64,000 nt of DNA. Origin: Parafrankia discariae (GTDB lineage: Bacteria; Actinomycetota; Actinomycetes; Frankiales; Frankiaceae). The translations under genes and the position numbers were made by a program. Positions 1 to 64,000 of this stretch are shown in pieces. The stretch is taken from contig NZ_KB891241.1 in assembly GCF_000373365.1 (NCBI RefSeq), positions 62,001 to 126,000 of the forward strand, read 5' to 3'. Positions within the stretch are counted from its first letter, which is position 1. Each line of letters starts with the position of its first letter. The notes under the pieces were generated by a model, which was not told the origin of the DNA, searched no databases, and worked only from the letters and a program-made list of their open reading frames with translations.

Positions 1-674
1 GCAGCAGCCGGCGGATGAGCGAGGTGATCGCGCAGGCCGCCGGGGTCGGCCCGGAGCGCATCGCGGTGGTCAGCGGCCCGAACCTGGCCCGCGAGATCGC
101 CGTCGAGCATCCCGCGGCCACCGTCGTCGCCAGCGACTGCGCGGCCACGGCGAACGCCGTCCAGGCCGCCTGCTGGACGCCCTACCTGCGGCCCTACACG
201 AACGCGGACGTCCTGGGCTGTGAGCTCGGCGGGGCGGTGAAGAACGTGATCGCGCTCGCCGCCGGGATGCTGGAGGGCATGGGCTTCGGCACCAACAGCC
301 TCGCCTCGCTGATCACCCGCGGCCTGGCCGAGACCGCGCGGCTCGGCACGGCGCTCGGCGCCGACCCGATGACGTTCGCCGGGCTGGCCGGCCTCGGGGA
401 TCTGGTGGCCACCTGCGGATCACCGCTGTCGCGGAACCGGAGCTTCGGCGAGAAGCTCGGCCGCGGCATGACCCTCGACCAGGTGCTCGCCGAGCAGCGC
501 CAGGTGGCCGAGGGGGTGCGCTCCTGCCGGCCGCTGCTGGCGCTGGCCGACGGGCTCGGGGTCTCCATGCCGATCACCCGCCAGGTGGAGCGGGTGCTGT
601 ACGAGGGGCTGCCGCCGCTGGAGGCGGTCAAGGACCTGATGAGCCGCGAGCCCGGCCCGGAGTACCACCTCTGA
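1..674 (+). CDS. gpsA: Glycerol-3-phosphate dehydrogenase [NAD(P)+], 5' end outside window
   Basis: This is the C-terminal two thirds of GpsA, which makes sn-glycerol 3-phosphate from dihydroxyacetone phosphate for phospholipid synthesis in the cytoplasm. The frame is already open at base 3, so the ATG at 15 is internal. Visible family motifs are [12 protein letters not shown] at the end of the nucleotide-binding half, the catalytic-lysine segment [13 protein letters not shown], and the substrate-domain segments LITRGLAE and [12 protein letters not shown]. The C-terminus, ending in GPEYHL, looks complete. A GC-rich inverted repeat follows four bases after the stop. The family assignment is firm; only the missing N-terminal Rossmann portion cannot be checked. 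Confidence 0.95.
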
Positions 675-677
675 CGC

Positions 678-698
678 GGCGCCGTCCGCAACGGCGCC
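678..698 (+). terminator. GC-rich hairpin after gpsA
   Basis: Arms GGCGCCGT (678-685) and ACGGCGCC (691-698) are perfect complements around a 5-base loop, just after the gpsA stop. There is no T-tract, as is common for actinobacterial terminators, so a terminator role is inferred from position only. Confidence 0.4.
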
Positions 699-771
699 CG
701 CGCCGGTGTGAGAGCCGGTACTGGCGCCGGCGGCGGAAATCCGGTGGACGTCACGTCATCACGCTGTCACG

Positions 772-1902
772 ATGCGACACATTATGGGGATTTTCGAGGA
801 CGTCCCAACACCCGTGCCGCCGCCGCCCCCGGGGCCCGTGCGCGCTCCGTGGCTGGCCCCGCCGGATCATCAGCTCGGCGGGGTCGTCCCGGTGCCGCCG
901 TCGATCGGGGCGACCGGGGACACCGCTGTCTCCCTCGGTGGCGTCGTCGCCTACCCGAGCGGTGTGGAGATCACGCTGGAGGTCCGGCTGCGGCCGGGGA
1001 CGGCCGGCGGCGTCGACCCGCGGCTGTCCGTCGCCTGGGCGCGGGAGGCGCACCGGATGGTCCGGTTCGGCGTCGTGCTCCCCGGCGGGGCCCGGGCGGT
1101 CGCGGCCGATCCGTCCGTGCCGCTCACGGCCCGTCTCGAGGCCGCCCTGGGCACCGCCGACCCGTCGGACGGCCCGCTGCTGACCGTCGTGGACTCCGCG
1201 GGCTCGGGAGAGGGCTGGGCGGTCCCCGTTCCCTTCCAGCCGTTCCCTTCCCCGCAACCACCGGAGTTCGGATACGGGCCCGGCGCCGCGTACCGAACGC
1301 TCACGGCCCAGTTCGTCGGCGAGCGTCAGGCGCCGGCCGTGCACCGGTTGCGGTACTGGCTGTGGCCGCTGCCGCCGGTCGGGCCGCTCACGCTGGTCGT
1401 CGACTTCCCCGCGCGCGGACTGGCCGAGTCGAGCGTCACCGTGGACGGCTCCGCGCTGCGCGCGGCGGCCGGGCGGGCCGTGCCGCTGTGGCCCGCGGGG
1501 GACGGGCTCGACGCGCCCGACACGCCGGCGGCGGGCGTCCCGGCGGATGTCCCGGCCGAGGCCGAGCGGGTACGGGCGGCCTTCCGGCGCGCCTTCACCG
1601 GCGGGCAGGGCGACGGCCACGCCCTGGGCGCCGTCGAGGGCGGAGCGGGGCTGAGGGAGATCCTGGACCGGGTGCGGGAGCGGTTCCCGCGGCAGATCGC
1701 GGGCGCCCGGGTGCTGGTCGGCGAGCCCGTCTTCACCGATCCCGGGCACGCCCGGGTGCTGTTCGAGGTCCTGGTGCCGACGGCCTCGCTGGGCGGGGTC
1801 GCCGTCGGCGCCGCGGTGCTCGTCGCCGGTGACTGGAAGGTGACCACGCGGACCTACACCGGGGTGCTCGCCCGGTCCGGGATCGGCGTGCCCACCGGCT
1901 GA
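772..1902 (+). CDS. Hypothetical protein (376 aa)
   Basis: I do not recognise the family with confidence. The protein starts with a proline-rich stretch (roughly residues 11-25), followed by a beta-rich region in two halves (about 45-145 and 180-235) and a C-terminal part (about 265-376) ending in VLVAGDWKVTTRTYTGVLA. That ending resembles the last strands and helix of small alpha/beta-cone (NTF2-like or Mtb12-like) domains, but this is only an impression. There is no signal peptide or membrane segment. The start may be the ATG at 772 or the ATG at 784, since neither has a clear ribosome-binding site. It stands alone between gpsA and the kinase gene. Confidence 0.7.
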   Translation: MRHIMGIFEDVPTPVPPPPPGPVRAPWLAPPDHQLGGVVPVPPSIGATGDTAVSLGGVVAYPSGVEITLEVRLRPGTAGGVDPRLSVAWAREAHRMVRFGVVLPGGARAVAADPSVPLTARLEAALGTADPSDGPLLTVVDSAGSGEGWAVPVPFQPFPSPQPPEFGYGPGAAYRTLTAQFVGERQAPAVHRLRYWLWPLPPVGPLTLVVDFPARGLAESSVTVDGSALRAAAGRAVPLWPAGDGLDAPDTPAAGVPADVPAEAERVRAAFRRAFTGGQGDGHALGAVEGGAGLREILDRVRERFPRQIAGARVLVGEPVFTDPGHARVLFEVLVPTASLGGVAVGAAVLVAGDWKVTTRTYTGVLARSGIGVPTG

Positions 1903-1920
1903 CCGGCCCGGCCCGGCCCG

Positions 1921-1982
1921 GTCAGCCGGGTTGTCGACGGGCCGGACGGTCCGGGCCGACCGGCCCGTCGGCCGGGTTGTCG
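1921..1982. repeat. Imperfect 46-bp-spaced direct repeat
   Basis: GTCAGCCGGGTTGTCG at 1921-1936 recurs as GTCGGCCGGGTTGTCG at 1967-1982. It lies in the 246-base gap before the kinase gene. No function is evident. Confidence 0.6.
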
Positions 1983-2148
1983 GGTTGGTCGCCGTTCCGG
2001 TGGTCGGGTGGTCACCGCACGGATGCGACTCCCGCCAGCCGGGCCGGTGTGGCCCGCCCGTAGGATCACGGCTCGTGGCTGGGCTGCTGGGGCTTACGTC
2101 CCTGGTTCGAGGCTTGTCTGGTTCGCCGGTGCCCCGGGCGGTGGGTCG

Positions 2149-4250
2149 ATGACCGAGGCCGACCGGGCGCGCCTTGCCGCCGTCCTGCCGGGCTACTCGC
2201 TCGGTGATCCGGTGGGGGAGGGGGCGTCCGGCCTGGTGCTGGCCGGGTGGCACCGCGACATGCAGCGGGACGTCGCGGTCAAGGTGATGACGCGCGGCTA
2301 CGGCCGGGCGGATGACGGGTTCGCCGCCGAGGCGCGCATCGTCGCCGGCTTCGACCACCCGCACGTCATCCGCGTCTACGACTACGTCGAGCGGGACGGG
2401 CTGCGCGTCCTGGTCATGGAGATGCTCGCCGGCGGCACGCTGACCCGGCGCCGCGCCGGGATGAGCCCGCCGGCGGCCTGCGCGGCCGGTCTCGCGGTGG
2501 CCTCGGCGCTGGCCTACGTGCACGACCGCGGCGTGCTGCACCGCGACATCAAGCCCGACAACATCCTGTTCGACGCCTCCGGGCAGCTCAAGGTGGCCGA
2601 CTTCGGGATCGCGAAGATCGTCGACAGGGGAACCCGGGCGCGAGCACGGTGATCGGAACCCCCCGCTACATGGCGCCCGAGCAGCTCGCGGGCGGTCGGC
2701 TGCTGCCCGCCAGCGACCTCTACTCCCTGGGAGTCGTGCTCTACGAGCTGCTGTCCGGCGCGGAGGCGTTCGGCCCGCCGACGTTAGACCCGCCGACGTT
2801 CGGCCGGCCGGTCGGCGGGTTCGGCCCACGGCAGGTCGCGACGCCGGTGGCGGACATCGCCGGCCCGGTCGCGGCGGTCGTCGCGAGCACGCTGGCCCGT
2901 GACCCGCAGGCGCGCCCGGAATCGGCGAAGGCGTTCGCGTTCGCCCTGGCCCGGGCCGCCGCGACCGCGTACGGACCGGACTGGCTGGACCGCTGCGGCC
3001 TGCCGCTGCACCTCGACGCGGACGTCCGCGCCGAGGCCACCCGCCGGGCGCCGACCGGTGCCGGGCCACGGCCCTGGCCCCCGGCCCCGGTACGGCCGGC
3101 ACCGGCCCACGCCTCCTTACAGACCCACGCGCCGGTACCGGCACCCGCCCCGACACCCGTCGCGGGCGCGGCCCCGGCCGTGGCCGCCGCGCCGACCCTG
3201 AGCCCGGCGGCCCCGGCCCCGGTGGTCGGTAACCCGACCGCGCGGGGCTCGGGCGGGCGTCCGGGAGGCCGTTTCGGCCTCGGCTGGCGGGCGGCGCCGC
3301 GCCCGGCCGGGCCGCCGCTGGTGGGCCACGACGGCTGGGTCCTGTCGGCGGACTTCTCCCCGGACGGGACGATCATGGCCACCAGCGCCAGGGACGGCGC
3401 GGTGCTGCTGTGGGACCTCACCGAGCCGGCCGCTCCCCGGTCGATCGGGCGTCTGCCGGACGGCCCGGACGACGGGGTGACGTCGGTCGTGTTCTCGCCC
3501 GACGGACGTACCCTCGCCGGCACCAGCTGGGACGGATCGCTGCGGCTGTGGGACGTCACCCGGCCCGACGCCGCCCAGCTGCTGGGCGCGCCGCTGCCGG
3601 CTCACGCGGGGCCCGCGCGTTCGGCGGCGTTCGCCACCGACGGCCGGATGCTCGCCACCGGAAGCGACGACCGGTCGGTCCGGCTGTGGGACATGACCGA
3701 GCGCGGCGCGCCCCGCCCGCTCGGTGGGCCGGTGACCGGTGCGACCTCGTTCGTGACCTCGGTGGCCTTCGCCCCGGATGACCACCTGCTGGTCGCCGCC
3801 GGCTACGACCGGCAGGTGCTGCTCTGGGACGTCACGAACCGGCGTGCGCCGCGCCGGCTGGCGCGTACCGTCGCGGGGCCCACGTCCGCGCTCGTGGCCG
3901 CCTTCGCGCCGGACGGGCGGACCCTCGCGACCGGCGGTGTCGACGGTGTGATCCGGCTGTGGGACGTCACCGTCCCGGACCGCCCGACCATGCTGGGCCG
4001 TCCGCTGACGGGGCACGAGAACCGGGTCTGGTCGCTCGCTTTCGCCCCCGACGGCCGCACCCTGGCCAGCGGCGGCTTCGACAACCTGGTGCGGTTGTGG
4101 GACACAGCCGACCGGACCCGCCCGCGGCAGCGTGGCCGGCCGCTGGTCGGCCACGCTGACTGGGTGATGTCGGTTCGGTTCGCCCCGCGGGGCCGGATCC
4201 TGGTCAGCACGGGCAAGGACCAGACCGTCCGGTTGTGGTCCCTGCCGTGA
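2149..4250 (+). pseudogene. Ser/Thr protein kinase with C-terminal WD40 propeller, broken by a one-base frameshift
   Basis: From the ATG at 2149 the kinase domain shows the glycine loop GEGASG, the lysine in VAVKVM, catalytic HRDIKPDN (about residue 131) and DFGIAK (about 151). The frame then stops at 2650-2652. The domain continues one frame away as [12 protein letters not shown], which runs to 4250. Adding one G to the GGGG run at 2627-2630 joins both parts as [20 protein letters not shown] and gives about 700 residues. The second part carries the C-lobe, an Ala/Pro-rich linker (about 280-390) and seven WD40 repeats, each ending in a form of LRLWD, enough for one propeller. Such proteins are usually cytoplasmic signalling kinases with a protein-interaction module. 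Whether the break is genuine, recoded or a sequencing error cannot be decided here. Confidence 0.85.
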
Positions 4251-4265
4251 CCCGGCCGCCGGCCC

Positions 4266-4304
4266 GGTAGGCCCGGTAGGCGCGGTCAGCCAGCCGGGCC
4301 TACC
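4266..4304. terminator. Bidirectional terminator-like hairpin between kinase and murA
   Basis: GGTAGGCCCGG (4266-4276) and CCGGGCCTACC (4294-4304) form a perfect 11-bp stem with a 17-base loop. It lies exactly between two convergent genes, which supports a two-way terminator. There is no T-tract. Confidence 0.55.
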
Positions 4305-4308
4305 AGGC

Positions 4309-5691
4309 TCAGGCGGTGGCGCGGCTCCCCGTGGGCGGGACGTCCGCGGGCACGGTCTCGATCAGCGCGCCGATCGAGCGGAGCTTGCCCACCGGGTCCT
4401 CGTAGCCGCGCTCCAGGAACCGGGTGCCACTGATCAGGCTGGACCCGTCGGCGACCAGGGCCGCCATCACGTAGGCGAACCCGGCGCGCAGGTCGGGGAT
4501 CTCCAGATCGGTGCCGCGCAGCCGGGTGGGGCCGCTGACGACCGCGGAGTGCTCGAAGTCCCGGGACGCGAACCGGCAGGCCTTCCCGCCCAGGCAGAAC
4601 GTCGACAGGGCGATGTCCGCGCCCATCTCGTTGAGCTGGCTGGTGTAGCCGAACCGGTCCTCGTAGATCGTCTCGTGGATCACCGAGGCGCCCTTGGCCT
4701 GGGTCAGCAGCACGGCCAGCGGCTGCTGCCAGTCGGTCATGTACCCGGGGTGGACGTCGGTCTGCACGTGCGTCGCGGTGAGCTCGCGGGCCCGGTGGAA
4801 GGTGAGCCCGTGCGGGCTGACCTGGAACTCCCCGCCGAGCCGGCGCAGATGGTTCAGGAAGGTCGCCACGTGCTCCTGACGGGCCCCGACGACGTCCACC
4901 CGGCCGTTGGTCGCGACGGCCGCCGCGGCGAACGAGGCGACCTCGATCCGGTCGGGGATCGCCTCGTGCGTCGCCCCGCGCAGCGCCTCGACGCCCTGCA
5001 CGACGATCGTGCGGTCGACCTCGACGTCGACCAGCGCGCCCATCTGCTGCAGGAAGAGGATCAGGTCGATGATCTCGGGCTCCACCGCCGCGTTCGAGAT
5101 CACCGTGGTGCCCTTGGCCCGCACGGCGGCCAGCAGCAGGTTCTCGGTGGCCCCGACGCTCGGGAACGGCAGCGTCACGTGCGCCCCGTGCAGGCCGAGG
5201 GTCTTGACCTCGACCGAGCGGAGCTGCTCGGTGATCTCCGCGCCCATCGCGCGCAGCCCGCGCAGATGGAAGTCGACCGGCCGCTTGCCGATCCGGCAGC
5301 CGCCGGGCAGCGGGACGACGGCCTCGCCCACCCGGTGCAGCAGCGGGCCCATCATCAGGATGGGGATGCGGTTGACCCCGGAGTAGGCCTCGGCGAGCGA
5401 GGCGTCGACGATGCGCGGGGTCGTGACCCGCACCGTGTGCGAGTCGAGCCACTCGACCTGGGTTCCCAGCTCGGCGAGCATGCCGAGGACGACGTCCACC
5501 TCGACGATGCGCGGCACCCGGCTCAGCGTGCAGGGCTCGGGGGTCAGCAGGGTGGCGACGAGCAGTTTGGTGACCGAGTTCTTGGCGCCGGAGACCTCGA
5601 CGGACCCGGTGAGCGGCGCACCGCCGACGATCCTGTACCAGTGGCGGTCCGAACCCGCGGGTGTGGTCGTACCGGAACTGGGTTCCCTCAC
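4309..5691 (-). CDS. murA: UDP-N-acetylglucosamine 1-carboxyvinyltransferase (MurA type)
   Basis: MurA adds enolpyruvate from PEP to UDP-GlcNAc, the first committed step of peptidoglycan synthesis. The 460-residue protein has the family's two-lobed fold motifs: SGAKNSVTKLL (about residues 34-44), the loop PGGCRIGKRPVDFHLRG containing the reactive cysteine (Cys132, the counterpart of E. coli Cys115), and a C-terminal FGYTSQLNEMGADI segment. Retention of the cysteine predicts fosfomycin sensitivity, by family knowledge. The GTG start (5689-5691) is supported by GGAGG about 8 bases upstream on the minus strand. The N-terminal 15 residues are an unconserved tail. Two copies of a 24-bp tandem repeat lie just upstream. 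Confidence 0.93.
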   Translation of the reverse strand: MREPSSGTTTPAGSDRHWYRIVGGAPLTGSVEVSGAKNSVTKLLVATLLTPEPCTLSRVPRIVEVDVVLGMLAELGTQVEWLDSHTVRVTTPRIVDASLAEAYSGVNRIPILMMGPLLHRVGEAVVPLPGGCRIGKRPVDFHLRGLRAMGAEITEQLRSVEVKTLGLHGAHVTLPFPSVGATENLLLAAVRAKGTTVISNAAVEPEIIDLILFLQQMGALVDVEVDRTIVVQGVEALRGATHEAIPDRIEVASFAAAAVATNGRVDVVGARQEHVATFLNHLRRLGGEFQVSPHGLTFHRARELTATHVQTDVHPGYMTDWQQPLAVLLTQAKGASVIHETIYEDRFGYTSQLNEMGADIALSTFCLGGKACRFASRDFEHSAVVSGPTRLRGTDLEIPDLRAGFAYVMAALVADGSSLISGTRFLERGYEDPVGKLRSIGALIETVPADVPPTGSRATA

Positions 5692-5707
5692 GGGCTGCCT
5701 CCACGGC

Positions 5708-5755
5708 GATGAGTCGGATGCGCCAGGGTTTGACGAGTCGGATGCGCCAGGGTTT
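5708..5755. repeat. 24-bp tandem duplication in the murA leader
   Basis: Two adjacent 24-base units (5708-5731 and 5732-5755) differ at one base. Each contains GAGTCGGATGCGCCAGGGTT. They lie 17-64 bases upstream of the murA start on the minus strand, where a promoter or 5' leader is expected. Confidence 0.9.
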
Positions 5756-5835
5756 TCGGTGTGTCGGCCGCTGGCTGAAACCGGGGAGATTCAATCAGAC
5801 CGGGTGATCGGCGCCACGGGGCGCGTCCGGCCGCG

Positions 5836-6666
<831 letters not shown>

Positions 6667-6828
6667 GGCGTGTGGATCCTCACAGTGAGGTCTGGAGCGG
6701 GCCTGGCGGGCCTAAAACGGCCGAGTTCACCGGCGGCGGGGCGAGGTTCCTCCGTGCCAGTCGGGCGATCAGAGCAAATTCCTCGCCGCGGACCCTCTCA
6801 TCCGGCCCGTTTGCCTGTTACCTTCTGT

Positions 6829-6853
6829 CAGCCCGTGTCTGCTCGACGGGCTG
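6829..6853. promoter_or_regulatory. Inverted repeat upstream of the Lrp-type domain gene
   Basis: CAGCCCGT (6829-6836) and ACGGGCTG (6846-6853) form a perfect 8-bp inverted repeat with a 9-base loop, ending 24 bases before the GTG at 6878. It could be an operator or a leader hairpin. The role is unproven. Confidence 0.35.
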
Positions 6854-6877
6854 TCGACGTCCGACGAGGGAGCGTCT

Positions 6878-7111
6878 GTGGTCCACGCCTATATCCTTAT
6901 CCAGACCGAGGTCGGCAAGTCGGCATCGGTGGCCAAGGAGATCGAGCAGATCCCGGGGGTCACCCAGGCCGAGGATGTGACCGGTCCCTATGACGTCATT
7001 GTGCGCGCGCAGGCGGCCAGCGTCGATGACCTGGGAAAACTCGTGATGTCACGGGTCCAGTCGGTCGACGGCATCACTCGTACCCTGACATGCCCCGTCG
7101 TCCACTTCTGA
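6878..7111 (+). CDS. Stand-alone Lrp/AsnC ligand-binding (RAM) domain protein
   Basis: This 77-residue protein is a single ACT-like RAM domain without the DNA-binding helix-turn-helix of full Lrp/AsnC regulators. It opens with VHAYILIQTEVGK, continues with IPGVTQAEDVTGPYDVIV (the usual effector-contact region) and ends with ITRTLTCPVVHF. Such short proteins form ring-like oligomers and are widespread in Actinobacteria; binding of amino acids or other small effectors is known for the family, but the ligand here is unknown. The GTG start has a good GAGGGAG site (6866-6872). The downstream DUF3515 gene overlaps its last 22 bases, so the two are probably co-translated. Confidence 0.9.
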   Translation: MVHAYILIQTEVGKSASVAKEIEQIPGVTQAEDVTGPYDVIVRAQAASVDDLGKLVMSRVQSVDGITRTLTCPVVHF

Positions 7112-7635
7112 CTCGGTGGGCCCCGTCCGCCGGCTCGTGCCCCAGGGCGCGGGCCGCGCGGCGGGTCCGGCTTCTCCCGTTCTGCCTCGCCGGCCTGGCG
7201 GGTCTGGCGGCCGGGCCGCTCACCGCGTGTGGTGGGCCCGGGCCGGTGGCGATCACCGGCGCGCCCACCCCGGCCGGTGCGGACCGGACGTCCTGCGAGG
7301 CGCTGACCGCCGCCCTGCCCGACTCGCTGGGTGACGGCCTCGACCGCCGTAAGGTGGAGCCCCCGGCTCCCACCGCGGCGGCCTTCGGCTCCGATCCGGT
7401 CGTTCTCACCTGTGGCGCCTCCGGCGTCGCGGCGACCTACCGACCCGACTCGATCCTCTCCGAGGTCGACGAGGTCGCCTGGTTCACCGAGGACGTCGGT
7501 TCCCAGGTCCGCTACTCCACCCCGACCAGGACCCCCCAGGTCGTTCTCACCCTGCCGGCGGACCGGCAGGCCTTCGAGGTACTGGTCGCGCTGGCCCCGG
7601 CGGTTCGCGAGCACACCAGATCCACGACTGCCTGA
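7090..7635 (+). CDS. DUF3515-family lipoprotein
   Basis: This 181-residue secreted protein has an arginine-rich n-region, a hydrophobic core (LPFCLAGLAGLAAG) and a lipobox ending LTAC at about residue 47, so it should be a lipid-anchored protein on the outer face of the membrane. The mature part carries two conserved-looking cysteines (TSCEAL and LTCGAS) and matches the DUF3515 pattern known from Actinobacteria, where the gene commonly neighbours ddl. Its function is unknown. The ATG at 7090 overlaps the end of the RAM-domain gene. Shorter starts are possible because the n-region is long. It converges on ddl across a hairpin that spans both stop codons. Confidence 0.8.
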   Translation: MPRRPLLTRWAPSAGSCPRARAARRVRLLPFCLAGLAGLAAGPLTACGGPGPVAITGAPTPAGADRTSCEALTAALPDSLGDGLDRRKVEPPAPTAAAFGSDPVVLTCGASGVAATYRPDSILSEVDEVAWFTEDVGSQVRYSTPTRTPQVVLTLPADRQAFEVLVALAPAVREHTRSTTA

Positions 7636-7694
7636 CGCCCGGCCCCGGAGCCGGTGTCCGCCGGGGTCGGTGTTCTTCGTCGGGGTCGGGCGTC
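7634..7694. terminator. Bidirectional hairpin spanning the stops of DUF3515 gene and ddl
   Basis: GACGCCCGGCCCCG (7634-7647) pairs with CGGGGTCGGGCGTC (7681-7694) over 14 positions with one G-T pair; the loop is 33 bases. It covers both convergent stop codons, which suits a two-way terminator. Confidence 0.5.
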
Positions 7695-8796
7695 AGCGAA
7701 GGCCCGCGCCGTCGCGCAGGGCGAGCTGGACGAGCTGGTCCACCAGGGCCGCGTAGTCGAGCCCGGAGGCCGCCCACATCCGCGGGTACATCGACATCGG
7801 GGTGAACCCGGGCATCGTGTTGACCTCGTTGAGGACGATCTCGCCTGACGGCGTGACGAACATGTCGACCCGTGCCAGTCCGGCGCAGTCCAACGCCTCG
7901 AACGCGGCGACCGCGGTCGCGCGGACCCGCTCGGTCAGTGCGTCCGGCAGGCGCGCGGGCACGTCGAAGACGGCCCCGTTCGAGAGGTACTTCGCCTCGA
8001 AGTCGTAGAAGCCGGCCGACGAGGTGATGGTGACCTCGGCCGGCACGCTCGCCCGGGGGCCGGAGCCGTCGAGGCTGTCGAGCACGCCGCACTCGATCTC
8101 GCGGCCGACGACCGCCGCCTCCACGAGTGTCTTCGGGTCGCTGGCCCGGGCCGTCTTCAGTGCCGTGTCGAGGTCGGCCCAGGCGTCCACCCGGCTGATG
8201 CCGATGCTGGAGCCGCCGCGGGCGGGCTTGACGAAGACGGGCAGCCCGAGCCGCTCGCGGTCCTGCTCCGACAGCGTCTGGCCGGGCCGCAGGACGGCGT
8301 ACGGGCCGACGGGCAGCCCGGCGGCGGCGAGCATGCTCTTCATGTGCTGCTTGTCCATGGCCGCGGCGCTGGCGAACACTCCGGAGCCCACGTAGGGCAG
8401 CCCGGCCATCTCAAGCAGGCCCTGGATCGTGCCGTCCTCACCGAACGGCCCGTGCAGCAACGGGAAGACCACGTCGACGGGGCCCAGATCACGCGGCGCC
8501 GCGGACGGGTCGCGCGCCACCACAGGTGTCGCGGACGGGCTCGGGGGCAGCGCGACCGCCAGGCCGGCCGACGTGTCGACCACAGGGAGATCCGTGCCCA
8601 CCGGCGCGAGCGCCGGACTGTCGTCGGGCAGTACCGCCCAGCGGCCCTCGGTGTCGATGCCGACCGGGATCACGTCGTAACGGGACCGGTCGAGTGCCCG
8701 CAGCACCCCGCCGGCGGACACGCACGAGATCGAATGCTCCGTGCTACGGCCGCCGAACAGAAGGACGAGCCGAACCCTGCGCCTGGAGGCTCCCAT
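7693..8796 (-). CDS. ddl: D-alanine--D-alanine ligase
   Basis: Ddl joins two D-alanines using ATP, providing the terminal dipeptide of the peptidoglycan stem. The 367-residue protein has the N-terminal VLLFGGRSTEHSISCVSA, the Ddl segment HGPFGEDGTIQGLLEM, the ATP-grasp segment VFVKPARGGSSIGIS near residue 190, and the C-terminal metal-binding VLNEVNTMPGFTPMS. Length and motif order are normal for the family. It lies on the minus strand, convergent with the DUF3515 gene and in the same direction as rpmB upstream. Its presence between these genes matches actinobacterial synteny. Confidence 0.96.
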   Translation of the reverse strand: MGASRRRVRLVLLFGGRSTEHSISCVSAGGVLRALDRSRYDVIPVGIDTEGRWAVLPDDSPALAPVGTDLPVVDTSAGLAVALPPSPSATPVVARDPSAAPRDLGPVDVVFPLLHGPFGEDGTIQGLLEMAGLPYVGSGVFASAAAMDKQHMKSMLAAAGLPVGPYAVLRPGQTLSEQDRERLGLPVFVKPARGGSSIGISRVDAWADLDTALKTARASDPKTLVEAAVVGREIECGVLDSLDGSGPRASVPAEVTITSSAGFYDFEAKYLSNGAVFDVPARLPDALTERVRATAVAAFEALDCAGLARVDMFVTPSGEIVLNEVNTMPGFTPMSMYPRMWAASGLDYAALVDQLVQLALRDGAGLR

Positions 8797-8991
8797 GCCG
8801 GGACAGTAGCCGATGCCACCGGAGCCCGGGCCGTAGCCCTCCGGGGGGCCTTCCGGGCGTCCTCGCGAGCCGCCGCGGCGCGCCCGTCAAGGCTGCCGCG
8901 GCCCGTCGATCGAGGCCGAGATGGTGCCTGATCGAGGCCGCGGCGATGCCGTCGGTCGAGCGGCAGCGGGGGGTCGTGGGCGTCGGCCGGG

Positions 8992-9180
8992 TCAGCCGCG
9001 GGTGACCTTGCCCGCCTTCAGGCACGAGGTGCAGACGTTGAGTCGCTTGGGCGTACGACCGACCACCGCCCGGACGGTCTGGATGTTGGGGTTCCAGCGA
9101 CGGCGGGTGCGCCGGTGGGAGTGGGAGACCGACATGCCGAAGCCCGGCCCCTTGCCGCAGACGTCACACACCGAAGACAC
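8992..9180 (-). CDS. rpmB: 50S ribosomal protein L28
   Basis: L28 is a small protein of the large ribosomal subunit. The 62-residue sequence begins [20 protein letters not shown] and contains [13 protein letters not shown] and [14 protein letters not shown]. The two CxxC pairs make this the zinc-binding form; in many actinomycetes a cysteine-free paralogue replaces it under zinc limitation, but none is in this window. It is divergent from recG, with 192 bases between them. Confidence 0.97.
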
Positions 9181-9372
9181 GAGAACACTCCGTCAATCGC
9201 GATGGCCGGGAACTGCCGGCCGCTCTAGCCTGTAGTCGACTGCGAGGCTACCCCAGCCGCGGCGATCGAGGTCGCCGCGGCTGTCCTGAGTTCGCGCACC
9301 GCCGGGAGCGTCCCGCCGCAGGAGCGAGCTGGCTGGTGGAAGTGGCCGGCCACCGAGAGTGTCGGTGGTCCG

Positions 9373-11736
9373 GTGCAGTATCGAGGGGTGCTCGACCTTG
9401 ACACCCCGCTGAAGGGCCCACTGGGAGCGCGCACCGCCGCGCTGCTCGCCGACGGCCTGGAACTCGAGACCGTCGGAGATCTCCTCGACCACCTCCCGCG
9501 GCGCTACCACGAGCGCGGCGAGCTGACCGATCTCGACGAGCTCGTCGTCGGCGAGATCGCCACCGTCCAGGCCCGGGTGACGAAGGTCGTCCGGCACCAG
9601 GGCCGGCCCGGGTCGGGCGGCGGGCCGCGGCGGCGTGGCGGTGGCGGCGGAGGTCGCACGGAGATCACGGTCACCGACGGTCGCGGTGAGCTCTCGTTGG
9701 TCTTCTTCAACCAGCAGTGGCGGGCCAAGGAGCTCGTCCCCGGCACGACCGCGCTGTTCGCCGGCAAGGTGGCCGAGTTCCGCGGCCGGCGCCAGCTCAT
9801 CCATCCCGAGGTCCATCTCCTCGACGCGCCCGACCCCGAAGGCGCCGCCGACGACGCGACCGGGGCGGCCGGTGTCGACGGAGCCGGCTTTTTCGACGAA
9901 GCCACCGGTTCCGACGGACCCGACGGCGCCGGGAACGGTGCCGCGGGTGCCGCGGGAGGGCCGGCACCGGTGGTCGCCGGCTTCGCCGGCTCCCTCGTCC
10001 CGATCTACCCGGCCACGGCGAAGGTCACGAGCTGGACGCTGGCGCGCTGCCTGCGGCTGGTGCTCGACTCGCTCGGCGAGTTGACCGATCCGCTGCCGGC
10101 GGCGCTGCGGTCCCGGCATCGTCTCGCCGGCCTGCGCAGAGCCTATGAACTGGCCCACCGGCCGGCCTCCCGGGCCGACATCGCCGTCGCCCGCACCCGG
10201 CTGAAGTGGGACGAGGCACTCGTCGTGCAGGTCGCCCTCGCCCAGCGGCGCCGACGCGCCGAGCTGGCCGCCACGGTGGCCCGGCCGGGGCGGGCCGGCG
10301 GCCTGCTCGACGCGTTCGACTCCGCGCTGCCGTTCGCGCTGACCGACGGCCAGCGCGAGGTGGGGGAGACCGTCGCGGCCGAGATGGCCAGGGCGTTCCC
10401 GATGCACCGGCTGCTGCAGGGCGAGGTCGGGTCCGGCAAGACGGTGGTGGCCGTGCGGGCCATGCTCACCGCCGTCGACTCGGGTGGTCAGGCCGCCATG
10501 CTGGCGCCCACCGAGACCCTGGCGGCCCAGCACCACCGGAGCCTGCTCAAACTGCTCGGCGACCAGGCCCGGGCCGGCGAGCTCGGCGTGGACGGCCCCG
10601 CGACCAGGGTGGCGCTGCTGACCGGCTCGATGCCGGCCCGGGCCCGCCGCGAGGTGCTGGCCGCCGTCGCCGACGGCACCGTCGGCCTCGTCGTCGGCAC
10701 CCACGCGCTGCTCGGCGCGGACGTCACCTTCGCCGACCTGGCGCTGGTCGTGGTCGACGAGCAGCACCGGTTCGGGGTGGAGCAGCGCGACGAGCTGCGT
10801 TCGCGGGGCCGGCGCCCACCCCATCTGCTCGTCATGACCGCGACGCCCATCCCCCGCACCGTGGCCATGACCGTGTTCGGTGATCTCGAGGTCTCGACGC
10901 TGAACCAGCTGCCCGCCGGGCGCTCACCGATCTCGACCTTCGTCGTCCCCTCGCTGAACAGGCCCTTCATGGACCGCATGTGGGGCCGGGTGCGCGACGA
11001 GGTCGCCGCCGGACACCAGGCGTACGTGGTGTGCCCCCGGGTCGGTGACGGCGAGGGCGGCGACGGCGGCGAGGAGCCGTCCGGGGGGCCTGTGGGTTCT
11101 GCCGGCCCGCGGGAGGGCGAGCGGGTCGGCGCGACGGTCACCGAGGTGCTGCCCCGGCTGGCCGCGGGCGAGCTCGCCGGCCTGCGCGTCGAGGGCCTGC
11201 ACGGGCGGCTGCCCTCCCCGGTGCGGGATGAGATCATGAACCGGTTCGCCACCGGGGAGGTGGACGTCCTGGTCGCCACCACGGTGATCGAGGTCGGGGT
11301 GGACGTCCCGAACGCGACCGCCATGATCGTTCTGGATGCCGACTGGTTCGGGGTGTCCCAGCTGCACCAGCTGCGCGGCCGGGTGGGGCGGGGCAGCGCG
11401 CCCGGGGTGTGCCTGCTGCACACCTCCGTCGACGGCGCCGCGCCGGCCGCCGAGCGTCTGCTGGCCGTCGCCGCCACGTCGGACGGCGCCGAGCTGGCCC
11501 GGCTCGACCTTGCGCAGCGCCGCGAGGGCGACGTCCTCGGCGCGGCCCAGTCCGGCGGGCGCCGCTCGCTGCGCCTGCTCGAGCTGCTGCGGGACGAGGA
11601 CCTCATCCGCGCCGCCCGCGAGGAGGCCGGGGCGCTCGTGGCGGCGGACCCCGAGCTCGTGGGCCAGCCGGCCCTGCTGCGTCGGCTCACGGCCGCCCTG
11701 GACGAGGCCAGCGCGGCCTTCCTGGAGAAGGGCTGA
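9373..11736 (+). CDS. recG: ATP-dependent DNA helicase RecG
   Basis: RecG remodels stalled replication forks and branch-migrates Holliday junctions. The 787-residue protein has an N-terminal wedge/OB region (TVQARVTKVV, ELSLVFFNQQW), Walker A GEVGSGKT (about residue 352), the DEQH box VVVDEQHRFGVEQR (about 460), TATPIPRTVAMT, and the C-terminal motif QLRGRVGRG. Two low-complexity insertions interrupt the OB part: a Gly/Arg stretch near residue 80 and an Ala/Gly/Asp stretch near 155-200. A further short Gly-rich insert occurs near 560. The GTG at 9373 is used, with a GTG at 9388 equally possible. rsmD follows after 7 bases, so the two are likely co-transcribed. Confidence 0.95.
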   Translation: MQYRGVLDLDTPLKGPLGARTAALLADGLELETVGDLLDHLPRRYHERGELTDLDELVVGEIATVQARVTKVVRHQGRPGSGGGPRRRGGGGGGRTEITVTDGRGELSLVFFNQQWRAKELVPGTTALFAGKVAEFRGRRQLIHPEVHLLDAPDPEGAADDATGAAGVDGAGFFDEATGSDGPDGAGNGAAGAAGGPAPVVAGFAGSLVPIYPATAKVTSWTLARCLRLVLDSLGELTDPLPAALRSRHRLAGLRRAYELAHRPASRADIAVARTRLKWDEALVVQVALAQRRRRAELAATVARPGRAGGLLDAFDSALPFALTDGQREVGETVAAEMARAFPMHRLLQGEVGSGKTVVAVRAMLTAVDSGGQAAMLAPTETLAAQHHRSLLKLLGDQARAGELGVDGPATRVALLTGSMPARARREVLAAVADGTVGLVVGTHALLGADVTFADLALVVVDEQHRFGVEQRDELRSRGRRPPHLLVMTATPIPRTVAMTVFGDLEVSTLNQLPAGRSPISTFVVPSLNRPFMDRMWGRVRDEVAAGHQAYVVCPRVGDGEGGDGGEEPSGGPVGSAGPREGERVGATVTEVLPRLAAGELAGLRVEGLHGRLPSPVRDEIMNRFATGEVDVLVATTVIEVGVDVPNATAMIVLDADWFGVSQLHQLRGRVGRGSAPGVCLLHTSVDGAAPAAERLLAVAATSDGAELARLDLAQRREGDVLGAAQSGGRRSLRLLELLRDEDLIRAAREEAGALVAADPELVGQPALLRRLTAALDEASAAFLEKG

Positions 11737-11743
11737 CCTGGCG

Positions 11744-12301
11744 ATGACGCGGATCGTCGGCGGGCACGCCGGGGGGCGACGGCTGCTGGTGCCGCCGGGC
11801 GGCGCCACCAGGCCCACCTCCGAACGGACGAGAGAGGGCCTGTTCAACACGCTCGCGACGCTGGTGGATCTCGCCGGAGCCAGGGTCGCGGACCTCTACG
11901 CGGGCTCCGGCGCGGTCGGCCTCGAGGCACTGTCGCGCGGGGCGGCGCACGCCCTGCTCGTCGACCGGGACGCGACGGCGGTCCGCACCCTGCGCCGCAA
12001 CGCGGACGCCCTCGGCCTGGCGGGTGCCGAGGTGGTGCGCTCGGCGGTGGAACGGGTCCTGTCCGCGCCTCCGGCCGAGGCCTATGACGTGGTCTTCCTC
12101 GATCCTCCCTACGCGCTGCCCGGCGCCGAGCTGGACGGCGTGCTCGGGCGGCTGGTGGGCGGCGGCTGGCTGGCCCCGGGCGCGGTCTGTGTGGTGGAGC
12201 GTGCGTACCGGAGCGGTCCCGTGACCTGGCCGGACGGTCTCATAGCACTGCGTGAGCGCAGGTACGGAGAGGGGGTCCTCTGGTACGGTAATCGATCATG
12301 A
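11744..12301 (+). CDS. rsmD: 16S rRNA (guanine(966)-N(2))-methyltransferase
   Basis: RsmD methylates G966 of 16S rRNA during small-subunit maturation. The 185-residue protein starts [14 protein letters not shown] and has the SAM-binding [20 protein letters not shown] (about residues 46-65) and the catalytic-loop motif [11 protein letters not shown] near 115, typical of N2-guanine/N6-adenine methyltransferases. It starts 7 bases after recG, and its stop overlaps the coaD start (ATGA at 12298-12301), so translation is probably coupled. RsmD-CoaD adjacency is classical across bacteria. Confidence 0.95.
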
Positions 12302-12786
12302 GGAGGGCAGTCTGTCCCGGATCGTTCGACCCCATCACCAACGGTCACCTCGACATCATCGTGAGAGCGAGCAAGCTCTTCGACGAGGTCGTCGTCGCCG
12401 TTCTGATCAATAAATCCAAGGCCCATCTGTTCACGATCGACGAACGGATCGACCTCATCCGGGATGCGGTTCGCAGCCATCCCGACGCACCCACCAACGT
12501 CGTCGTCGACTCGTCGCACGGCCTGCTGGTCGACTTCTGCCGGGTGCGTGGCATCCAGTCGATCGTGAAGGGCCTGCGCGCCGTCAGTGATTTCGACTAC
12601 GAGCTGCAGATGGCGCAGATGAACCACTCGCTGGCCGGGGTGGAGACCCTGTTCATGAGCACGAACCCGCAGTACGCGTTCCTTTCCTCGAGCCTCGTCA
12701 AGGAGGTCGCCCGCTACGGCGGCGACGTCTCCGGGCTGGTGCCGGACGTGGTCCTCAAGGGCCTGCGGGACCGCTCCGCGCCCTAG
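12298..12786 (+). CDS. coaD: Phosphopantetheine adenylyltransferase
   Basis: CoaD converts 4'-phosphopantetheine and ATP to dephospho-CoA, the penultimate CoA step. The 162-residue protein shows the nucleotidyltransferase motif [16 protein letters not shown] at residues 5-20 (T/HxGH signature) and the C-terminal [17 protein letters not shown] segment containing the second substrate-binding signature. Length is normal for the family. The ATG overlaps the rsmD stop. Confidence 0.97.
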
Positions 12787-12808
12787 CCGCCCGGGTGCGG
12801 GCGATCCC

Positions 12809-12840
12809 CCGCCGGCGGCCCCCCGTGGCGCCGCCGGCGG
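12809..12840. terminator. Possible hairpin after coaD
   Basis: CCGCCGGCGG at 12809-12818 and again at 12831-12840 can pair (the unit is its own near-complement) around a 12-base spacer, 22 bases after coaD. Terminator function is a guess from position. Confidence 0.3.
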
Positions 12841-13051
12841 ACGTTCGTCGCCGGCTGCCCGCCGCCGACCACCAGCCGCGAACCACCCGCGGGCGGCGTT
12901 TGTTGTCTCTCCGTCGTGATGGCGTGTGCGTGGCGGGGTCGTGTCGTCGCGCCACGTCGATATCGGGCTTCCGGGCCTTCGCGGCGGGTCCGTGTCGGTT
13001 AGCGGAGTGTCGCTACCAGGTGCTCCGTCGGCCGGTCGTAACCTACCGGTC

Positions 13052-14023
13052 ATGGATGATCTCGCTGAGCGCCTCGACCTGATCATCGCTGTGGTCGAGG
13101 GGGCGCGGGCGATGCCGCTGACGACGTCCTGCGTACTCAACCGCGCCGAGATGCTCGAGGCGCTGGAGGACCTGCGGGCGCGGCTGCCCGAGCGGCTGGC
13201 CGACGCCGACCGGGTGTTGGCGGACAGTGAGGCGATCATCGACGACGCGCACCGGCGGGCCGCCGCGATCGTGGCCGACGGTCGGCGCGAGGGCGTCCGG
13301 CTGGCCTCGGGCAGCGCGGTGGTCGCCCAGGCGGAGACCGACGCCGCGGCGATCATGGCAGCCGCCCGCCAGGCGTCGGACGACATGCGCAGCCAGATCG
13401 ACTCCTACGTCGACGGCAAGTTGGCCGGGTTCGAGGAGGTCCTCGACCGCACGCTCGCCTCGGTGGCCCGGGGCCGCGAGCGGCTGGCCTCCCGGGGCGC
13501 GGTGGCGGGTGCGGCGGGTGCCCACGGCGGGGCCGGCGGGCCCGCCGGCCCGCACCAGTTCGGGGGAGTGGGGCCGGCTGCGGCCGCGCCGATGGGCGCG
13601 CGGTCCGCGGTGGTCGGTGCCGGCGGAGCGGATCTCCACCCGGCGGTCTCCGGCGCAGGCCCGGCCGGCCCGGACACGGGCGTCCCCGGCGGCGGTGGGC
13701 CGCACGGCGACCCGGTGCACGGCGGCGGGTGGTACGGCGGCGCGATGTACGGCGACAGGACGTCCGGTGGTGGCCTGCGCGGCGACGGAATGCACGGCGG
13801 CGCCGGGATGGACCCGGCTGGCGGCAACGCGGCTGGTGGCGGTGTCACCGGTGACGACGCGGCCGGTGGCGCCGGGCCGCTGAACGCCGCGGCCGCGCCC
13901 GGGCAGCGGGCGGACCCCGACCGTCCGGAGGACGGCGAGCGGTGGACCGGCGTACCCGCCGCCCGCGGTGGCATGACGGGCCATGTCCGGCTGACCTCCG
14001 GCGTGGGAGCACCGATCGGATAG
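13052..14023 (+). CDS. Coiled-coil protein with Gly/Met/His-rich tail, conserved-hypothetical type
   Basis: The first 145 or so residues are alpha-helical and charged, with long runs lacking helix breakers (for example LPERLADADRVLADSEAI and AQAETDAAAIMAAARQAS). This resembles DivIVA-like or ATP-synthase-b-like coiled coils found between coaD and yceD in other actinomycetes. From about residue 150 the protein changes to a low-complexity tail of Gly, Ala, Pro, His, Met and Tyr with repeats such as HGGGWYGGAMYGDR and LRGDGMHGGAGM. There is no signal peptide or membrane segment. The ATG at 13052 is chosen because the helical region begins directly after it. Its function is unknown; a scaffold role near the cell pole or division site is speculative. 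Confidence 0.75.
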   Translation: MDDLAERLDLIIAVVEGARAMPLTTSCVLNRAEMLEALEDLRARLPERLADADRVLADSEAIIDDAHRRAAAIVADGRREGVRLASGSAVVAQAETDAAAIMAAARQASDDMRSQIDSYVDGKLAGFEEVLDRTLASVARGRERLASRGAVAGAAGAHGGAGGPAGPHQFGGVGPAAAAPMGARSAVVGAGGADLHPAVSGAGPAGPDTGVPGGGGPHGDPVHGGGWYGGAMYGDRTSGGGLRGDGMHGGAGMDPAGGNAAGGGVTGDDAAGGAGPLNAAAAPGQRADPDRPEDGERWTGVPAARGGMTGHVRLTSGVGAPIG

Positions 14024-14251
14024 TCTGGTGGTCCGTGCCCGGTGACGTGGGCACGTCCTCCCGGCACACCCAGGTCGTCACCCGGGTCGTTCGGCCTTCG
14101 GGCCGGGTCGGCCGGCATCCACGCCGATCGACTCACGACCGGCCAGGTGGCGGCAGTTCGGGAGGCACGGGGCGGGTCCATCCCGGGTCCACACGACCGG
14201 TGCCCGTCCCCAGGTCACTCCGACACCGACCGCGACGTGAGAACATCTGCT

Positions 14252-14845
14252 GTGACAGCCATGACCACACAACGAGCCCGTCGGCGCACCCCCCGGGGGC
14301 CCTACGTCCTCGACACCCGAGAGCTCGGCCGCCGGCCGGGCTCGCTGCGCCGTGTCGAGACGACGATCGTCCAGCCATCGGACTTCGGCACCGAGCTGGT
14401 GCGCGTGCCCACCGGTGCCACCGTGCGGCTCGACCTGCGGCTCGAGTCGGTCATGGAGGGCGTCCTCGTGAGCGGGGTGGTCACCGTCCCCCTCGCCGGA
14501 GAGTGCGGTCGCTGTCTCGACGAGATCTCCGACTCGATGTCCGTGGACATCCTCGAGCTGTTCTACTACCCGGAGCGGGCCGTCGAGACCGACGACGAGG
14601 ACGACACCAGCGTCCTCGTGGACGACCACGTCGACCTCGAGCCGGTGGCGCGTGACGCGGTCGTGCTCGACCTCCCGCTGTCGCCGGTCTGCCGTCCCGA
14701 CTGCGCCGGCCTGTGTGTCGACTGCGGGGGGCGGCTCGACGATCTCGGGCCGGACCATTCCCACATCCAGCAGGACCCGAGGTGGGCGGCTTTGTCCGGC
14801 CTTGCCGAGGCCCCTGCCACCACCGATAACAAGGAGAAGGACTAG
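14252..14845 (+). CDS. yceD: DUF177/YceD family protein
   Basis: This 197-residue protein belongs to the YceD (DUF177) family, which is almost always encoded directly before rpmF and is linked to large-subunit rRNA accumulation in bacteria and plants. Family marks are the N-terminal [18 protein letters not shown], the cysteine pair CGRCLDEI and the C-terminal [14 protein letters not shown] cluster. The GTG at 14252 has GTGAGA 9 bases upstream; an ATG at 14261 is the alternative. Its TAG stop overlaps the rpmF start by one base, a tight translational link. Confidence 0.9.
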
Positions 14846-15015
14846 TGGCAGTCCCGAAGCGGCGCACCTCGCGCAGCAACACCCGGTCCCGTCGGGCGCA
14901 GTGGAAGGCGAAGGCGCCGACGCTGGCCAAGTGCTCGCGCGGGCACACTGTCCGGCCGCACACCGCGTGCCCGACCTGCGGCCGTTACAACGATCGCCAG
15001 GTGCTCGACGTCTGA
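14845..15015 (+). CDS. rpmF: 50S ribosomal protein L32
   Basis: The short frame encodes 56 residues beginning [20 protein letters not shown] and containing [20 protein letters not shown], the zinc-binding form of L32. The protein binds 23S rRNA in the large subunit. The GTG start at 14845 shares one base with the yceD stop and has AAGGAGAAGG at 14831-14840. This yceD-rpmF pairing is the standard bacterial order. The sequence is complete and typical. Confidence 0.97.
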
Positions 15016-15022
15016 CCACGGT

Positions 15023-16009
15023 GTGGCACGTGTCGCTGTCGACCTGATCGGAGCGGGCTCCCCGCCGGGCGACCTGCTCGGCGAGCTCACCGCGATCCTC
15101 GGTGCCGATCCGCGGGTGACCCTGACCGTGGTGGCGCCCACGGACACGGTCGCTCCCGCGCTCGCCGAGCACGGTGTGCTTGAGAGCGGCCGCGTCCGGC
15201 TGGTGAACGTTTCACGCGGCGTGGCGTCGGGCCCCGAGGCGCTGCGTGAGGTTCGCGCGCGCCGGGATGCCGGGGTCCGCGTCGCGGCCCGCCTCGTCCG
15301 GGACGGGCACGCCGACGCGATGGTCTCCGTGGCTCCGCTCGAGGCGGTCATCGCGGCGGCCGGGTTCACGTTCGGGCTGGTGCCCGGCGCGACCCGGGCC
15401 GCCGCGGCCACGGTCGTCGGGCCGGCAGAGTCCCCGGTGATCCTCTGTGACGCGGGCGGCTCGGTCGACGTCACCGCCGACGAGCTGGCCCAGTTCGCGC
15501 TCGCGGGCGCGCGGTTGGCCCGGGTGCGGCACGGTGTCGGCGTTCCGGCGGTCGGGCTGCTCTCGGCGCGGTTGGCCCTGCCGGACCCGCTGCGCCGCTC
15601 GGCCGGTGACCTGCTCGCGTCGCTGGGCCTCGACTTCGTCGGTCCGGTCACCGCCGACCGGCTCCGGACCGGAACCGGCGTCGACGTCGTCGTCACCGAC
15701 GGATTCACCGGCGACGTGGTGCTCTCCGCGCTGTACTCCGGCGCGCACCGAGCACGGCACGAGACGGATCCGGCCTGCTGGCAGGCGAACAGTTCGGACC
15801 TTCAGGGGGGAATCATCGTGCTGGGAGTGGACGGGACGGCCATCCGAGCGGGTGGGCCGGCGGCGACGGCCCCGGTGGGGCCGGGAGCCCTGCCGGAAGC
15901 TGTCCGCGCCGCCGTGGGCGCCGTGCGTTCCGGGCTTTCCGGGGCGGTGCGGCAGGCCATGTCGACGCTCGTCGACCGCCGCCGGGAACTGGCGGGGCTG
16001 TCCCGATGA
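15023..16009 (+). CDS. PlsX-like (phosphate acyltransferase) protein, divergent
   Basis: The 328-residue protein is placed where plsX normally sits (rpmF-plsX-rnc) and keeps parts of the fold: VAVDLIGAG at the start, [26 protein letters not shown] and [16 protein letters not shown]. PlsX makes acyl-phosphate from acyl-ACP for phospholipid synthesis. However, the usual AGNTGA segment is replaced by VAPLEAV, and the region after PAVGLLS lacks the normal G-E-E run. The glycine-aspartate of the N-terminal DAMGGD is also absent. It may be a degenerate or re-purposed PlsX. The start codon (GTG or ATG near 15023) is 7 bases after rpmF, and its end overlaps rnc by four bases. Confidence 0.75.
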
Positions 16010-16926
16010 GCCGGTCACAGTCGGTCACCCCGCCTCGGGACGGGTTGGTGGAGGCGCTCGACGTCCACATCGACCCCGAACTGCTCGACCGTGCGCTGAC
16101 CCACCGTTCGTACGCGTACGAGAACGGCGGGCTGCCGACGAACGAGCGGCTGGAGTTCCTCGGTGACGCGGTGCTCGGCCTGATCGTCACGGCCGCGCTG
16201 TTCCGTCGCCATCCCGACCTTCCCGAGGGGCAGCTCGCCAAGCAGCGCGCCTCGGTGGTGAACATGCGGGCACTGGCCGACGTCGCCCGGCGGATCGGCT
16301 CGGCGGGCATCGGGCCGTACCTGCTCCTCGGCCGTGGTGAGGAGGCGACCGGCGGGCGGGACAAACCCAGCATCCTGGCCGACACACTGGAGGCGGTTAT
16401 CGGGGCGGTCTACCTCTCGAACAGCCTCGACGTGGCCTCCGGGTTCGTCCACCGGCTCTTCGACCCGCTCCTCGACGAGGCGGCCGGCCGCGGCGCCGGG
16501 CTGGACTGGAAGACCTCGCTGCAGGAGCAGACGGCCCTGCTGGGCCTCGGCCCGCCCGACTACGCCGTCACCGAGGCCGGTCCCGATCACGCGAAGCGGT
16601 TCACCGCGTTCGCGCGGGTCGCCGGCGAGGTGCTCGGCGAGGGTGAGGGCGGCAGCAAGAAGGAGGCCGAGCAGCGGGCCGCGGCCGCGGCCTTCGCGGT
16701 GCTCGAGAAGCGCTCGGCGGTGAACGCCCAGGACGAGCTGACGGCTGACGCCACCGGCACGGCCGGCGCTACCACCGACAGGGTCGGCGCTACCCCCGAC
16801 AGGGTCGGCGCTGCTGGCGCGGTCGGTGCCGCGGCCGGCGGGCCGGGCGAGGCCGCCGCCGCCTCGGGCAACGGCGCCGCCTCCGTGGTGGGACTCCCGA
16901 TGAGCCCCGCTGTCGGTGATGCCTGA
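16006..16926 (+). CDS. rnc: Ribonuclease III
   Basis: RNase III cleaves double-stranded RNA during rRNA processing and mRNA turnover. The 306-residue protein has the signature [16 protein letters not shown] (about residues 45-60), a second catalytic segment [12 protein letters not shown] (about 126-137), and a dsRNA-binding domain from [14 protein letters not shown] to [13 protein letters not shown] (about 166-233). Beyond this is an unusual 70-residue Ala/Gly/Thr tail with a tandem [14 protein letters not shown] element. The ATG overlaps the end of the PlsX-like gene, and the C-terminus overlaps the mutM start by 8 bases, so the three genes appear translationally coupled. Confidence 0.96.
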
Positions 16927-17848
16927 GCTGCCCGAGGTCGAGGTCGTCCGCCGGGGCCTCGAACGCGGTGTGGTCGGCCGCACCGTCGCCGGGGTGGAGG
17001 TCCGTCACCCGCGGGCGGTCCGCCGCCATCTCGCCGGGGCTGACCACTTCGCCGCCTCGCTCGTCGGGCGGACGGTGGCCACGGCACGTCGGCGCGGCAA
17101 GTACCTGTGGCTCGGCCTGGCGCCGCCCGAACCGGCCGGGTCGGCTGAACCGGCCGGGTCGGCTGAACTGATCGGGCCGCCGGAACCGCGGGGGTCGGTG
17201 GCCGGTGACGCGCTGCTCGGTCATCTCGGGATGAGCGGCCAGCTCCTCGTGGTTCCGGCGGACAGCCCGGACCAGGTGCACCTGCGGGTCCGTTTCCGGT
17301 TCACCGACGAGGGCCGCGAGCTGCGCTTCGTGGACCAACGGACCTTCGGTGGTCTTGCTGTGGTCTCAGGTGGGGCGGAGCTGCCGGCCCCGATCGCCCA
17401 CATCGCGCCGGACCCGCTCTCCGCAGACTTCGATCCGGAGCGCTTCGCCGACGCGCTGCGCCGCCGGCGCACCGGCCTCAAGCGCGCCCTGCTCGACCAG
17501 ACGTTGATCAGCGGCGTGGGCAACATCTACGCGGACGAGGCCCTGTGGGCCGCGCGCCTGCACTACGCCCGCCCGACCGAGACGGTCACCCGCGCCGAGG
17601 CGCTGCGGCTGCTCGACGCGGTCCGCACCGTGATGACGGCGGCGCTGGCAGCCGGCGGTACCTCCTTCGACCGCCTCTATGTCTCGACCGAGGGCGTCAG
17701 CGGGTTGTTCGAGCGCTCGTTGGAGGTCTACGGCCGCGGCGGCCAGGCGTGCTCCCGCTGTTCCTCGACCATCCGTCGGGACGCGTTCATGAACCGCTCC
17801 AGTTTCAGCTGCCCGGCGTGCCAGCCTCTGCCCCACCGGGTCCGGTGA
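16919..17848 (+). CDS. mutM: Formamidopyrimidine-DNA glycosylase
   Basis: MutM (Fpg) removes 8-oxoguanine and other oxidised purines and cuts the abasic site. The start is set at the ATG 16919 because the catalytic residue is the proline directly after Met ([10 protein letters not shown]). Other marks are [10 protein letters not shown], the helix-two-turn-helix region [19 protein letters not shown], and the C-terminal zinc finger [11 protein letters not shown]...CPACQ. An insertion around residues 68-90 holds a tandem [13 protein letters not shown], a 15-bp DNA duplication absent from typical Fpg. It overlaps the rnc end. A LexA-type box lies 6 bases after the stop. Confidence 0.96.
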
Positions 17849-17854
17849 TAAGCT

Positions 17855-17870
17855 TCGAACGCACGTTCGA
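17855..17870. promoter_or_regulatory. LexA (SOS) box, consensus match
   Basis: TCGAACGCACGTTCGA fits the Gram-positive SOS-box consensus CGAACRNRYGTTCG and the mycobacterial TCGAAC-N4-GTTCGA exactly. It begins 6 bases after the mutM stop and is 165 bases before the GTG of the DUF2786 gene, the nearest downstream gene. Binding is predicted from consensus, not shown. Confidence 0.75.
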
Positions 17871-17925
17871 ATCTGCATTGTTCGATTGTTCGAATGAGCA
17901 TCGTTCGAATCAGCATCGTTTGGAT
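17865..17925 (+). repeat. 15-bp iteron-like array following the LexA box
   Basis: Direct units start at 17865 (GTTCGAATCTGCATT), 17880 (partial, GTTCGATT), 17888 (GTTCGAATGAGCATC), 17903 (GTTCGAATCAGCATC) and 17918 (GTTTGGATCAGC). Four share a 15-bp register; the first overlaps the LexA half-site. The stretch is noticeably richer in A/T than its surroundings. Confidence 0.75.
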
Positions 17926-18034
17926 CAGCCCCGTCGGTGGCCGTGACCGGGGGCGCTGGCGATGACAGCCGTGCCCGGTCCGGCGGGGCCTCACAGACTG
18001 TGTCCCCTTCTGGTATCCACTCCGGAGGAGGACC

Positions 18035-18826
18035 GTGGACGGAGGCGCCATGAACCCCGACGCTCTGCTCGGCCGCGTGCGCAAGCTGCTGGCGATGGCG
18101 GAGGCTGAGGGTCTGCCCCACGCGGCCCGTGAGAGCTACAACGCCAAGGCGGCGGAGCTCATCGCCCAGTACGGCATCGACCGGGCGCTGATCGAGGACG
18201 GCTCGCCCACCGGCCCCGCCGCCGGCGACGTCGTGATGGGTATCGACGCGCCGTACGCGCGGGACAAGATCTCCCTGCTCGCGAGCGTCGCCGACCCCCT
18301 CGGCTGCCGGCTCGTGCACCGCACGGTGCCGTCCCCGGTGGGCAGCGGCGGGGCGACCACGCACTCCGCGCACCTGTTCGGCATGGCGGTCGACATCGAG
18401 CGGGTGCAGATGCTCTACACCTCGCTGCTCGTCCAGCAGGCGCACGGCCTCTCGGCGGCCCGTCCGCCGGCCTGGGAGGATCCGCGAGCCTTCCGCCGGT
18501 CCTGGATGGCGGGCTTCGCCGTCGCCGTCCGCGACCGGCTGGCCCAGGCCGAGGAGGCGGCGCGTCGAAGGGCGGAGGAGAGTCGGGCGACCGCTCCAGC
18601 GGCGGCCGGAGCGGCCGCCCGGCGTTCGGTCGCGGTCGTGCTCGCCGGCCGGGAGGGCCTGGTCGAGGCGCATCTGGCCCGCGTCTATCCGCGTTTGCGC
18701 ACGACCCGGACGAGGCAGCTCTCAGGATCCGGCGGTCGGGACGGCTATCAGGCCGGCCAGCGGGCAGACCTCGGGGAGGGCAGGCGGGTTCCGTCGCAGC
18801 GGCGGGCGCGGCGGCAGATCAGTTGA
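18035..18826 (+). CDS. DUF2786 domain protein
   Basis: The N-terminal 45 residues match DUF2786: LLGRVRKLLAMAEAEGLPHA and ESYNAKAAELIAQYGIDRAL. The central region (about 65-180) is a helical domain of the associated C-terminal type, and the last 60 residues are basic and disordered. The function of the family is not known. The GTG at 18035 is preceded by GGAGGA (18024-18029, spacing 5); an ATG at 18050 with GGAGG four bases upstream is nearly as good. The gene lies downstream of a consensus LexA box and a 15-bp repeat array, so it may respond to DNA damage; this is inference. It converges on a lipoprotein gene over an 11-bp hairpin. Confidence 0.8.
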   Translation: MDGGAMNPDALLGRVRKLLAMAEAEGLPHAARESYNAKAAELIAQYGIDRALIEDGSPTGPAAGDVVMGIDAPYARDKISLLASVADPLGCRLVHRTVPSPVGSGGATTHSAHLFGMAVDIERVQMLYTSLLVQQAHGLSAARPPAWEDPRAFRRSWMAGFAVAVRDRLAQAEEAARRRAEESRATAPAAAGAAARRSVAVVLAGREGLVEAHLARVYPRLRTTRTRQLSGSGGRDGYQAGQRADLGEGRRVPSQRRARRQIS

Positions 18827-18887
18827 CCGGATGACAGGGCCGTGCGCCGATCCGCCCGGGGCTGACCTGGAGTCGGTTCGGCGCCAG

Positions 18888-18922
18888 GAGTCGGTGCGAC
18901 CAGGACCTGGCCGCACCGACTC
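18888..18922. terminator. Bidirectional terminator-like hairpin
   Basis: GAGTCGGTGCG (18888-18898) and CGCACCGACTC (18912-18922) form a perfect 11-bp stem with a 13-base loop between convergent genes. Confidence 0.55.
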
Positions 18923-18931
18923 GCCAGTTGC

Positions 18932-19309
18932 CTACAGCCCCCCGCCGGGCAGGTTCGGCACCGCGGTCTGGGTCGGCCGCTCGCCGCGCGGCGGTGCGTA
19001 GCCCGGCCCGATCACCTCCTCGGAGGGGGCCGGAGCCGGTGTCACGGTGCGGACGCCCTCGGTGCTGGCGTGCGGCACCGGGGTCACCCCACCGTCCTGA
19101 TGGAAGTCCTGACCACAACCGGAGAGGAGGAGCGCGGCACCTATCGAGCCCGCGGCGGCCGCACACGCGAGAGATCGCCGAATGGCGGATCGCCTCGGCG
19201 TGTGCACGCGGTCACCAACGGTGGTCTCGCTCGACGGCGTCCCACGTCGCGGCCCGGCCTGAACGTTGGCCTGGGCGTCCCTGTTGAGCTGCGCGCTCTC
19301 GATGCACAT
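18932..19309 (-). CDS. Small lipoprotein, unknown function
   Basis: The frame encodes a protein with a basic stretch RRSAIRRS, hydrophobic core LACAAAAGSIGAALLL and lipobox LLLSGC, followed by a short Pro/Thr-rich mature part ending PNLPGGGL. Export and lipid anchoring are therefore expected. The start is uncertain: the ATG at 19307-19309 gives 125 residues with a long cytoplasmic lead, while a GTG at 19205-19207 gives a compact signal peptide and 91 residues. No domain is recognisable. It is divergent from acyP, with about 33 bases between the starts if the longer form is used. Confidence 0.6.
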   Translation of the reverse strand: MCIESAQLNRDAQANVQAGPRRGTPSSETTVGDRVHTPRRSAIRRSLACAAAAGSIGAALLLSGCGQDFHQDGGVTPVPHASTEGVRTVTPAPAPSEEVIGPGYAPPRGERPTQTAVPNLPGGGL

Positions 19310-19342
19310 GGTGTCCACAATGGCTAGTACCCTACCGCCCCG

Positions 19343-19654
19343 ATGAACGAGGTTCGCGCGACGAAGGGCGCCTCCGGCGGGGACGTGGTCCGCCTCACCG
19401 CCCGGGTCGAAGGTCTTGTCCAGGGAGTCGGGTTCCGTGACTACGTGCGCACCAGGGGCCGTCGTCTCGGGCTTGCCGGCTCTGCCACCAATCTGCCCGA
19501 CGGTGCCGTGGCAGTGATCGCGGAGGGTGAGCGGGACGCCTGCGAGGCGCTGCTCGAGTTGCTGGTGACCGGCCACACGCCGGGGCACACCGAGCGGGTC
19601 GATCATGTCTGGGGCGAGCCGCGAGGCGGATTGGCGGGCTTCGTGCGGCGCTGA
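19343..19654 (+). CDS. acyP: Acylphosphatase
   Basis: Acylphosphatase hydrolyses acyl phosphates. The 103-residue protein has the anion-binding loop GLVQGVGFRDYVRTRGRRLGL with the catalytic arginine of GFRDYVR (near residue 32) and the partner asparagine in SATNLPDGAV (about 50). A 15-residue N-terminal extension precedes the domain. acyP between mutM and smc is the usual actinobacterial order. The physiological substrate is not known for most bacterial members. Confidence 0.93.
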   Translation: MNEVRATKGASGGDVVRLTARVEGLVQGVGFRDYVRTRGRRLGLAGSATNLPDGAVAVIAEGERDACEALLELLVTGHTPGHTERVDHVWGEPRGGLAGFVRR

Positions 19655-20169
19655 AGCGCGTACGAAGCGCGCGAACGCGTCGATTGAACAGGCGCGCAAT
19701 CTGCGGCGACGCGTGTACGAACGGCGTCGAACTTCGCGGAGAAGCCTTCGGCGGGCTGAGTGCGTTTTTGCCCGGCGGGACCACGCCGTCGCTGCGGGGA
19801 TTGTTGATCAATGCTGTCCGCTGTCACTTCGCGCCGCACTGCTTCCCTTGCGGCATCGCATGATCGTGGCTGGTGGCGGGCCCGAACGTGGAAGGAAGCG
19901 GATGAGGAACAAGCCACCTGTCGAACTCGCCACATGGCCGGGCGGCGGTGAACGTGTCGCATCTGGTCCCGGGTCATGTGTCCCACCGGGTGTACGCCGG
20001 CGAGGATTTTCCGATGTTCGGCGGACCAGGCAGGGGCCTTGTGGCATGCTCTTGACTTTCGGTCGCCTGACGTGGGATTCTTAGGTCATTCTCTGGGCCG
20101 CGCTCCGATCTTTCTGGTCCCGTCGCGCCCAACATCCCGCTAGGTCACTCATCGTGGAGGACCATCACC
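19655..20169. other. 515-base intergenic region
   Basis: No convincing gene is seen between acyP and the small coiled-coil gene. Short frames on both strands lack ribosome-binding sites and recognisable motifs. A probable promoter sits near the right end (separate entry), and GGAGG at 20155-20159 serves the next gene. Confidence 0.6.
20052..20081 (+). promoter_or_regulatory. Possible promoter of the small coiled-coil gene
   Basis: TTGACT (20052-20057) is one base from the -35 consensus. GATTCT (20076-20081) is a weak -10 at 18-bp spacing. Transcription would begin about 80 bases before the ATG at 20170. Confidence 0.35.
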
Positions 20170-20367
20170 ATGGCGAAGGCCCTTTTCGGCCACGTCGGTT
20201 CCGGCAGCGACATGCGTCTCTCGTACGAGGTACGCCGTCTTCGCGCCCGAGTAGCTGAGCTCGAGTCCGAGCTTGCGCGCGTCCGGGCGGTGAACGAGGC
20301 ACTCGTGGACGGTGTCGACGTCCCTGCCGATGTGCGCGCGCTCGACGTGGAGCCCGCGCTCACCTGA
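20170..20367 (+). CDS. Small coiled-coil protein (65 aa)
   Basis: The protein begins MAKALFGHVGSGSDMRLSYE and then forms one amphipathic helix, VRRLRARVAELESELARVRAVNEAL, with heptad-spaced leucine and valine residues, ending in an acidic tail. GGAGG lies 10 bases before the ATG. Similar short coiled-coil proteins are common in actinomycetes close to smc, which is why I treat it as a real gene. Function is unknown. The next gene in the same direction, smc, begins 536 bases later. Confidence 0.8.
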   Translation: MAKALFGHVGSGSDMRLSYEVRRLRARVAELESELARVRAVNEALVDGVDVPADVRALDVEPALT

Positions 20368-20903
20368 GCCACCGAGCCCCGACATCCGGGCCACTCCGTG
20401 TGCCCCATATGCAGTGTCCAGCACGGCGTGGACCCCCCTGGTCCGTCGGTCGGGCAAGTTCCGTCGTGCCCGCGTGCGTCCCATTCGGGTGTGCCCTGGC
20501 GTCTTATGGGCACACCTGGGTGTGCATGTGGTGAGCTATGCCCGACATTCATTGCTCAGGGTGAGCCTCTTGTAGCTCTGAGTATTTTTACCGCGCCCGG
20601 GTAGAGGTCGACTATTGGCTCCGCCGTCGCGGGCCGGGTCGGGCTGACACGGGCCCGGCACGCCGTCCGCGCGTGCCCGGCAGCGGTCGTGGGTGTCGTG
20701 GGTACGGGGCCGGCCTCCGGCCGTCGCGTCCCCGCGTGATGCCGTTCTGTCCTGCGGCGACGTGCGGGGCGGGGCGGCGCTCGCCGGGCCGTCAGGCGTC
20801 CCTCGGTACCATGAGCGGGACGAATGTTCGGTCGATCTTCGTCCGGGCCGGCGATCACCGGCCCGGTAACGGGGTTCGCGTCCCCTCCGCCGCCCGGAGC
20901 CCG
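20368..20903. other. 536-base leader/intergenic region before smc
   Basis: No gene is supported here. The segment 20488-20525 carries competing inverted repeats (separate entry). An A/T-rich patch around 20565-20595 is unusual for this window and could hold a promoter, but no clear -35/-10 pair is seen. The open frame upstream of the smc start at 20904 lacks SMC homology. Confidence 0.55.
20488..20525. promoter_or_regulatory. Overlapping hairpins with GGTGTGC motifs upstream of smc
   Basis: GGTGTGCCC (20488-20496) pairs with GGGCACACC (20508-20516), 9 bp. The latter can instead pair as GCACACC (20510-20516) with GGTGTGC (20519-20525), 7 bp. The two structures exclude each other. Confidence 0.45.
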
Positions 20904-23900
20904 GTGCATCTCAAGAGCCTCACCCTGCGGGGTTTCAAGTCGTTCGCGAGCTCGACCACCTTGCATCTCGAGCCCGGCATCACCTGTGTCGTGGGTCCCA
21001 ACGGCTCGGGCAAGAGCAACGTCGTCGACGCGATCGCCTGGGTGCTGGGCGAGCAGGGTGCCAAAGCCCTGCGCGGCGGCACCATGTCGGACGTCATCTT
21101 CGCCGGCACGCCGTCCCGTCCCGCGCTCGGCCGCGCCGAGGTGCTGCTGACGATCGACAATGCCGACGGCGCGCTGCCGATCGAGTACTCCGAGGTCACC
21201 GTCGGCCGGTTGATGTTCCGCAGTGGTGAGAGCGAATACACCATCAATGGCACCACCTGCCGACTCCTGGACATCCAGGAGTTGATGAGCGATTCCGGCA
21301 TCGGCCGCGAGCTTCACGTGATCGTCGGCCAGGGGCAGCTCGACGCGGTCCTGCATGCCCGGCCGGAGGACCGCCGCGCCTTCATCGAGGAGGCGGCCGG
21401 TGTCCTGAAACATCGCAAGCGCAAGGAAAAAGCCCTCCGCAAGCTCGAGGCGATGGCCGCGAACCTCACCCGCCTCACCGACCTGTCCGCTGAGCTGCGG
21501 CGTCAGCTCGGGCCGCTCGGCCGCCAGGCGGAGATCGCGCGCAAGGCCGGTGTGATCCAGGCGGCGCTGCGTGATGCCCGCCTCCGGCTGCTCGCGGACG
21601 ATCTGGCCACCGCCCGTTCGGCGATCGCCTCCGACGCGGCGGACGAGGACGCACTGCGGCTGCGAGTCGCCCAGACGGAGAAGGCGCTCGCCGACGGGCA
21701 GCGCCGGGAGGCAGACCTGGAGGCGCGGCTGGCCGTGGTCGTCCCGCGGGCGGCGGCGGCGGCCGAGACCTGGTACGGCCTGGCCTCGATCCGGGAACGC
21801 CTGCGCGGAAGCAGGTCGCTCGCCGCCGAGCGCTCCCGCCTGTTGGGCTCGGCGGAGGAGCACCGTGGCGGCCGAGACCCGGAGGAGCTGGAGCAGGAGG
21901 CGACGGCCGTCCGGGAGCAGGAGCTCGCGCTCACCGAACGTCTCGAGCTGGACCGGGAGACCCTGGAGGAGGTCGTCGCCCGCCGGAGCTCGCTGGAGGA
22001 GGAGCTCGCGGGGGAAGAGAGGGCGCTTCTCGCCGCCGCGAAGGCGGCTTCGGACCGTCGGGAGGGAATCGCGCGGCTCGGCGGGCGGGTGGAGGCCGCG
22101 AGGTCCCGCGCGGGGGCCGCCGAGGCGGACATCGTGCGGATGACCGAGGCGCTGGAGGCCGCCCGGGCCCGGGACGCCGAGACGGCCGGGTCCCGCTCCG
22201 CGCTCGACACCGAGCTCGCGCGGATCGAGACCGCCCGCGACGAGGTCGCGCAGCGGCACAGCGAGGCCGTCGCCGTCCACGAGGCGGCGAGCGAGCGCCT
22301 TGAGGCCCTGCGGGACGCCGAGCGGGCGGCGGAGCGTGACCGTGCCTCCTGGCAGGCCCGCCGCGACGCGCTGGAGCTCTCCCTCGAACCGGCGGACGGT
22401 GCGAGCGCCCTGCTGCGCGCGGCGGCGGGGGAGACGACACCAACCGACGCCGGTACGGGAGCCACCGGAGGCGCCGAACACGGCGACGGGGGCGACGGCG
22501 CGGGCGCAGGGGCTGGGGGTGGCGGTGGGGCCGGTAGCCGCAAGCGCCGTCCGGGCCGCGGCGGCCGGAACGACCCACGGCAGGCCGCCCCGGCCCAGCT
22601 TCCGCCGCTCGAGCCCGCGGTTCAGATCATCGGCCGGCTCGCCAGCTTCGTCACCGTCGCCCCGGGGGCACAGGCGGCGATCGCCGCGGCCCTGGGTCCC
22701 GCCGCCGACGCGCTGCTCGTCGGCACTCCGGCCGACGCGCTGGCCGCCCTGCGCTGGCTGCGCACCGCCGACGCCGGCCGGGCCGCCCTCGTCCCGGCCG
22801 ACCAGGCGAACCAGCTGGAGCGGGCTGGCCAGCTGGACCGGGCTGACGGGACGGACCGGGCTGACGGGGGCGGTGGTACCCCGCGGGGGCTGCCCGTGGA
22901 CCGCGACCCGGATCTGCCTGCCGGCGCCGTGCCCGCGCTGGACCTGGTCAGGGTGGTCGACGCCCGGTACGCGCCCGCGGTGCGGGAACTGCTCGCCGAC
23001 ACGGTCGTCGCCGACGATCTCGACGTCGCCGGGCAGGTGATCGCGGCCAACTCCCGGGCCCGGGTCGTCACCCGGGACGGGGACGTCGTCGGGCCCCGGT
23101 CGGCGGTCGGTGGCAGCGCCACGCCGCCGTCGGTGCTGGAGATTCAGACCGCCGCGGACGAGGCCGACCGCGGCGCGACCGAGGCGTCCGCCCGCCGGGA
23201 GGCGGCCCGCGAGGAGATGGGCCCCGCACGGGCCGAGGTCGAGCGGGCCCGCGGCGCCATCGACGCCGCGCTCGCCGAGCGCCATGCCGCCGACGCGCGG
23301 CACCGGGCTCTGTCCGAGCACCTGGTCCAGATCGAGCGGACCAGGGGCTCCGCCGCCGGCGAGATCAGCCGGCTCGAGCGGTCCAGGCTCGCCGCGGAGA
23401 CGGCCCGCGACCAGGCGTACGGAGCGCTCACCGAGCTGGAGTCGCAGCTGGCGGCGAGCTCGTCCGAACCGGACGTGGGCGAGCGACCGCCGGCGGAGCG
23501 CGACCGGCTGGTCGCGGCGACCTCCGCGGTCCGCGCGGCGGAGGTCGAGGCCAGGCTGTCGGTGCGTACCAGCGAGGAGCGTGCCCGCGGCCTGCACGGC
23601 CGGGCCGACGCGCTCATGCGCGCGGCGGCCAACGAGCGGGCCGCCCGGGCCGCGGCGGCCCGGCGCCGGGAGGTCCGCGAGCGCCAGTCCGCGATCGCGG
23701 CCGCGCTGGCCGACGCCGCCGGCGTCGCGCTGGACGCGCTGGAGGGGTCGCTCGCCGCCGCCACGACCGAGCGGGAGACGGCCGAGGCGGTCCGGCGCGA
23801 GACCGAGGCCGAGCTCGGCACGGTGCGCGAGCAGACGCGGGGCCAGGCGACCGAGCTGGCCGCGCTGCGCGACGCGGCGCACCGCGACGAGCTGGCACGG

Positions 23901-24704
23901 GCGGAGAAGCGCCTGCGGGTCGAGACCCTGGAGGCGAAGACCCTCGAGGAGCACGGCGTCGCGGCGGACGACCTGATCGCCGAGTTCGGCCCGGGTGTCC
24001 CGGTGCCGCCCGACGAGCCGGACGGCGTGCCGACGCCGTTCGACCGGGCCGAGCAGGTGGCCCGGGCGGCCCACGCGGAGAAGCAGCTCGCCCGGCTCGG
24101 CAGGATCAACCCGCTGGCCCTGGAGGAGTTCGCCGCGCTCCAGGAGCGGGCCGCCTTCCTCTCCACCCAGCTGGACGACCTGAAGAGCACCCGACGCGAT
24201 CTCCTGCTGGTGGTCGACGAGGTCGACGCACGGGTGCGGGAGGTGTTCGAGACGGCGTTCGCCGACACCGCGCGCGAGTTCGAGGTGGTCTTCGCCACGC
24301 TCTTCCCGGGCGGTGAGGGGCGCCTCGTCCTTACCGATCCGGACGACATGCTGACCACCGGGATCGAGGTCGAGGCGCGCCCGCCGGGCAAGAAGGTCAA
24401 GCGGCTGTCGCTGCTCTCCGGCGGGGAGCGCTCGCTCACCGCCCTCGCGCTGCTGCTCGCGATCTTCCGGGCCCGGCCCTCGCCGTTCTACGTCCTGGAC
24501 GAGGTCGAGGCGGCGCTGGACGACCGGAACCTGGGCCGGCTGCTCAACGCAGTGGAGGGGCTGCGACAGAAGTCGCAGTTGATCATAATCACGCACCAGA
24601 AGCGCACGATGGAGATCGCCGACGCCCTCTACGGCGTGTCGATGCGCGGTGACGGCGTCACCACGGTGATCAGTCAACGGCTCCGTCAGCGCGCCTCCGC
24701 CTGA
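20904..24704 (+). CDS. smc: Chromosome segregation protein SMC
   Basis: SMC is the ATPase core of the bacterial condensin that folds and segregates the chromosome. From the GTG at 20904 it is 1266 residues, starting VHLKSLTLRGFKSFASSTTL. Walker A is VVGPNGSGKSNVVDAI (about residue 31), followed by a long coiled coil, the hinge (about 570-735; LASFVTVAPGAQAAIAAALG), a second coiled coil, the signature LSLLSGGERSLTALAL (about 1170) and Walker B FYVLDEVEAALDD. A Gly/Ala/Arg-rich insertion (about 509-562) precedes the hinge, and a short repetitive insert (about 635-655) lies inside it. ftsY follows 155 bases later. Confidence 0.96.
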   Translation: MHLKSLTLRGFKSFASSTTLHLEPGITCVVGPNGSGKSNVVDAIAWVLGEQGAKALRGGTMSDVIFAGTPSRPALGRAEVLLTIDNADGALPIEYSEVTVGRLMFRSGESEYTINGTTCRLLDIQELMSDSGIGRELHVIVGQGQLDAVLHARPEDRRAFIEEAAGVLKHRKRKEKALRKLEAMAANLTRLTDLSAELRRQLGPLGRQAEIARKAGVIQAALRDARLRLLADDLATARSAIASDAADEDALRLRVAQTEKALADGQRREADLEARLAVVVPRAAAAAETWYGLASIRERLRGSRSLAAERSRLLGSAEEHRGGRDPEELEQEATAVREQELALTERLELDRETLEEVVARRSSLEEELAGEERALLAAAKAASDRREGIARLGGRVEAARSRAGAAEADIVRMTEALEAARARDAETAGSRSALDTELARIETARDEVAQRHSEAVAVHEAASERLEALRDAERAAERDRASWQARRDALELSLEPADGASALLRAAAGETTPTDAGTGATGGAEHGDGGDGAGAGAGGGGGAGSRKRRPGRGGRNDPRQAAPAQLPPLEPAVQIIGRLASFVTVAPGAQAAIAAALGPAADALLVGTPADALAALRWLRTADAGRAALVPADQANQLERAGQLDRADGTDRADGGGGTPRGLPVDRDPDLPAGAVPALDLVRVVDARYAPAVRELLADTVVADDLDVAGQVIAANSRARVVTRDGDVVGPRSAVGGSATPPSVLEIQTAADEADRGATEASARREAAREEMGPARAEVERARGAIDAALAERHAADARHRALSEHLVQIERTRGSAAGEISRLERSRLAAETARDQAYGALTELESQLAASSSEPDVGERPPAERDRLVAATSAVRAAEVEARLSVRTSEERARGLHGRADALMRAAANERAARAAAARRREVRERQSAIAAALADAAGVALDALEGSLAAATTERETAEAVRRETEAELGTVREQTRGQATELAALRDAAHRDELARAEKRLRVETLEAKTLEEHGVAADDLIAEFGPGVPVPPDEPDGVPTPFDRAEQVARAAHAEKQLARLGRINPLALEEFAALQERAAFLSTQLDDLKSTRRDLLLVVDEVDARVREVFETAFADTAREFEVVFATLFPGGEGRLVLTDPDDMLTTGIEVEARPPGKKVKRLSLLSGGERSLTALALLLAIFRARPSPFYVLDEVEAALDDRNLGRLLNAVEGLRQKSQLIIITHQKRTMEIADALYGVSMRGDGVTTVISQRLRQRASA

Positions 24705-24859
24705 GCGCGGGCGAACCGCCGGTCCGGCCGCCGGTGGGCGGTCGGAGCGTCCCCCGGGCGGGTAACGAGGGGGCGTGACCACTCCTCCGGGCCGCCCCGC
24801 TCGCGGTGGTCACGGGGTGGACGAGCGATGGTTGCCCGGCGATCTGTAAGGATCGTGTC

Positions 24860-26137
24860 GTGGAGCTGGTCATCCTCATCGTCGTGATCGCCGTGGTCCT
24901 GGTCGGCATGGTCGGCCTCGTGGCCGGCGCCGCCCTGCGCTCACGCCCCCGCCGGGGCGGTTCGCGGGGCGCGGACCGGCCGGACGCGGGGGGTGGGCCG
25001 TCCGCGCGGTCGGGCGTCGCCACCCCGACGATCCCACCGAACTCCCCGCAGACCGGCGCGGCCCCACCCGTCTCGCCGGGCCGGCCCGGCGAGACGGTGG
25101 AGTCGGCGGCCGGCCTGGCCGGGCCGCCCGCTCAGGCCCCGGTGGGCGCGGACGGCGCGCCGGTCACCGGGCCCGAGATCGTCGCCCCGCGGATCCCGGT
25201 CGACGTGCCCGCGCCCGCGGCGGGCCGGATGGTACGGCTGCGTGCCCGGCTCGCCCGTTCGCAGAACGCGCTCGGTCGCGGGCTGCTGACCCTACTGTCC
25301 GGGGACAACCTGGACGAGGAGGCGTGGGAGGACGTCGAGGCGACGCTGCTCGTCGCCGACGTCGGTGTCACCGCCACGGCCGAGATGGTCGAGGCGCTGC
25401 GCGAGCGCACCAAGGTGCTGGGTGCCCGCACGGCGGCCGACGCCCGGACGATGCTGCGCGACGAGCTGCTCGCCCAGGTCGGCACGACCACCGACCGGTC
25501 GCTGCGGACGTCCGCCGCCGACCGGCCCGCCGTGGTCCTCGTCGTCGGCGTGAACGGCACCGGAAAGACCACCACCTGCGGCAAGATCGCCCGCCTGCTC
25601 GTCGCGGACGGCCGTTCGGTCGTGCTGGGCGCGGCGGACACCTTCCGCGCGGCCGCCGCCGACCAGCTGGAGACCTGGGGCGGCCGGGTCGGGGCGACGA
25701 CCGTGCGCGGCGCGGAGGGGGCGGACCCGGCGTCGGTCGCCTTCGAGGCTGTCAAGCGCGGGATCGACGACGGTGCCGACACCGTGCTCGTCGACACGGC
25801 CGGGCGGCTGCACACGAAGGTCGGCCTGATGGACGAGCTGACGAAGATCAAGCGGGTCGTCGGCAAGCAGAGCCCGGTGGACGAGGTACTCCTGGTCCTG
25901 GACTCCACCACGGGCCAGAACGCCCTGGTGCAGGCCCGGGTGTTCACCGAGGCGGTGGACATCACCGGCGTCGTCCTGACCAAGCTGGACGGCACGGCCA
26001 AGGGCGGGATCGTCATCGCCGTGCAGCGGGAGCTCGGCGTCCCGGTCAAGCTGATCGGCCTCGGTGAGGGCCCGGACGACCTGGCGCCCTTCGAGCCGGA
26101 GGCGTTCGTCGACGCGCTGCTGGGCGAGCCGGCCTGA
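24860..26137 (+). CDS. ftsY: Signal recognition particle receptor FtsY
   Basis: FtsY docks SRP-ribosome complexes at the membrane. The GTG at 24860 gives 425 residues beginning VELVILIVVIAVVLVGMVGL, a single N-terminal membrane segment typical of actinobacterial FtsY, then a Pro/Gly-rich linker to about residue 115. The N domain follows (LARSQNALGRGLLTLLSGD), then the GTPase motifs GVNGTGKTTTCGKIA, DTFRAAAADQLE, DTAGRLHTK and TKLDGTAKGG. Length and order are normal. It lies between smc and ffh as in other actinobacteria. Confidence 0.96.
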   Translation: MELVILIVVIAVVLVGMVGLVAGAALRSRPRRGGSRGADRPDAGGGPSARSGVATPTIPPNSPQTGAAPPVSPGRPGETVESAAGLAGPPAQAPVGADGAPVTGPEIVAPRIPVDVPAPAAGRMVRLRARLARSQNALGRGLLTLLSGDNLDEEAWEDVEATLLVADVGVTATAEMVEALRERTKVLGARTAADARTMLRDELLAQVGTTTDRSLRTSAADRPAVVLVVGVNGTGKTTTCGKIARLLVADGRSVVLGAADTFRAAAADQLETWGGRVGATTVRGAEGADPASVAFEAVKRGIDDGADTVLVDTAGRLHTKVGLMDELTKIKRVVGKQSPVDEVLLVLDSTTGQNALVQARVFTEAVDITGVVLTKLDGTAKGGIVIAVQRELGVPVKLIGLGEGPDDLAPFEPEAFVDALLGEPA

Positions 26138-26532
26138 CAGCCCGCCGGTGCCGCCGCCGCGGCCTGCCTGCTCGCCGCAAGAGGGCACCGGAGGACCACG
26201 GCTCCGGCCGCTCGAGCCACTTCCACACGGACCCCGGCTGATCTAGTCTTTCCGCCTGTGCGGATCCATCGGGATCCGCGGACAGCCGCGCCCCAGGCCG
26301 CGACCGGGTCTCGACCGGTCGGGCATGTGAGCCTCCGGCGAGGTGTCTCGCCCTCCTCAGCGCAGAGGGCGGAGCCGGCCGGCGTAGTGCCGGGATCCGT
26401 GCGGGCACGCCTCGCCGGGCCGGGCGTCCCGTCCACCGTGGGCCCCACGTCGTCCCGGGTCCCGGTTTCGGATCGGCGCGGGGTGCGTACGCTGGTGCCT
26501 GCGGTCCGTCTGCGATCTCGGAGTGTGTGCGC
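26138..26532. other. 395-base region between ftsY and ffh
   Basis: No gene is seen. TAGTCT at 26244-26249 resembles a -10 element without a good -35. GCGGATCC (26260-26267) and GGATCCGC (26272-26279) form an 8-bp inverted repeat with a 4-base loop where a transcript from that -10 would begin. Confidence 0.45.
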
Positions 26533-28098
26533 GTGTTCGACACCCTTTCCAGCCGCCTCGACAAGGTCTTCACGTCGCTGCGTGGCAGGGGGCGGCTGAC
26601 CGACGCCGACATCGACGCCACCGCCCGCGAGATCAGGGTGGCGTTGCTCGAGGCCGACGTCGCCCTGCCGGTCGTGCGTGGTTTTGTCGCCGCCATCCGG
26701 GAGCGGGCCCGCGGGGCCGAGGTGAGCGCCTCGCTCAACCCGGCACAGCAGGTCATAAAGATCGTCAACGAGGAGCTCGTCGGCATCCTCGGCGGCGGCA
26801 CGACGACGCTGCGCTTCGCCAAGAACCCGCCGACCGTGATCCTGCTCGCCGGCCTGCAGGGAACCGGCAAGACGACTCTCGCGGGCAAGCTCGGGCACTG
26901 GCTCAAGGCCCAGGGCCACACCCCGCTGCTCGTCGCGGCCGACCTGCAGCGCCCGAACGCGGTGAACCAGCTCCAGGTCGTCGGCCAGCGGGCCGGGGTC
27001 GAGGTCTTCGCCCCGGAGCCGGGCAACGGCGTCGGTGACCCGGTGCGGGTCGCCCGTGACGCGCTGGCCCACGCCCGGCGGCACGTCTTCGACGTGGTGG
27101 TCGTCGACACGGCCGGCCGCCTCGGCGTCGACGAGGAGTTGATGCGCCAGGCCGCCGACATCCGCGACGCCGTCTCGCCGAACGAGATCCTCTTCGTCCT
27201 CGACGCGATGATCGGTCAGGACGCGGTCTCCACGGCCCAGGCCTTCGCCGACGGGGTCGGCTTCACCGGCGTCGTGCTGACCAAGCTCGACGGTGACGCG
27301 CGCGGTGGTGCCGCGCTCTCGGTCGCCCGGGTGACCGGCGCGCCGATCATGTTCGCCTCCACCGGTGAGGCCCTCGACGACTTCGACGTCTTCCATCCCG
27401 AGCGGATGGCCTCGCGCATCCTCGGCATGGGCGACATGCTCACGCTCATCGAGCAGGCCGAGAAGGCCTTCGAGGTCGAGCAGGCCGAGGCGATGGCCGT
27501 CAAGATGGCCAACTCGGAGTTCACGCTCGAGGACTTCCTCGAGCAGATGCTCACCGTCCGCAAGATGGGCCCGATCGGCAACCTGCTCGGGATGCTGCCC
27601 GGCATGGGCCAGATCAAGGACCAGCTCGCCCAGGTCGACGACCGAGACCTCGACCGGGTCGTCGCCATCATCCGGTCCATGACGCCGGCCGAGCGCCAGG
27701 ACCCGAAGATCCTCCAGGCCTCCCGCAAGGCCCGGGTGGCGCGCGGGTCCGGCGTGACCGTCACCGAGGTCAACCAGCTGTTGGACCGCTTCGGTGAGGC
27801 GCGCAAGATGATGCGGCAGATGGCCGGTGGCGCCGGCCTGCCGGCGGGAATGGCGCGGGCGAAGGCGGCCCAGGCCCGCAAGGCGGCCAAGAAGGGCAAG
27901 GGCGCGCGGCGCAGCGGAAACCCCGCGGCGCGCGCCGCGCAGGCGCAGGAGCGCCGCGACGCCCCCCAGGGCGGCCCGCCGGCGCTCGGTCCCGGTGGCA
28001 ACGGCCTGGAGGGCATGCCGGACCTGTCCTCGCTGATCCAGCAGGGCGGCTTCGGTGGCGGCGGCACCCCGCCGCGGAACCCTCGTCCAGGCCGCTGA
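26533..28098 (+). CDS. ffh: Signal recognition particle protein Ffh
   Basis: Ffh binds signal sequences and 4.5S RNA and targets nascent membrane proteins to FtsY. The GTG at 26533 gives a start matching the family (VFDTLSSRLDKVFTSLRG); a GTG two codons earlier is possible. The NG domain shows GLQGTGKTTLAGKLG, DLQRPNAVNQL, DTAGRLGVDEEL and TKLDGDARGG. The M domain runs from FTLEDFLEQM through MGPIGNLLGMLPGMGQI to the RNA-binding SRKARVARGSGV, followed by a Gly/Pro/Lys-rich tail. It is 521 residues. Confidence 0.97.
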   Translation: MFDTLSSRLDKVFTSLRGRGRLTDADIDATAREIRVALLEADVALPVVRGFVAAIRERARGAEVSASLNPAQQVIKIVNEELVGILGGGTTTLRFAKNPPTVILLAGLQGTGKTTLAGKLGHWLKAQGHTPLLVAADLQRPNAVNQLQVVGQRAGVEVFAPEPGNGVGDPVRVARDALAHARRHVFDVVVVDTAGRLGVDEELMRQAADIRDAVSPNEILFVLDAMIGQDAVSTAQAFADGVGFTGVVLTKLDGDARGGAALSVARVTGAPIMFASTGEALDDFDVFHPERMASRILGMGDMLTLIEQAEKAFEVEQAEAMAVKMANSEFTLEDFLEQMLTVRKMGPIGNLLGMLPGMGQIKDQLAQVDDRDLDRVVAIIRSMTPAERQDPKILQASRKARVARGSGVTVTEVNQLLDRFGEARKMMRQMAGGAGLPAGMARAKAAQARKAAKKGKGARRSGNPAARAAQAQERRDAPQGGPPALGPGGNGLEGMPDLSSLIQQGGFGGGGTPPRNPRPGR

Positions 28099-28353
28099 CC
28101 CGCGGGAACCCACCCACACGCCGGGGCCCCGGCGAAGACCCGGGTGCCCCGGGCGTTGCGTCGGCAGGTGATCTGGCAGACTGTAAGGTCATACAGGCCC
28201 TGCCTGCCGGCGTCGGCGTGGCCGCTCTCAGGTGAGTTCCCTTCGGGACCTCCGTGGTGGCTGGTCGTCGGCGGTGTTCTCCCGCCATCGGGGCGTCACG
28301 GCTAGTCCGTGTGTTCCGGTGGTCATCGATATGTCTGGAGCCGTACGACCACC

Positions 28354-28794
28354 GTGGCAACAAAGATCAAACTTCAGCGCCTCGGCAAGATGCGCGAGCC
28401 GCACTACCGCATCGTCGTCGCCGACGCCCGCACCAAGCGGGACGGCCGGGTCATCGAGGCCATCGGGCAGTACCACCCGAAGTCCGACCCGAGCATCATC
28501 AAGGTCGACCCGGACCGCGTCGGTCACTGGCTCTCCGTCGGCGCCCAGCCGACCGAGCCGGTGCTCGCGATCCTCAAGGTGACCGGCGACTGGCAGAAGT
28601 TCAAGGGCCTGCCCGCTCCCCCGCCGATGAAGGTCGCGGCTCCCAAGCCCGACAAGCGGGAGATCTTCGCGGAGGCGGCCCGCGCCGCGGCCGCGGCGGA
28701 CGACAAGCCCGCCACCACTCCGAAGAAGGCGAAGAAGTCGGCCGCTGCCGACGGTGCCGAGTCGGCGCCCGCCGAGTCCGCCGCGGGGCAGTAA
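28354..28794 (+). CDS. rpsP: 30S ribosomal protein S16
   Basis: S16 is a small-subunit assembly protein. From the GTG at 28354 it is 146 residues, starting with the conserved [20 protein letters not shown], then [14 protein letters not shown] and [14 protein letters not shown]. The core ends near residue 85; the remaining 60 residues are an Ala/Lys-rich tail common in actinobacterial S16. The khpA start follows the stop with no gap. It opens the rpsP-khpA-rimM-trmD-rplS cluster. Confidence 0.97.
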
Positions 28795-29028
28795 GTGCTG
28801 GAAGCGGCCCTCGAGCACCTCGTCCGTGGCATCGTCGACTATCCCGACGATGTCCGGGTGGATCTGTCGAGCAACCGGCGCGGCCGGACGCTGGAGGTCC
28901 GGGTGCACCCCGACGACCTCGGCAAGGTCATCGGCCGGCGCGGCCGGACGGCTCGGGCGTTGCGCACCGTGATGGGCGGTGTGGGCGGTCGCGGTCTGCG
29001 GATCGACGTCGTCGACGTGGACCGGTAG
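28795..29028 (+). CDS. khpA: KH-domain RNA-binding protein KhpA
   Basis: The 77-residue protein is a single type-II KH domain with the RNA-binding GxxG loop in GKVIGRRGRTARALRTVM (about residues 43-60). KhpA-type proteins bind small and messenger RNAs and influence cell size and division in Gram-positive bacteria. It starts with GTG directly after the rpsP stop, so it is translationally coupled to S16. Its position between rpsP and rimM is standard. Confidence 0.92.
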   Translation: MLEAALEHLVRGIVDYPDDVRVDLSSNRRGRTLEVRVHPDDLGKVIGRRGRTARALRTVMGGVGGRGLRIDVVDVDR

Positions 29029-29036
29029 CCGTGTGC

Positions 29037-29066
29037 GCTCATCGCCTCCATGCTCATCGCCTCCAC
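29037..29066. repeat. 15-bp tandem duplication at the rimM start
   Basis: GCTCATCGCCTCCAT (29037-29051) is repeated as GCTCATCGCCTCCAC (29052-29066). The ATG at 29050-29052 is created by the junction of the two units. Confidence 0.85.
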
Positions 29067-29763
29067 GGGCACGCGGCCGCGTCCCATGGGTGAGCCTGTC
29101 GTCGTCGGGCGGATCGGCCGTCCGCACGGTGTTCGCGGCGACGTGACCGTCGACGTCCGCACCGACCTGCCGGAGCGTCGTTTCGCGCCGGGAGCCCGCC
29201 TGGTTCGCCAGGTGGCCGACGGCCCGGCTCCGCGGCCGGCCGCGGTCGCCGCCGGTCCGGCCGATGCCGTCGGCGCGGCGGCTGGTCCTGCCCCGGTGGC
29301 CGGTCCCGCCTCGACGGGCGATTCCGGCGCCGCCCGGGCCGCCGCCGGGCCGCCGGGCCCGACGGTGCTGTCCGTTGTGGCGTCCCGGTGGCATTCGGGC
29401 CGTCTGCTGGTCCGCTTCGACGGGGTCACCGACCGTGGCGCCGCCGAGACGCTGCGGGGCAGCTTCCTCACCATCGACTCCGACGAGTGCGGCCCGGCGG
29501 CCGACCCCGACGACGAGGACGACGACGGCGAGCTGTGGTGGGATCGTGACCTGGTCGGCCTGCGTGCGCGCACGCCCGCCGGGGACGTCCTCGGTGAGAT
29601 CGTCGACGTCATCCACTCCCCGGGCGGGGATGTTCTCGCGATCGGCCGTCCCGAGGGCGGGGAGTATCTGGTGCCGTTCGTCCGGGAGATCGTGCCCACG
29701 GTTGACCCGGCGGCGGGGCACATCGTGGTGGATCCGCCTCCCGGCCTGCTCGACCTCGACTGA
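29050..29763 (+). CDS. rimM: Ribosome maturation factor RimM
   Basis: RimM assists maturation of the 30S head through contacts with S19. The N-terminal domain shows VVVGRIGRPHGVRGDVTVDV and RFDGVTDRGAAETLRG; the C-terminal PRC-barrel shows DLVGLRARTPAGDVLGEIVDV and EYLVPFVREIVP. Between strands of the first domain is a 55-residue Ala/Pro/Gly-rich insertion (about residues 58-112), making the protein about 60 residues longer than usual. The ATG at 29050 lies in a duplicated 15-bp element; the ATG at 29086, closer to the conserved start, may be the true one. trmD follows. Confidence 0.92.
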   Translation: MLIASTGTRPRPMGEPVVVGRIGRPHGVRGDVTVDVRTDLPERRFAPGARLVRQVADGPAPRPAAVAAGPADAVGAAAGPAPVAGPASTGDSGAARAAAGPPGPTVLSVVASRWHSGRLLVRFDGVTDRGAAETLRGSFLTIDSDECGPAADPDDEDDDGELWWDRDLVGLRARTPAGDVLGEIVDVIHSPGGDVLAIGRPEGGEYLVPFVREIVPTVDPAAGHIVVDPPPGLLDLD

Positions 29764-29900
29764 TCCGGCGCTTCCGCCTGGCCGGTCGCGCCCGGCTCCG
29801 TCACCACCCCACCTCGCGACCGCGCCCCGCCACCACCACCGCCCCGCTCCGAGGCGCCGCCCACCGGGTGCGGCACACCTCCCTCTGACGAAGGCAGCGG

Positions 29901-30728
29901 ATGCGCATCGACGTCGTGACGATCTTCCCGGACTATCTGCGCCCGTTGGAGCTTGCCCTGGTGGGCCGCGCCGCGTCCCGGGACCTCGTCGACATCCAGA
30001 CCCACGACCTGCGCGGGTGGACGCACGACGTCCACCGCACCGTGGACGACTCCCCGTACGGCGGGGGGCCGGGCATGGTCATGCGCCCGGAGCCGTGGGA
30101 CGCGGCGCTGCGCGACATCGTGGCCCGTGATCCGTCGCGCCGTCCCCGGGTCGTGGTCCCCACCCCGGCCGGTGTTCCGTTCACCCAGAGCTACGCCGCC
30201 GAGCTGGCGGAACAGGACTGGCTGATCTTTTGCTGCGGGCGCTACGAGGGCATCGACAGCCGGGTGGTGGACGCCTGGGCCGACGACGAGATCTCGATCG
30301 GCGACTATGTGCTCGCCGGGGGTGAGGTCGCGACGCTTGTCATGGTCGAGGCCGTGACCCGGCTGCTGCCCGGTGTCGTCGGCAACGCGGAGTCGATCAG
30401 TGACGACTCCTTCGCCCATGGGCTGCTCGAGGGCCCGGTCTACACCAGGCCCCCCGTGTGGGAGGGCCGCCCGGTGCCCGAGATCCTCCGCTCCGGCGAC
30501 CACGCGGCGATCGCCCGCTGGCGGCGGGAGCAGGCGCTGCGCCGGACCCGCCGCAGGCGCCCCGAGCTGCTCGACCGGATCGAGCTGTCGGACGCCGACC
30601 GTGCGGTGGTGGCGAGCGCCGGCGAGCCCACCGTGCCGCCTGTCGAGGGCGCGGTGGCGATTGCCGGGGGCGGCACGATCGGTGATGAACCGGCTCCGTC
30701 GGGTTGTGTGTCGAGCCACTGTTCCTGA
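29901..30728 (+). CDS. trmD: tRNA (guanine(37)-N(1))-methyltransferase
   Basis: TrmD makes m1G37 in tRNAs reading CNN and related codons, preventing frameshifts. The 275-residue SPOUT enzyme starts MRIDVVTIFPDYLRPLE and has DDSPYGGGPGMVMRPEPW, the knot residues FCCGRYEGIDSRVVD and ISIGDYVLAGGEVATLVM (about residues 132-150). Its C-terminal domain contains HTR-equivalent TRPPVWEGRPVPEIL, and a short Ala/Gly-rich tail follows. It is preceded by GAAGGCAGCGG before the ATG. Confidence 0.97.
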   Translation: MRIDVVTIFPDYLRPLELALVGRAASRDLVDIQTHDLRGWTHDVHRTVDDSPYGGGPGMVMRPEPWDAALRDIVARDPSRRPRVVVPTPAGVPFTQSYAAELAEQDWLIFCCGRYEGIDSRVVDAWADDEISIGDYVLAGGEVATLVMVEAVTRLLPGVVGNAESISDDSFAHGLLEGPVYTRPPVWEGRPVPEILRSGDHAAIARWRREQALRRTRRRRPELLDRIELSDADRAVVASAGEPTVPPVEGAVAIAGGGTIGDEPAPSGCVSSHCS

Positions 30729-31347
30729 GCCCTCCGTAGCCTGACTACTCCGCCGTCGGCTGCTTTCCTCCGCGCTGTCCTCCGCTGCCGCCGGGCCGGG
30801 AGGCTGCCGCCGGGCCTGGATGCCGGCGTCGAACGGCCCGGTCGGGCGGGGCCTGGTCGAGCCACCGGCCAGCCGGGTCGTGCGGCGTGGCAGGGCGTGA
30901 GCCGGGCCGAGGTGGCCTGGTCGGCCGTGCCGCGCGTGGTACCGGGCGGGGGTTGGTGACCGGGCGCCGCGATCGTGTGGCACAGTAGGATGCGGTGTCC
31001 GCCGGTTCTCTGGCCGACGTTGTCGTGACTGATGCGGTCGTGACCGATGCTTTGATGATCGACATAGCTGTGACCGGCCCTGCCGCGATCGGAGTTGTCG
31101 TGAGCGGCGTCGTCGCGGCACGCGCTATCGTGAGCGGCGCTGTCGGCTCGCCGATCCGGCGCGACCCGGTCGGTTCGCCGACCCGGCATAGCCGCTGTTC
31201 CGGTTTCCGTCGTCCCGGCGGGTGCTCGCCCGGCCCTGGGTCGGCGCGGCGTCCCGCGCCGCGTGGCGGGCCGGTCGGTGCGGCCCGCCGGGCAGGGTTC
31301 CGGCGTTCAAGCATTCGACTGTGACAACCTTTGAGGAAGCGACTGCC
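30729..31347. other. 619-base region between trmD and rplS
   Basis: No gene is supported. TAGGAT at 30986-30991 is a good actinobacterial-type -10 without a recognisable -35. From 31022 to 31141 the sequence has a 15-bp periodicity (separate entry). The rplS ribosome-binding site TTGAGGAAG is at 31331-31339. Confidence 0.5.
31022..31141 (+). repeat. Degenerate 15-bp periodic array upstream of rplS
   Basis: About eight consecutive 15-base units run in register, for example GTCGTGACTGATGCG, GTCGTGACCGATGCT, GCTGTGACCGGCCCT, GTCGTGAGCGGCGTC and ATCGTGAGCGGCGCT. In one frame they would read as five-residue units such as VVTDA and VVSGV, but no ribosome-binding site supports translation. Confidence 0.65.
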
Positions 31348-31704
31348 ATGCACACCCTGGACAGCCTCGACGCCGAGTCGCGCAGGACCGACGTGCCGGA
31401 GTTCTGGTCGGGCGACACGCTCAAGGTCCACGTGCGTGTGGTCGAAGGTAACCGCCAGCGCATCCAGGTCTTCCAGGGCGTGGTGATCCGCCGCCAGGGC
31501 GGCGGCGTGCGCGAGACTTTCACCGTCCGCAAGGTGAGCTTCGGTGTCGGCGTGGAGCGGACCTTCCCCCTCCACAGCCCGATCGTCTCGCGGGTCGAGG
31601 TCGTGACGCGCGGTGACGTTCGCCGGGCGAAGCTCTACTACCTCCGCCAGCTCCGCGGCAAGGCCGCGAAGATCAAGGAGAAGCGCGAGCCGGTCGGCCG
31701 CTGA
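31348..31704 (+). CDS. rplS: 50S ribosomal protein L19
   Basis: L19 lies at the subunit interface of the 50S particle. The ATG at 31348 gives 118 residues with [58 protein letters not shown] and [20 protein letters not shown], all conserved. GAGGAAG is positioned 8 bases upstream. It is separated from trmD by a long gap carrying a 15-bp periodic array, so it may have its own promoter. Confidence 0.97.
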
Positions 31705-31894
31705 TCCCGCGCGGGCCGGCAACCCGGTGACCTCGTCGCGGGGATTCCGGCGACTGGCCGTTCACCAAACCACTCCACCGCGTGAGCGGTGCAGCAGGAT
31801 GGTCAGGTCGTGGGCCGAACCGGTCAGGCCGCGGCCATGGGCGGGTGTCGACTCGTTCCGTGACGAATGACGGCCGACCTCGCGAGGTGGCGCA

Positions 31895-33124
31895 GTGAGT
31901 GGATCGGACCGGGGCACACCCGAGCCGTTCGGTGGTCAGGCGCAGGGCAGTTCGTCGTCCGGTGGCCCTGCCTCAGGCGCCGCGGCGGCGGGTGGTCACG
32001 GGAATCGCGGTGACGCGGCTCTCCCGTGGGACACGGGCACCGACGTCTCGGACTCCCGGCGCCCCGCGGAGTCCGGGCTGGCCGATTCCGGGCTGGCCTC
32101 GGACGTCCGCGGCCGGGACGAGCGCGGTGACGTGACGGAGGCCGGCGCTCTGCCGGGCGATGCCGCACCCCCGCCGGACGGGCCGAGCGGTATCGCCGGG
32201 CCCGAGGGCACGGCCGGGGGCGGTGAGTCCACGGCGACGGGCCGGCGTATCTCACGCCCGCCGTCGGGGCGCGACCGCGGCCGCGGTTCCTTCCTGCGCG
32301 AGCTGCCCGTCCTGGTGCTGGTCGCGTTCCTGCTGGCGCTGCTGATCAAGACCGTGTTCGTCCAGGCCTTCTGGATCCCGTCCGAGTCGATGGAGCGGAC
32401 GCTGCTCATCGACGACCGGGTGCTGGTGAACAAGGTCATCTACCATTTCCGGGACGTGCACCGGGGCGAGATCGTCGTGTTCAACGGCGAGGGCACCGGT
32501 TTCGAGCGGGAATCGATCGTGGCCCCGCCGGCCGACGGCCTGAGCAGGTTCGTCCGTGGCGCGCAGGAGCTGCTGGGCCTGGGCGCGCCGAGCGAGAAGG
32601 ACTTCATCAAGCGGGTGATCGGTGTTGGCGGCGACGTCGTCGCGTGCTGCGACGCCGCCGGGCGGGTGACGGTGAACGGCAAGGCGCTCGACGAGCCGTA
32701 CGTCTACGAGAACGACTTCCAGTCGTTCGGGCCGATCACGGTTCCCGACGGAGACCTCTGGCTGATGGGTGATCACCGCTCCCGATCGTCGGACTCCCGC
32801 CAGAACGGCCCGGTCCCGCAGGACAAGGTGATCGGCCGGGCGTTCGTGCGGGTGTGGCCACTCGGCCGCTTCGGCCTGCTCACGGTGCCCGGCACGTTCT
32901 CCGGCATTCCGTCGGCCTCCGCGGCCCCGGCTCGGACGCCTGGTCAGACGTCCGGCGAGCCGGCGCCAACTTCGCCGCCGCACGCGTTGGGCACGCCCGG
33001 AGGCACCGAATCCGCGGACCTGCTGATCGCCCCGGTCGGAGCACTCGCCCTGGCTGTTCCGGCGAGCCGGCGGCGCTCGGGCGGGCGGTGGGCGAGACGG
33101 CGCGGCATGGGCGGTTCACCCTGA
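31895..33124 (+). CDS. lepB: Signal peptidase I
   Basis: LepB cleaves signal peptides at the outer face of the membrane. The 409-residue protein has a 125-residue disordered cytoplasmic N-terminus, then a membrane segment ([20 protein letters not shown]), the catalytic serine in [20 protein letters not shown], the lysine base in [11 protein letters not shown] and the box [13 protein letters not shown] second hydrophobic stretch ([16 protein letters not shown]) lies near the C-terminus before a basic end. The GTG at 31895 follows GAGGTGG. The order rplS-lepB-rnhB is standard for actinobacteria. Confidence 0.95.
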
Positions 33125-33144
33125 TCGCGACGGATGTGCGTGGT

Positions 33145-33852
33145 ATGGCGATCCGCTCCGACGCCGGCCTCTTCGGTTACGAACGGGCGCTCGTCCGGCG
33201 CGGACTCGGGCCGGTCGCGGGTGTGGACGAGGCCGGTCGGGGAGCCTGCGCCGGGCCGATGGTGGTGGCGGCCGTCGTACTGGACCATCGTCGGCTGGGT
33301 CTGCTCAGGCGGCTGACCGACTCCAAGCTCCTCACCGAGCGGGTCCGCGAGGAGGTCCACGCGGACGTCCTGGCCGCGGCGGCGGCGGTGTCGACCGTCG
33401 TCATCCCCGCCGCCGAGATCGATCAGACCGGCGTGCACGTAGCCAACATCATGGGGATGCGGCGGGCGGTCGCGGGGCTCGACGTCTGGCCGCGGTACGT
33501 GCTCACCGACGGGTTCGCGGTGGCGGGGCTGGGGGCGGAGTCGCTGGCGGTGATCAAAGGCGACCTGATGGTCGGGTGCATCGCCGCGGCGTCGGTGGTG
33601 GCCAAGGTGACCAGGGACCGGATCATGCGTAGTTTGCACGAGCGGTATCCCGAGTACGATTTCGCGCAGCACAAGGGCTACGTCACCGCGGCGCACACCG
33701 CCGCGATGACGCGGTACGGGCCGTGCGAGCAGCACCGACTGTCATATGTCAACGTCGCCGCGCTGGCGGCGCCGGCAGGGGAAACACGATCGTTGCGGCT
33801 GGAGGACAGGGTTGCTATGACCAGCCTGCGTGGCGTCACGGAGACCGCATGA
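33145..33852 (+). CDS. rnhB: Ribonuclease HII
   Basis: RNase HII removes ribonucleotides and RNA primers from DNA. The 235-residue protein has [19 protein letters not shown] with the DE active-site pair (about residues 27-45), [26 protein letters not shown] and the second acid in [20 protein letters not shown]. The ATG at 33145 is used; the GTG at 33136 in the same frame is an alternative. Its stop overlaps the DUF2469 start as ATGA, so the genes are coupled. Confidence 0.95.
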
Positions 33853-34145
33853 GCGCGGAGGATCTCGAAAAATACGAGACCGAGATGGAGCTCCAGCTCT
33901 ACCGCGAGTACCGCGACGTGGTCGGGTTGTTCTCGTACGTGATCGAGACGGAGCGTCGTTTCTATCTCGCGAACGATTATCAGATCGAGGTCCGGAACAG
34001 TACGGACGGCGAGGTCTTCTTCGAGCTGACCCTGCGGGACGCCTGGGTGTGGGACATGTTCCGTCCTGCCCGGTTCGTGAAGAACGTGCGAGTCGTCACC
34101 TTCAAGGACATCAACGTCGAGGAGTTGACCAAGGCCGAGCTCTGA
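33849..34145 (+). CDS. DUF2469 family protein
   Basis: This 98-residue protein is highly conserved in Actinobacteria downstream of rnhB. It begins [20 protein letters not shown] and includes [20 protein letters not shown] and [20 protein letters not shown]. Aromatic and acidic residues are strikingly well kept in the family, but no function is established. The four-base overlap with rnhB suggests co-translation. Confidence 0.9.
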
Positions 34146-34250
34146 GTGACGGCGCGCCGCCGGCCCGCGTGGGTTCGCGCGCCGTCGGTCGGCCTGCCGT
34201 CGCGGACGATCACCCCCCGTGGTGCCCGTCGCGCGGACCGCGGCGGGCCG

Positions 34251-34281
34251 CCCTGTGGACGGGAAAACCTTGTCCACAGGG
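34251..34281. promoter_or_regulatory. Inverted repeat containing DnaA-box-like sites
   Basis: CCCTGTGGAC (34251-34260) and GTCCACAGGG (34272-34281) form a perfect 10-bp inverted repeat around an 11-base spacer. The right arm with spacer contains TTGTCCACA (34270-34278), the actinobacterial DnaA-box consensus; the left arm contains the opposite-strand variant CCGTCCACA. Confidence 0.6.
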
Positions 34282-34367
34282 CGCCGTTCAGCGGCCATCG
34301 GCGGCTCGCGTACGCGGAACCTGATCTCACCGGTGGGCGACCGACCCCCGGTGGGACGGAGCCTCGG

Positions 34368-34724
34368 ATGCGGGTCAGTCAGCGGCTCGGCAGGTTCGGC
34401 GAGGACATCGCGGCGCGCCACCTGAGCGCCGACGGCGCGGAGATCCTCGCCCGGAACTGGCGTTGTCGGGACGGCGAGATCGACATCGTCGCCCGCCACG
34501 GCGACACGCTCGTCTTCTGCGAGGTGAAGACGCGCAGCGGCGCGGACTACGGAAGCGGCCCGGACGCCGTGGTCGGCCGCAAGGCGGCGAGAATCCGGCG
34601 GCTGGCCGTGCGGTGGCTCGCCGAGCACCCCCATCCACCCGCGGTCATCCGCTTCGACGTGCTGTCGGTCTACCGGGAACGGCAGGGGTCCGTCCGGGTG
34701 GAACACCTGCGGGGTGCCTTCTGA
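34368..34724 (+). CDS. yraN: UPF0102/YraN family endonuclease-like protein
   Basis: The 118-residue protein has the YraN fold with LGRFGEDIAARHL and the nuclease-like motif GEIDIVARHGDTLVFCEVKT (about residues 40-59), matching the D-ExK core of Holliday-junction resolvase-like enzymes. Its substrate in vivo is unknown. The ATG at 34368 is chosen over the long upstream frame, which lacks homology and covers an inverted repeat with DnaA-box-like sites. The stop overlaps the comM start as TGATG. yraN-comM-dprA is a widely conserved cluster. Confidence 0.9.
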   Translation: MRVSQRLGRFGEDIAARHLSADGAEILARNWRCRDGEIDIVARHGDTLVFCEVKTRSGADYGSGPDAVVGRKAARIRRLAVRWLAEHPHPPAVIRFDVLSVYRERQGSVRVEHLRGAF

Positions 34725-36316
34725 TGGCGCTCGCACGGTCGCTGGCCGTCGCCGTCGTCGGCATCGAGGGCCACCTTGTCGAGGTGGAGGCCGACCTGGC
34801 CCGCGGCCTGCCCGGGCTGACGCTCATCGGCCTCCCGGACGCGGCACTGCACGAGGCCCGGGACCGGGTGCGGGCCGCCGTCGTCAACTCACGGGAGCGT
34901 TGGCCGGACCACCGGATCACCGTCGGCCTGTTCCCGGCGACCCTGCCCAAGTCCGGCAGTGGCTTCGACCTGGCGATGGCCGTCGCGATCATGGGCGCCG
35001 CAGGGGTGGTTCCCGCTGCCGCCCTCGGCGGCAGGGTGCTGATCGGCGAGCTCGCGCTCGACGGCCGGCTCCGGCCGGTGCGCGGAGTACTGCCCGCCGT
35101 TCTCGCGGCGGTTGAGGCCGGCCTGGAGAGCATCGTCGTGCCCGAGTCCAACGCGGGTGAGGCGTCACTGGTCCCGGGAGCGGTCGTCGAGCCCATGTCC
35201 GACCTGGCCAGCGTGCTCGGCCTGCTGCGCGGCCGCCCGCGGCTCGGTCCGTCGCGGATCCGGCTGGCGCCGGAAGCGGCGCCGTCGTCGCCGTCACGGT
35301 CGCCGGGTTCGCCGCCGCTGGCGGCGGCGGGTCGGGAGCCGGAGCCGGTCGGGCCCGATCTCGCGGACGTCGCCGGTCAGAGTCGGGGGCGCCTGGCGGT
35401 GGAGGTGGCCGCCGCGGGCGGGCACCACCTGTTCATGCAGGGCCCGCCCGGCTCGGGCAAGACCATGCTGGCCGAGCGGCTGCCCGGGCTGCTGCCGTCG
35501 CTGGACACCACCGCGGCACTGGAGGTCACGGCGGTGCACTCGGTGGCGGGCGTCCTCCCCGTCGGCCGCCCGCTGGTCACCCGGCCGCCCTTCCGCAGCC
35601 CGCATCACACCGCCACGCCGGCGGCGCTTGTCGGCTCCGGCTCCACGGTGATCCGCCCGGGGCTGGCCAGCCAGGCACACCACGGCGTCCTTTTCCTTGA
35701 CGAGGCCCCGGAGTTCGGCCGGACCAGCCTGGACGTGCTGCGCCAGCCACTTGAGAGCGGCGTCATCGAGGTGGCGCGGGCCCGGGCCACCACCCGGTTC
35801 CCCGCCCGCTTCCTGCTCGTGCTGGCCGCGAACCCGTGCCCCTGCTCACGGGCCCGCGGCCCCCGGGACAACACGTGCGACTGCCCGAGCACGGCGCGCC
35901 GGCGCTACCTGGCGAGGCTGTCGGGGCCGCTGCTCGACCGGATCGACATCCAGGTGGCGCTGGCCGCGCCGAGCCGGGCGGAGCTGCGGGCCGATCGGGG
36001 GCTTGGAACCTCGTCGAGCGTCGTCGCCGAGCGTGTCGCCTCGGCCCGGGTCGCGATGCGGCGGAGGCTGGCCGGCACGCCATGGCGGCGAAACGCCGAA
36101 GTGCCCGGCCCGTCCCTGCGCCGCCAGTGGCCGCTGCGGCCGGACGCGACCCGGCTCGCCGACCGTGCCTTCGAACGTGGCCTGCTCACCGCGCGTGGGC
36201 TGGACCGGGTGCTGCGCGTCGCGTGGACGGTGGCGGACCTCAAAGGGGAGGACCGGCCGGGCTCCGACGAGATCGGGCTCGCCCTCGACCTGCGCCTCCC
36301 CGGATGGTCCGTGTGA
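34724..36316 (+). CDS. comM: ComM/YifB family Mg-chelatase-like AAA+ ATPase
   Basis: In naturally competent bacteria ComM is a helicase that promotes branch migration during recombination of incoming DNA; in other bacteria the role is unclear. The 530-residue protein has the N-terminal Lon-protease-like domain (VEADLARGLPGLTLIGLPD), Walker A MQGPPGSGKTMLAERLPGLL (about residues 238-257), Walker B GVLFLDEAPEFGR, the ANPCPC zinc-type motif near residue 370 and a C-terminal helical region (LTARGLDRVLRVAWTVADL). A Ser/Pro-rich linker sits at 180-205. It overlaps yraN and dprA. Confidence 0.93.
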   Translation: MALARSLAVAVVGIEGHLVEVEADLARGLPGLTLIGLPDAALHEARDRVRAAVVNSRERWPDHRITVGLFPATLPKSGSGFDLAMAVAIMGAAGVVPAAALGGRVLIGELALDGRLRPVRGVLPAVLAAVEAGLESIVVPESNAGEASLVPGAVVEPMSDLASVLGLLRGRPRLGPSRIRLAPEAAPSSPSRSPGSPPLAAAGREPEPVGPDLADVAGQSRGRLAVEVAAAGGHHLFMQGPPGSGKTMLAERLPGLLPSLDTTAALEVTAVHSVAGVLPVGRPLVTRPPFRSPHHTATPAALVGSGSTVIRPGLASQAHHGVLFLDEAPEFGRTSLDVLRQPLESGVIEVARARATTRFPARFLLVLAANPCPCSRARGPRDNTCDCPSTARRRYLARLSGPLLDRIDIQVALAAPSRAELRADRGLGTSSSVVAERVASARVAMRRRLAGTPWRRNAEVPGPSLRRQWPLRPDATRLADRAFERGLLTARGLDRVLRVAWTVADLKGEDRPGSDEIGLALDLRLPGWSV

Positions 36317-37539
36317 GCGCCGGTGCGGGGGAGGCTCCGCGCCCGGCCGGCGTCCCGGCGCCCGGCGGCGACGAGCCTCGGCGCCTGGCCCGGATCGGGC
36401 TGAGCCGCATCGCCGGCCCGGACCTCTCCTCACTTCCCGAACAACTGCATGGGCTTGGGGAGGTGGCGCTGTGGGAGCGCCTGCGGCCGCAGCACCCCGG
36501 TGTCGACCCACGCCAGGACATCGAGATCGCGGCGCAGGTCGGCGCGCGTCCCATCTGCCCGGGCGACCCGGAGTGGCCCGTCCGCGTCAACGTCCTCGAC
36601 CAGGCCCGCGGCGCGGGCCGGGAGGCCGGCGCCCCACTCGTGCTGTGGGCCCGGGGAACGGGCCGGCTCGATCACCTCAGCCAGCGGGCCGTGGCCGTCG
36701 TCGGCTGCCGCGCGGCCACCGCGTACGGCGTCCACCAGGCGGAGGAACTCGGGTACGGGCTCGCCGGGCGTGGCTGGACCGTGGTTTCCGGCGCGGCCTT
36801 CGGTATCGACGCCGCGGCCCACCGCGGTGCCCTCGCCGCCGCGGGGCCGACGATCGCCGTCCTCGCCGGGGGAGTGGACGTGCCCTATCCCGCCGCGCAC
36901 GCCGATTTGCTCGACGAGATCGCCGCCTCCGGCCTGGTTCTCAGCGAGACCCCACCGGGCAGCCCGCCCTACCGGCGGCGGTTCCTCACCCGAAACCGGG
37001 TCATCGCCGCACTGTGCGCGGGGACGGTGCTCGTCGAGGCCGGGCTGCGCAGCGGCGCGCTGAACACCGTCCGCCACGCCCGGCGGCTCGGCCGCACCGT
37101 GATGGTGGTGCCGGGGCCGGTCACGAGCGCGATGAGCGCCGGCTGTCATCGCCTTCTGCGAGACCACCGCGAGGAGGCGGTGCTGGTCACCGGCGCCGGC
37201 GACATCTGCGAGGAGATCGGGCCGATCGGCGAGCTGGAGCCCCGGTCGAGCGGCCCGGCCCGGGCCCGCGACGGCCTCGCGGATCTCGTGCTGGAACTGC
37301 TCGACGTGATGCCGGCCCGCTCCGCGATCGGCGTCGCCGAGCTGGCCCGCCGTGTAGGCAGGCAGCCGGGGGCGATCCTCGCCCTGCTGGGCCCGCTCGC
37401 GGTCGAGGGCCTGGTGGAGGCGACCCACGCCGGGTACCGGCTGACCGCGCTCGGCCGCTCCTCGTCCTCCCCGCCCCGGGGCCGGGCGACCTCGCCCGGG
37501 GGAGCGGCACCGGCGGCATCCGCCCCGACCTCGCCTTGA
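36304..37539 (+). CDS. dprA: DNA-processing protein DprA
   Basis: DprA loads RecA on single-stranded DNA in transformation and is also kept in non-competent bacteria. The 411-residue protein has an N-terminal helical region, then the Rossmann-fold core: AVVGCRAATAYGVHQAEE, SGAAFGIDAAAHRGAL, VLAGGVDVPYP, FLTRNRVIAALCAGTVLVEA and VPGPVTSAMSAGCHRLL. A C-terminal winged-helix domain follows (about 320-385). The ATG at 36304 overlaps comM by 13 bases; the GTG at 36313, overlapping by four, is an equally good start. A Ser/Pro/Ala tail ends the protein. Confidence 0.93.
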   Translation: MVRVSAGAGEAPRPAGVPAPGGDEPRRLARIGLSRIAGPDLSSLPEQLHGLGEVALWERLRPQHPGVDPRQDIEIAAQVGARPICPGDPEWPVRVNVLDQARGAGREAGAPLVLWARGTGRLDHLSQRAVAVVGCRAATAYGVHQAEELGYGLAGRGWTVVSGAAFGIDAAAHRGALAAAGPTIAVLAGGVDVPYPAAHADLLDEIAASGLVLSETPPGSPPYRRRFLTRNRVIAALCAGTVLVEAGLRSGALNTVRHARRLGRTVMVVPGPVTSAMSAGCHRLLRDHREEAVLVTGAGDICEEIGPIGELEPRSSGPARARDGLADLVLELLDVMPARSAIGVAELARRVGRQPGAILALLGPLAVEGLVEATHAGYRLTALGRSSSSPPRGRATSPGGAAPAASAPTSP

Positions 37540-37571
37540 CGCCTCGCCATCCCGGCGGCCAAGGTCGCGCA

Positions 37572-38612
37572 ATGGGGACGGGTGGCGATGCGGCGGCCAC
37601 GGCCCGTGGTGGCCGCGATGACGGCGGTGGCAGCCGCGGCGACGGCGGCGGCAGTGACGGCGGTGGCAGCCGCGGCGACGGTGGCGGTGGCGATGAGGGT
37701 GCCTGGGCGGGTGCCGTCGAGGCCTTCGTGCGCCACCTGGTCGCTGAGCGGGACCGCTCGGCGGAGACCGTCCGGGCCTACCGCGCCGATCTCGCGGGCC
37801 TACGCGCGCACGCCGCCGCGGCCGGCCGGCCGGACCTCCCGGACCTGGATCTCGCCGTGCTCCGCGGGTGGCTCGCCGGCATGCGTTCCGCCGGGGCGGC
37901 CCCGGCCACCATCGCCCGCCGCGCGTCCCTCGCGAGGGTGTTCTCCGCCTTTGCCGCGCGGCGGGGATTCCTTCCCGACGACGTCGGCGCGCGGCTGGCG
38001 ACCCCCCGGGTGCCGCGGCGGATCCCCCAGGTGATCACCGCGGCACAGGCGGACCGTCTTCTTGGGACAAGGCCACGGGGCGGCGCCGCACCGGAGCCGC
38101 GCGAGGTCGCGTTGCACCTGCGTGACGATCTGGTGCTGGAGATCCTTTACGGCAGTGCCGTGCGGGTCTCCGAGCTGTGCCGGCTCGACATCGGTGACGT
38201 CGACCATGAGCGGCGCCTCCTGCGCGTGCACGGCAAGGGCGGTCGCCAGCGCAACGTGCCGTTCAGCCTGCCCGCGGCGGGCGCACTCGACGTCTGGCTC
38301 ACCAGGGGCCGGCCCTACCTCGCGACGCGTGTCGAGGTGGCGCTCCTGCTCGGTGCCCGCGGCGGCCGGCTCGACCCGCGCTCCGTGCGCCGGCTCGTCC
38401 AGGCACGCGCCGCCGCTGCGGGAGTTCCCGCCGGGCTGACCCCGCACGGTCTGCGCCATGGCGCGGCCACCCACATGGTCGAAGGCGGCGCGGACCTGCG
38501 CTCCGTGCAGGAGCTGCTGGGCCACGCGAGCCTGTCGACCACGCAGATCTACACCCACGTCACCCCGGAGCGGCTGCGCGCCGCCTTCGACCAGGCTCAT
38601 CCGCGGGCCTGA
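37572..38612 (+). CDS. xerC: Tyrosine recombinase, XerC type
   Basis: XerC-type enzymes resolve chromosome dimers at dif with XerD. After a Gly/Asp/Ser/Arg-rich N-terminus of about 40 residues (repeats of GGGSRGDGG), the core-binding domain begins at AVEAFVRHLVAERDRS. The catalytic domain shows the arginine in GSAVRVSELCRLD, the lysine in GKGGRQRNVPF, HGLRHGAATHMVEGG and LLGHASLSTTQIYTHVTPE with the nucleophilic tyrosine. The position after dprA and before rpsB matches chromosomal xerC in other actinobacteria, not a phage integrase. The ATG at 37572 covers the repeat; a later start cannot be excluded. Confidence 0.9.
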   Translation: MGTGGDAAATARGGRDDGGGSRGDGGGSDGGGSRGDGGGGDEGAWAGAVEAFVRHLVAERDRSAETVRAYRADLAGLRAHAAAAGRPDLPDLDLAVLRGWLAGMRSAGAAPATIARRASLARVFSAFAARRGFLPDDVGARLATPRVPRRIPQVITAAQADRLLGTRPRGGAAPEPREVALHLRDDLVLEILYGSAVRVSELCRLDIGDVDHERRLLRVHGKGGRQRNVPFSLPAAGALDVWLTRGRPYLATRVEVALLLGARGGRLDPRSVRRLVQARAAAAGVPAGLTPHGLRHGAATHMVEGGADLRSVQELLGHASLSTTQIYTHVTPERLRAAFDQAHPRA

Positions 38613-38614
38613 CG

Positions 38615-39472
38615 TCAGTCACCCAGGGGCAGCAGCCGTGGCGGGACCCGGCGGAAGAAGGAGAGGGGATCGAGGTACTCGGACCCGCGCAGCACGCCCC
38701 AGTGCAGGCAGGCGGCACCCGGGCAGCCCGGGTGGCCGGCTTCGAGGAGCCCGAGCCGATCGCCGTCGCTGACCGGCTGGCCGGCGCGGACGAGGGGGCG
38801 TACCGGCTCGTAGGTGGTCCGCAGCGCTCCGTGAACCACCGTCACGACCCATCTGTCGCCGACCCATCCGACGAACCCGACGACACCCGACCGCGCGGCC
38901 CGGACCTCGGCACCGGGCTCGGAACGAAGATCCACCCCCCGGTGGCCCGGGCCGTAGGGCTGCGCGGGAGCGCGGAAGATCCCGGCCACCACGACCGGCT
39001 CCGGCAGCGGCCAGCGCCAACTCCGCCCGCCGTCCGGTGCGGGCACCGGGACCGGGACCGGGGTGCCGGCGGTGGGCGCGGCCGGCGCCGCGAACGTCAG
39101 CCCACTCGGGGAGACGGCGCCCGCCACGGGTGCTACGGGTGCCGCGGGCGCTGAGGAGGCCGCCCGCGGGATCGCCACCGTCGTCGCGGGCGAGTCGGCG
39201 GACGATCCCGAGGCCATGGCGACCGGGCTCGTCGGCGGGGCAGGGATCGCGGCCGTCGCTGGCGGTGTCGACGCCACCGGAGCGGTCAGCATGTCCGGCA
39301 CGCCCGCGCCGAACGACCCGCGGACCGGTAGCCGCCCGGGGCAGCCCAGGGCGATCATCAGTGCGAGCGCGGGGATCACGAGCCAGCGCGGGTCGAAGCG
39401 TGGCGGGTGGGGCACGGCGATTCGCCTCCGGGTTCGGCGGCCGACCGCGGGGCGGCCCGACACAGCGGCCAT
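38615..39472 (-). CDS. M23/LytM-domain protein, probably catalytically degenerate
   Basis: The 285-residue protein has a basic N-terminus, a hydrophobic segment (WLVIPALALMIALGCPG, about residues 30-46) that should export or anchor it, a Thr/Ala/Pro-rich linker and a C-terminal LytM domain. Zinc ligands are visible in GHRGVDLR (H and D) and in CLHWGV. The usual catalytic histidines appear absent: HxH reads CLH, and the YAHL region reads YEPV. Related actinobacterial proteins share this form, so it may regulate or bind peptidoglycan instead of cutting it. It converges on xerC with two bases between stops, and its leader contains two strong hairpins. Confidence 0.85.
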   Translation of the reverse strand: MAAVSGRPAVGRRTRRRIAVPHPPRFDPRWLVIPALALMIALGCPGRLPVRGSFGAGVPDMLTAPVASTPPATAAIPAPPTSPVAMASGSSADSPATTVAIPRAASSAPAAPVAPVAGAVSPSGLTFAAPAAPTAGTPVPVPVPAPDGGRSWRWPLPEPVVVAGIFRAPAQPYGPGHRGVDLRSEPGAEVRAARSGVVGFVGWVGDRWVVTVVHGALRTTYEPVRPLVRAGQPVSDGDRLGLLEAGHPGCPGAACLHWGVLRGSEYLDPLSFFRRVPPRLLPLGD

Positions 39473-39547
39473 GAGTGGCCGTGAGCGGCCCTGAGTGCCG
39501 CCGCGGGCGGGGTTGGGGGAGCAGGGCTCCGTGGACGGTGCGGAGGA

Positions 39548-39640
39548 CGGCGGCCGGACCCGATCGGGGTGGGTCCGGCCGCCGCCTGCTGGCTCGCGGG
39601 GGCTCGGTTCGCCAGCAACTCCAGGATGCGAGCAGGCGGC
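39548..39640 (-). promoter_or_regulatory. Structured leader with two overlapping hairpins upstream of the M23 gene
   Basis: In the minus-strand direction the segment starts with GCCGCCTGCT (39640-39631) pairing to AGCAGGCGGC (39590-39581), 10 bp. It continues into a 14-bp perfect stem, CGGCGGCCGGACCC (39584-39571) with GGGTCCGGCCGCCG (39561-39548). The stems share four bases at 39581-39584, so both cannot be complete together. The second lies 76 bases before the M23 start. No known riboswitch consensus was matched. Confidence 0.5.
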
Positions 39641-39666
39641 GGCAAATACAGCCAGCCAATGGCAAA

Positions 39667-39675
39667 TGTGGATAA
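39667..39675 (-). promoter_or_regulatory. Single DnaA-box-like site
   Basis: TGTGGATAA at this position is the complement of TTATCCACA, an exact match to the classical DnaA box. It may be chance. Confidence 0.3.
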
Positions 39676-39700
39676 CCAGAAATGAAAGACCGAAGACGGT

Positions 39701-39722
39701 GTCTCAGGGTGTCTCCTGAGAC
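39701..39722. promoter_or_regulatory. Perfect 8-bp inverted repeat in the M23/rpsB divergent region
   Basis: GTCTCAGG (39701-39708) and CCTGAGAC (39715-39722) flank a 6-base spacer. The element sits in a 697-base divergent gap and could be an operator for either gene. Elsewhere in the gap, TATCAT at 39863-39868 is a good -10-like hexamer oriented toward rpsB without a clear -35; no gene is seen. Confidence 0.45.
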
Positions 39723-40169
39723 CCAGGGCCGGGCGTCGCGGCCACCGAGGGCGGTAGGCGGGGAGGCGGGCTCCACCGTGCGGGCGCGTCCCGCGCTGAG
39801 CTGGGCCGAGGGGCGGGTGGGGGCCGGCGTCGCCGGTCCGAGGAGTGGCCACCGCGGCCGGGTATCATCGTCACGGAGTCCGTTGGTCGGTGCGTTCCCG
39901 GCGCTGTGGGGTTTTGGCGGTTTGCCTCAGCGTCATAGGTGTCAGGTGCGTATCCGGTGGCGGTCGGGTGGCGGTCGTTCGGTCGACCTCTCACCGTTCA
40001 CGGGCTCAGTTCGCACGCCCACTCCCGGCACTGACCGGGAGGGCCTCCTCGGTCCGTCGCCTCGCGGCGGCCATGGCCATCCGGGCGTCAGGGGCTCCGG
40101 CTTTCCGTCGGGGCCGTCACAACCGAGGCGTCCCGGCCGGCGGGCCGGGCGGGAAGGGAGCGACGGATC

Positions 40170-41135
40170 ATGGCCGTCGTCACCATGAAGCAGCTCCTTG
40201 AGAGCGGCGTGCACTTCGGGCACCAGACCAAGCGCTGGAACCCGAAGATGAAGCGCTACATCTTCACCGAGCGCAATGGCATCTACATCATCGACCTCCA
40301 GCAGACGCTGTCGTACATCGACCGCGCCTACGACTTCGTCAAGGAGACGGTCGCCCACGGCGGCACCGTCCTCTTCATCGGGACGAAGAAGCAGGCACAG
40401 GAGGCGATCGAGGAGCAGGCCCAGCGGGTCGGCATGCCCTTCGTCAAGGAGCGTTGGCTCGGCGGGATGCTGACCAACTTCTCCACGGTCTACAAGCGGC
40501 TCCAGCGGCTCAAGGAGCTCGAGGAGATCGAGCTGACCGGTGGCACGGAGGTGCGGACCAAGAAGGAGCAGCTCGTCCTGACCCGGGAGAAGGCGAAGCT
40601 CGAGCGCACCCTCGGTGGTATCCGCGACATGGCCCGCGTGCCGAGCGCGGTGTGGGTCGTGGACACGAAGAAGGAGCACATCGCCGTTGGCGAGGCCCGC
40701 AAGCTGGGCATCCCGGTCGTGGCGATCCTCGACACCAACTGCGACCCCGACGAGGTCGACTACCCGATCCCGGGCAACGACGACGCCATCCGCAGCGCCG
40801 CGCTGCTGACCCGTGTCGTCGCCGACGCGGTGGCCGAGGGCCTGATGTCGCGGGCCGGCGCGTCGAGCAACGCCGAGGCCAAGCCGGAGCCGTCCACCGG
40901 CGAGGAGCCGCTCGCCGAGTGGGAGCAGGCCCTGCTGCGCGGGGACACCACGGCCGAGGCGCCCGCCGCCCCGGTGGCGACCGAGACCGCCGAGCCGACC
41001 GAGACCGCCGAGCCGACCGAGGCGGTCGCCGCTGTCGAGCCGGCCGCTGTCGAGCCGGCCGCCGTCGAGCCGGCCGCTGTCGAGCCGGCCGCCCAGGAGC
41101 AGCCCCAGCCGGACGCGGTCGGCACCGCCGTCTGA
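40170..41135 (+). CDS. rpsB: 30S ribosomal protein S2
   Basis: S2 completes small-subunit assembly and helps bind S1. The 321-residue protein starts [20 protein letters not shown] and includes [49 protein letters not shown] and [20 protein letters not shown]. The core ends near residue 230. The C-terminal 90 residues are an Ala/Glu/Pro tail with TAEPTE and AVEPA repeats (15-bp units in DNA). GGGAAGGGAG lies 8 to 17 bases upstream of the ATG. A 20-bp hairpin follows, before tsf. Confidence 0.97.
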
Positions 41136-41156
41136 TCTGACACACCCTGGTCTCAC

Positions 41157-41200
41157 ACGGGTTCTCCGGGGGGCGTTGTCACGCCCCCCGGAGAACCCGT
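41157..41200 (+). terminator. 20-bp perfect hairpin between rpsB and tsf
   Basis: ACGGGTTCTCCGGGGGGCGT (41157-41176) is followed by the loop TGTC and its exact complement (41181-41200). It starts 21 bases after the rpsB stop. With no T-tract downstream, it may be a terminator, an attenuator giving more S2 than EF-Ts, or an mRNA stabiliser. Confidence 0.7.
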
Positions 41201-41387
41201 TCCAGCCCCGACAGGGCCGTCCGGGTGACTGTCGGGGCGGGGGCGACCTCCGGAGGACGGCCGCCGACCGCCGCGGGCGGGCGACGGCGGTCCCGGGGGC
41301 GCTTCCGCGCGGCGGCGTCGCGTGTGTTTCGGCGCCGAGGCAGCACGCCCACCATCGCCAGCAATCGGAACTGACGAGAAGAGCACC

Positions 41388-42002
41388 ATGGCAGACATCA
41401 CAGCCGCCGACATCCGTAAGCTCCGGGAACTGACCGGCGCGGGGATGAGCGACGTCAAGAAGGCGCTCGTCGACCACGACGGTGACTTCGAGAAGGCCAA
41501 GTCCTGGCTGCGCGAGAAGGGCCTCGCGCAGGTCGCCAAGCGGGCGGGCCGCAGCACGGCGAACGGGCTGGTCGAGTCGTACCTGCACCGCACCGACCCG
41601 CAGCTCCCGCCGACGCTCGGCGTGCTCATCGAGCTGCGCTGCGAGACCGACTTCGTCGCCAAGACCGACGACTTCAAGCAGCTCGCGCGGGACCTCGCCC
41701 AGCACATCGCCGCGGCGGACCCGCTGTACGTGACCGCCGAGCAGATCCCGAACGAGGTGATCGAGCAGGAGCGGAAGATCTACGAGGCGGCCGCCCGCGA
41801 AGAGGGCAAGAACGACAAGGCCATCCCGAAGATCGTCGAGGGCCGGGTCAACGGGTACGTCAAGAGCGTCGTCCTGCTGGACCAGCCCTGGGTCAAGGAC
41901 GGCAAGCTGACGATCCGCGCGCTGCTGGAGCAGGCCGGGTCCGCGCTGGGTGAGAAGATCGAAGTGGGCCGGTTCGCCCGGTTCAACATCAAGCAGGCCT
42001 GA
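41388..42002 (+). CDS. tsf: Elongation factor Ts
   Basis: EF-Ts releases GDP from EF-Tu. The ATG at 41388 gives 204 residues starting MADITAADIRKLRELTGAGM, with the UBA-like DVKKALVDHDGDFEKAKSWL and the core ELRCETDFVAKTDDFKQLAR. The C-terminal subdomain is short (ALGEKIEVGRFARFNI), so this is the compact form seen in many actinobacteria instead of the longer E. coli form. rpsB-tsf order is universal; here a strong hairpin separates them. Confidence 0.97.
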   Translation: MADITAADIRKLRELTGAGMSDVKKALVDHDGDFEKAKSWLREKGLAQVAKRAGRSTANGLVESYLHRTDPQLPPTLGVLIELRCETDFVAKTDDFKQLARDLAQHIAAADPLYVTAEQIPNEVIEQERKIYEAAAREEGKNDKAIPKIVEGRVNGYVKSVVLLDQPWVKDGKLTIRALLEQAGSALGEKIEVGRFARFNIKQA

Positions 42003-42321
42003 GCGCGAGCGCACGGCGTCAGGTGACGTGACACGGCCGGGCACCCGGCGGGGGAGAATCTCCGCGGGCGTCCGGCCGGTGGTCCGTTCGGCCGTCGGTT
42101 CTTAGTACCGTCGGTTCCTGGCGTCGCCGGTCCGTGGCGCCGCGGGTCCGTTCGGTCCGGGTGCGGCGGCCGGGCCTGTCACGGTTCGAGCCGCACCACG
42201 GTTCGAGCTGGTCGACGCGCCACGCGGGGCCACGGGCAGCCGTGCCGGAGGCGTGCGGCAGACTGCTGTCAGCATGAACATCCTTGGCCGCTGATCCCGG
42301 CCGCCGGCGAAGGAGCCGCCC
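42003..42321. other. 319-base region before pyrH with short direct repeats
   Basis: No gene is seen. CACGGTTCGAGC occurs at 42180-42191 and 42197-42208 (17-bp period), and CCGTCGGTTC at 42092-42101 and 42108-42117 (16-bp period). Their role is unknown. Confidence 0.55.
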
Positions 42322-43119
42322 GTGACCGATGACGCCGACAGTGCCGTTGGAAGGGTGGATCCCGCCGCCCGCGCCGAGCCCGGGCCGCGGTGGACCCGCC
42401 TTCTGCTGAAACTCTCCGGCGAGGCCTTCGCCGGCGGTGAGCCGCTCGGGATCGACCCGGTGACGCTGGCGACGATCGCGCGCCAGATCGCCCAGGTGAG
42501 CCGCTCGGGGATCGAGGTCGCCATAGTCGTGGGGGCCGGCAACATGTTCCGCGGCCAGGCGCTGGCCGAGCGGGGCATGGACCGGGCCCGCGCCGACTAC
42601 ATGGGCATGCTGGGCACGGTCATCAACTGCCTGGCCCTGCAGGACGTCCTGGAGCGCGAGGGGATCGTCACCCGCGTGCAGACGGCGATCGCCATGGGCC
42701 AGGTCGCCGAGCCCTACCTGCCGCTGCGGGCGATCCGGCATCTGGAGAAGGGCCGGGTGGTCATCTTCGGCGCCGGCCTGGGGGCACCGTTCTTCTCGAC
42801 GGACACCACCGCCGCCCAGCGGGCGCTGGAGATCAAGGCGCAGGCGGTGCTCAAGGCGACGAAGGTCGACGGGGTCTACGACTCCGACCCGGCGACGAAC
42901 GCCGGCGCCGTCCGGTTCGACAGCCTCAGCTACAGCGAGGTCCTCGCGCGCGGCCTGAAGGTCATGGACGCGACCGCGATCAGCCTGTGCATGGACAACG
43001 ACCTGCCCATTGTCGTTTTCGACCTCCTGACCGAGGGGAACATCTCCCGCGCCGTCCGGGGTGAGAAGATCGGCACGCTGGTCGGAGTCGAGACGTACGG
43101 AACGGAAGGTACGCGGTGA
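42322..43119 (+). CDS. pyrH: UMP kinase
   Basis: PyrH phosphorylates UMP to UDP for RNA, DNA and peptidoglycan precursors. The 265-residue amino-acid-kinase fold protein shows [13 protein letters not shown] (about residues 27-39), [58 protein letters not shown] and [16 protein letters not shown]. The N-terminal 25 residues are an extra tail. Its TGA overlaps the frr start. pyrH-frr-cdsA is the conserved order. Confidence 0.97.
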
Positions 43120-43673
43120 TCGACGACACGCTCCTCGAGGCCGAGGAGAAGATGGACAAGGCCGTCTCGGTCGCCAAGGACGACTTCGCCAACATCCGCA
43201 CGGGGCGGATCACGCCGGCGGTGTTCGGAAAGGTCCTGGTGGACTACTACGGCGCGCCGACGCCGGTGCAGCAGCTCGCCTCGTTCCACATCCCCGAGCC
43301 GCGCATGGTCATCATCACCCCGTACGACAAGTCGTCGCTGGGTGCGGTGGAGAAGGCCGTCCGTGACTCGGACCTCGGGGTCAACCCGAGCAACGACGGG
43401 ACGATCATCCGGTGCGTCTTCCCGGAGCTGTCCGAGCAGCGCCGTCGTGACCTGGTGAAGGTGGCCCGCACCAAGGCCGAGGAGGCCCGGGTCAGTATCC
43501 GCAACGTCCGCCGGCACGCCAAGGACGCGATCGACCGGATCGTCCGCGACGGCGAGGCCGGCGAGGACGAGGGCCGCCGCGGGGAGAAGGACCTCGATGA
43601 GGCCACCCACCGTTACGTCAACCAGGTTGACGAGCTGCTCCGCATCAAGGAGTCGGACCTGTTGTCGGTCTGA
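43116..43673 (+). CDS. frr: Ribosome recycling factor
   Basis: RRF splits post-termination ribosomes with EF-G. The 185-residue protein shows [56 protein letters not shown] and the basic helix [18 protein letters not shown] (about residues 125-142). It starts with GTG overlapping the pyrH stop by four bases, which implies translational coupling. Length is normal. Confidence 0.97.
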
Positions 43674-43850
43674 CTCCCGACCAGCGCCCGTCCGCGTGCG
43701 ACGCCGTGCCCATCCGCTGTCCCGGCCCCCGCGCCCGGTTCCCCGTCTCCGTCTCCGTCCCGTCGGCGAGCCGCCGGACGGTCGGTGGACGGCGGACCGC
43801 ACGGCGCCGTGAGCGTCTCGGCCCTGGGAGTCCCTCCCGAGGACAGCTCC

Positions 43851-44882
43851 GTGACTGACCGCGCGGACCCACCCGACGGGCGGGGAGATGCCGACGACCC
43901 GCCGGTGCACCCCACCCCGGTCGACCTGGCCCCGGCCGGCCCGGTCCCGACGGACTCGACTCCGGTCGACCCGGCCGCGGCTGACCCGGTACCGGTCGAC
44001 CCCGGCCCGTCCGCCGGCCGCGCGCCCGGGAACGGGCGGCGGGTGATCCGGGCCGGGCGCGATCTGCCCGCGGCGATCGCCGTCGGGGTCGTGCTGGGCG
44101 CGGTCATCCTCGTCCCGCTGTTCACGCTGTATCCGATCTGGGTCGCCGTGGTCAGCGCCGCCGTGGCGGTCGGCACCTACGAGGTAGTGCGCGCGCTGCA
44201 CGTCGCGGGGATGAGCGTGCCGCTCGTCCCGCTGGCCGCCGGGGCGATCGCGATGCCCGTGGCCGCGTACACGGCCGGCACCAACGGCCTCGTGCTCGCG
44301 CTCGCGGGCACGACCCTGGCCGCCCTCGCCGTCCGCGCGGTGCGTGACCCGGCCGGCGGCGGGCGGCCCGGCAGCGGGCGTCAGGCACGGCTGCGAGATG
44401 CCGCGGCCTGCGCGTTCACCTCCGCGTACGTCGGCTTCCCTGCCGGGTTCGCCACCCTGCTCACCTCCGCCCCGGACGGCCACTGGCGCACCATCGCGTT
44501 CCTCGGGACCGTCGTGGCCAGCGACATCGGCGGCTACACCGCGGGTGTGCTCTCGGGCGGCCGGCACAAGCTCGCGCCCAGTGTGTCGCCCGGGAAGTCC
44601 TGGGAGGGTTTCGCCGGATCGGTGGTGGGCTGCGTCGTCGTCGCCAGCGTGCTGATGGCCTGGCCGCTGGGCGCCGAGATCTGGCAGGGCGCGCTGCTCG
44701 GCGTCGCCGTCGCCTGCACGGCGACCGTGGGCGACCTCGGCGAGTCGTTGCTCAAACGGGACATCGGCATCAAGGACATGGGCAACCTGCTGCCCGGCCA
44801 CGGCGGCCTCATGGACCGGCTGGATTCACTGCTGTGCACGGCGCCCGTCGCCTGGCTGCTCATCACCGCGTTCCTCGGCTGA
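43851..44882 (+). CDS. cdsA: Phosphatidate cytidylyltransferase
   Basis: CdsA makes CDP-diacylglycerol, the precursor of phospholipids, in the membrane. The GTG at 43851 is chosen because GAGGA lies 7 bases upstream; a longer frame starts at 43785. After a Pro/Asp-rich cytoplasmic N-terminus of about 70 residues, several membrane segments follow (for example IAVGVVLGAVILVPLFTLYP). The signature lies near the C-terminus: VSPGKSWEGFAGSVVG and KRDIGIKDMGNLLPGHGGLM with D-R-L-D-S. rlmN follows after 51 bases. Confidence 0.93.
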   Translation: MTDRADPPDGRGDADDPPVHPTPVDLAPAGPVPTDSTPVDPAAADPVPVDPGPSAGRAPGNGRRVIRAGRDLPAAIAVGVVLGAVILVPLFTLYPIWVAVVSAAVAVGTYEVVRALHVAGMSVPLVPLAAGAIAMPVAAYTAGTNGLVLALAGTTLAALAVRAVRDPAGGGRPGSGRQARLRDAAACAFTSAYVGFPAGFATLLTSAPDGHWRTIAFLGTVVASDIGGYTAGVLSGGRHKLAPSVSPGKSWEGFAGSVVGCVVVASVLMAWPLGAEIWQGALLGVAVACTATVGDLGESLLKRDIGIKDMGNLLPGHGGLMDRLDSLLCTAPVAWLLITAFLG

Positions 44883-44933
44883 CCGATCACCGGTTCGTCG
44901 CGTGCCCGGGGCTCCTGGCAGACTGGACTGGCC

Positions 44934-46091
44934 ATGACAGCCACGACCGCCGAATCCGGAAACCTCCTGCCACTGGTGTCAGGGCGGTCCAGGCCGCCGC
45001 GCCACCTCGCGGACCTCTCCCGGGACGAGCGGCGGGCCGTGGCCGTGTCACTGGGCCTGCCGGCGTTCCGCGCCGACCAGCTGGCCCGCCACTACTTCAC
45101 CCGCCACCTTCGCGCCGACGACGCCGACCTGATGACGGACCTGCCGGCCACGGTCCGGCCGGCGCTCGTCGAGGCGATGCTGCCGCGGCTGCTCACGCCG
45201 GCCACCGCCCTCGACTGCGACGACGGCCAGACCCGCAAGACCGTCTGGCGCACCGTCGACGGCGCCAAGATCGAGTCGGTGCTGATGCGTTACCCGCAGC
45301 GGGCGACGGTCTGCGTCTCGAGCCAGGCGGGCTGCGGCATGGGATGCCCGTTCTGCGCGACGGGCCAGGGTGGGCTGACCCGCAACCTCTCGACCGCCGA
45401 GATCGTCGAACAGGTGGTGGACGCGGCTCGAACGATGGCGGCCCGCACGACGGCCGAGGGTGGCCTGCCCGGTGGCCCCGGCAGGCTGTCGAACGTGGTG
45501 TTCATGGGCATGGGGGAGCCGCTGGCGAACTACGCCGCCCTCCTCGCCGCCCTGCACCGTCTCATCGATCCGGCGCCCGACGGGCTCGGCCTGTCCGCCC
45601 GTGGGCTCACGGTCAGCACGGTGGGCCTGGTCCCGGCGATCCGCCGGCTCGCCGGTGAGGGGCTGCCGGTGACCCTCGCCGTGTCCCTGCACGCGCCGGA
45701 CGACGAGCTGCGCGACCAGCTCGTCCCGATCAACACCCGCTGGCCGGTGGCCGAGGTGCTCGCCGCCGCCTGGGAGTACGCCCGGGTGACGGGCCGGCGG
45801 GTGAGCATCGAGTACGCCCTGATCGACGGGGTCAACGACTCGCCCGAGCGCGCGGACGCGCTGGCCGCCCTGCTGGTCGGCCAGCTCGCGCACGTGAACC
45901 TCATCCCGCTCAACCCGACGGGCGGCTCGTCCTGGCAGGCGAGCGCCCCGCGCGGCCAGCGCGTCTTCGTGGACCGCCTGCGGGCCCGCGGGGTGGCGGC
46001 CACCGTCCGGGACACCCGGGGCCGGGAGATCGCCGCCGCCTGCGGGCAGCTCGCCGCGGAGCCCCCGGTGCGTTCGCGGGCAGGTCGGTAG
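44934..46091 (+). CDS. rlmN: 23S rRNA (adenine(2503)-C(2))-methyltransferase (dual-specificity RlmN)
   Basis: RlmN is a radical-SAM enzyme that methylates A2503 of 23S rRNA and A37 of some tRNAs. The 385-residue protein has the CxxxCxxC cluster in [19 protein letters not shown] (about residues 125-143), [43 protein letters not shown] and the C-terminal [17 protein letters not shown] with the catalytic cysteine. Position downstream of cdsA is usual in actinobacteria. The next gene begins two bases after its stop. Confidence 0.95.
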
Positions 46092-46093
46092 TC

Positions 46094-47491
46094 GTGGCGA
46101 CGGGGAACTCCGCCGGGCGCCGGCGCAGCCACGGGCGGGCCGGGGGCGGTACCGCCCGGCAGGGGCTGGCCCGGTCCAGCGCGCTGCGGTACGGGTCGCG
46201 CCCGGCGAACACGCTGTGGCTGCCGCTGACCGCGGCGGCGGGGGTGCTCCTGCTCCTAGTGTGGTACGCGATGTCGCAGGATCCCGGGGAGGAGACCGGC
46301 TCCTCGTCGCCGGTCGCGTCCGCGCTGGGCGGAGTGGGCGGGGCCTCCGGCGGGCCCGCCGCCGTGGCGGCACCGACCGTCCCGCCGCCTCCGCGCAGCG
46401 GCTGCGAGACCGGCAGCAGCCTGCCAGCGGGCGTCACCACCGAGACCGTGCACGTCGGCGACGTCGACCGCCAGTTCCTGCTGGCCGTGCCGCAGGGCGG
46501 CGGGGCGGGTGCCGCGCTGCCGCTGGTGCTGAACCTGCACGGCTACGGGCAGCCCGCCCAGGAACTCGAGCAGTACACCCAGATGGCGGACAGCGGTACC
46601 CGGGCCGGCTACGCCGTCGCCACCCCGGTCGGGGCGTCGAACCGGTGGAACTTCACCCGCTTGGCGAAGGTGGGCCCCGATGACGTCCTCTTCGTCGGCG
46701 CGCTGCTCAACGACCTGACCGGCCGGATGTGCCTGGACCCGAAACGGGTCTTCGCCAGCGGCTTCTCCGACGGTGCCGACATGGTTCTCGCGCTGGCCTG
46801 CGCGCTGCCCGACCGCTTCGCCGCGGTGGTCACGGTCGCGTCGAGCCGGCTGCCGGACGGCTGTGCCGCGCCGCGGGCCAGCCTGCTGGAGCTGCACGGC
46901 ACCGAGGACCGGATCGCGCCGTGGAACGGTGGGGGCCAGGCCCGTACCGCGCCCTACGACGGGCTGGTCGCCCAGCCGGTGGAGGCCCGTACCGACCGGT
47001 ACGCCCGCGCCCTCGGCTGCGGCGGCGAGCACTCGACGGCGCAGGACTTCACCCATGTCGCACGGACCGCCTGGACGACCTGCCCGGCGGGCAAGGACGT
47101 CGGCGCCCTGGCGATGCAGGGCGGCGGGCACACCTGGCCGGGCGCGGCGCCGCGACCCGAGCTGGGCGGCACGGTGACGAACCTGAGCGCGACCGTCGTG
47201 GCACTGGCCTTCTTCAGCGGCCACCCGGCGGACGGCCGGACGGTGACCGGCGGGACCTCGGGCGGCGGCGCGCCCGCGGCGGGCGGCGCGGGCGCGGGCG
47301 GCGCCACGGCGACGACCCAGCCGCCGGCGGGGGCTCCCTCGGCCACCCCGTCCGCCTCGGCGGCGCCCGGTGACCAGCCCGAGCCCACGCCGACCGGGGC
47401 GAGTGACGATCCCGCCCCGGCACCGTCGGTGCCGCCCGGCCCGACCGCGAGCGCGACACCGACCGGCGAGGCGCCCGCGGGCGGCGGATAG
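46094..47491 (+). CDS. Membrane-anchored alpha/beta-hydrolase (PHB depolymerase/LpqC-type esterase)
   Basis: The 465-residue protein has a basic N-terminus, a membrane anchor (LPLTAAAGVLLLLVWYAM, about residues 40-57), and an extracellular hydrolase domain with LPLVLNLHGYGQPAQE, the nucleophile elbow ASGFSDGADM, an acid in LHGTEDRIAPWNG and the histidine in QGGGHTWPG. The domain resembles LpqC/poly(3-hydroxybutyrate)-depolymerase-type esterases; the true substrate is unknown. The last 90 residues are Pro/Ala/Gly/Thr-rich, suiting a cell-wall-spanning segment. It starts with GTG two bases after rlmN. A 10-bp hairpin follows the stop directly. Confidence 0.85.
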   Translation: MATGNSAGRRRSHGRAGGGTARQGLARSSALRYGSRPANTLWLPLTAAAGVLLLLVWYAMSQDPGEETGSSSPVASALGGVGGASGGPAAVAAPTVPPPPRSGCETGSSLPAGVTTETVHVGDVDRQFLLAVPQGGGAGAALPLVLNLHGYGQPAQELEQYTQMADSGTRAGYAVATPVGASNRWNFTRLAKVGPDDVLFVGALLNDLTGRMCLDPKRVFASGFSDGADMVLALACALPDRFAAVVTVASSRLPDGCAAPRASLLELHGTEDRIAPWNGGGQARTAPYDGLVAQPVEARTDRYARALGCGGEHSTAQDFTHVARTAWTTCPAGKDVGALAMQGGGHTWPGAAPRPELGGTVTNLSATVVALAFFSGHPADGRTVTGGTSGGGAPAAGGAGAGGATATTQPPAGAPSATPSASAAPGDQPEPTPTGASDDPAPAPSVPPGPTASATPTGEAPAGGG

Positions 47492-47518
47492 CCCCCGCCC
47501 GTGGGTAGCGGGCGGGGG
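47492..47518 (+). terminator. Terminator-like hairpin after the esterase gene
   Basis: CCCCCGCCCG (47492-47501) and CGGGCGGGGG (47509-47518) form a perfect 10-bp stem with a 7-base loop immediately after the stop. This ends the cdsA-rlmN-esterase block. Confidence 0.6.
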
Positions 47519-47565
47519 TCCGGCGGCCCCCCGCCCCCGGCACTGGCGCCGTGGGCGGCGGGCGT

Positions 47566-47656
47566 GGGCACCGACGGGCGCGACACGCCCGGTGATGGTT
47601 CCGCGGGCGGTGGACGAGGGCACCGACGGGCACATCGCACCCGGTGATGGTTCCGC
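47566..47656. repeat. Two 39-base imperfect direct repeats (52-bp period) before dxr
   Basis: Units at 47566-47604 and 47618-47656 share GGGCACCGACGGGC at the start and CCCGGTGATGGTTCCGC at the end. Further partial copies (CACACCCGGTGA near 47690) follow. The 378-base gap holds no convincing gene. Confidence 0.8.
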
Positions 47657-47869
47657 TGAGACCGGGCCGGGGAATGAACCCACAGGTCACACCCGGTGAA
47701 CGAGTAGCCGGCGATGGGCGCGGACAGGGACGGACAGGTCACACCGGGGTGCTCCGGATGTTGACCATTCGTAGGCACGGCTACACCCATTGCGCACCTT
47801 CGGGCCTCACCTGTCAGGAACCGAACAGGCCTCGGTCGAAGCGCCGAAGGGCCTGCGAGAATAGGCGGC

Positions 47870-49111
47870 GTGGCGGAGGCTTCGGTCCAACGTGAGGTTG
47901 TTCTGCTCGGGTCCACCGGCTCGATCGGGACTCAGGCGATAGATGTCGTACGCCGCAACCCGGACAGGTTCCGGGTGGTGGCGCTGATGGGAGGCGGGTC
48001 GCGGGTCGACCTGCTGGCGGCGCAGGCGCTCGACCTGGGGGTCGAGGCGGTCGGTGTGGCCGCGGCCTCGTCGGCGCAGGACCTTCAGCTCGCGTTCTTC
48101 GCGGAGGCGTCCAAGCGCGGCTACCGCCGTGGCGAGTTCGCCGTCCCGAAGATCCTCGCGGGGCCGGACGCGGCCGTCGAGATCGCGTCCTGGCCGGCGG
48201 ACATCGTCCTCAACGGGGTGTCCGGCTCGGTCGGGCTCGCGCCGACGCTGGCGGCTCTCAAGGCCGGCGCGACGGTGGGGCTGGCGAACAAGGAGTCGCT
48301 GGTCGCGGGTGGTCCGCTGGTGCTCGACGCGCTCGGCGGCAACCCGGACCGGCTCGTCCCGGTGGATTCCGAGCACTCGGCGCTCGCGCAGTGCCTGCGC
48401 GGGGGCCGGCGTGAGGAAGTCCACAAGCTGGTGCTGACCGCCAGCGGCGGGCCCTTCCGTGGCCGGAGCAGGGACGAACTGGCCGGGGTCACCCGGGAGC
48501 AGGCACTGGCCCATCCGACCTGGGCGATGGGGCCGCTGGTCACGATCAACTCGGCGACACTGATGAACAAGGGCCTGGAGCTGATCGAGGCCCACCTGTT
48601 CTTCGGTGTGCCGTACGACGACATCGACGTCGTCGTCCATCCGCAGTCGCTGGTCCACTCGATGGTCGAGTTCAACGACGGGTCGACCATCGCCCAGGTG
48701 TCGCCGCCGGACATGCGGCTCCCGATCGCGCTGGCCCTGGGCTGGCCGGACCGGGTGCCGCTGGCCCAGCCGCCGATGGACTGGACCCGGCCCCAGTCGC
48801 TGACCTTCGAGCCGCTGGACACCGTCGCCTTCCCCGCGGTCGACCTCGCCCGGACGGCGGGCCGCCTCGGCGGCACCGCGCCGGCCGTGTTCAACGCGGC
48901 GAACGAGGAGGCCGTCGCGGCCTTCCTCGCCGGGCAGCTGCCGTTCGTCCGTATCGTCGACCTGGTGGCCGAGGTGGTGCAGGCACACGAGGTGATCGCC
49001 CGTCCGACGCTGGACGAGGTGTTCGCCGTCGAGCGTGAGGCCCGCGCCGCCGCGAACCGCCTGATCGAGCGGGCCGGTGGGCATCCCGTGGCGGCCGGAG
49101 GACATGGTTGA
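47870..49111 (+). CDS. dxr: 1-deoxy-D-xylulose 5-phosphate reductoisomerase
   Basis: Dxr converts DXP to MEP, the committed step of the MEP isoprenoid pathway. The 413-residue protein shows the NADPH-binding [20 protein letters not shown] (about residues 9-28), [15 protein letters not shown], the metal-binding [23 protein letters not shown] and [20 protein letters not shown]. The GTG at 47870 fits the family start. Its stop overlaps the site-2 protease start as TGATG. Confidence 0.97.
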
Positions 49112-50292
49112 TGGCAACTCTGGGCATCGTCGCCTTCGTCCTGGCCCTGTTCGTCTCGGTCGTCCTGCACGAGGCGGGGCACTTCGTCACCGCCCGCTAC
49201 TTCGGGATGAAGGCGTCCCGGTTCTTCGTCGGCTTCGGCCCCACCCTGTGGTCGAAGCAGCGCGGGGAGACCGAGTACGGCATCAAGGCCATCCCCGCCG
49301 GTGGGTTCGTCAAGATCGAGGGAATGACCTCCCTCGAGGAGATCGACCCGGCGGACGAGCCCCGTGCCTTCTACAAGGCGCGGGCGCACGCCCGGCTGGT
49401 GGTGATGTCGGCCGGGTCGTTCGTGCACTTCGTCATCGCGATCGTGCTGATCTACGGTGTGCTGGTCACTCTCGGCACCACCCAGACGAGCGAGACGAAG
49501 ATCGGGCACACGAGCTGTGTGGCGACGACGTCCGCCTGCACCGGCCCGGGGCCGGCGGCGGCAGCCGGGCTGCGGGTCGGCGACCGGGTGGTGAGCTTCG
49601 ACGGTGTGGCCGTCACCACCTGGGACAGGTTCACCCGGCTCGTGCGCGATCACGGGTCGGGCCCGGCGGTGCTCGTGGTGTCCCGCGACGGCGCGGACGT
49701 CACGCTGCGGCCGGACCTGGTCCAGGTGCTGCGCGACCGCGCGACCGGCCTGGCCGGCAAGGACCCGGTCGGCGCGCTGGGGGTGAGCCCCGGTCAGGAG
49801 ACCGTCGACTACGGCCCGCTCTCGGCGGTTCCCGAGACCTTCAAGGTCATCGGCTCCGGTTTCACCGGGATGTACGAGACGTTCACCCAACGGATCGATG
49901 ACATTGGCCGCATCTTCGGTGACAACCGCGACGAGAGCGGTTTCATCAGTGTGGTCGGCGCGGCCCGCCTCGGTGGTGAGGTGGCCGCCGCGGACGACGG
50001 CTGGGCCGACCGGATCCGCGGTTTCCTGATCCTCGTCGCCGCGATCAACCTCGCCATCGGGATCTTCAACCTGTTGCCGCTGCTCCCGCTCGACGGTGGG
50101 CACATCGCGGTGCTCGGCTTCGAGCAGGCCCGACACGGCCTGCGTCGGCTGCGTGGCTACCGAGGCCCGGTGCAGCCGGTGGACTTCGCCAAGCTGTTAC
50201 CAGCCACGTACGCCACGGTCGTCGTTCTGGTCGGGTTCAGTCTGATCATTCTGTCCGCCGACATCGTCAACCCCATCCGCATCAATCAGTGA
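49111..50292 (+). CDS. rseP: RseP/Rip-type site-2 membrane protease (M50)
   Basis: Such intramembrane zinc proteases cut anti-sigma factors and remnant signal peptides. The 393-residue protein has the zinc motif VVLHEAGHFVTARYFGMK in the first membrane segment, a PDZ domain (GPGPAAAAGLRVGDRVVSFD) and the second zinc region NLLPLLPLDGGHIAVLGF near residue 330, with a final membrane segment. Its ATG overlaps the dxr stop and has GGAGGAC 7 bases upstream. The dxr-rseP-ispG order matches mycobacteria and streptomycetes. The substrates here are unknown. Confidence 0.93.
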   Translation: MATLGIVAFVLALFVSVVLHEAGHFVTARYFGMKASRFFVGFGPTLWSKQRGETEYGIKAIPAGGFVKIEGMTSLEEIDPADEPRAFYKARAHARLVVMSAGSFVHFVIAIVLIYGVLVTLGTTQTSETKIGHTSCVATTSACTGPGPAAAAGLRVGDRVVSFDGVAVTTWDRFTRLVRDHGSGPAVLVVSRDGADVTLRPDLVQVLRDRATGLAGKDPVGALGVSPGQETVDYGPLSAVPETFKVIGSGFTGMYETFTQRIDDIGRIFGDNRDESGFISVVGAARLGGEVAAADDGWADRIRGFLILVAAINLAIGIFNLLPLLPLDGGHIAVLGFEQARHGLRRLRGYRGPVQPVDFAKLLPATYATVVVLVGFSLIILSADIVNPIRINQ

Positions 50293-50398
50293 GCTGCGGT
50301 GTATCCGCGGTGGCACGCGGTGGTGGTCCGCGGACGTTCCGGTCGCCGGTAACTCCGGCGCGGGCGTCGCGTCTGGCCGTCGTGAGTGCGCCGCCCCC

Positions 50399-50455
50399 GC
50401 ACGACGCCGACTGACCCGGGCAACGCTGACCGGCCCGGGCAACGCCGACTGACCC
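50399..50455. repeat. 19-bp tandem repeat before ispG
   Basis: Three 19-base units (50399-50417, 50418-50436, 50437-50455) vary around GGGCAACGCCGACTGACCC. They lie in the 239-base gap between rseP and ispG. Confidence 0.65.
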
Positions 50456-50531
50456 GGACGATCCCGTCCGTGACGGGCCTGGCCGGGTCGCCATCTGACG
50501 ATCAAGCATCCGACACGCCAGTGAGGACATC

Positions 50532-51686
50532 GTGACCGTAACTCTGGGCATGCCCGCCGCTCCGCCTCGTCCGGTCGGAACGCGGCGGCTCAGCCGGCAG
50601 ATCCACGTGGGCAACGTCCCGGTCGGAGGTGACGCCCCGGTCTCCATCCAGTCGATGTGCACCACGCTGACCTCGGACGTCAACGCGACCCTTCAGCAGA
50701 TCGCCCAGCTCACCGCCGCCGGATGTCAGATCGTGCGGGTGGCGGTGCCCAGCCAGGACGACGCCGACGCGCTCGCGGCGATCGCCCGTAAGTCGCCGAT
50801 CCCGGTGATCGCAGACATCCACTTCCAGCCGAAGTACGTGTTCGCCGCGATCGACGCGGGCTGCGCCGCGGTGCGGGTGAACCCGGGCAACATCAAGCAG
50901 TTCGACGACAAGGTCGGCGAGATCGCCCGCGCCGCCAAGGCGGCCGGCACCCCGATTCGGATCGGGGTCAACGCCGGGTCGCTCGACAAGCGCCTGCTGG
51001 AGAAGTACGGGAAGGCCACTCCGGAGGCGCTGGTCGAGTCGGCGCTGTGGGAGGCCTCGCTGTTCGAGGAGCACGACTTCCGAGACATCAAGATCTCGGT
51101 GAAGCACAACGACCCCGTGATCATGATTCAGGCCTACCGGCTGCTGGCCCAGGCCTGTGACTACCCGCTGCACCTCGGTGTCACCGAGGCGGGCCCGGCG
51201 TTCCAGGGCACCGTGAAGTCCGCGGTGGCCTTCGGGGCGCTGCTGTCCGAGGGCATCGGCGACACGATCCGGGTCTCGCTGTCGGCGCCGCCGATCGAGG
51301 AGGTCAAGGTCGCCTCGGCCATCCTGGAGTCGCTCGGCCTGCGTGAGCGCAAGCTGGAGATCGTCTCCTGCCCGTCCTGCGGTCGTGCCCAGGTGGACGT
51401 CTACACCCTGGCCAACGAGGTCAGCGCCGGCCTGGAGGGCATGGAGGTGCCGCTGCGGGTGGCCGTCATGGGCTGCGTCGTCAACGGCCCGGGTGAGGCC
51501 CGCGAAGCCGACCTCGGCGTTGCCTCCGGCAACGGCAAGGGTCAGATCTTCGTGCGCGGAAAGGTCATCAAGACGGTGCCCGAGGCGCAGATCGTGGAAA
51601 CTCTCATCGAGGAGGCCATGCGGCTGGCCGAGCAGATGGAGGCCGACGGCGCGGCCTCCGGCTCGCCGTCGGTGTCCGTGGCCTAG
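50532..51686 (+). CDS. ispG: (E)-4-hydroxy-3-methylbut-2-enyl-diphosphate synthase
   Basis: IspG (GcpE) is the 4Fe-4S enzyme that makes HMBPP from MEcPP in the MEP pathway. The 384-residue protein shows [52 protein letters not shown] and the cluster cysteines in [12 protein letters not shown] and [17 protein letters not shown]. It is the TIM-barrel plus C-terminal domain form without the extra domain of plant enzymes. Start GTG at 50532. Together with dxr this makes two MEP enzymes in the window. Confidence 0.96.
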
Positions 51687-51702
51687 TACCTGGAAGGGCT
51701 GG

Positions 51703-52554
51703 ATGGGTCTGCCGCTTCGCTCCGCTCCGACCCGGCTGCTCGACGATCGGGATCTTTCCGCGGTCACCGAGCTGCTGGGCCGCAACCCGGTAGCCGATGT
51801 CTTCGTCGCGTCGCGGGTGGCGGCGTGTGGTCTGGATCCCTGGCGCCTTGGCGCCGAGGTATGGGGCCACACGGTCGACGGCACCCTGACGGCCGTGTGT
51901 TATTCCGGCGCGAACCTGTGGCCCGTGGCGGCGGGCCCGGCCTCGGCGAAGCTGTTCGCCGAGCGGGCCCGCCGGCAGGGCCGCCGCTGCTCGTCGATCG
52001 TGGGCGTCGGCTCGGCCGTCACCGCCATGTGGCGGCACCTGGAACCGGTGTGGGGCCCGGCCCGGGAGATCCGCGCCGACCAGCCGTTACTCGCGATCGA
52101 GGCCCCACCGCTCATCGCCCCGGACCCGGCGGTTCGCCTGGTCCGGCCGGACGAGCTGGACGTGCTGCTCCCCGCCTGCATCGCCATGTTCACCGAGGAG
52201 ATCGGCGTCTCCCCGGTCGGCGCGGACGGCGGGGCGCTCTACCGTTCGCGGGTCGCCGAGTTCGTCGGCCAGCGCCGCTCGTTCGCGCACATCGAGGACG
52301 GCCGGGTGCTGTTCAAGGCCGAGATCGGCGCGGTCGCCGGCGACGTCTGCCAGATCCAGGGCGTCTGGGTCGATCCGGCGCTGCGTGGCCGCGGCCTCGG
52401 CGCCGCCGGGACGGCCAGCGTCGTGGCCCTCGCCCAGGCGGCGTTCGCCCCGGTGGTCAGCCTGTACGTGAACGACTTCAACCATCCCGCCCGGCGCGCC
52501 TACGAGCGCGTGGGGTTCGAGCCGGTGGGAACCTTCGCCTCGATCCTGTTCTGA
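51703..52554 (+). CDS. GNAT N-acetyltransferase with N-terminal DUF4081-type domain
   Basis: The 283-residue protein has an N-terminal domain (about residues 1-140, including NPVADVFVASRVAACGL and the WGHTVDGTLTAVCYSGANLW region) of the DUF4081 type. A GNAT domain follows, with the acetyl-CoA-binding motif VDPALRGRGLGAAGTASVV (about 225-243) and the C-terminal LYVNDFNHPARRAYERVGFE. The substrate is unknown. GGAAGGG precedes the ATG at 51703. Placement after ispG is common in actinobacteria. It probably shares a transcript with ispG, 16 bases upstream. Confidence 0.88.
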   Translation: MGLPLRSAPTRLLDDRDLSAVTELLGRNPVADVFVASRVAACGLDPWRLGAEVWGHTVDGTLTAVCYSGANLWPVAAGPASAKLFAERARRQGRRCSSIVGVGSAVTAMWRHLEPVWGPAREIRADQPLLAIEAPPLIAPDPAVRLVRPDELDVLLPACIAMFTEEIGVSPVGADGGALYRSRVAEFVGQRRSFAHIEDGRVLFKAEIGAVAGDVCQIQGVWVDPALRGRGLGAAGTASVVALAQAAFAPVVSLYVNDFNHPARRAYERVGFEPVGTFASILF

Positions 52555-52780
52555 CCCGTTCTGATCAGAGCTCTGTTCCGGCCGGGGCGCGCTGTTGACC
52601 GACGTGCACTCCAGCGGCCACGTTCCGCGTGTTTTTCCGCCCGGTTTCGTCCGGCGCCCGCCAATCGCGAGCGCCCTGCGCGACCGGGCGTTCACGCGTG
52701 GTGGGAAGCCGTGCTCTGAGGGTCAATTCCAGTGACGGGAAGACCCCCGGTCTGGCATCCTTGCTTTCCCGATGTGTCCA

Positions 52781-52816
52781 ATCGACTTGATGCGCTCGAT
52801 CGACTTTGTGCAAGGC
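52781..52816. promoter_or_regulatory. 18-bp direct repeat upstream of the ABC importer operon
   Basis: ATCGACTTGATG (52781-52792) recurs as ATCGACTTTGTG (52799-52810) at 18-bp spacing, 34-63 bases before the start of the binding-protein gene. A regulator site is possible; the adjacent Rrf2 gene is a candidate regulator. Confidence 0.4.
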
Positions 52817-52843
52817 GCCGTGCGTGTGGGAAAGGGAAACGTG

Positions 52844-53917
52844 ATGAGGCCCAAGAGGCTGTGGCGGCGGTTCGTGCCACTGGTTGCTGCCGGTGCGTTG
52901 GCGCTGGCGGTCACCGCCTGCTCGGGCGACGACGGGGGAACAGAGTCCGTGTCGTCGTCCGGGGAGGTGACCGGGACCCTGCGGCTCGGGTACTTCCCGA
53001 ACCTCACACACGCCCCGGCGCTCGTCGGCGTGGAGAAGGGCATCTTCGCCAAGGAGCTCGGTTCCGGCGTGAAGCTGGAGCCGTCGACCTTCAACTCGGG
53101 TACGACGGAGGCGGAGGCGATCCTCTCCGGCGCGCTCGACGCCGGCTTCATCGGCCCGAACCCGGCGGTGAACACGTTCATCAAGTCCAAGGGTGAGGCC
53201 ATCCGGATCGTCTCCGGCGTCACCTCCGGCGGGGCGGCCCTGGTCGTGAAGCCCGAGATCACCTCGGTCGAGCAGCTGCGTGGCAAGACGCTGGCGACCC
53301 CGAGCCTCGGCAACACCCAGGACGTCGCGCTGCGGTACTACCTGAAGAAGAACGGGCTCGTGACCGACACCAAGGGCGGCGGTGACGTCTCCATCCGCCC
53401 GCAGGAGAACTCGGTCACGGTCGACGCCTTCAAGTCCGGCGCCATCGACGGAGCCTGGGTGCCCGAGCCGATCGCCTCCCGGCTGGTCGCCGAGGGCGGC
53501 AAGGTGCTCGTCAACGAGGCCGACGAGTGGGCCGCCACCGACGGGAAGTTCGTGACGACCCTCCTGGTTGTCCGCACCGAGTACCTGGAGAAGAACCCGG
53601 AGATCGTCCGCCGGCTCATCGCCGCCAACATCGCGGCGATCGACCAGCTCAACGCCGACCCGGCCGCCGGGCAGACCGCCGCGAACGAGGCCCTGGACAA
53701 GCTCACCGGCAAGCCGCTCGCCGCCGGCGTCGTCGCCTCGGCGTGGAAGACGCTGACCTTCACCCCGGACCCGATCGCCAAGTCGCTGTTCCTCTCCGCT
53801 GCGCACCAGGAGGAGCTCGGGCTCATCGAGGACCCCAAGCTCGACGGGATCTTCGACCTGAAGATCCTCAATGAGCTGCTGTCCGGCGCCGGTGACCCCG
53901 CGGTCTCGGACAAGTAA
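52844..53917 (+). CDS. ABC transporter substrate-binding lipoprotein (nitrate/sulfonate/taurine class)
   Basis: The 357-residue protein has a signal peptide (MRPKRLWRRFVPLVAAGALA) with a lipobox ending VTAC at about residue 27. It is a type-II periplasmic-binding fold of the NMT1/SsuA class: LRLGYFPNLTHAPALVGVEK, ILSGALDAGFIGPNPAVNTF, and QLRGKTLATPSLGNTQDVAL. The ATG at 52844 is supported by AAAGGGA six bases upstream. The ligand cannot be told from sequence; aliphatic sulfonates are favoured because an Rrf2 regulator lies nearby, but this is inference. The ATPase and permease genes follow in the same direction. Confidence 0.9.
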   Translation: MRPKRLWRRFVPLVAAGALALAVTACSGDDGGTESVSSSGEVTGTLRLGYFPNLTHAPALVGVEKGIFAKELGSGVKLEPSTFNSGTTEAEAILSGALDAGFIGPNPAVNTFIKSKGEAIRIVSGVTSGGAALVVKPEITSVEQLRGKTLATPSLGNTQDVALRYYLKKNGLVTDTKGGGDVSIRPQENSVTVDAFKSGAIDGAWVPEPIASRLVAEGGKVLVNEADEWAATDGKFVTTLLVVRTEYLEKNPEIVRRLIAANIAAIDQLNADPAAGQTAANEALDKLTGKPLAAGVVASAWKTLTFTPDPIAKSLFLSAAHQEELGLIEDPKLDGIFDLKILNELLSGAGDPAVSDK

Positions 53918-53969
53918 GCGGCGAACAAAACAAACAAAGCAGACAAAGTAAGTAAAAGGGAAGTGGGGC

Positions 53970-53996
53970 GCGCGGCCGGTGCCACACCGGCCGCGC
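53970..53996 (+). other. Intercistronic hairpin after an A-rich spacer
   Basis: GCGCGGCCGGTG (53970-53981) and CACCGGCCGCGC (53985-53996) form a perfect 12-bp stem with a 3-base loop. It follows an unusually A-rich run (53925-53960) between the binding-protein and ATPase genes. It may stabilise the upstream message or reduce downstream expression. Confidence 0.55.
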
Positions 53997-54042
53997 AGCC
54001 CGTTCCGCACCCGGATCACGATCTACCCGAGGGGAGCAAGCT

Positions 54043-54804
54043 GTGACCGCGCTCGCGACGGACACGGCGCTGCGGATCGACGGCGTCAGCCGGGTCTTCG
54101 GTACCGGCGCCGGTCAGGTCCACGCCCTTGACGGCATCCACCTGGATGTCCGTCCGGGCGAGTTCGTCTGTCTGCTGGGGGCGTCGGGCTGCGGTAAATC
54201 GACCCTGCTCGGCCTGGTCGCCGGGCTCGACCGGCCGTCGGCGGGCACCGTCGACACCGGTGGTCGCCGGGTCGGGATGATGTTCCAGGACTCGGCCCTG
54301 CTGCCCTGGCTCACCGCCGGCGGCAACGTCGAGGTGCCGCTGAAGCTGCGCCGGGTGCCGAAGGCGACCCGCCGGGCCCGGGTCGACGAACTGCTCGCCA
54401 TGGTGCGGCTGGCCGGCCAGGGCGACCGCCGCCCGCACGAGCTCTCCGGCGGTATGCGGCAGCGGGTCAGCCTCGCCCGGGCGTTCGCCCAGGAGGCGGA
54501 CATCCTCTGCATGGACGAGCCGTTCGGTGCCCTCGACGCGATGACCCGCGACCTGCTCCACGACGAGCTGGAGCGGATCTGGCGGGAGACCGGGGTCACC
54601 GTCCTGTTCGTCACCCACGACGTCCGGGAGGCCGTGCGCCTCGGTGACCGGATCGTCCTGCTCTCCTCCCGTCCCGGGCGGGTCGCGGAGGTCTTCGACG
54701 TCGACATGGACCGTCCCCGCCGCATCGACGAACACCAGGTATCCGAGCTCGCCTCCGTCGTGACGGCGCGGCTGCGGCAGGAGGTCGCCCGGCATGGCCA
54801 CTGA
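54043..54804 (+). CDS. ABC transporter ATP-binding protein (SsuB/TauB class)
   Basis: The 253-residue ATPase has Walker A LLGASGCGKSTLLGLVAGLD (about residues 44-63), the Q-loop MMFQDSALLPWLTAGGNVEV, signature LSGGMRQRVSLARAFAQEA, Walker B ILCMDEPFGALDAMTRD and the switch histidine in VLFVTHDVREAVRLGDR. It powers the importer formed with the adjacent permease. Its 3' end overlaps the permease gene by 11 bases. Start GTG at 54043. Confidence 0.95.
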   Translation: MTALATDTALRIDGVSRVFGTGAGQVHALDGIHLDVRPGEFVCLLGASGCGKSTLLGLVAGLDRPSAGTVDTGGRRVGMMFQDSALLPWLTAGGNVEVPLKLRRVPKATRRARVDELLAMVRLAGQGDRRPHELSGGMRQRVSLARAFAQEADILCMDEPFGALDAMTRDLLHDELERIWRETGVTVLFVTHDVREAVRLGDRIVLLSSRPGRVAEVFDVDMDRPRRIDEHQVSELASVVTARLRQEVARHGH

Positions 54805-55825
54805 CACCGACACGGTCTCCGGGGTCTCCCTGGGCACCGGCCGCGCACCGGCCGCCCCGGCGCAGCGGACGTCCGACGAGACGCTCGCCGGCCTGGACGC
54901 CCTCGACCTCCCCGTCACGTCCCGGCGGCCGGCCGCGGGCCGGATCTGGTCGGTCACCTGGCCGAAGATCGCCGCGCTGGTGCTGTTCCTGCTGGCCTGG
55001 CAGATCGTCGTCTGGTCGGGGTGGAAGCCCACCTATGTGCTGCCCGGCCCCGGCGACACGCTGCCGGAGTTCTTCGACCAGCTCGGCACCGCCGACTTCT
55101 GGGACGCGTTCGGCCGCACCCTCACCCGCGCCGGCGAGGGCTACGCGGTGGCGGTCGTGCTCGGCGGGGTCGTCGGCCTGGTGGTCGCCCGGTTCAGCCT
55201 GCTGCGCGCGGCGGTGGGGTCGTTCATCACCGCGTTGCAGACCATGCCGTCGGTGGTCTGGGTCCCGCTCGCGATCCTGCTGTTCAAGCTCAACGAATCC
55301 GCGATCATGTTCGTCGTGGTCCTGGGCGCCGCGCCGTCCGTGGCGAACGGGGTCATCTACGGCGTCGACTACGTCCCGCCGCTGCTCGTGCGGGTCGGGC
55401 GCAGCATGGGCGCCCGCGGGTTCACGCTGTACCGCCACGTCGTGGCGCCGGCGGCGTTCCCCTCGGTCCTCGCCGGGCTCAAGCAGGGCTGGGCGTTCGC
55501 CTGGCGCAGCCTGATGGCCGGTGAGCTGATCGTCATCGTGCCCGGGCATCCCTCGATCGGTGCCGACCTGCAGAACGCCCGGGACCTCTCGGACACCGTC
55601 GGCGTGCTGGTGTCGATGCTGACGATCTTCGCGATCGGCGTCGCCGTCGACGCGGTCTTCAACATCCTCGACCGGCGGATGCGTGAGCGCCGCGGGCTGC
55701 TCGCCGAGGGCTCGACCGCGGTGCGGGCGGCCCGTCGTCCCCGCAACGGCCGTCCGAAGGAGGACCCGACCGGGCCGACCGGGCCGGTCGGGCCACTCTC
55801 CGGCAGGGACACGTCAGCGGCCTGA
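54794..55825 (+). CDS. ABC transporter permease (SsuC/TauC class)
   Basis: The 343-residue protein has a 50-residue cytoplasmic N-terminus, then membrane segments beginning with IAALVLFLLAWQIVVWSG. The BPD-type permease domain follows, including VLGGVVGLVVARFSLLRAAV and the coupling region FTLYRHVVAPAAFPSVLAGL. The C-terminus is basic, then Pro/Thr/Gly-rich with a short repetitive TGPTGPVGP. Overlap with the ATPase gene indicates a common message. A hairpin begins 4 bases after the stop. Confidence 0.93.
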   Translation: MATDTDTVSGVSLGTGRAPAAPAQRTSDETLAGLDALDLPVTSRRPAAGRIWSVTWPKIAALVLFLLAWQIVVWSGWKPTYVLPGPGDTLPEFFDQLGTADFWDAFGRTLTRAGEGYAVAVVLGGVVGLVVARFSLLRAAVGSFITALQTMPSVVWVPLAILLFKLNESAIMFVVVLGAAPSVANGVIYGVDYVPPLLVRVGRSMGARGFTLYRHVVAPAAFPSVLAGLKQGWAFAWRSLMAGELIVIVPGHPSIGADLQNARDLSDTVGVLVSMLTIFAIGVAVDAVFNILDRRMRERRGLLAEGSTAVRAARRPRNGRPKEDPTGPTGPVGPLSGRDTSAA

Positions 55826-55828
55826 CCA

Positions 55829-55863
55829 CCCGTCCGGCCCTCGCCCGGTGCCGGCCGGACGGG
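55829..55863 (+). terminator. Terminator-like hairpin after the ABC importer operon
   Basis: CCCGTCCGGCC (55829-55839) and GGCCGGACGGG (55853-55863) form a perfect 11-bp stem with a 13-base loop, starting four bases after the permease stop. Confidence 0.55.
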
Positions 55864-55920
55864 CGGTCCGGCCGGCCAGGAGGAGCCCACGGGAAGCCCG
55901 CCCGCGGTGCGGACGGCAAG

Positions 55921-56385
55921 ATGGGGGACATGCAGATCTCCGCCCGAGCCGACTACGCACTGCGGGCCCTGCTCACGCTCGCCGCGTCGGACGGCAGCCT
56001 CGTGAAGGGGGAGACGCTCGCCTCGGCCCAGGACCTTCCCCTGCGCTTCCTCGAGAACATCCTCACCGACCTGCGCCGCAGCGGCCTCGTGCAGAGCCGC
56101 CGCGGCGCCGACGGCGGTTACCAGCTGTGCCGCCCAGCCGAGGAGATCACGATCGCGACCGTGATCCGGGCGACCGACGGCCCGCTGGCCAGCGTGCGCG
56201 GCCGCCCGCCGGAGAACGCCCAGTACGAGGGCGCGGCCAAGCACCTGCAGGACGTCTGGATCGCCGTCCGGGTCAATCTGCGCCGGGTACTCGAGTCTGT
56301 GACCCTCGCGGACGTCGCCAGCGGTGAGCTGCCGGACATCGTCCGTGACCTGCGGGACGAGCCTGACGCCTGGGTCACCCGATAG
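55921..56385 (+). CDS. Rrf2-family transcriptional regulator without cluster cysteines
   Basis: The 154-residue protein begins MQISARADYALRALLTLAAS (after four residues) and carries the winged-helix region LPLRFLENILTDLRRSGLVQ and RRGADGGYQLCRPAEEITIA (about residues 40-85). It lacks the three-cysteine cluster of IscR/NsrR, so it resembles CymR-like members that sense sulfur status through protein or metabolite contact. Its position after the importer suggests it regulates that operon; this is inference. The ATG at 55921 or 55930 may be used. A HAD gene follows after 11 bases. Confidence 0.88.
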   Translation: MGDMQISARADYALRALLTLAASDGSLVKGETLASAQDLPLRFLENILTDLRRSGLVQSRRGADGGYQLCRPAEEITIATVIRATDGPLASVRGRPPENAQYEGAAKHLQDVWIAVRVNLRRVLESVTLADVASGELPDIVRDLRDEPDAWVTR

Positions 56386-56396
56386 CGCGGGCGCCG

Positions 56397-57269
56397 GTGG
56401 GCTTCTCCTGGTTCGCCCCGGACGCGGTGCCGGCCGTCGCCGGGACACCCCTCCCGGGCGACCGCGAGCCGCTCGCGGCCGTGGTCTTCGACTGGGGCGG
56501 GACGCTCACCCTCTTCCACGACGTCGACCTGCTCGACCTGTGGCGGATGACCGCGCTGGAGATCTCGCCCCCACACGCCGAGGAGATCACCGCGATCCTG
56601 GCCGGCCTGGAGACAGCCTGGTGGCAGGCCCGGGACGGCAGCGACGGCCTGGCCGGCAACGGCGCGGCGGGCGGGATGACCGGGTCGGTCACCGAGCTGC
56701 TGGCGGCCGCCTCCGCGACCCTCGGCGTGGACGTCGCCGCGGCCGTGCTGCGTGCGGTGAGCCGGCGGGACCTCGTGGCCTGGACCCCGCACACGGTGTG
56801 CGATCCCGAGGCGCTGCTGCTCGTGCACCTGGTGCGCGCCCGCGGCCTGCTCGTCGGCCTGCTCACCAACACCCGCTGGCCGCGGGCCTGGCACGAGAGC
56901 CTGCTCGAGCGCGACGGCCTGCTCGACCTGTTCCACGCCAGGATCTACACCAGCGATCTGCCCTTCGACAAGCCACACCCGATCGCGTTCCAGGCGGTGC
57001 TGGACGCGCTGGGCGTCGCCGATCCGTCCCGGGTGGTCTTCGTCGGAGACCGGCTGCGCACGGACATCCACGGCGCGCGGGCGGCCGGCATGCGGGCGGT
57101 GCTGGTCGCGGACGGCCATCCACCGGACGGCGGTCCGGCGCGCGGTGGCCCGCTGGACGGCGCCGCGCCGATGGTCGCGGACGCGGTGATCGGCCGCCTC
57201 GGGCACCTGCTCGACGTCCTCGACCTGCTCGGCGCACCGGGGCCCGGGTCCCCCGCGCCCCGCCTCTGA
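56397..57269 (+). CDS. HAD-superfamily hydrolase
   Basis: The 290-residue protein has the HAD motifs in order: motif I VVFDWGGTLTLF (about residues 29-40, first aspartate present), motif II VGLLTNTRWPRAW, motif III lysine in PFDKPHPIAF, and motif IV VFVGDRLRTDIHGARAAGM. Family members are phosphatases or related enzymes on small molecules; the substrate is unknown. A cap region lies between motifs I and II. It starts with GTG 11 bases after the Rrf2 gene, so it may be in the same transcript. It nearly touches the minus-strand DUF4439 gene. Confidence 0.88.
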   Translation: MGFSWFAPDAVPAVAGTPLPGDREPLAAVVFDWGGTLTLFHDVDLLDLWRMTALEISPPHAEEITAILAGLETAWWQARDGSDGLAGNGAAGGMTGSVTELLAAASATLGVDVAAAVLRAVSRRDLVAWTPHTVCDPEALLLVHLVRARGLLVGLLTNTRWPRAWHESLLERDGLLDLFHARIYTSDLPFDKPHPIAFQAVLDALGVADPSRVVFVGDRLRTDIHGARAAGMRAVLVADGHPPDGGPARGGPLDGAAPMVADAVIGRLGHLLDVLDLLGAPGPGSPAPRL

Positions 57270-57285
57270 TCGCCGCGGGAGCGGG

Positions 57286-57744
57286 TCAGCTTCCGGGGAG
57301 CACGGGGGTGGCGGAGTCCGCGGGGGTCCCCGCGGCGAGGCGGGCGCGCTGGCCGCGCAGGGTCATCGCCACCAGGGCGTCGACGGCGAGCTCGCGGTCG
57401 GCGCCGGTGAGGACGCCGACCGCGTCGTGGGCGGCCACGGCGGAGCGGTCCTCGACCCGGGCGAGCAGGTCGAGCGACCCGGCGACACCGGCCGGCTCGA
57501 CCGGCAGCTGGTAGGCGGCGAGCGCGGCCGGCGGGGTCGCCCCGCGGGCCCGCAGGGCGGCGACCAGCGTGTCGCGCAGCGTCCGGTGAGCGTCGTGCGC
57601 CACCCGGGCGAGTTCGCGGGCCGGTCCCGCGGCGGCGCCGAGCGGAGCGAGCACCCCGCCCGCGGTCGCCGTCGCGTAGACCGCCGCGTGCGCGGCCGCG
57701 AGCATCGCGGACAGCGCGACGACCGCCGGGTCCTCGGCGGTCAT
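57286..57744 (-). CDS. DUF4439 ferritin-like domain protein
   Basis: The 152-residue helical protein belongs to the DUF4439 type (VVALSAMLAAAHAAVYATAT, HDAHRTLRDTLVAALRARGA, VAHDAVGVLTGADRELAVDA), a ferritin-like four-helix bundle found in actinobacteria upstream of rimP. Iron-binding residues of true ferritins are not evident to me. Its ATG overlaps the end of the lipoprotein gene (ATGA), so the two are translated together. No signal peptide. Confidence 0.8.
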   Translation of the reverse strand: MTAEDPAVVALSAMLAAAHAAVYATATAGGVLAPLGAAAGPARELARVAHDAHRTLRDTLVAALRARGATPPAALAAYQLPVEPAGVAGSLDLLARVEDRSAVAAHDAVGVLTGADRELAVDALVAMTLRGQRARLAAGTPADSATPVLPGS

Positions 57745-58310
57745 CCGGCCGCCCCCGGCGCGCCCAGTGCCGTGACGAGTTCGGCGTGCGCGGACTCGGC
57801 CGCGCACAGGCTCGCCAGCAGCGGGGCCAGGCCGGCGCCGGCGGAGAGGCAGCCGGCGCGGTGCGCCGCGGCGGTCGTCCGCTCGAGCTCGGCCAGGGCG
57901 TTCAGCGTGCTGGCCAGGGTCCGCGCAGTGTCCGTGCCGGCGGTCGCGGTCGCGGTCGCCGTCGCCGTCGGAGTCGTGGTGGCGGGAGTCGTGGTGGCGG
58001 CTTCGGGCAAGCCCCGGGCGGCCAGCTCGCGGGCGTGCCCGGCGTGCTGCGCGCGGATCGCCCGCAGCGTCCGCGCGAGGTCCGGATGCCGGTCGATGGC
58101 GCTGTCGTAGGCCGCGATCAGCGCGGTCTCCCGGGTGCGCGCCGCTCCCGCGGCGGTGACGTCGGCGGGGGTCACCCGGCTGGCGGGGGCACCGTTGCTC
58201 GAGGTGGTGCAGCCGGACATCCCGGCGAGGAGCAGGCCGCCCGTCCCGGCCAGCGGCAGCGCGGCCAGGAGGGCCCGGCGGGACGGACCGGGACCGGCGG
58301 CGGTGGGCAC
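57741..58310 (-). CDS. Ferritin-like lipoprotein
   Basis: The 189-residue protein begins with MPTAAGPGPSRRALLAALPL and has the lipobox LLAGMSGC at about residue 34, so it is lipid-anchored outside the membrane. The mature part is helical (LIAAYDSAIDRHPDLARTLR, HAGHARELAARG and LASTLNALAELERTTAAAHR) and is interrupted by a Thr/Ala/Pro repeat (ATTTPATTTP). The pattern resembles a ferritin-like bundle split by the repeat. Overlap with DUF4439 suggests the two proteins act together. Function unknown. Confidence 0.75.
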   Translation of the reverse strand: MPTAAGPGPSRRALLAALPLAGTGGLLLAGMSGCTTSSNGAPASRVTPADVTAAGAARTRETALIAAYDSAIDRHPDLARTLRAIRAQHAGHARELAARGLPEAATTTPATTTPTATATATATAGTDTARTLASTLNALAELERTTAAAHRAGCLSAGAGLAPLLASLCAAESAHAELVTALGAPGAAG

Positions 58311-58605
58311 GGCTGGCAGCTTCGCACATCGGCGCGCCGCCGTCGGCGCGCCGGTGGCACCGGTCGACGGGCGAGCCGGACCGGGCCCCGATTGGAGTGC
58401 TCCGGCGGCGGACGTAGGCTAAGGATCTCGACCGTGTGACGCTCGACGCCCGTTTCCATGGGCCCGCGCATCCGGGACGACGGTGCCGTCGATCTCCGCC
58501 GCTGCCGCGGCCGGTTCACCGAGGGCACCGGTCGGGGTGACACCGGGTGGGGCCGAGCGGTCCACGGGCACGGGCGCCGCGTCGGCGCGGGAAGGAACGG
58601 GCGAG

Positions 58606-59511
58606 GTGGCTAGGGCGGGAGAGTCCGGCCGGGCGGGGGTCCGTCGGTCGACGGCGCCGTCCCGGGGGACGGGCGGAGCGCGGGCCGCCGCGGACGCGGT
58701 GCGTGCGCAGCTGCGCAGTCGCCTGGAGCCCAGCCTGGCGACGGCCGGCTTCGACCTCGAGGACCTCTCGGTCACGCGGGCCGGGGCGCGCAGCGTCGTC
58801 CGCGTCGTCGTGGACCGGGACGGCGGCATCGATCTCGACGCCGTCGCGGACGCCAGCCGGCTGGTGTCGGCGGTCCTGGACGGCGAAGACGGTGGTTCTG
58901 GTGGCACCGGTGGTGCCGCGGGTTCCGGTGCGAGCCCGATCTCCGGGCCCTACGTGCTCGAGGTGACCTCGCCCGGGGTGGACCGGCCGCTGGTGGAGCC
59001 GCGGCACTGGCTGCGCGCGGTCGGCCGGCTGGTGGAGGTGCGCCGGGCCGACGGTGTCGAGGTGACGGGCCGGGTGCTCTCCGCCGACGACGAGGGCGCC
59101 GACCTGGCCGTGCCGACGGCACCGGCCCGGCGCGGGCGTCCCGTCCGCCGGCGGGTCGAGCGGGTCGTCTACTCGGCCGTGGCACGCGCGGCGGTCCAGG
59201 TCGAGTTCGGGTCGGCGGCCGACGGCGACACCGGCGACACCGACACCGACACCGACACCGACACGGGTGCCGGGGTTGACCTGGACCTCGACTCCGAGAG
59301 CGACTTCGATCTCGACGACGAGCTCGACGACGACGACGAGCCTCAGGATGGGGAAGAGCCCGCGGACGAGGACGGTCCTGAGGACGAGGACGGCGCCACC
59401 GACGGTGGCGCCCCCGCCGCGTCGGCGGCGGGTGAGGTAGAGGAAGATCACGGTGCCGTGGACACGGAAGCGGGCCTGATCGGCCGGACCGGCAAGGAGA
59501 TGAACCGGTGA
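58606..59511 (+). CDS. rimP: Ribosome maturation factor RimP
   Basis: RimP helps assemble the 30S subunit. The core spans VRAQLRSRLEPSLATAGFDL through VVVDRDGGIDLDAVADASRL, YVLEVTSPGVDRPLVEPRHW and the C-terminal SH3-like part. The GTG at 58606 is preferred because GGAAGG lies about 10 bases upstream; a GTG at 58483 would add 41 residues. The C-terminal 100 residues are extremely acidic, with a run of Asp-Thr pairs and many Asp/Glu, far beyond the usual length. It overlaps nusA by four bases. Confidence 0.92.
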   Translation: MARAGESGRAGVRRSTAPSRGTGGARAAADAVRAQLRSRLEPSLATAGFDLEDLSVTRAGARSVVRVVVDRDGGIDLDAVADASRLVSAVLDGEDGGSGGTGGAAGSGASPISGPYVLEVTSPGVDRPLVEPRHWLRAVGRLVEVRRADGVEVTGRVLSADDEGADLAVPTAPARRGRPVRRRVERVVYSAVARAAVQVEFGSAADGDTGDTDTDTDTDTGAGVDLDLDSESDFDLDDELDDDDEPQDGEEPADEDGPEDEDGATDGGAPAASAAGEVEEDHGAVDTEAGLIGRTGKEMNR

Positions 59512-60593
59512 AGCTCGACGTCGCTGCGCTGCGGGGAATCGAGCGCGAGAAGGAGATCGCCTTCGACACACTCGTCGAGGCGATCGAGACCGCGTTGTTG
59601 ACCGCCTACAAGCACACCACCGGATCCGCCGACGAGGCCCGGGTGGTGATCGACCGGACCAGCGGCGAGGTCGCGGTCTTCGCGCGGGAGAGCGCCCCGG
59701 ACGGGACCTCCCGCGAGTGGGACGACACCCCGGCGGACTTCGGTCGGATCGCCACGATGACCGCCAAGCAGGTCATCATGCAGCGCCTGCGGGAGGCCCA
59801 GCAGGAGGTCACCTACGGTCAGTACGCCGACCGGGAGCACGAGGTGGTCTCGGGCGTGGTCCAGCATCACGAGCAGCGGGCCGGTTCCCGTGTCGTGCTG
59901 GTCGACCTCGGCACGATCGAGGGTGTGCTGCCCCCGGCCGAGCAGGTTCCCGGCGAGCGCCTGGAGCACGGCGACCGGATCAAGTGCTACGTGGTGCACG
60001 TGGCCCGTGGGATGCACGGCCCGACGGTCACCCTGTCGCGGACCCATCCCGAGCTGGTGAAGGGCCTGTTCCGGCTGGAGGTGCCCGAGGTCGCCGACGG
60101 CACGGTCGAGCTCGCCGCGATCGCCCGCGAGGCCGGCCACCGCACGAAGATCGCGGTTCGCTCGAAGGCGGCCGGGGTGAACCCGAAGGGCGCCTGCATC
60201 GGTCCGATGGGCAGCCGGGTGCGTGCCGTGATGGCGGAGCTGCACGGCGAGAAGATCGACATCGTCGACTGGTCGGCGGATCCCGCGTCCTTCGTGGGCA
60301 GCGCGCTCTCGCCGGCGAGGGTGTCCCGGGTCGAGGTCACCGACCTGGCGAGCCGTTCGGCCCGGGTGGTGGTTCCCGACTACCAGCTCTCGCTGGCGAT
60401 CGGCCGCGAGGGGCAGAACGCTCGGCTGGCCGCCCGGCTGACCGGATGGCGGATCGACATCCATTCCGACACAGAGGGTGGCGAGCCGCGTGCGGACCGG
60501 CCGGCAGGGGAGGCCCCCCGTCGTTCGGGGGCGGGAACCGGGCCCCGGAGGTCGTCCGCGACGGGCGGCCACTCTCGGGGCGCAACGGGATAG
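59508..60593 (+). CDS. nusA: Transcription termination/antitermination protein NusA
   Basis: NusA modulates RNA polymerase pausing, termination and rRNA antitermination. The 361-residue protein has the N-terminal RNAP-binding domain ([20 protein letters not shown]), an S1 domain ([40 protein letters not shown]), and two KH domains ([19 protein letters not shown] and [19 protein letters not shown]). It lacks the acidic repeats of E. coli NusA, as do other actinobacterial forms. It starts GTG, overlapping rimP. Confidence 0.96.
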
Positions 60594-60657
60594 ACTTGTG
60601 GTGGCGCGCCGTGCGGCGCCTACTCGTGTAGGTGCTACTGCAGACCAGAGTTCTCGA

Positions 60658-60978
60658 GTGATCCCCGACCGAGTATCACGTTCGAACGTCGAGCGGGGTT
60701 CTCTCCAGGGCTCTGGGCCGATTCGTACCTGTGTCGGTTGTCGAACCCGGGCGGCGCGGTCGAGCCTGTTGCGTATCGTCGTTGTCGGCGGGGAGCTCCT
60801 CCCGGATGCTCGCCGCCGAATGCCGGGCCGGGGCGCCCATGTGCATCCCGATCTGGCCTGCGTCGATCTCGCGGAGCGCCGCAAGGCGTTCCCGCGGGCG
60901 CTCAGGGTTGCGGGGCCGCTCGGGCTGAAGCAGGTCAGAGCGCACCTGGAACAGCGCACGCGCAACGTGTGCATGTAG
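60658..60978 (+). CDS. ylxR: YlxR/RnpM family RNA-binding protein
   Basis: YlxR (RnpM) is a small nucleic-acid-binding protein encoded between nusA and infB. In B. subtilis it is reported to bind RNase P RNA. The signature is GPIRTCVGCRTRAARSSLLR (about residues 22-41), followed by DARRRMPGRGAHVHPDLACV and an RKAFPRAL segment. The GTG at 60658 gives 106 residues; GTG codons at 60598 and 60601 are alternatives with a longer N-terminus. Position and motif make the call secure. Confidence 0.9.
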   Translation: MIPDRVSRSNVERGSLQGSGPIRTCVGCRTRAARSSLLRIVVVGGELLPDARRRMPGRGAHVHPDLACVDLAERRKAFPRALRVAGPLGLKQVRAHLEQRTRNVCM

Positions 60979-61210
60979 AACAGTGGTACGGGCCGCGCGT
61001 CCTGACGCGGGGGCCGGTAGGACAGCGGAGCGGCGGCCAGGGCCGAGAGATCGGTCCCGGGTGGCCGCGCCGGCAGGCGACGCCAGATCGACGTCGACAC
61101 GGAAGCAGGTCGAGACAGCGATGACCGCGCAGTGAGAACGCAGCCATGATCACGACCGGCAGGTAACGAGGTCACGCGGGCACGGACCGCGGGCCGAAAG
61201 AAGGAGCACC

Positions 61211-64000
61211 GTGGCAGGAAAGGCCCGCGTACACGAGCTTGCGAAGGAGCTCGGCGTCGACAGCAAGACCGTGCTCGCCAAGCTCAAGGATCTCGGCGAG
61301 TTCGTGAAGTCCGCCTCGTCCACAGTCGAGGCACCCGTGGTTCGCAAGCTGAAGGAGGCCTTCCCCGCGGAAGGCTCCGCTGCGTCCTCGCGTTCCGGCG
61401 GTCGTCCAGGTAACGGCGCGCGACCGATGCCGCCGCCCCGTCCGGGGCCGGCCGTCGGCCGCCCCGGCCCAGGTGGCACCGGTCCCCGGCCCGGCCCCGG
61501 TGGGCGTCCGGTCCCCGGTCGTCCCGGCCCGGCCCCGGTGCCCGGGGTGTCGCGCCCGTCCACTCCGACGGCCGCGCCCCAGTCCCAGCCGGCTCAGCCC
61601 CAGCCGCTCCAGTCCCAGCCGGTGACGCCGCAGCCGGCACAGGCTCCGCGTCCGGCCGCGGCTGCGGCCTCCGCCGCGCCGCCCGTGGCACCGGCCCCGA
61701 CACCCACGTCGCCCGCCCCGGCTCCGGTCGCCTCGGCCCCGACGGCCGCCGCGCCGCCGGCCGCGCCGCAGCGACCGGCTTCCGGTGGGCCGCGCCCGGG
61801 TCCCGCCGCGCCGAACCGTCCGCGTACCGGCGGCCCCGGTGCTCCCGGTGGCCCTGGCGGCGGCCCGCGTCCCGGGCCTCGGCCCGGCCCGCGCCCGGCC
61901 GCTCCCGGTAACAACCCCTACACCTCCCCGGCAGCCGGCCCGCGGGCCGCGTCCGGTCAGGGTGGTTCGCCCTCGGCGCCGCCGCGTCCCGGTGCGCCCC
62001 GTCCGGGCGCGCCGCGTCCGGGCGGCCCGCGTCCGGGCGGCCCCGGTGGCCCGCGTCCGTCGCCGGGGCAGATGCCCCCGCGTCCGGGCGGCTCCGGCGG
62101 TCCCCGGCCGAGCCCGGGCTCGATGCCTCCGCGTCCTGGTGGCTCGGGCGGCCCGCGGCCGAACTCGAACATGTTCCAGCCCCGTCCGGCGGGTGGCGCT
62201 CCCGGTCGTCCCGGTGGCGGCGGTGGCGGCCCCGGTCGTCCCGGTGGTGGCGGCGGCGGTGGCGCGCGTCCCGGTGGCGGTGGGTTCGCTCCCCGTGGGG
62301 GAGCCCCCGGCCGTCCCGGTGGTGGCGGTGGCGCTCCGGGTCGTCCCGGTGGCGGCGGTCCCGGTGGTGGCGGTCGTCCGGCTGCCGGTGGCCGTGGTCG
62401 TGGTGGGACGACGGCGGGTGCCTTCGGTCCCGGTGGCCGTGGGCGTCCCGGCCGGCAGCGCAAGTCCAAGCGCGCGAAGCGGCAGGAATGGGAGAGCGGG
62501 CTCGAGGCGCCGCGCATGGGGGCGATGGTCCCGCGCGGTAACGGGCAGGCGATCCGGCTGCCGCGTGGCGCGTCGCTCGCCGACTTCGCGGACAAGATCG
62601 ACGCGAACCCCGGCGCCCTCGTCCAGGTGGTCTTCACCCAGCTCGGCGAGATGGTCACGGCGACGCAGTCCTGCACGGACGAGACCCTGCAGCTGCTCGG
62701 TGTGACCCTGGGCTACGAGGTCCAGATCGTCAGCCCCGAGGACGAGGACAAGGAGCTGCTGGAGAGCTTCGACCTGTCCTTCGGCGGCGACTACGCCGAC
62801 GACGTCGAGCTTTCGGCCCGTCCGCCGGTGGTGACCGTCATGGGTCACGTCGACCACGGCAAGACGAAGCTGCTCGACGCGATCCGCTCCACGGACGTCG
62901 TCGGCGGCGAGGCCGGTGGCATCACCCAGCACATCGGCGCCTACCAGGTGCGTGCGGTCGTGGACGGGACCGAGCGCCCGATCACCTTCATCGACACCCC
63001 GGGCCACGAGACCTTCACCGCGATGCGTGCCCGTGGTGCGCAGGTGACGGACATCGTGGTCCTGGTGGTGGCCGCCGACGACGGTGTGAAGCCGCAGACG
63101 ATCGAGGCGCTGAACCACGCGCAGGCGGCCAACGTGCCGATCGTGGTGGCGGTGAACAAGGTCGACAAGGAGGGCGCGGACCCGGCGAAGGTCCGTGGCC
63201 AGCTCACCGAGTACGGCCTGGTGGCGGAGGAGTACGGCGGCGACACGATGTTCGTCGACGTCTCGGCCCGCAACCGGACGGGCATCGACGAGCTGACGGA
63301 GGCGGTCATCCTGACCGCCGACGCCTCGCTCGACCTGCGCGCCCCGACCGGCACCGAGGCTCAGGGCGTCGCGATCGAAGGTCGTCTCGACCGCGGTCGT
63401 GGCCCGGTGGCCACGGTGCTCGTCCAGCGCGGCACGCTGCGCATCGGTGACTCGGTCGTCGCCGGCGAGGCCTTCGGCCGCGTCCGGGCGATGCTCGACG
63501 AGAACGGCGCCCAGGTGTCCGAGGCGGGTCCGGCGCGGCCGGTGCAGGTCCTCGGTTTCACCAGCGTCCCCGACGCCGGCGACAACTTCCTGGTCGTTCC
63601 GGAGGACCGGGTCGCCCGCCAGATCGCCGAGCGCCGGCAGGCTCGCGAGCGCAACGCCGAACTGGCGCTGAGCCGTGGCCGCCCGACGCTCGAAACGATC
63701 CTCGAGCGGATGAAGGAGGGTGAGAAGACCCAGCTCAACCTCATCCTCAAGGGCGACGTCTCCGGTTCGGTGGAGGCCCTCGAGGACGCCCTGCTCAAGA
63801 TCGACGTGGGCGACGAGGTGGGTCTTCGGATCATCGACCGCGGTGTCGGCGCGATCACCGAGACCAACGTCATGCTGGCGTCGGCCTCCGACGCGGTCAT
63901 CATCGGCTTCAACGTCCGGCCGCAGGGCAAGGCGACGGAGCTGGCTGACCGCGAGGGCGTCGAGGTCCGCTACTACTCGGTGATCTACCAGGCCATCGAG
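61211..64000 (+). CDS. infB: Translation initiation factor IF-2, 3' end outside window
   Basis: The frame opens at the GTG 61211 (AAGGAG at 61201-61206) and stays open to the window end: 930 residues without stop. It begins [20 protein letters not shown] (IF2N domain), followed by a 350-residue Pro/Gly/Arg/Ala-rich linker, a second IF2N-like region, and the GTPase with [18 protein letters not shown] (about residue 543), [17 protein letters not shown] and [13 protein letters not shown]. Part of domain II and later parts are present ([20 protein letters not shown]). IF2 brings initiator tRNA to the 30S complex. The linker is unusually long and compositionally extreme. Confidence 0.96.

Follow-up and report, generated by a model that had tools for sequence, protein, structure and literature searches.

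A long hairpin without a U-tract between rpsB and tsf in Parafrankia: selected pairing and a probable role at the end of the rpsB message

In Streptomyces coelicolor, the genes for ribosomal protein S2 (rpsB) and elongation factor Ts (tsf) are described as a bicistronic operon (PMC1779546), and tsf is reported to be expressed at half the level of rpsB (PMC1779546, citing Hoogvliet et al. 1999). According to the same source, an inverted repeat of 16 bp that precedes tsf and resembles one in E. coli has been suspected of attenuation (PMC1779546, citing Hoogvliet et al. 1999). More generally, transcript ends in Streptomyces often lie at very stable stems with few U residues (PMC8269248, PMC8914203, PMC12207403). 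In S. clavuligerus, for instance, 535 transcript 3' ends were reported as highly structured, 353 of which have fewer than three U in the 8 nt past the stem (PMC8269248), and Streptomyces terminator hairpins in general are said to show covariation (PMC12207403). These strong but U-poor 3' ends are possibly trimmed Rho-dependent ends (PMC8269248, PMC8914203). In mycobacteria, U-less termination has been described, and a study whose title states that a U-tract is required is cited alongside (PMC12288462). No mention of rpsB, tsf or a stem-loop was found in the text of PMC8780764.

Here, we analyse the corresponding spacer of Parafrankia discariae within a stretch of 64,000 nucleotides, referred to as the window, whose numbering is used throughout. 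We describe a perfect 20-bp hairpin (H1) behind rpsB, its evolution within the genus, its counterparts in other actinomycetes and a structured RNA upstream of rpsB, and discuss what these elements may do.

The hairpin and the evolution of its pairing

The rpsB gene (40170–41135, + strand), an open reading frame recognized by Pfam (PF00318 Ribosomal_S2, E=7.4e-100), encodes ribosomal protein S2 (uS2) with 321 aa and has its stop codon at 41133–41135. It is followed by tsf (41388–42002, +; PF00889 EF_TS, E=1.4e-36), which starts with an ATG at 41388 and encodes a short, 204-aa form of elongation factor Ts, and then, by Pfam, by AA_kinase and RRF genes, the first of which we take from its position to be pyrH. 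The tsf gene is essential. In the 252-nt spacer between rpsB and tsf, H1 occupies positions 41157–41200 (+) and starts about 21–22 nt past the rpsB stop codon. Its arms (41157–41176 and 41181–41200) pair at 20 of 20 positions (100% complementarity) around the 4-nt loop TGTC. In a preliminary description the arms were called identical over 20 bp with a 4-base loop; length and loop hold, but the arms are reverse complements of each other.

H1 had also been described as the longest hairpin noticed in the window, and for perfect stems with short loops this is borne out: an inverted-repeat scan with loops of 3–10 nt yielded 13 distinct perfect stems of at least 10 bp, and the runner-up has 14 bp. 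Nine imperfect inverted repeats (22–37 nt, 70–91% complementarity) outrank it in the window scan. When the window was dinucleotide-shuffled 100 times, its longest perfect stem was 11.0 bp on average and 14 bp at most, and a shuffled window had a mean of 3.1 perfect stems of at least 10 bp. Likewise, the fold of the rpsB-tsf spacer is more stable than those of all 200 dinucleotide shuffles (z −5.5). H1 does not stand by itself in the spacer, as the predicted fold has a second stem-loop (H2; 41205–41238, +) 4 nt behind it, with a 10-bp outer and a 3-bp inner stem. A stem-loop also comes next after H1 in the spacer folds of the genus mates, most clearly in L008 and L009 (14-bp stem), with the exception of L006, where the H2-equivalent stretch is paired otherwise in the minimum-energy fold.

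The long stem-loop is present in all six genus genomes and begins 15–22 nt past the rpsB stop codon. With hand-anchored stems, a test that took in all six, 103 of 105 H1 pair cells are paired, and 11 of the 20 pairs show changes on both sides relative to the window; a TCTCC/GGAGA-like core has changed less than the rest of the stem. A MAFFT-based test was restricted to four of the six genomes, since the outer arm was judged misaligned in EUN1f and G002. It gave six H1 pairs with both-sided changes, compared with a mean of 1.5 in shuffled alignments, none of which reached as many (0/500), and with 0–1 in a slid-partner control. Given that pairs were kept through compensatory changes, the pairing of H1 is under selection in Parafrankia. 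The six sequences are few and related, which makes this evidence strong rather than broad.

No further copy of H1 was found in the genome; besides the reverse complement of H1 itself, the search gave two matches, both short and weaker, to the stretch past H2. With this single occurrence, we reject a repeat-family element. An Rfam search gave no match to H1 at the gathering threshold, and with E values up to 5 returned only two miRNA models, far under their cut-offs, one of them covering H1. A known RNA family is thus rejected for H1 and likewise for the leader of rpsB, which has no match at gathering either. Further downstream, the genus alignment reveals an imperfect dyad (H3; 41314–41338, +), whose sequence is conserved in all six genomes; it occurs once in the genome (up to 3 mismatches), and we reject it as a regulon operator on this ground. 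The last 36 nt ahead of tsf are also conserved within the genus.

Several features of the two genes themselves deserve a separate mention. The C-terminal end of rpsB contains four near-identical 15-base repeats (41031–41090) coding for VEPAA units, and its stop region (41131–41140) carries a 5-base tandem duplication (TCTGATCTGA) in the window that is absent from the five other genus genomes. Of the 33 parsed Frankiaceae, 31 have the short 204-aa form of EF-Ts, which also occurs in two genomes from outside the family (L040, L041); the protein has 271–281 aa in the other 33 members of our class sample and 275–276 aa in L039 and L038. In an EF-Ts tree, the short form clusters with actinomycete long forms and away from 14 short forms that belong to other phyla, which argues against transfer from those short forms, and the tree lends no support to a foreign origin.

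Gene ends, related spacers and promoters

The placement of H1 was compared with that of stems behind other genes of the same genome. The comparison covered contigs C140 and C141, which together make up 364 kb or about 4.6% of the genome and in which a gene caller of our own making predicted 271 genes. Perfect stems of at least 10 bp within 100 nt past the stop codon were scored at 270 predicted ends; the counts are reconstructed from percentages, and a stem common to a convergent gene pair is scored for both genes. Such stems occur at 10 of 70 convergent ends, at 9 of 93 tandem ends with gaps of at least 150 nt and at 6 of 47 with gaps of 40–149 nt, or 25 of 210 together. At tandem gaps below 40 nt, where the 100 nt are mostly coding, the count is 0 of 60, and in coding controls it is 1 of 600. 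Among the 270 gene ends, H1 ranks second in stem length and fourth in energy, and by this pattern of placement it is one of the ordinary gene-end hairpins of its genome. The same genome has one longer perfect hairpin, of 23 bp with a loop of 4 nt (G000:C140:37464-37513, L141), behind a gene for a LeuA-like synthase (Pfam HMGL-like and LeuA_dimer).

The 16 longest gene-end stems are followed by at most three T in 8 nt, and H1 by a single T in 8 nt. A rule for terminators with a U-tract accordingly found no terminator-like site at H1, and a canonical (L-shaped) intrinsic terminator is rejected for want of this tract. By contrast, H1 has the sequence anatomy of U-less (I-shaped) gene ends: a strong stem (20 bp), a loop of 4 nt, a distance of no more than about 50 nt from the stop codon and no U-tract.

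Within the Frankiaceae, 33 spacers were parsed from 35 genomes; L020 and L031 were omitted, as no rpsB was found in the available stretch. Defining a strong hairpin as a 50-nt hairpin with a z-score of −2.5 or lower, a measure that is blunt at 75–79% GC, we found one in 23 of the 33 spacers, while 10 fell short; the spacer of L026, which contains N and poly-G, is unreliable. In 18 of these 23 spacers, the best hairpin starts no more than 70 nt past the rpsB stop codon; in five (L012, L017, L019, L022, L023), it is more than 90 nt away. Several spacers of genus g2 have a clear fold just past the stop codon, yet remain under the z threshold. In genus g7, perfect stems of 16, 19 and 23 bp are found whose sequences are unrelated. 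Genus g6, on the other hand, seems to be without a strong stop-proximal hairpin, since two of its five spacers are under the threshold and the best hairpins of the other three are separated from the stop codon by about 100 nt or more.

Outside the Frankiaceae, we sampled 35 genomes in 16 families, with one spacer per genome; they were hand-picked for taxonomic spread among the best-scoring matches listed (296 genomes searched) and are therefore not a random sample. In this hand-picked set, 25 of the 26 spacers of at least 80 nt contain a hairpin with z −2.5 or lower, the sole exception being L059 (43% GC). All 25 hairpins begin 72 nt or less past the rpsB stop codon, and the number of T in the 8 nt behind them never exceeds four. 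Nine of the 35 sampled spacers are shorter than 60 nt, and none of the six that were long enough to test has a hairpin. As the hairpin is weak, distant or missing in some Frankiaceae, in g6 and in short spacers, it is not essential to the rpsB-tsf operon.

A predicted −10 element of the rpsB promoter, TATCAT (39863–39868, +; context CCGGGTATCATCG), was located by motif search. The pattern TA[TG][CG]AT, which was written after examples had been seen, is present in all 17 Frankiaceae leaders examined, at most 450 nt ahead of rpsB; the 18th leader (L038), not included in this count, has a different TANNNT. The more general TANNNT occurs within 300 nt upstream of rpsB in 12 of 18 leaders, compared with 4.8 expected, even though the box of the window itself sits farther upstream and is missed at this distance. 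In the rpsB-tsf spacer, the same test, which is blind to other promoter types, shows no excess (4 of 33 Frankiaceae, 6.7 expected), and none of the six genus spacers contains the motif. The rpsB promoter is thus predicted to be conserved, and tsf to have no evident promoter in the spacer, which suggests that tsf depends on read-through. Of the parts expected of an rpsB-tsf attenuator, the hairpin and the gene order are present, and co-transcription is suggested by the lack of an evident spacer promoter.

A structured leader upstream of rpsB

A conserved structured RNA lies upstream of rpsB at 40000–40130 (+). Of 393 class genomes, 32 contain its exact core pattern, each of them once: 31 of the 35 Frankiaceae and a single genome from a different family. 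In all listed rows of a backwards-read control, the count was 0. We then built a covariance model from 26 Frankiaceae sequences. With a cut-off of E 0.01, it matched 62 of the 393 genomes, 31 of them among the 35 Frankiaceae and 31 among the 358 genomes outside the family; with strict filters, it gave no match in 327 non-Frankiaceae genomes. All 31 non-Frankiaceae matches end 51–111 nt ahead of GVHFGH-like rpsB codons, a position that was not used in the search. In an alignment of 56 sequences, which was fitted to the model and thereby favours the model's own pairing, 92.6% of the cells are paired and the covariation score is 0.376, compared with 0.042–0.080 in slid and 0.120 in shuffled controls. 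A candidate pseudoknot would join CUCGGU (40048–40053) with ACCGAG (40122–40127); as both strands are nearly invariant, covariation is uninformative there.

The closest described RNA is the rpsB motif, which consists of P1, two inner stems and a J2-3 strand that pairs with a 3' extension, and which section 6 of PMC2704228 lists for proteobacteria, cyanobacteria and some Firmicutes, with actinobacteria unnamed in that section. The leader shares with it P1, the inner stems and a strand between them that is complementary to the 3' side, but has an extra covarying helix around the second inner stem and another hairpin between P1 and the 3' strand. Since these additional helices depart from the published layout, the leader only resembles the rpsB motif. 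Neither the window nor eight related loci gave a match to the leader in Rfam 15, which may not include the rpsB motif. The accessible article texts of the literature searched, including PMC7247131, PMC10931766, PMC8470358 and PMC6429828, yielded no actinobacterial S2 leader; supplements lay outside this search.

The leader is a possible uS2 operator and may matter more than the hairpin. A rather speculative extension, to which we give only modest weight, would make leader and hairpin a two-part stoichiometry device of the actinomycete rpsB-tsf operon: a uS2-binding leader, an actinomycete relative or analogue of the rpsB motif, would repress rpsB translation when S2 is in excess, and the lost coupling of transcription to translation would let H1/H2 stop more polymerases. 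Excess S2 would then also lower tsf, and in the unrepressed state the hairpin would fix a constant ratio of rpsB over tsf.

Readings of the hairpin and comparison with known systems

We think it probable that H1, with H2 behind it, forms RNA 3' ends in the rpsB-tsf operon, either by terminating part of transcription or by blocking RNases, and thereby keeps tsf below rpsB. Transcription would begin at the predicted conserved promoter ahead of rpsB, and a very stable stem would form in the nascent RNA past the rpsB stop codon. Part of the polymerases would halt at H1/H2, intrinsically without a U-tract or with the assistance of NusG/Rho, and the stem would block 3'-to-5' exonucleases, such that a stable rpsB-only RNA builds up. 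Polymerases that read through would yield the rpsB-tsf message, and the output of EF-Ts would stay below that of S2. The anatomy fits such a leaky barrier at the end of rpsB, which lets the essential downstream gene be read. We infer that transcripts end at H1 and that read-through feeds tsf, and the same applies to the size of the effect.

Partial termination that sets the S2/EF-Ts ratio and protection of the rpsB message, the two roles first proposed for the hairpin, remain the leading ones: the selection on pairing, the placement, the recurrence and the lack of any sign of a separate tsf promoter speak for them. The claim of partial termination needs qualification, because H1 has no U-tract and the literature represented in PMC12288462 is split on whether such hairpins terminate; the same idea has been put forward for S. 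coelicolor (PMC1779546).

A less probable but serious alternative is that H1 is purely a stabiliser or processing site. The dicistronic RNA would be cut downstream, H1 would stop the exonucleases and the tsf part would decay faster, with no termination involved. H1 lacks a U-tract, the strong U-poor ends of Streptomyces may be trimmed Rho-dependent ends (PMC8269248, PMC8914203), and selection has acted on the pairing more than on the letters, as an exonuclease block would predict. Since the stabiliser predicts the same anatomy as partial termination, there is no direct argument against it, although strong stems are also found at convergent gene ends, where termination would be expected. Sequence alone cannot separate a polymerase stop from an RNase stop at H1.

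It appears unlikely that H1 is a full terminator, with a monocistronic rpsB message and a tsf promoter in the spacer, perhaps at the dyad 41314–41338. The spacer of 252 nt is long for an operon, and both this dyad and the 36 nt ahead of tsf are conserved in the genus; yet TANNNT is absent from the genus spacers and not enriched in those of the family, whereas the −10 box of rpsB is conserved, and the operon of S. coelicolor is described as bicistronic (PMC1779546). Given the turnover of its sequence, it is far less likely still that the inverted repeat serves as a DNA operator bound by a dimeric protein. Such an operator has been proposed for rpsB-tsf of Spiroplasma citri, where a protein was reported to bind downstream of rpsB (cited in PMC1779546). 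The TCTCC/GGAGA-like core is indeed steadier, but letters have changed on both sides in more than half of the pairs within one genus, and the hairpins of other genera are unrelated in sequence. A chance palindrome without a role hardly comes into question: the GC-rich genome is rich in weak hairpins, as the stems in shuffled windows illustrate, but a 20-bp stem arose in 0 of 100 shuffles, the covariation already contradicts chance, and the hairpin recurs in other genera.

As a hairpin that probably forms 3' ends, H1 can be set beside three described systems. With the U-less, I-shaped terminators of GC-rich actinobacteria it shares the long GC-rich stem, the short loop and the position less than 50 nt from the stop codon; it differs in lying inside a likely operon ahead of tsf, and termination is only predicted for it, within a class that is itself disputed (PMC12288462). 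Because H1 has no U-tract and precedes tsf, it is well suited for testing whether, in GC-rich bacteria, a hairpin of this U-less kind terminates transcription, stalls it or does no more than protect the RNA. It likewise resembles the HS-U-lack or structured non-motif 3' ends of Streptomyces Term-seq studies (PMC8269248, PMC8914203) in its strong stem-loop with few U, but those are mapped RNA ends, while H1 is known from its sequence. Our own additions are the compensatory changes of the stem within Parafrankia and the spacer survey, neither of which we found in the literature searched.

The closest counterpart is the spacer repeat of S. coelicolor, which lies between the same two genes, upstream of tsf, and for which partial attenuation was proposed; it has 16 bp, as against 20 perfect bp and a second hairpin in Parafrankia. 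H1 is a new, longer example of the arrangement already suspected there (PMC1779546). Since almost every one of the longer actinomycete spacers in the sample has a counterpart of H1, an old suggestion from a single Streptomyces becomes testable across a class.
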